From positions 6,618,501 to 6,682,500 of the forward strand of contig OZ038529.1 in the NCBI GenBank assembly GCA_964036665.1: 64,000 nt of DNA, given 5' to 3'. Below the pieces are notes generated by a model that was not told the DNA's origin, did no database searches, and was given only the letters and a program-made list of their open reading frames with translations. This stretch comes from Gordius sp. MW1 (lineage: Eukaryota > Nematomorpha > Gordioida > Gordea > Gordiidae). A program made the translations under genes and the position numbers. This document shows, piece by piece, positions 1 through 64,000 of this stretch (its first letter is position 1; the number at the start of each line of letters is the position of its first letter).

Positions 1-247
1 ATTCCACTTGTCCATTAGAATTAAGATGATATGGCGGCGTTAAAAAATGCGTTATTTTCCAATTATTACAAAAATCTTTAAAATCAACACTTGTAAACGC
101 CTTTCCGTTATCGGTTACTATAAATTTCGGAAAACCGTATGCGCCAATTAATTCTTTTAAAAACTTTACAGTAACCTTTGTAGATATATTGTGTATTAGT
201 TTAAATTTAGTCCAACCTGAATATGCATATACCACTAATATATATCG
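1..247 (-). mobile_element. Ty3/gypsy-type retrotransposon integrase core, fragment
   Basis: Reading the minus strand gives one open frame from about 247 to the window edge that matches the integrase catalytic core of Ty3/gypsy-type LTR retrotransposons. Landmarks in order are a VV-x-AYSGW block, an I-V-T-D-N-G block with the second catalytic aspartate, a TPPYH block, and S-N-G-Q-V-E carrying the catalytic glutamate at the very edge. In the family the first block normally reads VVDAYS; here the aspartate codon reads TAT (tyrosine), so the first catalytic acid is lost. A poly-C run near 255-262 breaks the frame upstream and no further pol homology could be read beyond it. This looks like a dead remnant; the rest of the element would lie left of the window. 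Confidence 0.8.
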
Positions 248-1444
248 CTTGTTCCCCCCCCCTTACTTATTTTACGCATCTATTTTTATGACCCCTTTTA
301 TTCATAAGTTAGAAAATCACTGTAACTCTGGTTTTGTGCCTAGTAACGGTGATGTTTTTTTTAGATATCGCTAGTTTAGCGCACACATGAAAGAGTAGCT
401 TATTTGTTTTTGTTTGTTTAATTCCCCCCCCCCCCACATACATATACACTACGATTTTGATTACTCATATTTATCGATTTTAATTGTGTCAATTTTACTC
501 TACGCGTAATTAGGATGACTGATGAGTCATGATTGTTAACTATGATGAAAAAAGATTGTTAATATCTCTATGATATAAATAGATTGTTAATATCTCTCTG
601 ATATAAATAGATCGTTTATTATTACCATTTATCTTATAGATTATTTTATCGCATCGCATATTAAAAGATTATCATGAGTTAGCAATTATCATTATATTGC
701 ATCATATTTTATATTTATACGCGCGAGAGCGCGCGCATCCATTTTAACGCGGAGATTAAAGTAAATAAATAAATTAATTGATAGGTCAATATTACGAGTA
801 ATTATTACATCCAATTAAACTTCTGTTAACAGATATTTAATAATGGGCGTTTCCATATTTCCAACTTTATTTCGATAATTTTATGTCCTTATTTCACAAT
901 ATAATTTTTATAATAATCTTCAAAGTGATACATTCAGTACATCATAAAAATTCCATAATCATTGTGACAGTCATCGGATAACATATATATTTCTACATAA
1001 GCGAGTTTTCTTTAAATATCTTGATTGAAAACGCAGCATATCTTTTTGATTTTGGAAACGCAACATATCTTTTTGATTTTGGAAACGCCACACATTTTTT
1101 TGATTGATGATACATGTGTGTTGTGGTTAGTACGAAAATAGAATTTAATATTAACTAGAACAGTGATGAGAATAATTTGCCAAAGATCAAGTTAGTACAG
1201 GAATGAGGGTGATTTAACAAAGATAAAAATAAAATAAGAAAATCGATAAGCAATTTAAATATTAAACTCGGCTTTATGCCACAGTTGTATAATATCCGCA
1301 GCTACCCGATTGGACTCCTTTTATTTAGTAAATAAATAAATATGCACAATTGGCATCAATAAAATAATTTTTTAAAATTACGCGCTTTAAGAGTTATAGA
1401 AGAAAAACTAGTAAAGATGATGTAAACAAAATCTTATTTCCGAA
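248..1444. other. Non-coding, AT-rich, small direct repeats
   Basis: No gene is visible. There are poly-C runs (about 423-436), a roughly 30-bp direct repeat built on GATTGTTAATATCTCT (about 553-612), and a roughly 28-bp repeat, nearly three copies, built on ATCTTTTTGATTTTGGAAACGC (about 1035-1105). Confidence 0.6.
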
Positions 1445-2191
1445 ATGATATCCCTCAAAGAATCTGCTCTGCAAAGTTCTGACGTCCAAACTTATGACGC
1501 CCGCCAGCACTTCAACCTTAAATCTTTGGTTTTTGTTGACGGATCGGGTCACGAGTGGCTAGAAGCTTATCCTAGTTCACTTTCTGGATTGATGTTGGAG
1601 GACCCAGAGCTAGCATACTCCATCGTCCTCAGACTAGGAATTCCCTACTCAAAGGAATATTCCTGCCGCAACTGCTCCCAGAACATAAACATTTATGCAA
1701 GGCACCCCCTACAATGCCTTTACAATAAATTTAAATACATAAGGCACGAAAAGCTGAATAGCCTTTTCCAAGCCGCTTTTAGAAAAGCCAATATCCCGTC
1801 CGTTTTAGAGCCGTCAAACCCTTCGTTGGAGGGAAGGATGCGACCAGACGGCTCTACCCTCACCCCTTGGCAAAATAATCTACCCCTTAAATGGGATTTC
1901 ACCTGCATAGACATTTTCGCCCCCTCTAACCAGAACTACAACGCTCTGACCCTCGCCGAACACCCCAAAACGGTAAAATACCAGGCCCTCCTACCCTCTA
2001 ATATCTTTACTCCTATCGTTGCCTCGTGTTCTGGGACTTTTGGTCCTGCCGCCATCAAGCTTTTTAATGATATCAGCCGTCGCTGCCGGCCCTCTAAATA
2101 TTCCACAAATTTTTTACTTAAACAAAAAATTGGTATTTTTATAGCAAAGTACAATTTTAAATCCCTGGCCAACAGCTGGCCACTTTTATAG
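1445..2191 (+). mobile_element. Non-LTR retrotransposon C-terminal domain with restriction-like endonuclease (248-aa ORF)
   Basis: The 248-codon ORF resembles the region after the reverse transcriptase in non-LTR elements of the R2/NeSL/Hero type, which carry a restriction-like endonuclease. Visible in order: a W-L-E-A-Y-P-S-S block (residues about 38-45), an R-L-G-I-P stretch, a Cys/His cluster CRNC followed by H-x3-C (about residues 74-90), then RPDG followed about 16 residues later by W-D-F-T-C-I-D (about 133-156). The last two would form the PD-(D/E)xK-like active site, and a conserved F-G-P-A-A-I-K-L-F tail follows. The reverse transcriptase is absent: upstream codons hit stops at once, so the copy is 5'-truncated. 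The frame itself is intact, which is unusual for a dead 5'-truncated copy. Assignment to the RLE group is firm; the exact clade is inference. Confidence 0.75.
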
Positions 2192-3083
2192 ATGACACAT
2201 GCGACGCTTTTTAATTATAATTTTTTTATATTATACCCGCTCTTGTATTTTTCGAATTTCAATACTTCGTTTTTATAACGTTCTTACGTTCAAATAAACA
2301 ATATATACTTTAAAAAAAACCGGAGGGAAATATCCGTGCAGCAATTAGGCTAGAACGGGTGACGTCTACGGGTAAAATGAAGGTATTGGATTAGGGGCAG
2401 TTTGGTTCTTCGTAGATAATAGCAATTACTAGATAGACAAGAAAAATATAAGATTAAAATATAGTGTAAAAATCCAGCCTTATAAACCCTGTCGATGCGC
2501 TTCTCAATTTGCATGAGGGATGCCTTACGACAGGTCGATATACTGCACAACTCCACTAACCTGAGGCATGCCCTTTTATATATTCGTCTACTTCTAATTA
2601 GTGCCCATTTATTCACATAACTCATTACATTACATTTTATTCACACACCCATTACTTTAAACATTGTTCCCCCCGCTTATTTGCATGAGCGTATCGGGAA
2701 GTAAATACCAAAGAATAAAGTAATAAATACTTTATTATATATCCAATTAAAGTGAAACGTTTGAGAGAAAAGTAAGTGGTAAAGAAGTGTTTTACACGTC
2801 TTTATATAATCGCGAATTAACACATTAAACCAATTAACATTTAGTGGTGAATCCGCGAGCTATATGTGATTGGTCAATTAACGTTGCGAAGTAGTAAGGT
2901 AATGTAAATGAGTCAATTAAGTTTCAAAGTAGATATAAGTAATATGCCGCGAGCAATGGATGCAACAAGCGCATCTGCTTAAAAGTTAACCAAATTAAAT
3001 TAAACCACAACTACAACAGGTTGTTTATGAGACGAAAGTAATGGCGGCCTACATCCTTACTTAAAAATATCAACTGTCCGGCA
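2192..3083. other. Retroelement tail and non-coding sequence
   Basis: An A-rich stretch at about 2311-2320 may be the end of the retroelement 3' UTR. The remainder up to the Mutator-like MITE shows no gene or recognisable repeat. Confidence 0.4.
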
Positions 3084-3739
3084 GTCTTTAATGGTGGCCC
3101 GTCAACTCGCCGAAAACAATCTCGCCGAATTTAATGTCCCCAAGCTAAAAAATGTCCCCAAATTTGTGATTGGTTGAATGGGGGACGATTTTAAGCTGGG
3201 GGACATTGAACAACCATTCAGAAAATGTACCTTGGTGAGTTTCGGCGAGATTGTTTTCGGCGTGTTGATAGTAGTGTTGTAAAAAACCAAGGGTTTCTAT
3301 TGGTTGCCTGCAAGCGTTGGCGTTTTTTTTCACCCAACCTTTTCAGTGTTAGGTGAATTTTCTTGGGAGGGCTTTGGCGTTTGGCGTTTTCGTAAAAAAC
3401 ACCCAAAGCGTTTTTGGTGTTTTTTTTGGGGGCACCTTTGGCGTTTAGGTTTGAGTGTATTAAAGAGCTAAAGGGTTTGGGTGGATAATATTATTAACCT
3501 TTTGGTTTGGTTTTGGTCGTTTTGGGTTGGGCATGCAAATATATTAATTTGTTTATATTGTTCATCATATTTGTGTATTTAGATTTAGGTAATGAACTTT
3601 TAATTTAAGAAAATAAAAATAAATGTATCATGACGTCACAATCTAGTAAATTCAGTAAATTATAGTTAATTATTATGCATTATAGATGTAGGTAGTGAAT
3701 CAATATGTTTTATTTATGAAAAAAAAATTTGTGAAGATT

Positions 3740-5012
3740 TGCCCCCCCCCCTTTATTTTTTACCCTCTTTCTCACCTGGGGATGAACGGCGGGCAGGTGG
3801 GGTGTTTGCCCCCCCCCCCTTATTTTTTACCTTCTTTCTGATCCGGGGGAGAAGCGGGGGGGGCAGGGGGGTGTTTTGCCCCCCCCACTAAATTTTTACC
3901 CTCTTTCTGATGCGAGGGAGAGGGGGGGCAGGGGGTGTTTTGCCCCCCTCCCCCCTTATTTTTTACCCTCTTTCTGATGTGGGGGAGAGGGGGGGGCATA
4001 GGGGGTGTTTTACCCCCCCCCCCCCTTATTTTTTACCCTCTTTCTGATCAGGGGGAGAGGGGGGGGCATGGGGGGTGTTTTGCCCCCCACTATATTTTTT
4101 ACCCTCTTTCTGATGTGGGAGAGGGGGGGGGGCATAGGGGGTGTTTTGCCCCCCTCGCCCCTTATTTTTTACCCTCTTTCTGATGTGGGGGAGAGGGGGG
4201 GCATAGGAGGTGTTTTGCCCCCCTCCCCCCTTATTTTTTACCCTCTTTCTGATGTGGCTGAGAGGGGGGGGGCACAGGGGGTGTTTTACCCCCCCCCCCT
4301 AATTTTTTACCCTCTTTCTGATCAGGGGGAGAGGGGGGGGGGGGGCATGGGGGGTGTTTTGCCCCCCCCCCTAATTTTTTACTTTCTTTCTGATGCGAGG
4401 GAGAGGGGGGGGGCAGGGGGTGTTTTGCCCCCCCCCCTAATTTTTTATCTTCTTTCTAATGCGGGGGAGAGGGGGGCATGAGGGGTGTTTTGCCCCCCCC
4501 CTAATTTTTTACCCTCTTTCTAATGCGGGGGAGAGGGGGGCATGGGGGGTGTTTTGCCCCCCCCCCTTAATTTTTTACCCTGTTTCTGATCCAGAGGAGA
4601 GGGGGGGCATAGGGGGTGTTTTGCCCCCCCCCCCCTCTTATTTTTTACCCTCTTGAGAGGGGGGTCATGGGGGGTGTTTTGTTCCCCCCCTTTAATTTTT
4701 ACATGTGGGGGAGAGGGGGGGCATAGGGTGTTTTGCCCCCCTCCCCCCTTATTTTTTACCCTCTTTCTGATGTGGGGGAGAGGGGGGGGGGCATAGGGGG
4801 TGTTTTACCCCCCCCCCTCTAATTTTTTACCCTCTTTTTGATCAGGGGGAGAGGGGGGCATGGGGGGTGTTTTGCCCCCCCCCCTTATTTTTTACCCTCT
4901 TTCTAATGTGGGGGAGAGGGGGGGGGCATGGGGGGTGTTTTGCCGCCCCCCCCCCAATTATTTACCCTCTTTCTAATGCGGGGGAGAGGGGGGGGCATAG
5001 GGGGTGTTTTCA
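3740..5012 (+). repeat. G/C-run minisatellite, left arm (about 18 units of ~70 bp)
   Basis: The unit of about 70 bp runs C-tract, TTATTTTTTACCCTCTTTCT, GATG(T/C)GGGGGAGAG, G-tract, CAT, G5-6, TGTTTTG, C-tract. Units differ by point variants (GATCAGG, GATGCGAGG, GATGTGGG, AATGCGG), which makes each identifiable. G-runs and C-runs alternate on one strand, so both strands have potential for quadruplex, i-motif or local hairpin structures. Confidence 0.9.
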
Positions 5013-5059
5013 ATAAATATAAAACGATTATAAAGTGAGATTTATCTGGCCATTCGAGA

Positions 5060-6226
5060 TAGTGTTTCGATCTCGTCTCGTCTCGGTCTCGAAAACAAAA
5101 TCTCGTCTTGTCTCGGGAGCGATAAAGAAAATCTCGATCTCGTCTCGTCTCGGTTTAGAAAAATCTTGGTCTCGTCTCGTCTCGACGAGAATTCTCGTCT
5201 CGTCTCGACTTTTAAATAAAAATATATACGGAATAGAAATTTCTCCTGTTTTATTAAAAATATAAATGAGTGTTCAAAAATCCAAATGGCAAATTTTATA
5301 TTTTTAGAAAAACTTTAATACACAAACTTTTTAAAGATTTAGCGGGACACGACATCTCATTGACAATATAAAGATATGAATCAACTCATAAAGATAACCT
5401 TTTCTATAAAAAGTGCAGACTAAAAAAACTATAGATAAATTTGAAATATAAAAAATTAAATTTTATTGTTCTAGCAAATTATAATATTTGTATTAAATTC
5501 ACTGTGTCTGTCAACTATAAATGGACTTCGAAAATTATAAGTTCGCTTATAGTTGATTTAGTTGCATAATTGAGCAAAATGAGACCCTTTATTAACCTTT
5601 GCTAATGCTTCAAAGTAGACCTTAACATATTTAAGGCAAATGTTTAAGTCCATTAATATAACCATCATTAATTATAGCCCATAGTGTTTATTGCATGTTT
5701 ACTATAGCGCTATAAACCACAAAGTGCGAGTGACATTTAATGATGTTATTATTATTTACAGAATTGATAACTAGTTGCACAAATTAAAACGTTGTAAAAA
5801 CAACAAAGCAGCGTTATTATAGAATTAAGAACATAAGGTTTAAACTTTAAATTAATGAGTACGTATTTAAATGTATGACAAAAATCAACCATACTTAGGT
5901 AAATGATTGCCAAATTTTAATTTTTTTGCAAAAATATATAATATTAACTACACTTGGGATTTTTTTTAATATCAAATATATTCCATACATATTGATTTAC
6001 ACTTAATGCCTTAAATGTAAATTAAAATACACAATAATTTACTAAAATCTAACGATCAATAAAAAGTCGAGATCTCGCCGAGAAAATCTCGTATCGTCTC
6101 GTCTCGACCTCAAAATTCTCGTCTCGATCTCGACTCCATTTTTCAAATTCTCGTCTCGTCTCGTCTCGGTTTTTCGAAACGAGACGAGACGAGACCGAGA
6201 TTTTTCTCGGTTTTTCCGCATCACTA
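5060..6226. mobile_element. Non-autonomous hAT-like element with TCTCG subterminal repeats
   Basis: Ends are TAGTGTTTCGATCTCGTCTC at 5060 and CCGCATCACTA at 6226. An 8-bp duplication attcgaga flanks it (5052-5059 and 6227-6234). Each end carries clustered GTCTC/TCTCG repeats in inverted orientation (about 5066-5208 and 6065-6200). The AT-rich interior has no protein match. A degenerate cluster of the same repeats lies at about 38340-38440. Confidence 0.8.
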
Positions 6227-7480
6227 ATTCGAGAGCAGATTTTGAATTCAATCCTTCAATTAAAAATTAATATTTTAATTCATTCTAAAATAATGACAGC
6301 TAAGAGATCCCCCTCTAAATATTCCCGGCAATAGCAATTTTAATCGCAAAATTTAATTTCAAATATATTTTGAATTCCTCGCCTCTTGTAAAAGATAAAG
6401 ACTTATTAATTATATAATGTCCCTTTTATTTTATATTTAAACTCTATTTTCAATATCAGAGAACGGCATCCCGCGCGACTCGACATATCACCACTTCCAT
6501 GTAGCATGTACATGTTCATGTACTAATCCACCCTCTCTCTTCCTTCTCTCGTTGCAATGCATGCGCAAAACCAGATTTAAACCTATCAGATTTAAGTTAA
6601 GTACTAAACTAAATATATAAAAAAATCATGGCACAACAAGGCATGGTGTGGCGTGGGCTGGCTAGGCTCTTTATTACATCATTTTACATTCATTTCTTTT
6701 TTAACGTACAACATATCAAGGTATGTAGAAGTTGCAAATCATATTATTATAAATAAAATAAATGAAAATTAAACTTTTTTTTATTATGTCAACTACTAAT
6801 TAAGTCATAATCAATTAGAAAATTAAGTTTCTTATTAAATAATAAGCAATAATTTAAATTAAGATGCTTAACTCATTTTTGTTACTCAGAAAAGTTCGAT
6901 ATTTTTTATGATCCTTATAAGCATTGTAAACGAGAAGTCTAAGTCAACAGGACGTAGAGTGTTGGTGCCTTGTGAAAGCATAGTAATTAATAGCATGATA
7001 TGCTTTTTGGAAATACCAAGTTTTTCCATTAAATGCCCAGATAACTTAAATAGTAAAACTTACTTACCCATGATGGCAAATTTTTTTAAACTGGTAAAAT
7101 TTCATATTAATATTATATTTAATAATACAGCTTATTTCGTAAATGAAGTTAAATTAAAAAAATTTATTTTAATTGATATGGTATATTAAGACAATTTTTG
7201 ACCGCAAATCTTCAAAAATATATTTTCGAATATTAGAAAATCTTTGTCATATAATAAGGCAATTTTCAAAAAAAAAAAATTTCAATAGAAAATGTTGATT
7301 AAGACATTTGTCATCACTGTGACCGCAAATCTTCCCAAAAATATTTTTTATAATAGTAGAACATCTTTCATTCATATAATAAGTCTATTTTAAAAAAAAA
7401 TATTAATCTCAATAGAAATTGTTGATTATGACATTTGTCACCACTGTGACCGCAAAAATTCACAAAAATATTTTGAAAGG
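6227..7480. other. Interior of foldback element, with a ~123-bp tandem repeat
   Basis: Mostly AT-rich. From about 7199 to 7470 a block beginning GACCGCAAATCTTC recurs with a period near 120-128 bp, about 2.2 copies (7199, 7320, 7448). A 93-codon ORF at 6908-7189 has no recognisable domain and I do not call it a gene. Confidence 0.5.
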
Positions 7481-7489
7481 GTTAAAAAG

Positions 7490-8440
7490 GGCTTTCCGGC
7501 AACCCCCCGGGTGAGAAAGAGAGTAAAAAATAAGAAGAGGGTCGATTCACCCCCCCCCCCCTCTCCCCTGCATCAGAAAGAGGGTAAAAAATAAGGGGGG
7601 GGGGCAAAACACCCCCCATGCCCCCCCCTTCCCGGGTGAGAAAGAGGTAAAAAATAAGGGGGGGGGGCAAAACACCCCTCATGCCCCCCTCTCCCCCGCA
7701 TTAGAAAGAAGATAAAAAATTAGGGGGGGGCAAAACACCCCCTGCCCCCCCCCCCTCTCCCTCGCATCAGAAAGAAAGTAAAAAATTAGGGGGGGGGGCA
7801 AAACACCCCCCATGCCCCCCCCCCCCTCTCCCCCTGATCAGAAAGAGGGTAAAAAATTAGGGGGGGGGGGTAAAACACCCCCTGTGCCCCCCCCCCCCTC
7901 TCAGCCACATCAGAAAGAGGGTAAAAAATAAGGGGGGAGGGGGGCAAAACACCTCCTATGCCCCCCCTCTCCCCCACATCAGAAAGAGGGTAAAAAATAC
8001 GGGGGGAGGGGGGCAAAACACCCCCTATGCCCCCCCCCCTCTCCCACATCAGAAAGAGGGTAAAAAATATAGAGGGGGGGGCAAAACACCCCCCATGCCC
8101 CCCCCCCTCTCCCCCTGATCAGAAAGAGGGTAAAAAATTAGGGGGGGGGGGTAAAACACCCCCTATGCCCCCCCCCCTCTCCCCCACATCAGAAAGAGGG
8201 TAAAAAATAAGGGGGGAGGGGGGCAAAACACCCCCTGCCCCCCCTCTCCCTCGCATCAGAAAGAGGGTAAAAATTTAGTGGGGGGGGGGGGCAAAACACC
8301 CCTCTGCCCCCCCCCGCTTCTCTCCCGGATCAGAAAGAAGGTAAAAAATAAGGGGGGGGGGCAAACACCCCACCTGCCCGCCGTTCATCCCCAGGTGAGA
8401 AAGAGGGTAAAAACTAAAGGGGGGGGGCAAATCTTCACAA
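7490..8440 (-). repeat. G/C-run minisatellite, right arm (about 14 units)
   Basis: This is the inverted counterpart of the array at 3740-5012. Read from the outside in, the unit variants follow the same order as in the left arm: the ACCTGGGGATGAACGGCGGG unit, then GATCCGGG, GATGCGAGG with ACTAAATTTTT, GATGTGGGGG, GATCAGG, and GATGTGGGAG with ATATTTTTT. The arrays differ in length, about 1.27 against 0.95 kb. Confidence 0.9.
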
Positions 8441-8978
8441 ATTTTTTTTTTCATAAATAAAACATATTGATTCACTACCTACTTCTATAATGCATAATAA
8501 TTAACTATAATTTACTGAATTTACTAGATTGTGACGTCATGATACATTTATTTTTATTTTCTTAAATTAAAAGTTCATTACCTAAATCTAAATACACAAA
8601 TATGATGAACAATATAAACAAATTGATATATTTGCATGCCCAACCCAAAACGACCAAAACCAAACCAAAAGGTTAATAATATTATCCACCCAAACCCTTT
8701 AGCTCTTTAATACACTCAAACCTAAACGCCAAAGGTGCCCCCAAAAAAAACACCCAAAACGCTTTGGGTGTTTTTTACGAAAACGCCAAACGCCAAAGCC
8801 CTCCCAAGAAAATTCACCTAACACTGAAAAGGTTGGGTGAAAAAAAACGCCAACAACTAAGCTTAGCAATACGCTGGGAAAAACCAGCCAGCCGTTTTTA
8901 CAACACTAGTTGATAGGGCACCGTCTATAATGATGCGACTAGGCGTGCCAAGGTAACGAATTGATTACATCTGCTAAA

Positions 8979-11900
8979 ATGTCAAGTGAAAGGCCCAAAC
9001 GTGAAAAGGCTGGGAATAGAATGGCTTCGTTAATTAATAATGAAGAAGAAGATGATTTTTACAAAAATATTTACGATGGATTTAAAGAGGTATTTATACT
9101 TTATTATTTTGTCAAAAATTAGGAAGAAAATGATTTGGAATATCAATCAGGATTTGAGGGTAGCACAGATGTATCTGACTCTGACATAAGCGTAAGCGAA
9201 AATGAAGAAATTGTCGAAAATCAGGAACTAGAGATTGTTAATGAAAAGAAAATTACCAAAACGGCCCTTGTTCAAGCATGTTAAAATTAAGTTTCCATAA
9301 AACTATTTGTTTATAATTAAACCAAATGCTACATAACTTAATTTTCCTATAATCCTTAATAATATATTTATATAGGCTGCCATTAAAAAGTCAACACTTA
9401 ATAAAAGGGGAGAAGTACCAAAAGCAAAAAATGTTCAGCATCCACAAGTCATTTTGGATGATAAAACATGTAAATTTAAGTATTGATTTTTTAAACATGA
9501 ATTAGTAAAAAGTAAAATGGAAGTACGACAATCTACTCTAAATAAATCTACTGTGACCAAGCTAAAACATATTGATCATGTTGAAAGATCTCAAAAATTT
9601 AAAAAAATATGGGCAGAAAGACATCATGGTTCATATAAAAAGTTTACTCAAGCAGAGCTTTTAGAGCAGGCAAAAACAAATGAACAAATCAACTTAAAAT
9701 CTCTTGGTATATTTTTGTAGAAATTTTGTTTTCATTAAACCCCCATATTTACCATTAGAAAAATATCAAAATCAAGAAGCAGAACTTAAAAAAAAGGCAA
9801 GATCCATTAAAAAGAAATGTCAATTTCAAAGCTATGTTCGTACATTATCCACTCTCAAATCCATTAAAAAATCTGTGGACGATGAACCAATGGTCCAAGA
9901 TCAAAGTCTCGAGTATGGCTAATTTATTATAGTATTTATTTCAAATACAGTTGATGCCTTTAACAGTCACGTTTTTATGTCAAATATTTTACATACACTT
10001 TATTTTGAAATTTAAGTTGTTGTATATTTGAGGTCTGCAACAACTTTTATTATAAGAATGGCTGGCTTGTACTCCTCATGAAAACTTTAGTATCCACCTC
10101 AACCCGAGCCCATCCATCTTTTTTCATGCACTTTAGGCCTGGCCCTAGAGCCCTGCATGAGCCGTCCAAAGCCCGGTGTAATATCCATTTCCATGACGCT
10201 CAAAAAAATCGACATGCCAATTAAAAAATTTTCTTAAATTTTAAAATTAAATTTCTATAGGCTAACACAAACGTCAATCAACAGATGTTTTCGGTTAATA
10301 ACCTATAATATTCACAAAAAATATTGATTAATTCAACCATGGTTTACAAGCCTAATTACAATTTATCATATTTAGCACACTATGCATTTACTTATCTTTT
10401 GATATGTGGCTTTGAGCTTGAGCTGATGAATTATATCTATGTTTATAAGCCTATCCTTTTAAATGTAATTTTGGTAAAGCTTATAATTTGAGCTGATTTA
10501 ATTGATAAACTCATAATTGTATTTGGTACATTTATAATAATCTAAGGCAGTGGTTCTTAACCTTTTTATACACGCGGCCCCCCAAATATTTTATAATTTG
10601 TTTGCGGCCCCCATTTTTTCATAATAATTTATATTTGTTATATTATCTATAATATATTGATTTTCTATTATTTTTTCATTTTATTAAATAATAAACATAA
10701 AACACAACTTTATTATTTTATTATCTATTTAAAATTTAAATAGATAATGAAATAAACATAAAAACTTCATAATTAAACATAAAAACAATGTTTAAAATAA
10801 AAAATATATGCATTCGGAAATATATTTAATGCGATTTCTGCTGCTGAACATCTTCAGCCAATTTGTTAATTCTTGGTTCAATTGATTGTAATGCTATCCT
10901 CATGCAGGAATCTAGTCGCAATCGATTGCGTTTTTTAGTTTTTATATCCACCATAGTTGAGAAGCCTTTTTCACACAAATATGTACTAGCGAAAGGCAGC
11001 AAATTTTGAATTGCTGCTGAAAATAATAAAGTATATTCTGCACGAATTTGTATCCAAAATTGCGGCAAACTTTTAGTTTTAAACAAAGATTTTAAATTAC
11101 AATCACTTATTAATTCTAATAATGAATCTTAAGGCAACGAGTTCGAATCCCCTGGTGAGTATTTTTTCTAAAGCTTTTCTGAATATTTTTATTTTATTCT
11201 AAAAAAATTTTGCGGCCCCCGGCAAACTTCTCGCGACCCCCTAGGGGGTCGCGACCCCCAGGTTAAGAATCACTGATCTAAGGGATATCTGAGTGAGTAT
11301 TTAAATACATGTTATTGACTTTAAGCTGATATTCATAACATCATTATAAGCCTATCCTTATAATTATTATTATTGTCTAAGCTTAAAATAAATATATGTA
11401 ATACAATAAGGTAAAGTTAATAACTTAGGCTAATTCTAATCATAAAATTAAATTATAATCAAAGATTTTTTAATACGCTTTAAATGATTATGTGCATTTT
11501 TATACAAAATTAGAGATATTAAATGGAATAAAATACATATGCTTGACTAAACTGATATTCATAATTTTCTTGATCTAATCTAAATTATAATAAGAATTAT
11601 TATGAAATACATGTTAAAAAAGATTTGATAATATACTTAAAATGGCTAAATTTATAGTTTGTAAATTTGTGATCTGTCATAGTTTGCAATTCTCTCTAAT
11701 TTATAATTTATGTAATTTTGCATAGTAATTACTTGAATTATTTTGAAAGTCTTGCGTCGTCATTTTATGTCTTCAAAAATTAATAGCTATTTTTGTGCCA
11801 AAACTAACCTATTGTGCTTTTAGGAAGATCACGTGATATGGCATATAATTTAACATTTCGCCATATTAACCAATAAAAATGCTCAATTCAGCGTCGTCGT

Positions 11901-14900
11901 TTTTTAAATGTCGTCATTTAAACAGCGACATTTATAAAACGACGACGCTGAATCGAACATATTAATTAATATGGCATAGTAACGAGTTATATGCCATATC
12001 ACGTGATCTTTCTAAAAATACAATTGGTTAGTTTTGGCACAAAATGATCTATTTTTTTGACGACACTAAAATGACGACAAGACATTAAAATTCCAGTATT
12101 TACTAAGCATTTATCAAGTCTGCATTTCTATAATAATTTAGATTTGATTAAGAAACTTATAATTCAGTAGCTTATGTAAAAAAGGAATTTATAAGGTTTT
12201 GCTCATTCATGTTAAGAGTTTTATTTACAATTATTGTTATGCTTTGTAAGATATTATATCTAAAGAACTAAACTATATTAAAAGAATATTAATTATAGTT
12301 AAATTTTCTTAAAATCTGCATAAAGTCTATATGTATATTTGAATCTTTAATTTAATATCTATAGGTTTAAAAAATGTGCCAAATACAGTCATTTATTAAG
12401 CTTACAAAAATAATTTTATTATAATTTGAGTTTATTATTAAAATTAGCTTAGGTTATAATTTTTACCAAAATTATATTATATATAATTATTTTAAGCTTA
12501 AAAATTAATGAATACCATACTAAAGTCAAGAACATGTATTTAAATGCTAATCTCAATATTAATTTTCTAGTCATATAATGCTCAAATTAGATTCGACCCT
12601 TTTTTATGGTGGTTAATGAATAACCCTCATAATTATGGTGAATAATAATTATTTTGTTATATTATATTTGAAATTTATTAGTAAATTGCGGGTTTGATAA
12701 TAATCAGAAGAAGATAATAATAACCTCTTTCAGGAGTGCCGCAATTAAATTAAAAGTAACCTACATGTAATGATTTGTAAGCCTATGGAAATTTAATTTC
12801 GAATTTCAAAATATATTTTTGATTGGCATGTCGTTTTTTTTGTGCGTCGTGGAAATGGATATTACACCGGCCCGTCCTGGGCCAAATAAGTAAATCGGAC
12901 CGCGGGTTCGGGTCGGGCCTGATGGGTCGACCCAACAAGGCAAAATCTAGCTAAAATATTTTTTTAAGTTTTACTAATCCCTTTGCTGATATTTAGAAAA
13001 GACAATATATTTTTGAGTTATATAGAAGGTGCGGGTGGGTATTATGAATAAATTTTTTTAATTACATTTCAGAAAAGTCGGGCCGGGTTCGGGTCGTGCC
13101 TGAGGAAAAAAATTCGGGCTCAGGTCGGACTTGAGCAAAATAAAAAGTTTCGGGCCATGCTCGGGCTGAAGAAATTTTATTTGGCAGGGCTCTACCTGGC
13201 CCTGTACCAAGATTGGATTGTTCAGCCCAGCCCATGAATAAAAAAATGCTTCATTAAATATCCTTTTACTGATATTATTTTTAAGGCGTTGCCAACAATT
13301 AAATCGTTTGATTTTCTAAGGGTTTTTCAATATTTAATATTAAAAATCTCTTCAGCAATTTTAAAGTTGTGATTGGTTCAGCATCTCATATAGAATATCA
13401 TCTCCAAATTGTTGTGTGCCTAAATAGGGGTTTCAAAAAATATTTAGGTTAGGATTTGTAAAATAATAATGCCAAGTATTAAAGGGGTTATTTTTTGTAA
13501 TTCGAACTCCACATGTCCGCATTAGCTGCACATAATCATTTTAAATTTGATTCTTATTCAAAAAATTGGCAATAGTACTAAGCGAAAAGCCCCTACAATA
13601 AAAAATTTAATTAAGTAGCGTTTTGTACATAATTTGAAACATCTTAATAATTGGTTTCAAATGGAGAAGCTACTTTAATAAGGTATGTAAAAGTGAAGTC
13701 GTGTATTAGAAAAAAATGAGAATTTAGGACGAAATGCAAAATGAATAAATGCGACAGATATAAAAATGTTACTAAATAAATGCCTAAATTGAATAAATTA
13801 ACCTTGATTCAAACATTTTTATGTTTATAAATAATTAATCCATATTTGAAAAAGAATTGAAAAGACAAATGATGTAAGAGCCGTTTGTGGTTCGCTTAAA
13901 TCTATTATTTATTTCAGGACCGTGTATATAACTTTAGATCATCCGAGCCCATTATTAAAATTATTTGGCCCGCGCGAGCCCGTCTAAAATTTTTTATTTT
14001 CCAAGCCCCTCGGTGTCCGCTCGCGGACTGGATTTGCCTGTGCAGATCTTTAGTCTCTAATTATTTTAAAATGTCGTTTTTATAATTAATCAAATTATTG
14101 TTTGATTAAATTACACGGTTCAACAGCGAAATCGACCGGTAAACTGTTTGTAGTTTTTGGTATTTTTCATGTGAACACGAATATATTTATAATTTTTTCC
14201 CGGTACGACAAGTTTTTGAAATATTTGCTATCAAAGTTGCTAGAAATAGCGATTTTAGACTTTGTCAAACGTCAATAACTTGCAAATTAATCGGTAAATT
14301 TTAGTCTAATAAATTTGATTTATAAAGGGGAGAGGAATCCATTAATCCTTGTTAATTACCATCAAATAGAATTATATTGGTCTATACTTTATGAAACACA
14401 AATAAAAATCTAATTGATTTTGTAACGGGCTTTTAGCGGGCCTTACATATATCTAGGTCCGGCTCGAGCCCAAAACTTTTTATTACGGCCCGTTGTTTAA
14501 AGCAGAAGTCCGTCCAAGCCGCCCGCGGGTCGGGCTGGGCCGCGCAGGTCTCTATTAGTATTAGATAAGAACACGCACTTAATTGCTAGTATTAAAGGGA
14601 AGGGAGGGCGACCTTAAGTCTGGGGCAATTTGTCAATGTAAAACAATATCAGATAAGCAAATTTTGAATACATAGCAAAATTACCAATTTATTTGCAAGT
14701 TAATGACGTTTGAAAAACGGCCAGATCGCTGTTTTTAGCAATTTTGACAGCAAGTATTTCAAAAACTTGACATGCTGTGAAAAATTAAAATTTTATTTGT
14801 GTTTACCGTAAAACACTACCAAAACCTGCAAACAGTTTACCGATTAATTTCTTAAGTCCATTTTTGTTTGCCAGTATTATTGACAGGAACAGCTCTTATG

Positions 14901-15243
14901 TGTATACAATAGTCAATCCTTTAATCAAAAATTAATTTAAACAAGTTTTTTTCCCAAAATCTTCTTACAAATTTATATTTGTGATAATAGGGAGACAATC
15001 GAATCAATTACTGAAGAACAACCATCAATGTTCACTCAAAATTATTTAATATTTAACCCCGAGGAGAACATAAACACTTATTTTCCCGCAAACAACTCTA
15101 CCCATCTCAGACCTGTAGAGCCTAGAATATGTCCTGTGACAGGAAAGGTAGCCCATTACATAGACCCCCTGACCAACACTCCTTACCATGATGTGGCTGC
15201 TTTCAAAGTTTTACGAGCAGCAAATGAACAAAATTCTTTGTGA
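8979..15243 (+). CDS. VPS72: VPS72/YL1, SWR1/SRCAP-TIP60 complex subunit
   Basis: VPS72/YL1 is the H2A.Z-binding subunit of the SRCAP and TIP60 chromatin remodellers. My model has six exons: 8979-9089, 9123-9275, 9376-9469, 9506-9706, 9759-9912, 14991-15243, giving 321 aa; human YL1 is about 364. The N-terminus has the YL1 signature A-G-N-R-M and EEEDDFYKNIYDGF (about residues 12-33), followed by an acidic stretch that binds H2A-H2B type dimers. The middle has RQST and T-Q-A-E-L-L-E-Q-A-K-T-N-E-Q-I-N-L-K-S-L (YL1 core). The last exon encodes the YL1_C domain, I-C-P-V-T-G-K-x-A-x-Y-x-D-P-L-T-x-x-P-Y. Intron 2 seems to use a GC donor (CAA|GCATGT); the others are GT-AG. Intron 5 is 5.1 kb and full of nested transposons. 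The start is the first ATG, 56 bp after the transposon cluster. A likely AATAAA lies near 15393. Confidence 0.92.
10548..11275 (-). mobile_element. Buster/ZBED5-like hAT deletion derivative, copy 1
   Basis: The terminal inverted repeats CAGTGGTTCTTAACC and GGTTAAGAATCACTG are the classic hAT type, and a perfect 8-bp duplication atctaagg flanks it (10540-10547, 11276-11283). The minus-strand ORF 10826-11086 (86 aa) matches the C-terminal hAT dimerisation region of ZBED5/SCAND3-like transposases: LPFASTYLCEKGFSTMVDIK followed by an RNRL motif. The rest of the transposase is deleted. A nearly identical copy is at 48349-49045. Confidence 0.88.
11753..12085. repeat. Near-perfect palindrome (~330 bp)
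   Basis: TCTTGCGTCGTCATTTTATG on the left pairs with TAAAATGACGACAAGA on the right. The inner arms pair strongly around AGCGTCGTCGTTTT and AAAACGACGACGCT near 11920-11950. Both arms carry GATCACGTGATATGGCATAT, a CACGTG E-box in symmetric positions near 11828 and 12000. It is probably a MITE lying at the centre of the larger foldback element. Confidence 0.65.
13195..14990. repeat. VPS72 intron 5, remaining repeats
   Basis: GC-rich GCCCG/GAGCCC blocks at about 13945-14045 and 14450-14560, ending GCGCAGGTCTCTA, look like ends of a hAT element of the TAGAGACCTGC type; I could not match its other end. A roughly 180-bp repeat (TTTGCAAGTTAATGACGTTT at one end, AAACAGTTTACCGATTAATT at the other) lies at 14680-14865. 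An inverted copy is at about 14130-14310, and another at 61060-61245. Confidence 0.5.
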
Positions 15244-15449
15244 TATATGGAAATTTCACGATTTTTTTTTGTATTTCTTAAGATGTTGTTTGTGAATATC
15301 ATTTGTTTTACTATTTATACAACACAACATTGTATAAATTACGCTTATAGAATATTTTTTAATTATATGGAGTACATTGTCAAAATTCAGAATAAAACTT
15401 AAATATTAAAATACAATGATTATCGTCAGGAGAGGCTTGTGGCAAAATT

Positions 15450-17045
15450 ATGATACAAAATAAGAAAGATCTTCTTTTTCTTTATCAGTTATTGGGTCCC
15501 AGATTCATGGGGTTTGTTTTTATAAGCTTCTTCCATCTTGACCGGGTGAGTGCCATGCTTGACTAATCTCTTTAGTTTTCATAACTTTATCGATTTGCCC
15601 TTTCCACGTGACACGGGGTCGTCCTCTTCCTCTCTTCCCCGGTACCTCCATGTCCAGTACTTTTCGATTTACGTCACCCGTGTCCCTTCTTATTATATGC
15701 CCTTACCACCTTAGCCGATTTTCGTTAATCATGTTCCCCATAGGTTAAATACCCATTTTTCATGAGAAAGTCATTCGTCATATGGTCGAGCTTAGTATAC
15801 CCCAAGCTCCACCGTATCATTCTCGTGGCTTGTAATCACTTTCATTCCGTGGTGCTTAGTGCCCATGTTTCACTTCCATAGAGTAACACAGGTCTTACGA
15901 TGGATTTGTAAGCTTTGCTCTTCAACCATATTGGCATTTTCTTGTCACACATTACACCGGATATACTTCGCCATTTAAGCCATCCTTTTTGGATCCGGGC
16001 ATTGACTTCTGTTGCGCAACCTCCCTCTTGATGTAGCATCGAGCCGAGGTATGTAAACCTGTCTACTTTTGCGAACTTTAGATGGTCATCCAGCGATGGG
16101 GTGCTTGTACCGTTCATTTCCATGTATACCGTTTTTCAATCGTTGACCTTTAAACCATATCCAGAGCTAAGCGCTTCGACCACTTTTCGACTTCTTCGAA
16201 TACTTTCTCCCTTGTTTCCTCGCATAGTACTATATCATCGGCATATAGCATACACCATGGCGATGGCTTTTGAATGTCCCTCGTTATCGTGTCTATAATT
16301 ATATTAAATAAAAAGGGACTTAAAGCAGATCCTTGATGTAATCCAATTTTATCCGGAAAGGATTTAGAGTCTCCAACTGTCGTCCTAACGCAAGATTTTG
16401 AGGCTTCATAAATATTTTTCATAAGCCTTATATATGCGTCAGGGATATTTTGTTTTCTTAAGCACCACCATATTAAATCGCGGGGGACCGTGTCATAAGC
16501 TTTCTCCAAGTCAATAAAGACCATCTGTAGGTCTTTCCTCTTTTCACTATACCTATCCATCATTTCTCTTAGTGCGAAGATTGGGTCGATTATGGATTTA
16601 CCGGCCACATATTGATTAGCCGATATTTCCACCTCGTTTTTCAGCCTTGTTACTAAAATCCTTTTTATAAGCTTCAAGGAGTGGCAAGTTAGTTTGACAC
16701 CTATGTAATTGCCACAGTCTTGAGGGTCTCCTTTGCCTTTAAATAAGGGTTTAATCGTGCTTGCTCTCCACTGATTAGGAATTCGCTCTTCTACCAATAT
16801 CTTGTTAAGAAGGTTCGTCATGGTGGTGACTCCTTCTTCACGACATCCGAGCAATGCTTCCATAGGTATTCCATCTGGGCCATTTGCTTTTCCTTTTTGC
16901 ATCTTGTTCATTTGTGTCCTAACTTCATCCTCCTGAAAGAGTTCGATCATACATATATTTGGCTCAATTTTGGGAAGGGAATCCTTGTCATTTGCACTAT
17001 TCATAAGTTTCTTAAAATATCCTTTCCACCTTTCCATCACTTCTT
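15450..17045 (-). mobile_element. RTE-like non-LTR retrotransposon, reverse transcriptase and 3' end, degenerate
   Basis: Minus-strand ORF 16150-17040 (296 aa) holds the reverse transcriptase. Motifs in order are N-Q-W-R-A-S-T-I-K-P-L-F-K-G-K-G-D, VFIDLEKAYDTVPRD, LHQGSALSPFLFN and the catalytic YADDIVLC. A frameshift moves homology to ORF 15842-16123 (thumb, ending L-L-Y-G-S-E-T-W-A-L). A further shift leads to the usual C-terminus with G-K-R-G-R-G-R-P-R and W-H-x-x-x-Q-D-G-R-S. The 5' endonuclease domain is missing, so the copy is 5'-truncated and broken by at least two frameshifts. It lies just downstream of the VPS72 stop. A shorter 3' piece of the same family is at 60600-60885. Confidence 0.88.
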
Positions 17046-17139
17046 TTGGCTTGAATAAGTTTGACCCATCTAGTTTTTGACTATTCTAAGAACTCCGACA
17101 TCGCGACTTTTCTTCTCACTTATCTTCGCCACTCAAAAA

Positions 17140-17243
17140 TTCGTTATAAAATATAGTTATGGTTAAAATTTCCAGAAATTATAAATTTGCCCCTCCTTAG
17201 CTCATTATTGCTCCCCTCTAATTCTAATCCTGGCTACGCCCAT
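17140..17243. mobile_element. Partial CATGGGCGTAGCC-type MITE
   Basis: Only the right half is present, ending CTGGCTACGCCCATG at 17243, with the usual CCCCTC-rich block before it. A second, more divergent fragment (CTGGCTACGCGCCTGG) lies near 18640-18693. Confidence 0.6.
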
Positions 17244-17854
17244 GGCTTGGCCCTAATATTTTATAAATTCTCGCAATTATTTATTATTTTAAATAGCAAT
17301 ATAGTATTGAATACTCATAAATGTAAACTATATAACAAGACGATCAATTTAACAAGTAATTATAATTAGATACAAAAAATGTTAAATTTTTTAATGATCG
17401 CCATTAATATCGCATTCTTTTATTTGTTAATCAGTATGACTCTAAACTCCCTTATCAAGTTGCACTAATTATAAAGTTTTTATTAAAATAAAACCTAGGG
17501 TTAGGTGATACAAAAATATCTCAAATGTTTCGTAAAAATACAACATGAGACCTAATTTAATTGTACATTTTATTAAATCCATAATTTTGGAACGAATCAT
17601 AATAGGAATTTATGCAATGATATAAAAGTTATAACGGAGGTGTGATAAAAAAATAATGAAGGGTATCACTTATAAAACATAGAAATACAAAAAACATGGA
17701 TACAATCATAGCGTCCGCCCAGACACAATATTATGAGGGGAAAATGGTAAAAATAATATCGGAGTCATATGGGCGTATGCAGGACACAAATTAGAAGTGA
17801 AAGGCAGATTTTTGTAATCACATGCTTATAAAGCTAAGCCCGTGTCAGTTAAAA

Positions 17855-20800
17855 TCACACAGATTCAATAAGATTTTCAACTGTAGATGATGATAGTTCA
17901 CTTTCATATTCATTCCTCTCTCTACTACCGTGCGGTAAAAGGTCACTTTCTAACGAATCGCAATTGCTGGTCGTAGTAGCAGAGGAAGTGCTTGCACAAT
18001 TGGTCCCATACGGAGCAAATCCATTGCGAGAAGCTGGTAATCGGCGTTTCCTGGGGCGGGGTTGAGTTAGGCCTTCGCCCGAAAAACAAGGATCCCGTTG
18101 TTCGTTGCCAAAGATGGGTTTGCAATCCCAACAATACCAAATGTGACTACCGGCCATTTGTAAGCCTGCACAAGATAGGTGAACTGCAAAGCTTCCACAC
18201 CCCGCACACAACACTATTTCCCACAACCTGCCAAATGAGTGATTTGGGCAAATGCCCATTTTTTATGAAATATTTATTATCATATATATCTTTTCCCTAA
18301 GTTGAGTTCCTCATCGTTTTAAAATTACATAATTGGCATTTAAATAACATCCATATGGCAAATAGGAACAGGAAAGAAAAAATTACATTGACTATGGGTT
18401 AAAATATTAATAAGGTTATAGTTAAAGTAAACTAAAGACCTTAATTAGGGTATATACCAGTATTTTTGAACTTATCACATTTGTTTAATTGCCTTAGAGG
18501 TCAGCAGTGGCTTAAATGACGGGCCCTTATAGTTTAGTTACATCAAAGACTTTAAGACACTAATAAAAACCTAGAAACATGATATATTCATCTAATATAA
18601 TTTGATTTAATTTTTGACAAAACGCGTTGTAAAAACAAAAAAATTTGCCAAATTTCCCTCTCCCCTCGTGAAAATCCTGGCTACGCGCCTGGAGATCAGT
18701 ACATATCCCTATCATTGTTATATTAAAGTTTGCGAAGTTCCCAAGGTAGAGGGTGTACAAACATTTTAACACGTTTACCTTAATATACTAGCCGTTTGGC
18801 AACATTACTTAAATCCTATCCTAAATTAATTGAAAAGGGGGAATGTAGCTACATTGCATGCAAAATGCCAATTAAAAGGCCCATAGAATATCACTGATCT
18901 ATTAAAGTTTAAATCCATATTTTGATAAAACAATTAACACAAAGTCTACATAAGTACATTTTAATAATTTGATCATTAATTTCTGGTCTCCACACTAACA
19001 AAATAACAATCTTAAACTTCATGCCTTAACAGTTGATAATGATTGAATTGCCTTTTTATAATAAAATTGAATTCTTGAAAGAGGCAGTGGAATTGCATTT
19101 TTAATAAGGTGCTTGAAAAGCTGATATAATTAATTTACTAAAACTCTAAATAGCCTAAAATTATAAATATCCTTATATATATATTTAGAGAAATTAATTG
19201 ATATAATAAAGTGTAAAGCTTTCAAACTTGTAAAATGCACTTAAAAAATTGCAATAAAAATGACTTATAGATTTTTTAGAATTAGATCAAAAACACATCT
19301 TACGTAGCAACTTTTTTGTAACTCTGACCATTGGGACATCCACAGTCATTGTAAGAACAGACTTCTGGCCTATTATAAAGATCCATGTATGGATTCTCTT
19401 CTCGTTCCCATGAAGCATCCCTATTTAAAATTTATATTTGAAATTTAAATTGTCAAATTAATGAGTGTTATATTTTAAATCCAACAACAAATACTCTTAA
19501 TGATATTATTTCATCTATTTATATTTAACTAATTAGTAAAACATAAACTTTTGACTAAATTATATAGATTTATCATATAAAATGGACCTTTCTGGGATAT
19601 AGATACCCATCTGCAACATATGATCACGAAATGTATCTTTGTTACAACAAGCTGGACATTGGAATAGGTAGCCTGAATGAAAGGCTTGATTCTAAAATGA
19701 ATTTTGCACGATAGATTTAACTCCTTTTGAGCATTATTATAAGCATACCAACGTAAAGTTTATAATTTATTAACTAATCTACTATAAATTGCTTGGTTAT
19801 TTAGCTTTAAAAATAAAATAATAAGCATTTTAGTACTATAAAATTCTTTACTTGAATACACTCCCTGTGATAGTATGCTTTTTCACAACATTTGGAGAGT
19901 AAAATTTTAAATTCTTTCAATTCAACTATTTCATCCCTGCAAATTAAGCAGATGATATCTGAAGTGGGTTGTCGGCTCAAAATTTTTAAACTATTACAAC
20001 TTTCAGACTCAGGTTCAACTTCTATTGTCTTGATTTCTTTTTTAATTTTCTTTTTTGGGGTGTAATTGGTTGAATGCCTACGTCTTATTTGTTTATGTTT
20101 TATGGGAGATGTTATATTTGTGGATAAATTTAGTTTTTCTTGATTTAGGGGAAAGGTTGAACGGTGAAGGTGGCAGTAAGAACTATTTGATAATTAAAAA
20201 AGCTTACAAGTTGTCTAATTCCCATTAAATTATCTATGCATTTAAAAGGTTTTTTAATTACCTAAAACTGCCATAATATTGATTTAAAATATCAGTTTCG
20301 AGAGAACAGGGAAAATGATAAGTTTTTCTGCATTGTTTTACATTACATCCAACACTAGCTCCTGTTTTTTTGCACCAAAAACATTTCTAAAATAATGAAA
20401 GTTAATATGGTTCATCAAATTTTTAAAAATTACAAGCTTTTTAGCTCTTTGATATTCTTTGATAACATGCTTAATCATAAAACCACACAGATCATGCTCA
20501 TCTACATCCCCAACTTGTTCAAGCCCAGAAGAAAATAACTAGTATGATTTAAAGAATTAATCCAAACGATATCATTTTTATTGTTTAGTACTCACATTAG
20601 TATAGATTAATGTTAATTGGAATTTAATTTTTAAAAAATAAATGTATCATTTATTAACTTACCAAACAAAAATAATGCATCTTTAATCCTTTGTTAGAAA
20701 GAATTTTACCAAAACCATCTGGTGTATGAAAATCTCTTTGACAAAATATACATAGCCCATCTGTTTAAAAATGAGAATATTATTTTTAAAAACTGATAAA

Positions 20801-20894
20801 AGCTAAGATATTTTTGTGTTAAAAATTTCAAAATAACTTTAAAAAACATCACTAGTCAATTACTTTTTGGAATTTGACAATCTTTATCTGTCAT
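17855..20894 (-). CDS. PHF7/G2E3-like extended-PHD/RING protein
   Basis: PHF7 and G2E3 are nuclear proteins with tandem PHD-like and RING-like zinc modules that act as ubiquitin ligases on chromatin. My model has eight exons, 5' to 3': 20894-20864, 20760-20663, 20538-20434, 20386-20262, 20182-19852, 19691-19588, 19420-19304, 18227-17855, giving 427 aa with phase kept at every join. Module 1 (residues about 12-128) starts C-I-F-C, then M-H-Y-F-C, CFWCKKTGASVGC, H-F-P-C and YCHLH, the typical extended PHD. A basic linker follows, then a central finger (C-L-I-C ... CCEKAYYHRECIQ ... QCPACCN, about 195-250), then D-A-S-W-E, a family hallmark. The last finger has L-C-A-G-C, H-L-S-C and W-Y-C-W-D-C (about 300-345). 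The tail is Ser-rich. There is no HECT domain, which favours PHF7 over vertebrate G2E3. The start lies 85 bp after the caspase stop. Confidence 0.9.
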
Positions 20895-20979
20895 TTTCCC
20901 AATAAATTTATTATCTAATACAAAAATACAGGTATAAAAATAAATTGAGCAATATATGTACAATATCACAATGTATAAT
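20895..20979 (-). promoter_or_regulatory. 85-bp caspase to PHF7-like spacer with poly(A) and acceptor-like signals
   Basis: Reading the minus strand, the caspase stop (20982-20980) is followed by an AATAAA at 20912-20907. An acceptor-like TTTTTGTATTAG ends at 20915, 21 bases before the PHF7-like ATG at 20894. There is no room for an ordinary separate promoter. The layout resembles spacers of trans-spliced operons, but no spliced-leader evidence can be had from DNA alone. Confidence 0.45.
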
Positions 20980-22149
20980 TTATAAAGGATTGAAATAAAA
21001 TGTTTTAGACAATCTAGAAGTAAATTCACATAACATTTTATGACCAGATTTTGATTCATAATTTGTAATTATGACATCATTAACTTTAGTTAACATAGTT
21101 AAAATATCATTTTCATGTGCACATAGGGAAAACACATGAACTAGAGATCTAATAAACCAAGTCCCTAAATAATCATTTCGCCATGATACATAGCCTGGTA
21201 GAGTTGCATAGGCAAATAACATGTCCATCCCAGTTGGATATTTGATAGGGTTTACTTTGCTATCATCTATTATTATTTTAGAGTCAGTAGAGTCTCCACT
21301 ATTTTGGGTGGCTGAAACATGCAAAAATCCCTTATCTCTTTCATCACCTCTACAAGCTTGCAATATAAATATTTTTGGCTTTCCATGTAAATTTTGGCAA
21401 ACTTTACCATCAAACAAAGATGCTATATAATCTAGAGATAGCAGTTGACCATCTATACCAAAAATCTTGTCATTAGTTCCATGACTTAATATAGATACAA
21501 TTGTAGAATTAGAATGATCAGATCTGTTAGAAAAATTGTAAAGGCTGTCTTTCATTTGCTCTTTAGTCAAATCACATTTAATTACAATTTTATATCCTAA
21601 TTTGGCCAATAATGATTGCAGGTTTACACAATCATATGAAGTCCCTTTTCTTTGAGCTAAATTAGTCTCCAAAATAAAATGTTCATTGTTTATTATTAGT
21701 GCCAACCCTTTCCATTTTAAGGACATTTCATATATACCAGGTCCAGAATAGATGACTTGTGTTTGCTTCATCAAAATGTCTAAAATCCCATTTCTGTTGT
21801 TTAGATTTGCATTAGTTAAACATCCATTATTATTGCTTTTTAGTTTGGTATTCATATTAGTTGTTGTAACAAAGGCAGAGTCAGGTTTTAATTTTGATGC
21901 TAAATTATATTGCTGTGTAGTGAGCAAAGCTTCAATAAAATTGTAAAACGCTTTTGGTCCACGCTTCTGAATGTCTAGAATGAACTTAAATTTTTGTTGA
22001 TGATATGCTCCAGCATTTTTAATGCTTTCAACCATAGCTTCACTAAACACCTTTGAAGCCATCAATAAAGGAAAAATAGCGTCTAAATTTAGATCCCTAA
22101 CCATGATCTCAGTACATTCTCTTAACAGTTTTTTGTGATTATTTTCCAT
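20980..22149 (-). CDS. CARD-containing initiator-type caspase
   Basis: A cysteine protease cleaving after aspartate in apoptosis. One uninterrupted ORF of 389 aa encodes an N-terminal CARD (about residues 1-88, recruitment to an Apaf-1-like platform). A variable Asn-rich linker follows (about 90-125), then the p20 part with substrate-arginine motif Q-R-K-G-T (about 166-170), the catalytic His in SILSHG (His223) and the catalytic Cys in QACRGDE (Cys266). An Asp-rich inter-subunit linker follows (about 281-300) with likely processing sites, then p10 with the S1-S3 pocket motif V-S-W-R-N (about 321-325). Length and order match CED-3, Dronc and caspase-2. All expected catalytic residues are present, so it looks functional. 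It is intronless, unlike its multi-exon neighbour. The start is the only upstream ATG in frame before stops. It may be co-transcribed with the PHF7-like gene. Confidence 0.93.
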   Translation of the reverse strand: MENNHKKLLRECTEIMVRDLNLDAIFPLLMASKVFSEAMVESIKNAGAYHQQKFKFILDIQKRGPKAFYNFIEALLTTQQYNLASKLKPDSAFVTTTNMNTKLKSNNNGCLTNANLNNRNGILDILMKQTQVIYSGPGIYEMSLKWKGLALIINNEHFILETNLAQRKGTSYDCVNLQSLLAKLGYKIVIKCDLTKEQMKDSLYNFSNRSDHSNSTIVSILSHGTNDKIFGIDGQLLSLDYIASLFDGKVCQNLHGKPKIFILQACRGDERDKGFLHVSATQNSGDSTDSKIIIDDSKVNPIKYPTGMDMLFAYATLPGYVSWRNDYLGTWFIRSLVHVFSLCAHENDILTMLTKVNDVIITNYESKSGHKMLCEFTSRLSKTFYFNPL

Positions 22150-23609
22150 ATTTATTCACACATTTTATAATTATAAGATGCTAATAAAAAAATGCTTTTA
22201 CCTAGTTGTTTTTTGATTTTTGCGGTGTGCATTTTTCAACAGTGTTGGTTACATGTCATCAAAAAATTATATCTCGAAAAATCAATCCTCTTCGACTTAT
22301 AACCTTGCCACCATATATTGAGCTGAAAAGAGTTAAGATTAGAATAGGGTAAGAATAAGTGAGATAATAATTAAAGGGTCAATGTTATGGTATGGCCCTG
22401 GTCTCGGATATGGCTACACTGTATAGATTCCTATTCTAGCGGAATTAAACCCGTATTTCATTAGTTCTTTGAGAAAAGAATCTAGCGTACCTTGTTTTTA
22501 GCAAACTATATTTAGCTTAACTTATATTAAGAAATTCATTATATTAATTTAAACGTTTGCGCCAAAAATTAAATCACTCTTATATGATATTGAAATTTTA
22601 CTTGTATTGTAAACAATCTTATATCTAAGAAACTTACTTATTTTCAATTTCGACATGTGCCAGAATATATCAATAATTTACCCCAAATAGCCTATGTCAT
22701 TACCGTACTATACATGTATCTCATTTTTTCCTACAACCCCTCCCCCCCCCCCTTCGCCAACCGATTGTAGTCGGAAGATATTATTATTTTATCCTCGTGC
22801 TTTCAGGATGATGCATGCCACCCAAATCACACCGATCTTCATGCGCAATCAATGAATTATTAAACATATATTTTTTATGACGCTCATTGGATGTATTTTG
22901 ATGATAAAAAAAATTTTTGTTAAAAAAATCTTGTACTAAGATGTATCTTATTAATTTTCCGGCGGAATTAATAAGCGCCATCGAACAATACATACATATT
23001 GTAAATAATTTACGACGCCTATAATGGCATCAGTAAATTCAAAAGTTCCTCCTCCTTGAAGAGAAGAAATACAATAACATATATAAATTTAGAAATCCGT
23101 TGATTAATACTATATATAACTAGAAAAGATGAGTGTAAAAATCAATTTGACAGGAAAGGGGCTAGATTTGATAAGATTTATCATGAAAGCTACATTATAT
23201 TTTTTTTGTTTTAATTAAAATTAATAAAATGGGGTTTGAAATGGTATGTTGACCAAAGTTCGCTTTGGTTCGGAATCTAGCCTCGGATTCTGTGTAAAAG
23301 TCCTCACCACGCAAATTTAGAGCTCGCTAATCCTGGAGCTATATTCTAACCGCTAGTTTAAACCTAACCTGGACTATACCTTTCTGAGCATTATTTTCAG
23401 CGGGGTCGGGGATCGCGGGAGTGAAATATTAGTTCACGTTTTATAGATATATTGAAATTGTCGCATCACGTTTGGCTGCTCTTTGTTCTCGTTCACTCAA
23501 ACGGTTATGCAATGAGCCTATAATATTTTTAGCTAATGAAATTTTATACAATTGTCAATTATATGCATACATTCAAGATGAATATTTTTTAAGGACGTTT
23601 TATAATATC
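22150..23609. other. Caspase upstream region, no gene seen
   Basis: Presumed caspase promoter lies just above 22149. The rest is AT-rich, with a C-run at about 22741-22752 and no coding homology. Some GC-richer sequence at 23270-23450 has no match I recognise. Confidence 0.4.
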
Positions 23610-23769
23610 CATGGGCGTAGCCAAGTTTTGGATTAGGGGGGGGGCAAAACTTTTAAAAGTTCAGGGGCAAAACATTAATTTTTTTAATTTTTCGAAGTTT
23701 TTGCATTGAAAAATTTTTTTCTCGAAATTTAGGGGGGGGGCAACCGCTCCCCCCCTGGCTACGCCCATG
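23610..23769. mobile_element. CATGGGCGTAGCC-type MITE
   Basis: Inverted ends CATGGGCGTAGCCAAG and CTGGCTACGCCCATG, with G-tract and C-tract subterminal blocks. Flanks ataatatc and taactatc are only weakly alike (5 of 8). Confidence 0.75.
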
Positions 23770-24410
23770 TAACTATCTAATTTATTTATATTATCTACAT
23801 ACATATACCTATCATTATTAAATTATTATTATTGCAAACGAACCAAATTAGTAACACAAGGATTATTTTTCCCTTATTCCTTCTTTTTAATTTTTGTTAA
23901 TCCAATGTCCTAGCCACTCTTTCAAATTACTTAATGTTTATTGAGATGAAATCCTGATAAAGTTAAAATTTCGGGTTCAAAATATTAACACGGTTATTAA
24001 TTTTAGAAAACTATTTGGAAGGATAGTTAAAAATATTTTTTACATATAATGTTCCCATGACTATTGAATTTTGGCTTCTATAAATAGATCATTTTTATCA
24101 TTTTCAAACCGATTGCTTGTTTTTGTTGCAGACCTAAGATATTGATCTATAATCATATCCAAACAATACAAGCCCTGGACTAAATTATAAGCATAGCCTA
24201 TAAATCTAGCCAAAATAATATAACATACGAAATGTGAATTTTTTTCAGGGTAAGTGGAAAAAGGCTCACTCTAAAATTTACTGAATGTTTAGAATAATAC
24301 ATGAGATTACAAGTTTTAGCAATAGCATGAACCCTATTTTCATTTAAAAAACAGGTATTATTTGGCTATTAGGCTAATTAAGCAATTCGACAATTTAAAT
24401 AGAGCGTTCA

Positions 24411-24676
24411 TAGGCTGGCCCATCATTTTGCATCATCTTGCCGAATTGAATGTACCAATGATAAAAAATGTCCCCCATTACAAAAATATCTCCCAAAAAT
24501 TAAGCATATAAACCATTCAATTTCGTATTAAAATTATTATTTAGGTATTTTTTATAATAAAATTAATGATAATTATAAAAAATACTTAATTTAGGGCCTT
24601 TTTTATGATAATGGAGAGATGTATGTTAATGTCCTAGGGTGAATTCAACAAGATGGTTTTCGGCGAGTTGATAGTA
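24411..24676. mobile_element. Diverged Mutator-like MITE copy
   Basis: The left end near GGCTGGCCCATC leads into TCATCTTGCCGAATTGAATG. The right end GGTGAATTCAACAAGATGGT leads into CGGCGAGTTGATAG. It is the family of 25718 and 30086, with edges eroded and no clear target duplication. Confidence 0.55.
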
Positions 24677-24842
24677 TCAACCAGCTGATTTTTTTTCTGT
24701 TAAATAGGAGAATTCAACAAATTGGTAGCTCGAATTAATTTGTTTTGCGGGTTTTTATATGAGAACCTAATTTAAAATGTTATTTAATAAAATAATCAAA
24801 AAATGTATTACTTTATTCTAAGAGGAGCCTGAATCCTAATCT

Positions 24843-25448
24843 ATGAGTGATCATCCCAAAATTCATAAAAGTTTCAATGGACCTTCTAATATTTTTTGTG
24901 ATGATCATGAAAGAGAATTAAAAGATGTAATGTTACCACATAGCTTAGTTTGGACTCCAATTCCTGTGATTACATGGCTGCTACCCTTTATTGGTCACAT
25001 GGGAGTAACAACTTCACGTGGAACAATATATGATTTTGCTGCACCTTATCATGTGGGAATAGATGATATGGCATTTGGAGGCAAGCCTATAAAATATTAC
25101 CCTATAAAGCTTGACAGGGGAGAGGTTTGTAAAGCCTGGGATGAAGCTATTTGTTCTTCATCTAGGGAATACAATGATTACCATGTACATAATCTTTTTT
25201 TGGACAATTGTCATAGTCACGTTGCATTGTGCCTTAACACATTTATAGCTTCTGCAGAACTTTCTAACATCCCAAAAGATATTAAATCAAGAGGACCTTG
25301 GACTGTCCCAAAATTGGCATTTTTAATGTTTGTCCATGGACGTTATGTAACATGGCATGGATTTCTCAAAACTTGGTTCCCATTTTGCTTCATTATTATA
25401 TTTATATTTGTTATGATTTATGTGTCAAAAGTATTTTTAAATTTTTGA
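24843..25448 (+). CDS. TMEM222: TMEM222-family membrane protein (DUF778)
   Basis: A 201-aa intronless ORF, close to the human length of about 208. TMEM222 is a conserved eukaryotic membrane protein whose biochemical role is unknown to me. The hallmark features are all visible: S-L-V-W-T-P-I-P-V-I-T-W-L-L-P-F-I-G-H-M-G with a first hydrophobic segment (about residues 35-55), then D-F-A-A-P-Y and an N-C-H-S-H-V-A motif (about 122-128, conserved Asn-Cys-His). A second hydrophobic helix (about 180-200) ends the protein. The start is the first ATG of the frame. An AATAAA-like site lies near 25640, and a Mutator-like MITE is inserted 270 bp after the stop. Confidence 0.9.
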   Translation: MSDHPKIHKSFNGPSNIFCDDHERELKDVMLPHSLVWTPIPVITWLLPFIGHMGVTTSRGTIYDFAAPYHVGIDDMAFGGKPIKYYPIKLDRGEVCKAWDEAICSSSREYNDYHVHNLFLDNCHSHVALCLNTFIASAELSNIPKDIKSRGPWTVPKLAFLMFVHGRYVTWHGFLKTWFPFCFIIIFIFVMIYVSKVFLNF

Positions 25449-25717
25449 TAAATTTGATTCCTTTTATATCTTTAAAATGTCTCAGGCTGTACCCAGCATG
25501 CCATTCCAAACTATTTATGATTTTTGTGGGAATCAATATGTGTCACCTTTTTATTAAAACTTTATTAAATTATTCTGTATTTAATATAAATTTACATTTC
25601 ATATTTAATATGAAAAAAAAATGGTGTGTATAATATTTTAAATAAAATTGCTTAAATACTATTTGGAGAAAATTAGTTAATTGTCAAGGTTCAAATATAT
25701 CATCAGATGAAATTAAG

Positions 25718-25869
25718 GGTGCCCTATCAACTCGCCAAAAACCATCTCGCAGAATTAATGTCCCCCGGTTAAAAAAGGTCCCTAATTTAAAATCGTCCCC
25801 CATTCAACCAATCACAAAATGTCCCAGGTGAATTCTGCGGGATGGTTTTTGGCAAGTTGACGGGCCACC
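25718..25869. mobile_element. Mutator-like MITE, 152 bp
   Basis: Ends GGTGCCCTATCAACTCGCC and GGCAAGTTGACGGGCCACC; flanks gaaattaag (25709-25717) and gaaataaag (25870-25878) form a 9-bp duplication with one mismatch. Terminal repeats of about 40 bp make up most of the element. Confidence 0.85.
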
Positions 25870-26032
25870 GAAATAAAGTACTTTTAAAGGGTGCATATTT
25901 TTAAATTTTTTAGAGATCAACCCAAATTTTTATATTCCTTTTTTACATATTTATTAACAACCTATATAAGTAATTAAAGAAATGTGAAGATAGCCCAAAT
26001 TTCCTGTACATTTTTTATATTAATTGCTATGC

Positions 26033-26480
26033 AATTTATAGGCTCGTTTTCTGTTCTCCGTCCGTCCGTCGTCCACCAAGTTATTTTCACCGGCTTTCTG
26101 ACTTTCAGGTTCGAGTTCAAGCTCAGGAGAGGACAAATTTTTTTTTAATTAAATTAATATATTGTTCTTGTTAATACCATTGATAATATGACTTTTTGAC
26201 CGTGCGCTGGCTCCTGACCAATGAAAAAAATGACCAATGGCCAAATAAATCGAAATTTTTTTTTTCCGTTTTTGAATTGGTATATTAGGTTAACATTGAT
26301 AATTACCCTATGCCCTCCCCTACAAGGGCTTATGCCTCCACTGATATGGGTCCATGTGCCCCTACATAGGCCTATGCCTCCTCTACTGATGTGGGTTCGA
26401 ATCCCGGCGAAGGCAAATTCTTAATTGCTCGTTCGATTTTTTTTTTAAATTAAATTAATATATTGTTCTTGTTAAGTCAA
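26033..26480. repeat. Dispersed composite repeat with tRNA-like B-box
   Basis: It begins ATTGCTATGCAATTTATAGG and CTCCGTCCGTCC, and contains TGACCAATGAAAAAAATGAC. A GGGTTCGAATCCCGGCGA block near 26394-26411 resembles the T-arm/B-box of a tRNA. The same modules, inverted, build the array at 33880-35770, and the ATTGCTATGCAATTTATGGG module recurs at about 33440, 46213 and 46915. A SINE-like origin is possible; no A-box was identified. Confidence 0.5.
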
Positions 26481-27119
26481 TATCTTTATTAAAAGACACT
26501 TTATTTGCATTGACAAATCTAGTAGCTTATGAATCTGAGTGTAAATTAAAACAAGAATCTAGTACTTAAAAAGAATAATTCTATCGTCGTAAATCGGCCC
26601 TCTTTATAAAACCGGAATCGTATTTACAATCTCTATTTCAACAATATTTTTTATAAAGAATATATTCTAATCTAAAAACCATCTTTTTTTAATATGATTT
26701 TGTATTTTTTAAAATTGCTATATTTATTATTTTAAAAGATAAAGTAATAAAGATTGTGTTTTATAAAATGTTAATTTTTTAAAATGAAATCTAATTAGTT
26801 TTTCGCTTTTATATTCCTCATCTTTACCTCAATTAGTATAGCAATGGTTTTTGCATTTCACTATATAATTTAATCAAGGTAACCCATTTTTATGGCGGGA
26901 GCTGATTTAATAGAATATTTTAAAATAATTCTCAGCGGTTTCTTAAATGGATGATTTTAGTCTGGTAAGTGACACCTTAAAAAATTAAAAAAACTAAAAA
27001 ATTTTAACTTTTTTTGTATTGTAAAAGCAAATTTCACGTATTTATTGATTTTTTGTCAATTTTCATTAAAATTAATAGTGAATCAGGAGTTCGTTTAGGA
27101 GATAAAGAAAATAAAGATT
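26481..27119. other. Non-coding AT-rich sequence
   Basis: No gene or repeat recognised. Confidence 0.4.
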
Positions 27120-27313
27120 TAGTGTTTTATAAACGGATGGGTTTGTTTGGTCAACCTTTGGTTTTAGTCGACTAAACATAAACAGACCTAAAGATTTGTT
27201 GGTCTGTTTTTCTTAATCGACCTTAAGGCGTAGTCGAAATTTAAAAAGTCGACCGTCAGTCCTAGTTAAACCAAATGTCGACCAAACAAAACCCAACCGT
27301 TTTTACAACACTA
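27120..27313. mobile_element. TAGTGTTGTAAAAACGGC-type hAT MITE
   Basis: Ends TAGTGTTTTATAAACGGATG and CCGTTTTTACAACACTA; flanks taaagatt and ctaagatt (6 of 8). The internal TTTAGTCGACTAAA motif is typical of this family. Confidence 0.8.
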
Positions 27314-27669
27314 CTAAGATTAATATCATTTTTTATGTGAATATAGGAAATTCCTAAAATGCTCGAGCAAAATTTATACTTTATGGTTCATTAAACTGAG
27401 TGGAGACCCTAATAAAATTAATAACTTTCATATTTAACGATTTAAGTGTATATTTTATGGCCGCACTTTATGAAACCGCACATAGTTGCTTGAACATATA
27501 AATTAATTTACACCACCTGATTAATATTATTTTTTTAAATAGACTTACAAATCAAGAGATGTATTTATTTATTTGATCTAAATCATATATACATGTGAAT
27601 ATTAATGAAATAAATAACAATAATAAAATTCATCAATTAAATTTCCTTTGCAATTATTCAGATTAATTA

Positions 27670-28949
27670 TTATTTACACACGTAAGATCGGCACAATGGA
27701 CAAGTCGATGAATCCTATATGAATAATATATTAAAAACACAAATATATTAAAATCGACAATTAAACAAAAGCCTTAACTTAACTAAAATCTATTAAAAAA
27801 TAAGATTTTAAACAATTAAAGATGTTTTATTCTAAAAAATGAGAGAATAATATTAGTTTTTTAAATAATAATTTTAATAAAATACATTATAATCAAATCT
27901 TTTTTGCAAAGGAGGAACAATTTAAGTTAAAAATAAAAAAAAATTGGCAAAAAAACTTTCTTAATTAACCCTATGGGGTATATGGGACCCCAAACGCTTA
28001 TATCTCCAAAAGTATTAAGGCAAATTTAATGAAGTTTTCAGGAAATGTAGCTTTTGTATAATTATGAAAACTCTAAAAAACAGATTTCTAAATCTAAAAC
28101 TATTCAAGTGGTGTTAAATTATAACCTTCGTGCGGTTTCTCAGACCCCATAAGTACATGGGAGGGCATGGGCGTAGCCAGGGGGGGGGGGGCGGCTGCCC
28201 CCCCCCCCCTAATTAGCCGGGGGGCAGGGGCGCGGCTGCCCCCCCCCCTAATTTAAAAAAAAAGGATTTCAATACACAAACCCTTAATTGAACTTAACTC
28301 AAATCAATACAGATGCGTATTAGCGAATTTACACAAAAAAATGAAATTTAAATTAGGGTCGCAGGAAAATTTTTGGATAGTCGAGACCTTTTTTTTTGCT
28401 CTCAGGAAAATTTTTGGATAGTCGAGAGCTTTTTTTTAAACTGCCCCCCCCCCCCTAATTCAAAACCTGGCTACGCCCATGTTGGAGGGTTTAAAAACTA
28501 GCCATTTACAACTTAACCCATTTGTCTAAGTATGCATCCATAGATTAAAAAAAAATTAAACTAATATTAATATTTAAAAATGTAAAAAAATAAATAGAAA
28601 TTAAAATATTGTTTACATATAACCATTGACTGAGACAATGTTTATGATAATCGTGATGACAAGAAGTTACACTGAGCATTTCCCCCTCGTAAAATTGTTC
28701 CAAACAAATGGCACACATGTCTCCATCATTCGCCTTCCTACTCTTCGCCTCAAATTCATAATCAATTAACGAACCAATGATGTCTCTATAATATTTATAA
28801 AAAAAATTACATTTCAATATAAACTTATCTTATAAAATCTAAATAAAAAGAAAAGATTTTTATAACATTTTTAACCAAAATTCCATTTATAGCTAAACAA
28901 TACAAGCATGTCTTTCTCTGGAGATGCCTTTGATCATAATGATATTTTA
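27670..28949 (-). CDS. RING-H2 finger protein, C-terminal exons (5' end unresolved)
   Basis: Two exons read with confidence: 28785-28617 and 27714-27670, joined in phase 0. Together they give a complete RING-H2 finger: C-A-I-C, then C-H-H-D-Y-H-K-H-C-L-S-Q-W-L, then T-C-P-L-C-R. The protein ends four residues after the last RING segment (S-Y-V-C-K). Such fingers bind zinc and recruit E2 ubiquitin enzymes, so an E3 ligase role is likely. A candidate upstream exon at 28949-28904 (KYHYDQRHLQRKTC) keeps the frame and has plausible splice sites, but I see no homology to confirm it, and the start codon was not found. The 902-bp intron 27715-28616 holds a piggyBac-like MITE interrupted by another MITE. 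Confidence 0.72.
27965..28497. mobile_element. piggyBac-like MITE (TTAA), interrupted
   Basis: The left end is TTAACCCTATGGGGTATATG, with GGGACCCC just inside. The right side has GACCCCATAAGTACATGG then GGAGGGTTTAA, but is split by the MITE at 28166-28481. CCCT/AGGG ends at TTAA sites are the piggyBac pattern. The right boundary is approximate. Confidence 0.5.
28166..28481. mobile_element. CATGGGCGTAGCC-type MITE inside the piggyBac-like MITE
   Basis: Starts CATGGGCGTAGCCAGG, ends CTGGCTACGCCCATG. Flanks are tgggaggg and ttggaggg, an 8-bp duplication with one mismatch. Inside are internal duplications of G-tract/C-tract blocks and of an AGGAAAATTTTTGGATAGTC segment. Confidence 0.8.
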
Positions 28950-29409
28950 CTAATAAAACCCAAAAAAGTTTTGATTAGCGATGGACACTATTATAATCGT
29001 GAAATTTCCTAATAGAAAATATTATAGATTCTAAAACTTGATTTGATAGCAAATTTTATATTCTTAAAGACAAGAGTGTTAGTTCGTCCAGAACAGAATA
29101 ATTTATAAAAAATATTTTTTAATAAAGAATATAATGTAAAGTTTATAGTAAGAAAAACTAACAAAAGCTTAATTTTGTTTTCGTTATATAAATAACTAGG
29201 TGAAAATAAAAATAAACTAGTAATAAACTTTAACTTACTTGTAAAAGACAAAATAGAATTAAATGTTGTAGGTGTATATCAGACTTGTTTAATTACAAAA
29301 TGTAATATTAAAAAAAAGTTTGCCTGTCTGGGAATAATAATTCAAAATTACTTTCGTCTAGCTCAACCCATAATTCTCAAACTGAAGGCTCAACAATGAG
29401 TTTGCAAAT

Positions 29410-29571
29410 CTTGGGCATAGCACACAGGCAGGATTGAAATTAGAGTGGGGGGGGGGCAATAATAAATCAGGGAGGATCAAATTTTTTTTTTGTAATTTTA
29501 GCCATAAATTTATTAAATTTTGAAGGAGATGGAGGGGTCAGCTGCCCTGCCTCCCCCTGGCTACGCCCATG
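29410..29571. mobile_element. CATGGGCGTAGCC-type MITE, eroded left end
   Basis: The right end CTGGCTACGCCCATG is clear; the left end reads TTGGGCATAG. Flanks tgcaaat and tgcaaaa support one insertion. Confidence 0.65.
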
Positions 29572-29798
29572 TGCAAAACGCATTTTTGGATTAATAGGTG
29601 GATCTAGAGGTTAACCAGTGTTTAAATAAAAAATAAGGGGGGGGGGGAAGCACTTTTTAAATAAATTAAGAAGAGGCAAAATAATAATTAATACAAATTA
29701 TACCTGCGTTTTATTTTGGATAAAAGGGTGTGAAGCAATTGCCTTTTAATGATCAACGATCATTTCAACTTCATATTTAATCCTCAAGATTGCTTTAA

Positions 29799-29949
29799 CA
29801 TGGGCGTAGCCAGGGACGGGCAGGGAGGAAAATTCTTTAAAATTTTGTATAATCATGGCTAAAATTACTAAAAATTGCCCTTTTGCCCCCCCCCCCCAAA
29901 TCATAATCGCCCCCGCCCCTCCTTTGTTCCAATCTTGGCTACGTCCATG
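29799..29949. mobile_element. CATGGGCGTAGCC-type MITE with perfect 8-bp duplication
   Basis: Element of 151 bp between two exact copies of tgctttaa (29791-29798 and 29950-29957). This copy fixes the target duplication length of the family at 8 bp, pointing to hAT-type mobilisation. Confidence 0.88.
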
Positions 29950-30085
29950 TGCTTTAACCAGAGTTTTAAGATGAATTTAACAAGACATTTTAAATACGAT
30001 GTTTGACCCGATCTCGCATCAATTTGACTGCCCTCAACAAAATCTATCTTGAGTGTGGTTAGGATGATAAGGAGAGAAATTATTC

Positions 30086-30360
30086 GGTGCCCTATCAACT
30101 CGCCGAAAACCATCTTGTCGAATTCACCCTGGGACATTAACGACCATCATCTCCTTATTATCAAAAAGAAGGCCCTAAATTGAGTACCTTTTATAATAAT
30201 TATCAATTTTTTTATATTAAATACCTAAATAATAACTTTAATCCGAAAATGAATAATTAATATGCTTTTTTGTTAGGGGACATTTTCTAATTGGGGGACA
30301 TTTTTTAACATTGGAACATTCAATTCTGCAAGATGGTTTTCGGCAAGTTGACAGGCCACC
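30086..30360. mobile_element. Mutator-like MITE with perfect 9-bp duplication
   Basis: Ends GGTGCCCTATCAACTCGCCG and GGCAAGTTGACAGGCCACC, flanked by exact copies of aaattattc (30077-30085 and 30361-30369). This is the reference copy for the family. Confidence 0.9.
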
Positions 30361-30411
30361 AAATTATTCAATACCTAATCGTAGAACAATTTTTGGATTT
30401 AAGGATGGGGG

Positions 30412-31570
30412 TAGAGACCTGCACGGGCGGCCGGAGGCCCGGCCCGGAAAAGCCCGGGCCCGGACGGGCCCGGGCCGGGCTCGGGCCTTAAATTTTTAGG
30501 CTTTCCGGGCCGGGCCGGGCCTAATTTATAAATTATAGGCCCGGCCCGGAATAATTTAAAAGAGTCTAAGTAGTCTTTTATTCTGTTTAAAACAATCTAT
30601 AATATTTCAAAAAATTAATTACAAGTTATTGAATCTGTTAAACACTCATTTCATTTCGCGCTTATTCTAATATACAAACAATTAAGTATGGAACAAAAAA
30701 AATCTACTGCTAATAGCTGAAAATATTCAGAAAGAATTTTATAAAGTAAAATAAAATCTTAGAGAAAAGAGTGAAGTATGGAAAAGATTTTAAGAAAATA
30801 AATTTTGTTTTTTGTAAGATTTGCAGGAATGTGTTATTCTATAATTTCTGCTCATCAGGCAATATTTATGTTAGTTTTGATAATGCTTAATATGGAACAC
30901 CCATCTCCAAAAACATAAATGCTGTAAAGAAGTCCAGGAAAATAAAAATTGGACAATTACCTATGCAAGCCACTTTTAGCAAAACTTACAAATCCCGCAA
31001 AAATCAAAAAAGAACTCATATCCTCAATAGCCTAATTTTGTAGAATGGATATGGCATGAAACATCTTCTATGAAGAAAGAGGTAGAGGAAAATGAAGCTG
31101 ACACCAACACAAAGTTAAAGATCAACGAGAAAAAAATAAAATTATCGGATTGGTCGAAAGACCACAGTGGGCATTTCTAGCGCTTTGCCCTCTTGTTTGT
31201 AAGATTTTTTCGACACCTGATTTGGCCTCGAGTGAAAGGTGTTTTTCGTCAGCTGGCAGCATTTATGAAGAGCGGAGAACAAATCTAAAACACGGAAATT
31301 TTTGATGCATGTGTTTTTTTGCTTCAAAATAGTTTTACATCAATTTATAATTTTTTTTTATGTGCGTTTTATTATTTAATAAAATTTTTTACCAAAATTA
31401 AGTTTGATTAAGTTTCTGCAATTACTAAAATTCCGGGCCGGGCCCGGGCCGGGCTCGGGCCTTGTTTTTAAAAATGCTAAAATACGGGCCCGGGCCGGGC
31501 CTATTTTCCCATTTTAATTCCGGGCCCGGGCCGGGCCGGGCCTTAAAAAAATCGATTTTGCAGGTCTCTA
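30412..31570. mobile_element. hAT element with GGCCCGG subterminal repeats and transposase remnant
   Basis: Ends TAGAGACCTGCACGGGCGGC and GATTTTGCAGGTCTCTA, flanked by perfect gatggggg duplications (30404-30411, 31571-31578). Both ends carry tandem GGGCCCGGGCC/GGCCGGGC blocks. Inside, plus-strand remnants of the transposase survive. Around 30820-30880 there is a C-K-I-C like stretch possibly from the BED finger. At about 31168-31320 the hAT dimerisation motif A-S-S-E-R-C-F-S-S-A-G-S-I is visible, broken by stops and frameshifts. It is an old autonomous element decayed in place. Confidence 0.87.
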
Positions 31571-31708
31571 GATGGGGGGGGGGGGTGGTGGGGTGCAACT
31601 GCCCCTCTCTGCCTTCCTTGGTAAACGCCAATTTATTGAAGTTGTCAATATTGTTATACGAAGATTTAAATAAATTGCATTAATAAATATTGTTTTGTCA
31701 CTTGGTAA

Positions 31709-32886
31709 TACGCCTCTGGGAAATATTCGAGATTCGATTCGAAATTTCGAATCCGAATTCGAATCCATATGTGTAAGTTTCGAATCGAATATTTACGCTG
31801 CTAAGATTCGAAAATCCGATTCGAATCCTTGAATAAATAGAATTTAATTTTTTTTAAGTTTAATTTAAATAGACCATACTCAAATATATAGCTATTTTTA
31901 TCTTACCGCATTTTAGTTTTTTTTCCTGCTACACTTTGAAAAAGTTTAATTTAATATTTTTCTAACTTACATAAGTTATGGAGAACGAGAATCACAATTT
32001 AATTAAATTATGGACTACCGGTATATTATCAACCAGACATAGAAGATCATGCTGGCAAAATGGCCAAATAGAAAATTAAAGATATTTGGCATTCAATAAA
32101 AAGATAGTCTTATAAGCGAGTGTGGTCGATTTAAAGGCTCAAAATTTGAGTGTTTATCGCCAGTACATGGCATATCGTATCGAAATTAAAGATGACTTGG
32201 AAACTGCTATAGGAAGTCAGCCAGATTTTGTATCAATCAACTAGCGAGGTATCAACACTGGATTGGATCGGCTATTAAGAGCGACAAGGCGAAGTCTTCA
32301 TTGGAGACATTTTTGCACAAACCACGTGTGGTCTCCGATGTTGAGCCTTTACAATGGTGGAAATCGTATCAATGTCGTTTTCCAGACATCCAAAAATTAA
32401 CAAAAAATCTTTTCTTTATACCTGAATCATTTACCTCCGTGCGAAATAATATTTTCAACCGGAACCAATTTACTGACTACACAAGCAATCGTTTAAGGAT
32501 AAAAGTGTTAGGAAGATAATTTGCCTTAAAAGTTGGCTAAAAACGGTTCTTGATTGTCTTACACATATCGCCATAGTTTTTTTGTTTGCCTTTAATATTT
32601 TATTTTCGATGTGTGTATTTTTTTAAATATCTTTCAAATAAATTTTTCAAATGTATATGCAAAGCAAATTAAAAATCATAGTAGCCTTTTTAATGTGTTT
32701 TCTAATAATAATAAAAGCGTAATTAATATTCGAATCGATTTCGAATCCTTAAATTTTTTTCGAATCGAATTCGAATCTTCATTTTAATATTCGACGAATC
32801 TCGATTCGAATATTTTTGTTGAACAAAAATTCGAATCCGAATCGAATACCAAAAATATTCGATTCGATTCGAAATCCAGAGGCGTA
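31709..32886. mobile_element. hAT element with TTCGAATC subterminal repeats and transposase C-terminus
   Basis: Ends TACGCCTCTGG and CCAGAGGCGTA; flanks cttggtaa and catggtag match 6 of 8. Both ends are filled with TTCGATTCGAAT/GAATCCGAAT repeats (31727-31830 and about 32728-32872). The plus ORF 32301-32519 (72 aa) matches the hAT C-terminal domain: P-L-Q-W-W-K-S-Y then R-F-P-D-I-Q-K-L and F-F-I-P-E-S-F-T-S-V-R. The normal S-E-R-x-F-S is decayed to V-R-N-N-I-F. Confidence 0.8.
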
Positions 32887-33879
32887 CATGGTAGGTTAGT
32901 TGGGGTCATGGTGACCCTCAGCAGTTAAAAAATGCTATACAAATCATGTTAGTTATTTTTATGGTTCCATTTTTCAGTAGCTTAATATAATTTCTGCAAA
33001 ATTTAGCCTGTTTTTATCGAATAGTTTTTAAGGTACAGAGTGTTTTAGATGCCTGGGGTCTTTCAGGACCCCACCTTCCACAATATAAAAGAAAAAATTT
33101 CAAATTTTTTATAAAAAATAAAAACCATTATTCTAAACCTATTTGTAAAACCATTATTTAAAAACATTTCTTTTTATTTGAGACATTTAAATTTTAAACT
33201 TAGATTTTTAGATGTCTATTTTTCCTCGTGTTATTTCAAAGTGCAATATATTTGATAAAAAAACCTTTGTCTAAAGATGGTATATAAATATAAAAATATA
33301 ACATTCTATCAAGTGGTCCCAAATAGATACAGGGCCTTCGGCCCTGGTGGGAAGGGGAAGTGGGAGAGGGGAATGGGAGTAGGGGAAGGGAAGGGGGCAA
33401 GGGAAGGGGGAACTCTTCTTTACTCCGTATAAACGTAGCATATTTGCTATGCAATTTATGGGCGAGAAAGGTAGGAAGGGGCGAGAATGCCTATAGGGGG
33501 GTATAAAATGCAAAATGATTAGCTAATTATTTATACAAATATTTAAAAAGTTAAATTTTTGTAAAACCTGCTATAAAACACTTATTAATACTTTATTTAT
33601 TTATTTTTTCTTTCATTTATTCTTATTTATCAACTTCTAAATTAATCAAAATGACGAAAGGAACGCAAATAGAGGGTATGACCTTGGAAAAACCAATATT
33701 CTTCCTTCCAAAATGTACAACTTTGAATTTAGAGTTTTTTTGATACTGTATAAATTTAAACAATGGCAACCCATAATTTGAATTATGACTATAGACTCTA
33801 TTCAAGTCATGCGCATATGTATAGTATAAACAAGATTTTAAAAAACGAAAATTTTTTCCAATCAGACCCTGGCCATTGG

Positions 33880-35770
33880 TTTTTCCATCACTTAGGCGAG
33901 TGGTCATTTTTTCTAATGGTTAGCAGACAGCCAAATAACTAGCCTATAATTATAATCTAGAAAAAAAATCGATTTTAATCTCACTTTGGCCAGTGGTCAT
34001 TTTTTCCATTGGTCAGTAATCAGCAGACTGCCAAATACTGGCCAATAATTATAAGCTAGAGAAAAAATTTGATCTTAATCTCACTTTGGCCAGTGGTCAT
34101 TTTTTTTATTGGTCAGTAGCCAGCAAACAGACAAATAGCCTATATTTAAAATATAAAAAATTTGTTACACTTTGGCCAATGGTCATTTTTTTCATTGGTC
34201 AGTAGCCAGGACACGGTCAAAAAAGATATAAATTCAGAAGAGACGAAAAAAAAACGAAAAAAAAATTTAGATTCACAATTCGGCCAATGGTCATTTTATT
34301 TATTGGTCAGCAGCCAGCGGACAAAAAGCAATGGTAACAAGAACAATATATTAATTTAAAAAAAATAAAAAAAATTGCCCTCTCAGGGATTCGAACCCAC
34401 ATCTGTAGAAGCATAAGCCTTTGTGGGGGGGGGGGGGCACAGGGACCCATATCAGTAGAGGCATAGGCCCTTGTAGGGGGGGCATAGGTAATTATCAATG
34501 TTAACCTAATATAGCAATTAAAAAAATTAAAAAAATAATTTCGATTTATACTTTATTTTATTGGTCAGTAGCCAGGACACGGTCAAGGATATAAATACAT
34601 AAGAGACGAAAAAAAACGAAAAAAAAAATTCGATTAACAATTTGGCCAAAGGTCATTTTTTTCATTGGTCAGTAGCCATGACACGGTCAAAAAGGATATA
34701 CAGAAAAGACAAAAAAAACGAAAAGAAAACGCAAAAAAAATTTCGATTCACAATTTGGCCAATAGTCATTTTTTCCATTGGTCAGCAGCCAGCGGACGGC
34801 CAAAAAGTCATATTATCAATGGAACAAGAACAATATATTAATTTAAAAAAAAATTGCCCTCTCCGGGATTCGAACCCACATCTGTAGAGGCATAAGCCTT
34901 TGTGGGGGGGGGGGGGCACAGGGACCCATATCAGTAGGAGGGCTTAGGTAAATATCAATGTTAGCCTAATATAGCAATTCAAAAAATGAAAAAAATAATT
35001 TCGATTTATACTTTAGACAATGGTCATTTTTTTCATTGGTCAGTAGCCAGGACACGGTCAAAAAGGATATAAATACATAAGAGACGAAAAAAATGAAAAA
35101 AAATTTCGATTCACAATTTGGCCAATGGTCATTTTTGTCATTTGTCAGTAGCCAGCGGACGGCCAAAAAGTCATATTATCAATGGTATTAACAAGAACAA
35201 TATATTTATTTAATTTAAAAAAAAAATTTGCCCTCTCGGGGTATCAAACCGCAATTAAGATACATGTTGAACGACAACGGACGGACAACAAAAAGCGAGC
35301 CCATAAACTGCATAGAATTAAAAAAAAGTTTTGCCCACTCCGGGTATCGAACCAGCAATTAAGAATTTGCCCTCGCCGGAATTCGAACCCACATCAGTAG
35401 AGGCATAGGCTTTTGTAGGAGGGGGGGCACAGGGACCCATATCAGTAGAGAGAGGCATAGGCCCTTCTAGGGGAGGGCATAGGGTAATTATCAATGTTAA
35501 CCTAATATATTAATTCAAAAACGAAAAAAAAAATTTAAAATCACAATTTGGCCAATGGTCATTTTTTTTCATTAGTCAGTAGCCAGGACACGGTCAAAAA
35601 GTCATATTATAAATGGTATTAACAAGAACAATATATTAGTTTAATTGAAAAAATTTTTTTTGCCCTCTCCGGGTATCAAACCAGCAATTAAGATACATGT
35701 TGAATGACAACGAACGGACAACGGACGGACAACAAAAAGCGAGCCCATAAAGGGCATAGCAATTAAAACA
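33880..35770 (-). repeat. Tandem composite satellite: TGGCCAATGGTCA units with tRNA-like box
   Basis: About ten copies of a module TTTGGCCAATGGTCATTTTT followed by CATTGGTCAGTAGCCAG occur at intervals of 85-480 bp. Several are followed by a longer module: AACAAGAACAATATATTA, then GCCCTCTC(C)GGGATTCGAACCC, then CCCATATCAGTAGAGGCATA with G-tracts, then AGGTAATTATCAATGTTA. Near 35280-35330 and 35700-35760 the ACGGACGGACAAC module joins in. The GATTCGAACCC block is the complement of a tRNA T-arm/B-box. The ORFs here are repeat read-through. Confidence 0.7.
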
Positions 35771-35807
35771 TTAAATATTATTTGAGAAGTTTATACTTTA
35801 TAATTAC

Positions 35808-35962
35808 CAATGGCATAGCCAGGTTTTGGATTAGAGGGGGGGGGGTGGCAAAACGTTGAAAAGTTCAATTAGAGGGGGGCAAAACATAAGATTTTTTAAT
35901 TTTTCAAAGTTTTTGCATTAAAAATTGTTTTAATTTAGGGGGGGGGGGGGGGGGGAAGCAAC
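35808..35962. mobile_element. Truncated CATGGGCGTAGCC-type MITE
   Basis: The left end CAATGGCATAGCCAGG and the internal pattern of G-tracts and GGGGCAAAAC are recognisable. The right end breaks off after a G-tract at about 35938-35955. Confidence 0.5.
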
Positions 35963-36603
35963 ACCCGATAATTACTATTATTATAGCTTAGCAATTCAGA
36001 ACACTAAAAATTTAAACGAATGAACTTATAATACTTAAGCGTGTTAATAAGTAACTTAATTACAACTTTATTTTTAATCTATAATAAATTAAATTTGATA
36101 CTATATAAATATGTAGGTAATGTCATTTTTTACACAAAAATTTTCATTTCTATAGTCATGTATAATGTCTTTTTTAAGATACTACATGTAGATTTTTTTG
36201 AATTCTGAATCCAACCTTCTATGATGTATTTCTATAATAAAAATTTAAAATCAAGTTAAAAATTTATTTTATAAATGGGTTTAGAACAATAGATACTTTT
36301 CTGTGTTAAAAAGAGTCAAAATTTCCTTAAGTTTGGACAATTCTATTTTTTTTTGTTTTTAGGTTTTTTTATGCCAAATTTTTTACATTTATAGTTCCAA
36401 CCTTTTTTTATATGGTATTATTATTTAGATTATAAGATTAAAAAAGTTATTTTTGTTATGAGCCAAATTAGTCACATAAAGAATTTAGGGGGTCGCTATA
36501 AATTTATACCACATGATCAAACAACGAAAATAGTATATTACTTTACTAATGAAAGTTGAAGTATTATGCCTTTAAAATTTGAAAAGTTACTTTATTAGAC
36601 AAC

Positions 36604-36770
36604 CATGGGCGTAGCCAGCATTAGGATCAGCGGGGGGGGCAATAATGATTTAGGAAGGGGCAAAAAATCATTTTTTAAAACTTTAGCCATGATTTTAATA
36701 AATTTCAACAAATTTTTGGATTTAGAGGAGGGGCAGCCGCCCCTCCCTGCCCCCCTTGGCTACGCCCATG
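36604..36770. mobile_element. CATGGGCGTAGCC-type MITE
   Basis: Complete copy, CATGGGCGTAGCCAGC to TTGGCTACGCCCATG. Flanks tagacaac and aaaacaac match 6 of 8. Confidence 0.78.
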
Positions 36771-37575
36771 AAAACAACCAAGTTATAGCTATTTAAAGTT
36801 TGGGGTCATTATGACCCCTTTTACCATCCGTGTTGGCATTTTGACCTGACCAACGGAGGGTTAAATCGCGAAAAAACAGCATTAAGTAACCTTAAATGTA
36901 ATTAGTTCCTAAAGATAAATAAGTGTAATTGTATTTAGTAATTTAAAAAAATTTAACTGTAACTGTAACCATAGTTTGATAATACAAATTTTGAGAAGGT
37001 AACTGTTTCCTAACTACTTCCTCTGGAAAAGTAAAGCGGCTCCAAAAAATAAGACCGAATTGCCCATGTCATAATGCCCGCCCAGGCCAACTTAAATTTA
37101 CTAGAATTGTTCGGCTAGGCCTGTGGACCATTTGAAGGACCATGATTTTTTGGTCACTGCTGTCCAATGTGTGATTGTTTCTAATTAATATAGCACGTGA
37201 CCTCGGTTATCTCATTATAAAATTTAACAGGAACAGAACCATGAATTAATATTTTTTTATAAATGGAGACAAGTATGATAAATCCTAAAAATTTATACTT
37301 ATTTCTTTTTAAGATCATCCCACAGACTTTATATTTTGAAATCAACCCTTTGATATTATACATCTATATAAAAGAAAAACATATTTTTTACATTAACTCA
37401 TTAGACGTCTTATCGGGTCTTAACATCCAATTTACTTTCCATTTTATTTTTAAATTTAGACATATAATCTCGATACAATGAATATAAAAGATTTAAGAAT
37501 TATAATTGGCGCTGCCAGATATCGGCAAGGGATTTTAATTAAACTTTGTAATAAATTTTGTAGACTTTAAAACTG

Positions 37576-38040
37576 TGGTAATAGCCGTACGTCTATCTAT
37601 TCAGTTACTGGTGCGCGTTACACGTCAATCACGTCAAGTCATGTGGTGCGTTACACGTCAATCACGTCAAGTCATGTACTGGTGCGCGTTACACGTCAAT
37701 CACGTCAGATCATTTACTGGTGCGCGTTATACGTCAATGGGGGAGTTATCAATATTGTTGTTTTGAAGTTGTGGTGTGTTGTGTTGGTGTGGGGAAACAC
37801 GATATATAAAGACTGAAGACAACACACTCAAATTCACTTATCACTTATCCATTTTGATCTCATTATATATAACTCTCTCCCACTCGTCAACGTACTTACA
37901 CCCTCTCCTCATTTTTGCACCAATAAAAACGTAGCCATTTTCGCATTCAATACTTCCATAACTTTTGTCATTTAATTGTAAATTATTTCGTGTAAACTTT
38001 CTGTTATCCTTGGAAATTATGTAAGCACTGATTACTTACA
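37576..38040 (+). promoter_or_regulatory. Solo-LTR-like block: CACGTCA repeats, TATA box, AATAAA
   Basis: About 3.5 copies of a 35-40 bp repeat (GGTGCGCGTTACACGTCAAT, then CACGTCAAGTCAT) lie at 37608-37735, giving seven ACGTCA motifs of CRE half-site type. ATATATAAAG follows near 37801, a pyrimidine-rich stretch near 37862-37915, and AATAAA at about 37922. No gene starts downstream. This U3-TATA-poly(A) order fits a retrotransposon LTR (TGTGGTAATAG to ATTACTTACA), but no target duplication was found, so a stray promoter is also possible. Confidence 0.35.
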
Positions 38041-40094
38041 ATTTAATAATCTATAAAATATATTCTTATATAACAAAAACTTAACAGCGCTGCCATTTTA
38101 TTTGAAAAAGAGTTGGGTGGAAAGGCCAGAAGGCGAGGGGTTATTTCCATGAACATGAATAAGGTCTATCTATGCACGTTATATTCCTTTTTAGAGTAGA
38201 CCAATTGCATAGAGATGAAAGGTTAACCGTCTGAGAATTTTTCAAAAAAGGTCAATTGACAGGGGTATTAAATAATTTTGTCATGCCTTATGGAATTTAA
38301 TTTGTTGAGGCAATGTAGGGGATGCCTATTGTTAATGTTTCGATCTCATCTCATCTCGCGTGCTATTAGGAGAGTCTTGAACCCGTTCTCGTCTCTTAGA
38401 AAAAGCTGGATCTAGTCTCGTCTCGACGAGAATTCTCGACAATTATTGACTTTTAAATTCCCTATAACATATAAATTTTTCACTTTTCCAGAGAATTCTA
38501 TGAATTATAATGCACCTACTAAGTTCACCTTTATAACGTGAAGAGTGATGTAGATGGCAAAACAAATGTTTAATGTGATTTATGATTTGATTACAGAGAA
38601 ATAAGTTCAAACATAACAAACTCCTGGCAGACTTGAAATTTGAATATATTAATATATTCTCAAGTCGTGAAAGGTGCTTGAAAAATATTCCTTCGCCAGG
38701 AACAAAGGTCGCGGAGGTGCTAAAATTTTTTTAGCCATTGTAGTCAAATATGAATGATAATTTTAATTAAGTTGCGATTTTAGACATGATAATGTAATCC
38801 TGCAAAATTCAAGATGCTTTAATTACTTCATCAAACTGATTTTTAGTCTGGTGTTTATTTCAAATACTGATGCTAAGGAAAAAATATATAATAATTATTT
38901 TATAAAATTATTTTCATACCTTAAGGGCCACTCATATTTTATTTAATAAATTAAGGTTCAAAATTTAGAATTTCTCGCGGATATAGACTAAATGTTTATT
39001 TATTTTACTTGGGTGGTAAAAACGGTATAATATTGAATGTATTCAAATCGTATTTGTATTTAACCCTTAAATATGGATCAGACAAAAAGCTAAAATGCGT
39101 TTTAAGCTACTGATGGCGCGATTTATGTAACAAAGGAATACTGTTCAAATGCTGGAAAGCATCGCATCTTCATAATATGTAATTAAAAGAGCAATACGAG
39201 GCTAATATCCGAGCTTTTTTGCATAGGTCAACGGATAGTGCATTCATGGTTTCACATAGATTAATTAGATTGAGGCCATCATGATACACTCGTAGTTGTA
39301 AAAATTTACCCAGATCATAAACTAGGTTGTAAGATAAATAAATAAAAAATAAATAAATGAATAGATTCCGCAGATAGACTCAAATCCGGCTTTAATGGGT
39401 CAGCTTGGTTCCATAAGAAATTGTTTAATTTAGCTTACAATTTTTCAAGAAGCTTTAAAAAAATTCATTTAGTGAATTATAATTAAGCAGAGTTACTTGA
39501 AAAACGTGTATGGCCCCCTTCCATCCGTACGGCAAAATGGACCTGAAGGAAAGGATTAAATATCACGGAATTAAATTTCACATTTAAAATCTTTATATCA
39601 TGGTTGAGGTTTCAATGGATTAATAGAATAGAATAAAGATCTCTTCAACAATGTTACCTAATATGGTATCATCAAAGTATCTATCACTGAAAATTAGGCA
39701 AAATTTAGCTCCTTGTCTGTAAGCAGCGGTCATAAAAACTAGTTTATACTTACTTAAAAACTTTTAACTAAGATAGTGAGACAAAACATTTTATTGTCGC
39801 TTTTATAAACTACGATTGAAAAACCTCTAACTTTTTTATAATCGTTCATCAGCTGACGTTTAAAATTTGATGAAAAGCATTTTTGCCTACATTTTCATAA
39901 CCTTTACATTTATTCAATTACAAATGCATTTTGCTAAATTTTAACATTGTATTGAATAAAATAATATAAAAGTAAGCCAACAGTTTTGACCTATATATTT
40001 AATAATATAAGTTATAATATTAAGTGATAATTTTTAATATTGATTTTGTAAACTTTATTCGTGGTTATATATTTTCTTATAATTTATATATCAG
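38041..40094. other. Non-coding, relic of TCTCG hAT repeats, ATP6V1A upstream region
   Basis: At about 38340-38440 there is a degenerate cluster of TCTCG repeats like those of the element at 5060. The remainder to the ATP6V1A start is AT-rich without recognised features; the promoter should lie close to 40090 but has no obvious TATA. Confidence 0.45.
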
Positions 40095-49270
<9,176 letters not shown>

Positions 49271-49312
49271 AGAATATTGCAAACACCTTCAATTTGCACA
49301 CATTATACATAC

Positions 49313-49394
49313 TAGTGTTGTAAAAACGGCTGGGTTTTCTTTGGTCGACTAAAACTAAACGACCACACAAAACCCAGCTGTTTTTACAACACTG
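49313..49394. mobile_element. 82-bp hAT MITE in the ATP6V1A 3' UTR
   Basis: TAGTGTTGTAAAAACGGCTG to CTGTTTTTACAACACTG between perfect atacatac duplications (49305-49312, 49395-49402). It lies 43 bp after the stop codon and before the AATAAA at 49408, so it is transcribed in the mature mRNA, where it can fold into one long hairpin. Confidence 0.88.
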
Positions 49395-49407
49395 ATACAT
49401 ACATACG

Positions 49408-49413
49408 AATAAA
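49408..49413 (+). terminator. Likely ATP6V1A poly(A) signal
   Basis: AATAAA 138 bp after the stop codon, directly after the MITE. It is the first such hexamer downstream of the gene. Confidence 0.55.
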
Positions 49414-50584
49414 TATATTGTTATTGAAGTGTACTAACTAACCTCCGGGGACCTATTATTTTTGCGCATACTAACAAAACCCCGACCAACTCCGCTTATT
49501 TATCTCGGTAGCTTATTATCTATTGATTATACACATTCCTTGTTTCGAGGTCCATCTCTCTTTCCTATCGTTTTTACCTACTTTTATTTCATACCGTAAT
49601 ATATATATATATATTACAATGGTTTTGCTGGAAATTATTATAATTTGCCGTTTTGTATGTACCGCTTATAATTTTAGAAATTACACATTGTAAATGTATA
49701 AATATAGACGATTATACATATTGATGCTGCAAGATTTCAGTGTGGTTTTTACAGTGGGGATTTGGATTTTAAAAGAGGTGACTGAAACTGTTTCCTTAAT
49801 TGAAAAATCTTTTATATACACACCTTTTTTACTTTATTTGATAACTTTTATAAGCGCCTAAAGACGGCCTGCTTATGCTTAGAGATGGATATTTTTCCGG
49901 GAAAAATAAGGGAACATGTTTAACAAAAACTTTGTATGAAAAAAATACGATTAGTTCGAACGATATAAGTTAAATGAGATTATTTGCAAATAATTATACC
50001 TAAAACAAGTGTTAAAGTATGTTATTAAAATCAGAATTACTGGTATGTTTGGGCATAGCTTTTAGTGTTACTGGTTACTCAATTATTATTATCAATACAC
50101 TACTTAGAACTAGCCAGCTAAAGGTTTTATAAAATTATTATTTGTAAATTATTATATATAACCATTATTAAGAGTGGCCAAGGCGCCGTCTAAATTTAAT
50201 TTTAATCATTCTTACAGTCGATGCTAATACAATTTCCTTAAGTTGAATGTGTGTTGTTGGGCGATAATCAATTTTGGTGTTATCTATAATGTAAAGTTGT
50301 AGCTGCTAAAATTAAATTTTTGGTTATAATTAGCTAAATGATATTATAATTTGGCTTCATAATAATTCATCATATTGGGCCCAAAAAATCCCTTAAAGTG
50401 AAAACAGATGCAGACTTTTATTGCCTAAATATCGTTATCACAAAGCTCGACATAGCATCGAATCAAAAGTAAATACAATCGCCCTAGGAGGGCTAATTTT
50501 GTAAACAACATTGAAAATTAGACAAAAAGGCGATTAAACAAAAGCAAATAATAAAGGGTGATTTTCGGTAAATGGACTGGTCCC
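49414..50584. other. Convergent intergenic region, no gene seen
   Basis: Contains a short AT microsatellite (about 49599-49615) and AT-rich sequence between the 3' ends of ATP6V1A and TCP1. Confidence 0.45.
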
Positions 50585-53500
50585 CTAATCATAATCTCCT
50601 CCGCCGTATCTATTGTCGGGCTTGTCAGGGTTGAGCTTAATGATGTCGTCAATGCGCAATATAGTTATGGCAGCCTCTGTGGCAAATTTAAGACTTTTAA
50701 TCTTAGAAATGGCAGGTTCCAAAACGCCGTATGCCATGTTATCACGAATGGTTCCGTCTATTAAATCCAATCCATACCTACGATGCGTGATAATCGTTTA
50801 AGTATGATAAAATCATGTTCAATTAATTTTATTAGACGTCGAAAACTTTAGATATTCTTCCTCTATTATTTTAAATTTAAGTTAAAAAAATTAGTGTTAA
50901 AGTTATTCCATTATTTTTTCGAAATACTAGAATGGGGTTATGAATTCGCAAATTAGTTGTAACAAGTACTTACCAATTCTGATAATATAACGCAAACACG
51001 TTTTTGTTGAATTTTTATAACTCACCATCTCAACTGCTTCTTGTCGGCCTTAGTTTGAGATTCGTTGTGATAGGCCCTCAATTTGGCGATCAAATCGGTG
51101 GCATCCAAGGCGGCATTCGTGGCCAAAGTTTTGGGAATGACGAGAAGGGATTTAGCAAATTCCGCTATGGCCAATTGTTCCCGTGATCCCTGCGCGCGTG
51201 CAATCACAAAAAATTAGTAGCACGGTTGGAATCCAAAGATGATAAAAATATTATAATGTATTACTATTGAGCCTTAACGTTGTATAATCAAATGTGGAAA
51301 TATTCATTTACATTTTAAAAAGCTTCTAGGTAGTGCTGTAAAATTGACTAGGTTTGGCTTGGTCGACCTATGGTTTTACTCGACTAAACATAAGCAAACT
51401 AAAGGTTTTTTGGGCTCTTTCCTTTAATCTTTTATGTTTAGTCAAAACCAATCGATTGGAACCAAAGGTTGATTAAACAAAATCCAGCCGTTTTCACAAC
51501 ACTGATCCTAGTGTTCAAAAATGACCGATATTTTCTTATTTAAATACTACGAGGTCTTGTAATAAGTTCTCGAACATTTTGAAATCGATGCCACGATGGT
51601 CTGCACAATGTAACCTTATGGTTTCAGAAATGTATAAATAATGCGGAAACTATATGAATAGGGCTAGTTATAAGTTTTTCCAAAATACCACGTCTAACTT
51701 CACTATGGAAGCGCAGTCTGTATTTGCCATAGATTCTTAGTCAAGAACGCATCAGTCATTACATAAAAAGCACCAGCTTACACAATCGATAACCTTTTAA
51801 AAACTTTAATACGGGGTCCCCTTTTCAAGAAAAACCACGTATTTAATTAAATGCGCGTTATTGTTAAACAAGGAACACACATATGTAAATGGGCAAAAAT
51901 TTATGATGCATTTATAATATTATAATATACTATGGAAGTGGCGAAATTTTCCAAGTATATGGAGAGGGCAGTTTCCACGGCACCGCCACCAGCAACAACT
52001 TTTTTGGACTCTAGGACGCGCTTGACCACGCACAAGGCGTCGTGAAGCGATCTTTCCATCTCGTCCAGCATGACGTCGTTGGCTCCACGCAATATTATGG
52101 AGGCTGCGGTGCGGGATTTGGGGCTGAGCACGCACACAAAAACATATAGGAACACACATTAATAAACGCGAAGCATTCAACCTGAAAGCCTGATCAATTT
52201 GTGTCGTATGTGTGAATACGTGAAAGAAGAATAGTTTATTTAATTTAGTATAACTTTTATTTGTATATCATTTTCTACAAATTCTATTATTGCTACAATT
52301 AAATATTTTAAAATTGTTAGCCAAAGCCGAGTTAAACGATATGTTTAAATCTTTTGATTTTCTTTTGTCTCAAAATTTACTTTTATTATTTCTTATGTCC
52401 CATCGCTGGCCCTTAATAAATCTTTATCACTAGATTATCTTATTATTTCTAGTGATATGCAAGCAATATTTTGAGGGGCAAAGCCACTTAAATACCAGGG
52501 ATCTGTAAACACTTCTGGAGATGCCCGAAAACGTGAGCCTCAAAACTATCAAAGATGGCACAAAATAAAACAAAATTAGGCATTTAACTCTCCTATAATT
52601 AAATATGTTATACGCCGATATAAGGGAAGGCTTAGACAATAAAATAATTGGTAATTTCCAAACTATATTTTAAGACGCAAATAGCCAAAATAATCCTATT
52701 TTCCGTCGAATAGCTTATTTTTGGCATTAAAATTTAGTAAATTAATTTAGGGCGCCAAGGAGCCTTTTTTTAAAGCGCGCGCTTGTGGCCGTAAAAATTT
52801 GCAAAAGTTATGAGATAACGCATAATGAGAACATTCAAAGATTATCTTTCCATATGTGAGGTTTAACATTTAATAAGTGATCAAACATGGCGATTCACAT
52901 CCCTTACTTAATAATCAGCTGTTCGCCAAAAGGTTCTAGTTGACTTAAAAGATACCAAGGGTTACTTCAGGTTTTTTTAATCTTTAGTCTACTTAAACCA
53001 AAGATCGACCAAACAATACCCAACCGTTTTTACGGCACTAGTTCTAACGTATAATAAATCTATGGAAGGGCATAATTTCCAACGCACTCAAGTGTAATTT
53101 TGGCCAACGTCCATAACTTACAAAGTATTGGTCCTTAATGGCTGAAATTTTCAAACTATTACTGTAAGACCTAACCCTCACCAAAAATTATTAATAAAAT
53201 CTAAAATGGTCGATTGGAACTAGATTTTTTTCATTGAAGATCGCAAATCTAAATGTTTTCCTTACCCCCTAATAACAATGAATTCGTCGTCGCTTATCTT
53301 TTCCTGGGCAACTTCCTCGGCGGCACCAAGGTAACTAGCTTCGAAAGTTTCGTCGCCCTCGAGATTGGATAAGCTGACCAAGAGCGTGGCTGCAAAAATT
53401 CGTAGCAAAAAAATGATGCGATCAGCCCAAACAAGTTAATTTTAGGTATATATAGTATCGGTTATAAATGATTCAACTAAAATATTTGATTAACTAATTT

Positions 53501-56160
53501 GTTTCACAGTTTTTTTAAAAATAAGAAAATTTAGAAACCCAAAAATTCTAGAAGGATAACTTAGATCATAAAAAACTGAGTTATAAGGGTTATTATGAAA
53601 TAAAACAATCTACTCAAATTATTTAAAAACGAAAAAAATAGAATTTTTTTAAAACAAAATCAAAGCTAGCTCGCTTTCAGTTCTATAACGGAGTAAATAC
53701 AATTTTCAAAGACAAAATCCTCTCAAAACAACTAAACTAGTCTATACATTCCATTTAAAAATTAAAAAAACTTCAAAAAGATTTTTTAATAAAAAATAAG
53801 GCTAATTTTTAAAGTTCTGAACCTCCGGTCGCTTTGGCAATTCTTTTCAAATCCACTTTCTTGCACCTTCGCACAGCCATGGCCTTCGCCTCTACAAACG
53901 GTTTCAGGCACAAATCATCTATGCCACCGGTGGTGAGTATGACGTTAGCCCCAGCATTTAAAATTTTGCTAACCTTCTCTCTCACGATATCCACTTCCCT
54001 ATCAAACGCGAAATATTTGACATTTAATAAGTTATTAAATTAATTTTTTTCAATTGCTTCTACAAGTATTGCAGTCTTCCATTTTATGTAATAGCATGAA
54101 AAAGGCCGAAAATAACAAAAAAAAAGCGGCCATTAACATTTTGCTGTAACGCCTAATAGACGCATTTATTAATGGAAATCTTAACGGAAATCACAGAAGA
54201 TATAGGGAGAACTTTGTAAAATACTTCAAATCAGCAGTGCTTAATACTCAATTAAAACTACATGTTTAGGTTGGTGTTCCTATATAAAAATATCTAAAAG
54301 CTCACAGACTATTGATCGATGAGATACGAATTAATGTCAAACTAAATGAAAAGAGAAAGTGTATACTTTTGTCTAATGGCCTCCAATTTTTCCGGGTCCT
54401 CAACTAGCACGTGAACTCCCAAGGACATCTTAGCCTTCTGCAGGCTAAAATCTAGGCAAGCTATTTTGGCGTTCACAACTTTTCTCGGCATGGCTAAATT
54501 ATTGTATATATGAAAAATGTGACAGCTTCGAGTCTTAGATTTGCAATAAATAATAAAGTTAGATTAGTTTTGCAGGTAAAAAGCAAATAATTGTATGGCG
54601 AATTCCCTCTCTACAAATATCTTTGAAAAACAAAAAAATTTCCATTGATCTCTCCTTAAATTACCTTATAACCAGTCCAAAAAAATTTAGCACATCAATT
54701 TTTCTCTTCTAAAGGTTTAAAGTAGAGTTGCAAAAACGGCTAAATTTTGTTTGGTCAACCTTAGGCGTTGCAAAAGGGGGGCATGGAGAGGCAACTGCCC
54801 CCCTCTAAATCCAAAACTTTGTTGAAATTATGGGTAAAATTTCTTAAAATGATCATTTTGCCCTTTTCTAGCCCATGCAAAGGATTGACAATAAAACATT
54901 TTATTTGGTTAATTTTGAATAAGACTAGCGACTAAACAAAACCCAACCGTTTTACAACACTAGTTTAAAGTCATAACAAATTATTTAAGTGTGTTATATA
55001 TTGAACCTTGAGAAGCAACTGTGCAATTGAGAGCATATCCATGGAGTAGTATACTATCTTTGTTACTGCCGCCATGAGCTTTGAGAACGTTTACTGCTTG
55101 GATTGGGTACTTAAAATTATCTTTCCCATCAGGAAAACGGATAGCCATGGCTGCATCAACAACCATGCTAGCAAAAAAATCACTGTCCCTATATAATAAA
55201 TCACACAACATTAATAGTTAGAAAAGTAGTTTAATTTATATGAGTTATAAATGTGGCACTAATAGTCTTTGGCACAATTTTTTAATGTGCTTTCATTATA
55301 TTAGATAAAACATTTTGGAGCATATCCAAAGTTTTAACATAAACTTACGAGCCAATTAATTTGCTGGCCATACTGGTTTTTGCACAGTTTATTATACAAT
55401 CTTTACCAAGTTCATCCACTCCAATAGTCAAATGATCTTTTATATATTTGCATACTTCCCTGTAAAAGTTTGAAAATTATTTATAAACCAATACATATAA
55501 AAATTTTAAAAATATATGAAGAAGACATGCAAGCTTCCTAAATTGTTATCATAGACATACAAGCATTAAAATGGCTAATAGTAATAGAATTAATAATAGA
55601 ATAAACATTGTTTATAGAAAAAAGTTGTCTTTTATAAACTTGGACTCAGTATTTATACTTGCATGCCAATCTATAGCCACTGATTATTGATGTTGGATGT
55701 ATTTTCCATTGGACAAGAGCCTCAGCATTTTTCATTAACTCAGCTGCAATTATAACCTTGACATAAAATGAATTTATATGCAATACAAACTCTATAAATT
55801 TACCACAGATGTAGTCCCATCACCAACTTCTTGATCTTGTAAGTCTGCTAATTCAACTAAAATCTTTGCAGCTGGATGCTCAACTTCAAGCATTTTTAAA
55901 ATTGTAGCACCATCATTTGTCACTGTAACATCCTTTTAGACTTATAAAAAAATTTAAGAAATTTAATTACTCCTATATCATCAACGAGCATTTTATCCAA
56001 ACCAACAGGACCCAACGAGCTTTTTACAATGTTCGCAATTGATTTGCATGCAGTTACTAAAAAATAAATAGAATTATTTTTAATATTTGTAGTTACCATT
56101 TTGGGCTCTAACAGTTTTCCCAGTGGTTCTCTCGCCATCTAATGAAAGTGCAGAAGACAT
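50585..56160 (-). CDS. TCP1: T-complex protein 1 subunit alpha (CCT1)
   Basis: One of eight subunits of the cytosolic chaperonin CCT/TRiC, which folds actin and tubulin. My model has 12 exons, 5' to 3': 56160-56097, 56056-55971, 55932-55804, 55756-55659, 55459-55349, 55188-55007, 54493-54367, 53998-53823, 53389-53266, 52123-51931, 51189-51026, 50777-50585. It totals 548 aa; human is 556. The alpha-type N-terminus [20 protein letters not shown] and the ATP motif G-D-G-T-T-S-V (residues about 87-93) are present. So are T-N-D-G-A-T, the apical [20 protein letters not shown] and the ending I-R-I-D-D-type motif ([11 protein letters not shown]). Every join keeps frame. MITEs sit in introns 6, 9 and 10. 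Upstream at about 57031 is an NRF1-like palindrome. Confidence 0.97.
51331..51504. mobile_element. hAT MITE in TCP1 intron 10
   Basis: TAGTGCTGTAAAATTGACTA to CCGTTTTCACAACACTG; flanks cttctagg and atcctagt are weakly alike. Confidence 0.68.
52955..53040. mobile_element. hAT MITE fragment in TCP1 intron 9
   Basis: Right half only, ending CAACCGTTTTTACGGCACTA. Confidence 0.5.
54723..54962. mobile_element. hAT MITE in TCP1 intron 6 with a nested CATGGGCG-like piece
   Basis: TAGAGTTGCAAAAACGGC to CCGTTTTACAACACTA between perfect gtttaaag copies (54715-54722, 54963-54970). From about 54765 to 54885 it contains a G-tract/C-tract segment typical of the CATGGGCGTAGCC family, with eroded ends. Confidence 0.8.
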
Positions 56161-59100
56161 GCTTATTAATGAACTCTAAATGCGCACGAGGAATAATTAA
56201 ATTAAGAAATGTCAATTTAGCTAAAACCAAGCCAGCAAAGATTTGGGACTAAAATTAAGCAAAATGTTACCTATGACGCACATAAACTCACTTGATCAAG
56301 CCAAGTAGAGCCAATTAGAATTATAGCTAAATCAAAGAAGAATTGTCTATTTTATTATAGTCTAAATACACAAGTCTACAAATATGGACGTTCTAATTCT
56401 ATCCCAATTTTTGATAGATCTCTCTCACCCCCCCTTTCTTGTGTGCCTGGTTAGATATAGTGGGCTAGAGGGCAAGAGAAGGAAAACGAGAGGGAGGGAA
56501 TAGTACTTAAAGGAAGCTTGAAGGGAGAGAGTAAAGTGTTCGTAAACTTCGTATAAATATAAAATACTATGTTTTTCCCGATATAGTGAGAGGAATTTAA
56601 AAGGGCGGAGGGGGCGTAGATAAACTCGGATACAATTTAATATAGAGGTGAAACAAAAAATATTTTGATGCTTAGATTAATCTATGAGATTATATTATAT
56701 TAAAAATAAATTGAAAATGGCGGGGAATACAGCCCCAAAAAGAGCTATAAATGCCAATTTTGGCATCTTTAACCACATACATCTCAAAATCTGGACAACT
56801 TTAAAATAAAAAAATTACCTTATTATTCAGAATCCGATTGCGGAATATTTCTTTGTGGAGCTATGTTATTTTTAAAACATTGGCCATTTTATAACTCTAT
56901 GCGTACATTTATAGTCTCTCCATTTGTTACACTAATTTGAATACAAATTGCAGCTTGTTGGAATTTTTTCACAAGATCCTGTTTTAGTAAATTATAAAAG
57001 TTTTTCTTATTTGTATCTTATTGTTGTGGTTGCGCATGCGCAGGATCATGCGCAACCAAGTCTTCTATGCGCAGCCTACCATGCGCAGACTACCATGCTC
57101 GTCTTCCCCCCTCTCTCTTCCTTCTTCCCCCCTCTCCCCTCTCTCCCCTGCGCTTTGTTAGACGTGTTCTAATGCCAGCAGGGCTGGCAAGTCAAGCGTA
57201 AATTAAGGAGATCTTTGTACTTTAACACACAGTTGATATTTTCCGATATATGTAAAACTCGGGCGCATATCTTACGCGGATAGTATTTTCTTTTTCGTTC
57301 GCGTATCGAACATTCTCTTGCTTGAAAATAATATATGGATATATTCGCGCATTCTATGATTTGGGGCATATAATAATAAATTGATTCGGTTAAAATATAT
57401 TGAAATATTCAGATGAAATAAAATGGAATAAAATAAGGTAAGAATAAAGTGATTGGTTTTGATAAATAAGATTACTTAATGTGTTAACACGTTTTTTTTA
57501 TATTTTCTTTACTTATATAATTTAAATGCACTAAATGGAATATAGAAATCAGATGTTCGACACTAGGCATGCTAATTAATGAATATAATTTTAAAATTTA
57601 TGCTGCCCAGAAAATAACAACCAGGCATAGGTTAATTTCTAATGATAATGATCATATTTTTGACTAAAATTCAACAGTTACTATTATAACATTATTTGGT
57701 GTTTCTCTTAATAGACTCTTAAAATTTTGGCGGTAGCCCCTTTTAATTAAATGTTTTGAACCTTTGTTAGAAACACTTAGAATAATTAGCTTTAAAATCG
57801 ACATCACGGTTAGTACATAGCAGTACTTTTATTCGGGGCTGTTGGAAGTAGGGCAGTGGGGAAGGAGACAATAAAGCCTAGCGGGCTGTGTCAAGCATTT
57901 TTTTTGTAGATTTCCCATTTTTGTGTTTTGTAAAAAGTTTATAATATTAAAAATGTCATTATTTAAACAACTAAATCATTTATTTTAATTTTTATGGTAA
58001 TACTATTAGACGCACTTCAAACTTTTCAAACTTTAAGTTTGGCGCAGAATATCGGTGTAGATGAAAAGCTCTTAAAACACTTTGATCCTTACCTTATTGG
58101 GCTGCTACATTTAGGAAATTGGAATGTCAAAACCTTTCTGATAAGGGCTTCGGCCCCTTTGTTTATTAAACATTATTAGAAACAAATTGAACATTGAGTA
58201 GGGCTAATTAAGGCTAACTACCAATATCGAACCTAGCAACCAAAAAGCTCGCTTATATTAATCAGCGTCTTTAATTGTGTGCCATTTAAAAAATGTATTA
58301 GCTAAATAAACTAAGATGTTCAATCCATTGTATAATAAAGGTGGTTTTATTGATGGTCTCGTCGGATTGATAAAGTGGCAGGAAAGGGGATTCAATATTT
58401 AGAGTCGCATGGGCTCATTCTCGAGAGAAAAAAGGTATCCTAAAATTATGGCATAACGAGGGAAAAGAGGTAACTACAATAGTTGATAATTTTGAAAAAA
58501 TCGCGATCAATAACTAAAAGTGCTCACGGATCGATAGTAAATAGTTAATAATACTAATTATAAAACATTTGGGAATATCAAAGAGAACTGGTCACGCTGA
58601 AGTAGTTGTTTAAACATAAAAACATTTATGAAGATGGGCCTATGCGACAGAGAAGAGCGGAAGGACATTTTTTATCACCAAGAATGTGATAGCCGAAAAA
58701 GTTTGAAAACACTGGTATATGAAATGTGAAATATATTGTACGCTTTTTACGTTTACTTACAAATTCGGGTTTGGTATCAACATAGATATACTTTTTTAGG
58801 TTCTTACCTCATAAATTCTTGAACATTTTATCAACATATCTAAAACGTATAATATGCGTAGTACTTTTATATATAAAACTACTTGATATTAAACAAAGAC
58901 ACAATAGCTTAGATGAGACATTGTTTATTTAATTAAAATTGCGTGTTACTTAACATGTATCAATATTGACATAAAACCGCTATAACCCAATGAATATAAG
59001 AATATTGCATAGTAATTAAAAACAAAATGGCGCAACATGGACAATTCAACGTGATTGCATTTAGCCATTAATATATGTGCACACATAAGGTTAATACAAA

Positions 59101-59215
59101 CATGCAACGATAAAAACGGGTGAAACATCCATGATCCATGATTAGTATTTAATTTATCGGGTAAAAGATGATAATTTCATAAACAAAAACGGTAAAGGTT
59201 ATCTATGGTAAATAT
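56161..59215. other. TCP1 upstream region and intergenic sequence
   Basis: No gene recognised. It contains C/T-rich blocks (57104-57155) and the palindrome described separately. Short ORFs here have no homology. Confidence 0.45.
57029..57056. promoter_or_regulatory. NRF1-type site in an inverted repeat
   Basis: TGCGCATGCGCA at 57031-57042 matches the palindromic NRF1/Ewg consensus exactly. It is embedded in GTTGCGCATG ... CATGCGCAAC, with two more ATGCGCAG motifs at about 57067-57087. It lies 870 bp upstream of the TCP1 start codon. Confidence 0.45.
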
Positions 59216-59345
59216 TAGTGTTGTAAAAACGGCTGAGTCTTGTATGGTCGACCTTCGGGTTAACTAAGACATTCTGGTTTGGTTATATTTAGTCGACTAA
59301 AACCAAAGGTGGACCAAACAAAACCCAGCCGTTTTTACTACACTA
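59216..59345. mobile_element. hAT MITE downstream of the choline kinase gene
   Basis: TAGTGTTGTAAAAACGGCTG to GCCGTTTTTACTACACTA; flanks gtaaatat and gtaaatac (7 of 8). Confidence 0.82.
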
Positions 59346-59568
59346 GTAAATACAATGTTCCGTGCATGTGAGAAAAAATATAACGAAAAAACAAAATAGC
59401 GGGAGTGTGATCGCGTAGAAAATGCCTTATCTAAGTCCGAGTATTTTGAGGAAAGTTTCACCATTTGTTTACTGCCTCGCTCGATCTAACTAGATTCCGT
59501 AGAGCGAGTGGTTGAAATGCTAGGTTTCGCAGTACTCATAAAGCCCACTCGTAATGGTGGAAGAGTCT

Positions 59569-62500
59569 TCAATTTCCAAATAAAGTTTTATTCAGTCTTT
59601 TAAGTTCAGCCTTCTTAGCCTTGTAAGCTTGATACCTAGCCTGGGCATGTTCCTTAATAAAGTAAAACGCGGTCATTTTTAAAAGTTTATTAACCAAAAG
59701 TATCAAAACATCCGCGATTTAAATGATTATTATGATTATAAGGAACCTCCGACGAATTAACATAGCCAAAGAGTTACCATGTTTGATAATATTAGTGGTA
59801 ATGTTGGTTTGATAAATTTAATAGAGGAAAATTGGAAGTATATTCTTGTCTTAATTTCACGCCCACTTTTTATTCTGTCTCGAAATATAGAATTTGTATG
59901 GTTTTGAAATGCATTAATTACATTTACATTTACGGGTATCGGTAACTTAAGATTAAAGAATCCAAAAATGCCTTTTTTGAAATTTTACCTCTACATAAAC
60001 CTTACCCAACATTGTAATAGGTTATTACAAAAAGAATATGAGGTAGAGTTGTAAAAACGACTGGATTTTGCTGGGTTCAACTCAGACCAACGGTCAACTC
60101 AGGTCTGTTTTTCAAATTTTGACTAAGCCTAGAGGTCGACCAGACCAAAAATTGGTCTATTTACATTTAGGCGACTAAAAACAAAAGTCGACCAAACAAA
60201 ACCCAGCCGTTTTTACAACACTATTATGACGTAACAAGGGTGGGTGGTTTGCCCATTATACCATATGCATCAATAACTGCAAGAGAGGCAGAGGCTCCTA
60301 TACCAACTGTCAGTATTAATTAATATTGATTTTAGTTGATTATTCTTATAATTTGGTTGGACCAATTTAGGCTTTAAGAAAACAAGCCTTACCAAAAGAA
60401 GAGCATTTTTTTATTTTCACATCTTTCTGCACTTAGCTTTTTAGTTTTGGTCTACTTTTGATTGTTAAATGATTTATGGTTGATCTAGAATGGATTTTGT
60501 TTTTCGTTAATTTCAAGGACTTAGCCGATTCCTTCTTATTGTTAATGGTATCAAGCAAGGACGCAGGCAGGGGGATGATTTAATATTGTTACCCCCAAAA
60601 TCAGTGGTTATTCATCCAATGGCAGACATGATATTAACGAAAATCGGCTGGTGGTATGGGCGTATACTAAGAGAGAGATAAATGATATAAAATGAAAAGT
60701 ACTGGACATGGAGGTACAGGGGAAGAGAGGAAGAGGACGACCTCGTGTCACTTGTAAAGGTAAGTCGACGAAGTTATGAAAACTTCTAAGATTAATCAAG
60801 ACATGGCACTTACCCGATCAAGATGGAACTCATCAAAACAAACCCCACGTCTGTGGGACCAAATACTTGATAAAGAAGAAGAATAAGCGAAAAGAAAGAG
60901 TGGAAAAGGTGGATTGGGTAGGAAATCACAGGGAGATATCAATTGCAAATGGGAAAGTAAAAAGGGATAGAGGGGTGAAAACCCAAAACTAATCTAGGAT
61001 AAATTTTTCTAAATTGTACTTCTCCCCGTCATTTAAAAATGAAATCTAATAGACCAAAATTTACCGATTAATTTGCAAGTTGGTGACGTTAGAAAAACGC
61101 TAATAATCGATGTTTTTAGGAACTTCGACAGCAAATATTTCAAAAACTTTACGTACAGAGTAAAAAAAACTAAAAATATATCTGTGTTCACAGTGAAAAA
61201 CTCTACCAGAATCGGCAAACAGTTTGCCTGATGATTTTCTTGCTGAACAGTGTTAAAAGAGCATATTACTTCGTAGCCGAAAGCTATTGTAGAGTGCTCC
61301 GATTGCACCAGGGACCATAGGAGCCAAAAAAGGTGAATTATAGGGACGAAAGCTTGAATTTCTTTGAGTACGATTGTTTCTTCTCCCGGTTCGGTCTCGG
61401 TGTCCCAAACTGCCTGGCTATCGGCTCTTACGGGCCCGGGAGGCCCGCTATTAAGCACCGAAGGCTTAGTTACCAAAAATACTTGGTCCTATTAATTACA
61501 ACAAATCGAAGATTAACATTGATATACAATTTAATATTTATTGTCTTACTTCGTGAGGATGGTGTATTAGCTAATACTAAATTTGCCACATTATTAGCCC
61601 AATCTATGAGCAAATTAAGGCGCAAAGTTGCTAAGTGCTGATCTATAAACACATCTAGTATGAAAAATTTAGTATTAGCTATTACACAATCCTCAAGATG
61701 AAAACAGTAAATAGTAGATATTATAAACCCACTCTATGAGCAAATAAAGGCGCAAAATTGCTGAGTGCTAATCTATAAACAGCGTAATTAACAAAGCATA
61801 TAGATCAAATCTGGAATGCAAATCCTATCATTTGTTTAATGTTAGCCTCGCGGGAAACCGGTTATTAGTTTTGAAAAGTTAAACCTAAAGTTAGACAAAT
61901 ATTTATACTTGTTCATCTTCCAGGGTCAGGGATATTAAATTGCTCTGCAAAGACTCTATAGGACCGTTCGCATCTCGATTGCTCCTCAAATTGTAGCGTT
62001 GTTTGGGTGAGTTCATCTGGTCAGACAATCCACGCGTTTTAGAAGGTTCGGCGAAGCTGCAATATTTTGCTTCTTTATAGCAAGTGCTGTTGCCGTAGCC
62101 CCCCGAAGAGGAGCATTCTTTGAAAGAACGCAAGTAAGCTCGTATGAAGGTTAGCTAGTGAATATTATACATAAGCGTAACTAAAATTTTCTCAAGGGGG
62201 GGGGGGAGCGTTGTAAATATTCAAGGTGAAATTTTTATTTTTTTGGATAATTTTTTCCCCTAAAAGTTTAAAGTGACAATATCGTAAAAATAATAAAATA
62301 CTAGAAGTAAAATTCCAACAATATAAAAATTATATAAATTGAAAATCATGGGAGGGGTTCAAACCCCCTATGCCAATGATATTATATGTAAAAAGCATGA
62401 AAAGTGATAATTTTTAATAAATCAGATCAATTCGTAAATCAAAGTATCTGTAAATCGCATTTTGACGGCTATGGACTTAGCCAAAATGTCAATGAGGAAG

Positions 62501-63949
62501 GAGGGATGGGTAAAAGGTTTAGAGTAGACTTGGGGAGATGCATAGCAATTAAAAACATAATTTCGTTACATGTATTAAAAAAATATAAAATTTAAAGAGG
62601 GGTGGGTTAGTTAAATATTTCGTAGCTCTATAAGCCGAACACTATATTACTACTACCTGCTGTTCGTTGCTGGGAAAATCGTCGGGATGAACGGAGAAAA
62701 AGGGGGAGGTCTTGTCACTGTAATCGAATGCCCATTCGCAAAAATGATTCGCCAGATCGAAGGCCCTATACATTATAATAATAAAAGATTTGTAAATAAC
62801 CTTTTTCGAAGCTATTTCAATTAAAAAAAATTAAATTAAGAGTAAGTATTTGAAAATTTGGAATAATTTAGCTGAAAATAAACTTATTTTGTGAAAGTAA
62901 ACGAATATTTGCAAGATAACAAGGTAAAAATAAAAAACGTGCTCTATCTAAAAACCTATAGGAGTAGGTGCTGTATTCGTAGTCGATGAAATCGAGCTTG
63001 ATATTGCTGTTAGTGTATATTCGATCAGTTGGATAATTCTGAGATTGATTGTGAGGGGGTACCCTTTGGCGGATGAGTATATTGCCTACGAATTGTAACA
63101 ATTAAAAAGATACAAAAATTATCCATATTCTAACGCGATAGCTCCATTGACTATAAATTGCTTAAATGATATATTTTTTATTTAGAAGGCTGTTTTAGAA
63201 ATTTAATTATTATTTTTAGTACCTTTTTAACGAAAATATTTTATTTCGAAATGGCCGAAAAAATAATATTTACATTTTTGCAATGTTGATGAGCAGTCTA
63301 TGTAGTCTATGGCCAATACATTTTAACGATACCCCCTTATTCATTTCATAATCACTTTTTTACAAATGTATCTTTCAGCATCCGAAAGTGACATCGATTG
63401 GATTGAGATGCTTTATTATTGCATCATAATATTGATTGAAAAATGGAAGAAGGGATATAAAAATTTGTTCTTTACTTATTTATTTAAATATTAAAAACAT
63501 AATTCCATAATAATATGGTTTGAAAACTATTACTTAAGGTATTAAAGAGGGGAGGGACCAAACGTTTTTACGGTTATTTTAAAACTCCTCGAACTAAAAA
63601 CCGCTTAAAAGTAGTGTGTCTCTTACAGCCATGCATAAGCTAATTTGAAAAATCACCTGGAAGTTTTAGATTAAGAGGAATAAAGGCTAATTAAATTTTT
63701 TGTACCTAAATTTGTATAGGCTTGAAAACTGATATAAAGTATTTTAAGAGAAAAGGGGCTCCACGTTTAAATGAATAAAAAAATCCAAAGATTCTCGGCA
63801 AATTCACGTTGTAAAATTCAATTGACGAGATAACCTCACCCAAATTCTAACGAAATAAAATACTAAAATTTTATTTGTGACAGGACATACCTTCTTGTAG
63901 ATCGCCATGACAAAACACTATGGGAGATTTGGTGTTGTGTGCCAGCGAT
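59569..63949 (-). CDS. Choline/ethanolamine kinase, C-terminal part (5' end outside window)
   Basis: Phosphorylates choline or ethanolamine in the Kennedy pathway of phospholipid synthesis. Six exons read 5' to 3': 63949-63891, 63085-62956, 62765-62657, 62154-61909, 61488-61270, 59652-59569, covering 282 codons with frame kept. Visible: Brenner's motif F-C-H-G-D-L-Q-E-G|N-I-L (catalytic Asp), then the choline kinase motif [23 protein letters not shown] (metal-binding Asp). Further on are L-T-F-I-R-A-Y-L, the C-terminal H-L-F-W-L-L-W-S-L-V-Q, and E-H-A-Q-A-R-Y ending L-F-G-N. Between the Y-L-R-S-F and E-E-T segments there are about 100 residues, compared with about 15-20 in vertebrate enzymes. 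The acceptor of exon 61488 is less certain. The last intron (1.6 kb) holds a MITE, a LINE piece and a dispersed repeat. Choline versus ethanolamine specificity is not decided here. Confidence 0.9.
60044..60223. mobile_element. hAT MITE in the last intron of the choline kinase gene
   Basis: TAGAGTTGTAAAAACGACTG to CCGTTTTTACAACACTA; flanks atatgagg and ttatgacg (6 of 8). Confidence 0.75.
60600..60885 (+). mobile_element. RTE-like LINE, 3' end fragment
   Basis: Same family as 15450-17045. ACATGGAGGTACAGGGGAAG, then GAGGAAGAGGACGACCTCGT, encode the G-K-R-G-R-G-R-P-R tail, and the copy ends in a GAAGAAGAATAA tract. It is strongly 5'-truncated and lies in a choline kinase intron. Confidence 0.8.
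61060..61245 (+). repeat. Dispersed ~185-bp repeat
   Basis: Matches the block at 14680-14865 (same orientation) and 14130-14310 (inverted): TTTACCGATTAATTTGCAAG at one end, GGCAAACAGTTTGCC at the other, with ATTTCAAAAACTT inside. Confidence 0.7.
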
Positions 63950-64000
63950 CTATTTCAAATCAAGGGATATAGAAAAATTAATATAAATATGTGGTAATTT

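Follow-up and report, generated by a model that had tools for sequence, protein, structure and literature searches.

The segment at 3272-8908 of the window, namely the whole 64,000-nucleotide stretch of Gordius sp. MW1 DNA that was analysed, is a real, young, non-coding cut-and-paste foldback transposon of hAT type (Table 1), and it is very probably a non-autonomous hAT-superfamily element of foldback type that was active recently. An earlier sequence-only reading had proposed a single hAT-type element with a perfect 8-bp duplication and with foldback arms built largely of a ~70-bp minisatellite, and both proposals were confirmed, the former by GTTGATAG standing perfectly repeated on either side of the element and TAGTGTTGTAAAAA being read at both its ends, and the latter by the repeat finder and by alignment of the inverted arms. 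These arms extend over ~1.74 kb (left) and ~1.41 kb (right), each consisting of a tip, a ~420-bp unique arm and the ~70-bp minisatellite, which the repeat finder placed on the right at 7552-8431 (period 70, 12.8 copies), and the alignment of 3316-4654 with 8854-7517 gave 95.4% over 1,357 columns, gaps counted. The first 44 bp and the last 54 bp are inverted copies of each other over the 14-bp terminal inverted repeat (TIR) only, and the long inverted arms begin inside of these tips. As in non-autonomous foldback members, there is little or no coding capacity: the longest open reading frame (ORF), of 158 aa, lies within the minisatellite, and no Pfam match was found for a 93-aa ORF in core part 2.

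Table 1. Features of the foldback element and its target site (positions in the window)
Feature	Position	Strand	Remarks
Left target-site duplication	3264..3271	.	GTTGATAG
Whole foldback hAT-type element as found	3272..8908	+	5,637 bp
Left tip	3272..3315	+	44 bp
Left unique arm	3316..3737	+	~420 bp; four TTGGCGTT motifs
Left minisatellite	3738..5010	+	period ~70 bp, 19.0 copies (repeat finder); C-runs alternating with G-runs
Core, part 1	5011..5059	+	last 8 bp (5052-5059) duplicated by nested element
Nested hAT-like MITE	5060..6226	+	1,167 bp; tips TAGTGTTTCGATCTCG / TAGTGATGCGG
Core, part 2	6227..7500	+
Tandem repeat within core	7199..7474	+	127 bp, 2.2 copies
Right minisatellite	7504..8431	-	inverted copy of left, ~13 copies
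Right unique arm	8432..8854	-	~420 bp; near-identical inverted copy of left unique arm
Right tip	8855..8908	-	54 bp
Right target-site duplication	8909..8916	.	GTTGATAG

The segment at 5060-6226 is a separate element that was inserted later into the foldback; it has its own duplication, ATTCGAGA, at 5052-5059 and 6227-6234, and is absent in 21/21 other cores found. Because these 1,167 bp are a later MITE insertion, the foldback itself measures ~4.46 kb, and the core, parts 1 and 2 joined, is 1,302-1,304 bp long in nine other copies. No crossing over between the arms was seen, since a single core orientation occurs in 18/18 testable copies.

The element belongs to a family that moves as one unit between its tips and leaves 8-bp duplications. 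In the 212-Mb genome, a 32-mer of the left tip has 148 exact copies and a 37-mer of the right tip 210, and 12 of the 15 assembled copies, at different places, are flanked by a perfect 8-bp duplication, the three without a matching second octamer being L012 and L034, in which the octamers differ, and L037, whose right end was not reached. The empty site of copy L014 survives at two paralogous places, L049 and L050, in both of which the joined flanks are continuous over 600 bp at 98.8%, with 1 mismatch in 80 bases across the junction and no exact tip. This was the one clean empty site among 14 joined flanks searched for in the sequence covered. L020 yielded a weak, partial empty site (~79%) that reached only ~35 bases into the left side, and none was seen for the rest.

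The smallest members with exactly these tips are 229 bp long, and a compact relative of 980 bp, L107, has the same tips and palindromic arms, is without minisatellite or core, and bears the perfect duplication CTGCGTAC, while that of L106 has one mismatch. Within the window, the 14-bp tip (at most 2 mismatches) is matched 22 times against 2.3 expected, as many being reached in 0 of 100 shuffles. The sequence-only reading had matched the ends with the MITEs of the window and drawn a single family ranging in size from 82 bp to 5.6 kb. The match holds for the right tip, with 21 bp in common, but at the left tip covers only 14 bp, and the window's MITEs of 82-240 bp do not share ends beyond the TIR on both sides; what stands is a larger family with exact-tip members from 229 bp upwards, with which those short MITEs share only the TIR and part of the right tip.

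Short TIRs of the type YARNG are characteristic of the hAT superfamily, and both ends of the element are of this type and are accompanied by the 8-bp duplication of hAT elements. Among 29 target octamers, 17 of them without confirmation on the right side, T2 was found in 21 and A7 in 25, and both together in 18/29, against 11.5% of window octamers (binomial p ~1e-10); in the 12 octamers confirmed on both sides, T2 occurs in 9, A7 in 12 and nTnnnnAn in 9. The last pattern is the target preference stated for the hAT transposase Hermes (PMC10368747), and it is found here as well. hAT domains are abundant in the genome (PF05699, 150 scored matches of 3,413 first-look places), and 24 hAT places were picked from the PF05699 list by score and reading-frame group for inspection of their 3′ flanks (1.1-1.2 kb). 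TTTTTACAACACTA (at most 3 mismatches) gave six weak matches in five of 13 of these flanks, none accepted as an end, and no match of CAACACTA (at most 1 mismatch) in all 24 was preceded by the family's sequence; 0/24 sampled flanks carry these ends, and those of L088 and L090 bear the tip of the nested element instead. PF10683 gave 101 matches (150 scored of 203), none adjacent to the listed tip positions in a by-eye comparison. A 3,013-bp TIR pair on C1 was rejected as autonomous partner, having no matching octamers and no stop-free stretch of more than 75 codons. Since no autonomous partner was found among the 24 flanks, the superfamily assignment is based on the tips and the target sites, not on a transposase.

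The minisatellite travels within the element, and copies differ by blocks of units. In the 10 copies with both arrays measured, its length ranges over 363-1,449 bp on the left and 928-1,927 bp on the right, long inverted arms with tandem repeats of variable length between copies being typical of the foldback class. Unit maps are common to L014, L015 and L016, which sit at different sites, and the right map of L013 equals that of L012 minus ten consecutive units. In L016, 5 columns of the left arm show the right-arm state, and columns deeper in the arm the left-arm state; this left-arm tract carrying right-arm sequence is a candidate for arm-to-arm conversion. Arm divergence within a copy (0.63%) is only slightly lower than when left and right arms are compared across copies (0.89%). 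All 17 left arms examined have at least 5 units per array: 9 continue into the usual core, L026 has 8 units followed by other sequence, and in 7 the array runs to about the end of the sequence covered. The first 100 places listed for a unit 21-mer (C1 to ~8 Mb only) fall into 11 clusters, 9 of them inverted (plus then minus), one of single orientation and one cut off where the 100 places end, and none was a proven free satellite array of units. Hairpin folding of two single units and the left end was not clearly better than in shuffles (z -0.6, -1.6 and -0.9).

Arms that are long, inverted and 95% alike could suggest an assembly fold, one arm being an artefact copied from the other, but both ends were reached in 14 copies, left and right unit numbers differ in the 10 with both arrays measured, and the siblings L014, L015 and L016 have the same left/right differences; because the structure recurs at many places, such a fold is hardly credible. 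It is also highly improbable that a minisatellite or another foldback was inserted into a pre-existing hAT MITE, array and ends being separate events here. The outer 44 and 54 bp do lie outside the long inverted arms, and a compact member without minisatellite does exist; however, the left tip occurs together with the array in 15/15 assembled copies and both ends in 14/15, unit maps are shared, and at only 2 exact places in the genome is the base after the inner left tip not the G of the arm. Separate insertions of array and ends in other copies were the pattern that, according to the sequence-only reading, would speak against one element, and the genome shows the opposite, as copies carry both and the L014 empty site lacks the whole element. 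Separate insertion at this locus is already contradicted, although array and arm may have been joined in a single old event that preceded the spread of the family.

The anatomy is very like that of Tm1, in which composite inverted repeats are bordered by asymmetric terminal motifs (PMC3169594), and of Tetris (PMC4079207), which would favour a foldback of Mutator or P type (as Tm1, Tetris, FB and Galileo) rather than hAT. Such an assignment is nevertheless very unlikely, as the duplications are of 8 bp in 12/15 assembled copies with the Hermes-type T2/A7 preference, whereas those of Tm1 are described as most commonly 9 bp without clear consensus (PMC3169594). A different question is why the minisatellite is present. 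Each unit might bind transposase, as proposed for Galileo, so that long arrays would be selected for transposition, and both the minimum of 5 units per array in the left arms examined and the secondary binding sites in Galileo tandem repeats cited in PMC4079207 are in line with this. Yet the candidate motif TTGGCGTT, enriched near the ends, occurs in the unique arms only and in none of the minisatellite units, and the array is missing from the 980-bp member, whose duplication is perfect; this explanation is rather unlikely.

Sea-urchin TU elements, reportedly described by Lieberman in 1983, are said to have long inverted repeats that contain tandem repeats, and to make 8-bp duplications. The suggestion that hAT ends combined with minisatellite arms were undescribed fails, because a hAT-derived MITE whose ~600-bp TIRs consist of tandem repeats, gadMor-hAT-1784 of Atlantic cod, was reported in 2025 (PMC12368964). 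It is the closest system found in the literature search; the combination of hAT and tandem-repeat arms is already known, and this family is new. Both are hAT-derived and non-autonomous with long tandem-repeat TIRs, the cod report identifying no ORF, but the cod element has units of 167-169 bp and shorter arms and is known there from tandem accumulations at inversion breakpoints (PMC12368964), whereas in the Gordius element, which has asymmetric tips and a core of 1.3 kb, ~70-bp G/C-run units lie inward of a separate unique arm. The Tetris foldback of Drosophila virilis likewise has arms in which a unique domain at the end gives way to a variable number of tandem repeats, and end sequences in common with a MITE (DAIBAM), no transposase being found in that account; it differs in its 8-10-bp duplications, for which Mutator was suggested, and in its ~220-bp units, which occur as free satellite-like arrays as well (PMC4079207). 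Tm1 of root-knot nematodes is similar in that tandem motifs occur within its composite inverted repeats, that short, asymmetric motifs terminate it outside these repeats and that some members are short and MITE-like, but it is classed as Mutator and has ~14-bp repeats (PMC3169594). Galileo of Drosophila has long inverted repeats whose length is altered by tandem repeats and recruited internal sequence, but belongs to the P superfamily, and in D. willistoni tandem repeats are described in a single copy only (PMC4168063). According to a review (PMC10794571), the TIRs of rice foldbacks contain short tandem repeats.

For the hAT-type foldback, we propose that a hAT transposase supplied from elsewhere in the genome would recognise the two different tips, and perhaps also the TTGGCGTT motifs of the unique arms, for cut-and-paste transposition, the internal sequence being largely free to vary. 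The family could have descended from a compact palindrome resembling the 980-bp copy, to which the 1.3-kb core and the minisatellite were added later; arm-to-arm copying would keep the inverted arrays alike, weakly, and array length would change through slippage or template switching at G/C runs.

Between the end of the element and the presumed start codon (8979) of a YL1/VPS72-like gene lie 70 bases, and the 1.3- and 0.9-kb G/C-run arrays of the element could affect expression there. How foldback transposons acquire and keep long repeat-built arms is, to our knowledge, unsettled. It is possible, although we hold this only tentatively, that a hAT family has been caught here turning into a minisatellite foldback, namely that a compact palindrome, still in the genome, gained a core and a G/C-run array, and that the inverted arrays grew and shrank together because either arm can be a template for the other. 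With many young, unit-readable copies, an array-less compact relative, an empty site and a candidate conversion in one genome, the steps can be ordered. If this is true, the family, which probably has 150-200 copies and in many of them a unit map that can be read, would be an exceptional natural record of the formation and evolution of foldback arms.

The genome searched comprised 212 Mb in 12 contigs, with the window at C3:6618501-6682500. The window's genes, among them a YL1/VPS72-like gene, a CARD-caspase and an RTE1-like gene, appear to be of animal type. The window's element is 5,637 bp long, with TAGTGTTGTAAAAA at either end and GTTGATAG flanking it on both sides as an 8-bp duplication. 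Its left and right unique arms differ at few sites, and its two tips are unlike past the 14-bp terminal inverted repeat (TIR). The two parts of its core are contiguous, with the octamer of the nested element single, in all 21 other cores found, and the foldback is 4,462 bp long once the nested element and its duplication are subtracted.

Parts of the element and other features of the window
Feature	Location in the window	Description
Whole element	3272-8908	
Tips	outermost part of arms	44 bp left, 54 bp right
Unique arms	inside tips	about 420 bp each
Minisatellite, window copy		period ~70 bp, with runs of C and of G; left array 19 copies, right array about 13
Core	between arms	1.3 kb, split by nested element
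Nested element	5060-6226	1,167 bp; own 8-bp duplication ATTCGAGA
YL1/VPS72-like gene	from 8979	70 bases beyond the element's right end
Putative first intron of this gene	9090-9122	33 bases
Candidate hAT-like end pair	10146-13194	3,049 bp; ends TAGAGCCCTGC, octamer CCTGGCCC on both sides; could be chance
Reverse transcriptase fragment	16150-17040	
CARD-caspase	20980-22146	
RTE1-like gene	24843-25445	
Second G/C-run tandem repeat	28174-28253	39-bp period

The element moves as one unit. Fifteen copies were assembled by joining overlapping loci, out of 30 arm loci, and 12 of the 15 carry perfect 8-bp duplications; the octamers of L012 and L034 differ, and the right end of L037 is not reached. The joined flanks of one copy, L014 (C9), occur unbroken at L049 (C9) and L050 (C8) over 600 bp at 98.8%, with one mismatch in 80 bases at the junction, and the exact tip is absent from both loci; this sequence is the empty site, without tips, arms, arrays and core all at once. 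For the other 13 joined flanks, a clean empty site was not found in the sequence searched, the right flank being at most 100 bases for 5 of the 14 copies, and those of L020 gave a weak partial match (~79%). In the whole genome, only 2 exact occurrences of the inner left tip lack the arm's G as the next base. L049 and L050, the latter near its contig start, each also hold a core copy next to the 600-bp sequence found around the L014 insertion (98.8% in either locus), and this shared core with its 600 bp is a segmental duplication.

The target sites carry a hAT signature. In an octamer set of 29 copies, 12 of them confirmed on both sides and with L038 excluded as its match begins within the tip, T2 occurs in 21, A7 in 25 and both in 18, against 11.5% of window octamers (p about 1e-10); the 12 confirmed octamers have T2 in 9 and A7 in 12. 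PMC10368747 gives nTnnnnAn as the target preference of the hAT element Hermes, with 8-bp duplications, and also treats the left/right asymmetry of Hermes ends, which the two unlike tips found here fit. The family's tips were sought in 24 hAT 3′ flanks, none of which had such ends. Over its first ~200 bp the nested element matches, at 89-90%, the 3′ ends in L088 and L090, and the hAT-domain frames that precede these ends, 573 and 465 aa long (G000:C6:5655409, C6:5657935 and C8:21829720), are its likely autonomous relatives; the two 573-aa frames on C6 have opposite orientations and lie about 2.5 kb apart.

Genome-wide, the 14-bp TIR occurs 2,338 + 2,353 times (reversed control, 16 + 15), and what the remaining TIR copies belong to was looked at within the window. 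A left-tip 32-mer has 148 genome copies and a right-tip 37-mer 210, with controls at 0, and a 479-bp left-end query gave at least 40 matches of 97-100% over nearly full length, among 40 candidates scored of 611 first-look places, and an additional single 33-bp fragment. Of the 68 left tips on contigs C1-C4, 54 are paired with a properly oriented right tip within 12 kb, 229 to 11,984 bp away. Pairing took the closest right tip, a few pairs are perhaps wrong, and one right tip is shared by two left tips; the unpaired tips are 14 left ones and 40 of the 93 right ones. Six right tips in alternating orientation, spaced about 16-21 kb apart, lie in G000:C2:5564906-5659108, and two of the intervals, between right tips that face each other, are 15.87 kb; the series is either a segmental duplication or a set of large units with a right end on both sides.

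Among ten copies with both arrays measured, the left array varies from 363 to 1,449 bp and the right from 928 to 1,927 bp, and the core measures 1,302-1,304 bp in nine copies and, in the remaining one, that of the window, 2,479 bp including the nested insert. Unit maps were drawn, with homopolymers collapsed, for 28 arms of 14 copies. In the main group both arms are for the most part collinear forms of a single longer array; divergence is greater in L034 and the group L018-L020. L014 and L015, inserted at different sites, agree in the maps of both arms, and two left-arm units set L016 apart from them; such matching indicates that transposition leaves the arrays largely unchanged. The right map of L013 is that of L012 minus ten consecutive units, most simply read as a block loss. 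Quadruplex-type G-run motifs number 11 + 9 in the element and 10 + 5 in the remaining window, and single minisatellite units did not fold clearly better than shuffles. We infer that the array is a passenger, unstable through its G/C runs. The motif TTGGCGTT occurs four times per unique arm, nowhere else in the window's element including the minisatellite, and once per strand in the 58 kb of window outside the element; this confinement and rarity make it a candidate for a subterminal binding motif.

A candidate exchange between the arms is seen in a single case. Five columns of the left unique arm of L016, between 138 and 371 and including one indel, show right-arm states in place of the left-arm states of its siblings L014 and L015; from column 436 the arm is back to left-arm states, so that the tract is bounded. 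This looks like arm-to-arm conversion, the donor being either the right arm of L016 itself or that of a sibling. In a wider alignment, only two of these states (there numbered G at 141 and T at 303) are right-arm-specific enough to give its direction. Homogenisation is weak, since mean arm divergence is 0.63% within copies (13 copies, without L034, whose right arm was not parsed) versus 0.89% for left against right, 0.75% for left-left and 0.69% for right-right between copies. Core orientation is identical in the 18 cores that could be matched by coordinates to a left tip, out of 22 found with 4 unmatched, and crossing over between arms, which flips the core, is therefore rare or absent among these.

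For the origin of the long form, the best model of the ancestor is L107 (C2:8374070-8375049), an element of 980 bp flanked by a perfect duplication CTGCGTAC, with the family's tips (43/44 and 54/54 identical) and neither minisatellite nor core. Its palindromic arms are 97.9% identical to each other over 384 ungapped positions and 90-92% to the window's arms. Because the two arms, read by eye, share differences from the window copy, L107 is a separate lineage rather than just a deleted version of the long form; instead of resembling the ancestor, it may be a sister lineage from which the array was lost. L106, at 229 bp, is an internal deletion whose octamers have one mismatch. A 21-mer of the minisatellite unit has 1,168 + 1,194 genome copies, and the first 100 matches listed form 11 clusters, 9 of them inverted pairs, among which no free satellite array was demonstrated. 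Four inverted clusters on C1 (1008644-1009425, 1265655-1266326, 2731054-2732174 and 5089912-5091010) have no exact left or right tip listed nearby; they may be members that have diverged, or a different subfamily whose middle part is shorter.

Foldback arms built from repeats are already known from Tetris (PMC4079207), Tm1 (PMC3169594) and Galileo (PMC4168063), and a hAT-derived MITE of Atlantic cod has ~600-bp TIRs built of 167-169-bp tandem repeats (PMC12368964). The anatomy of the present family is of the Tetris and Tm1 type, combined with a hAT target-site signature, and the family is unusually good material on arm evolution.
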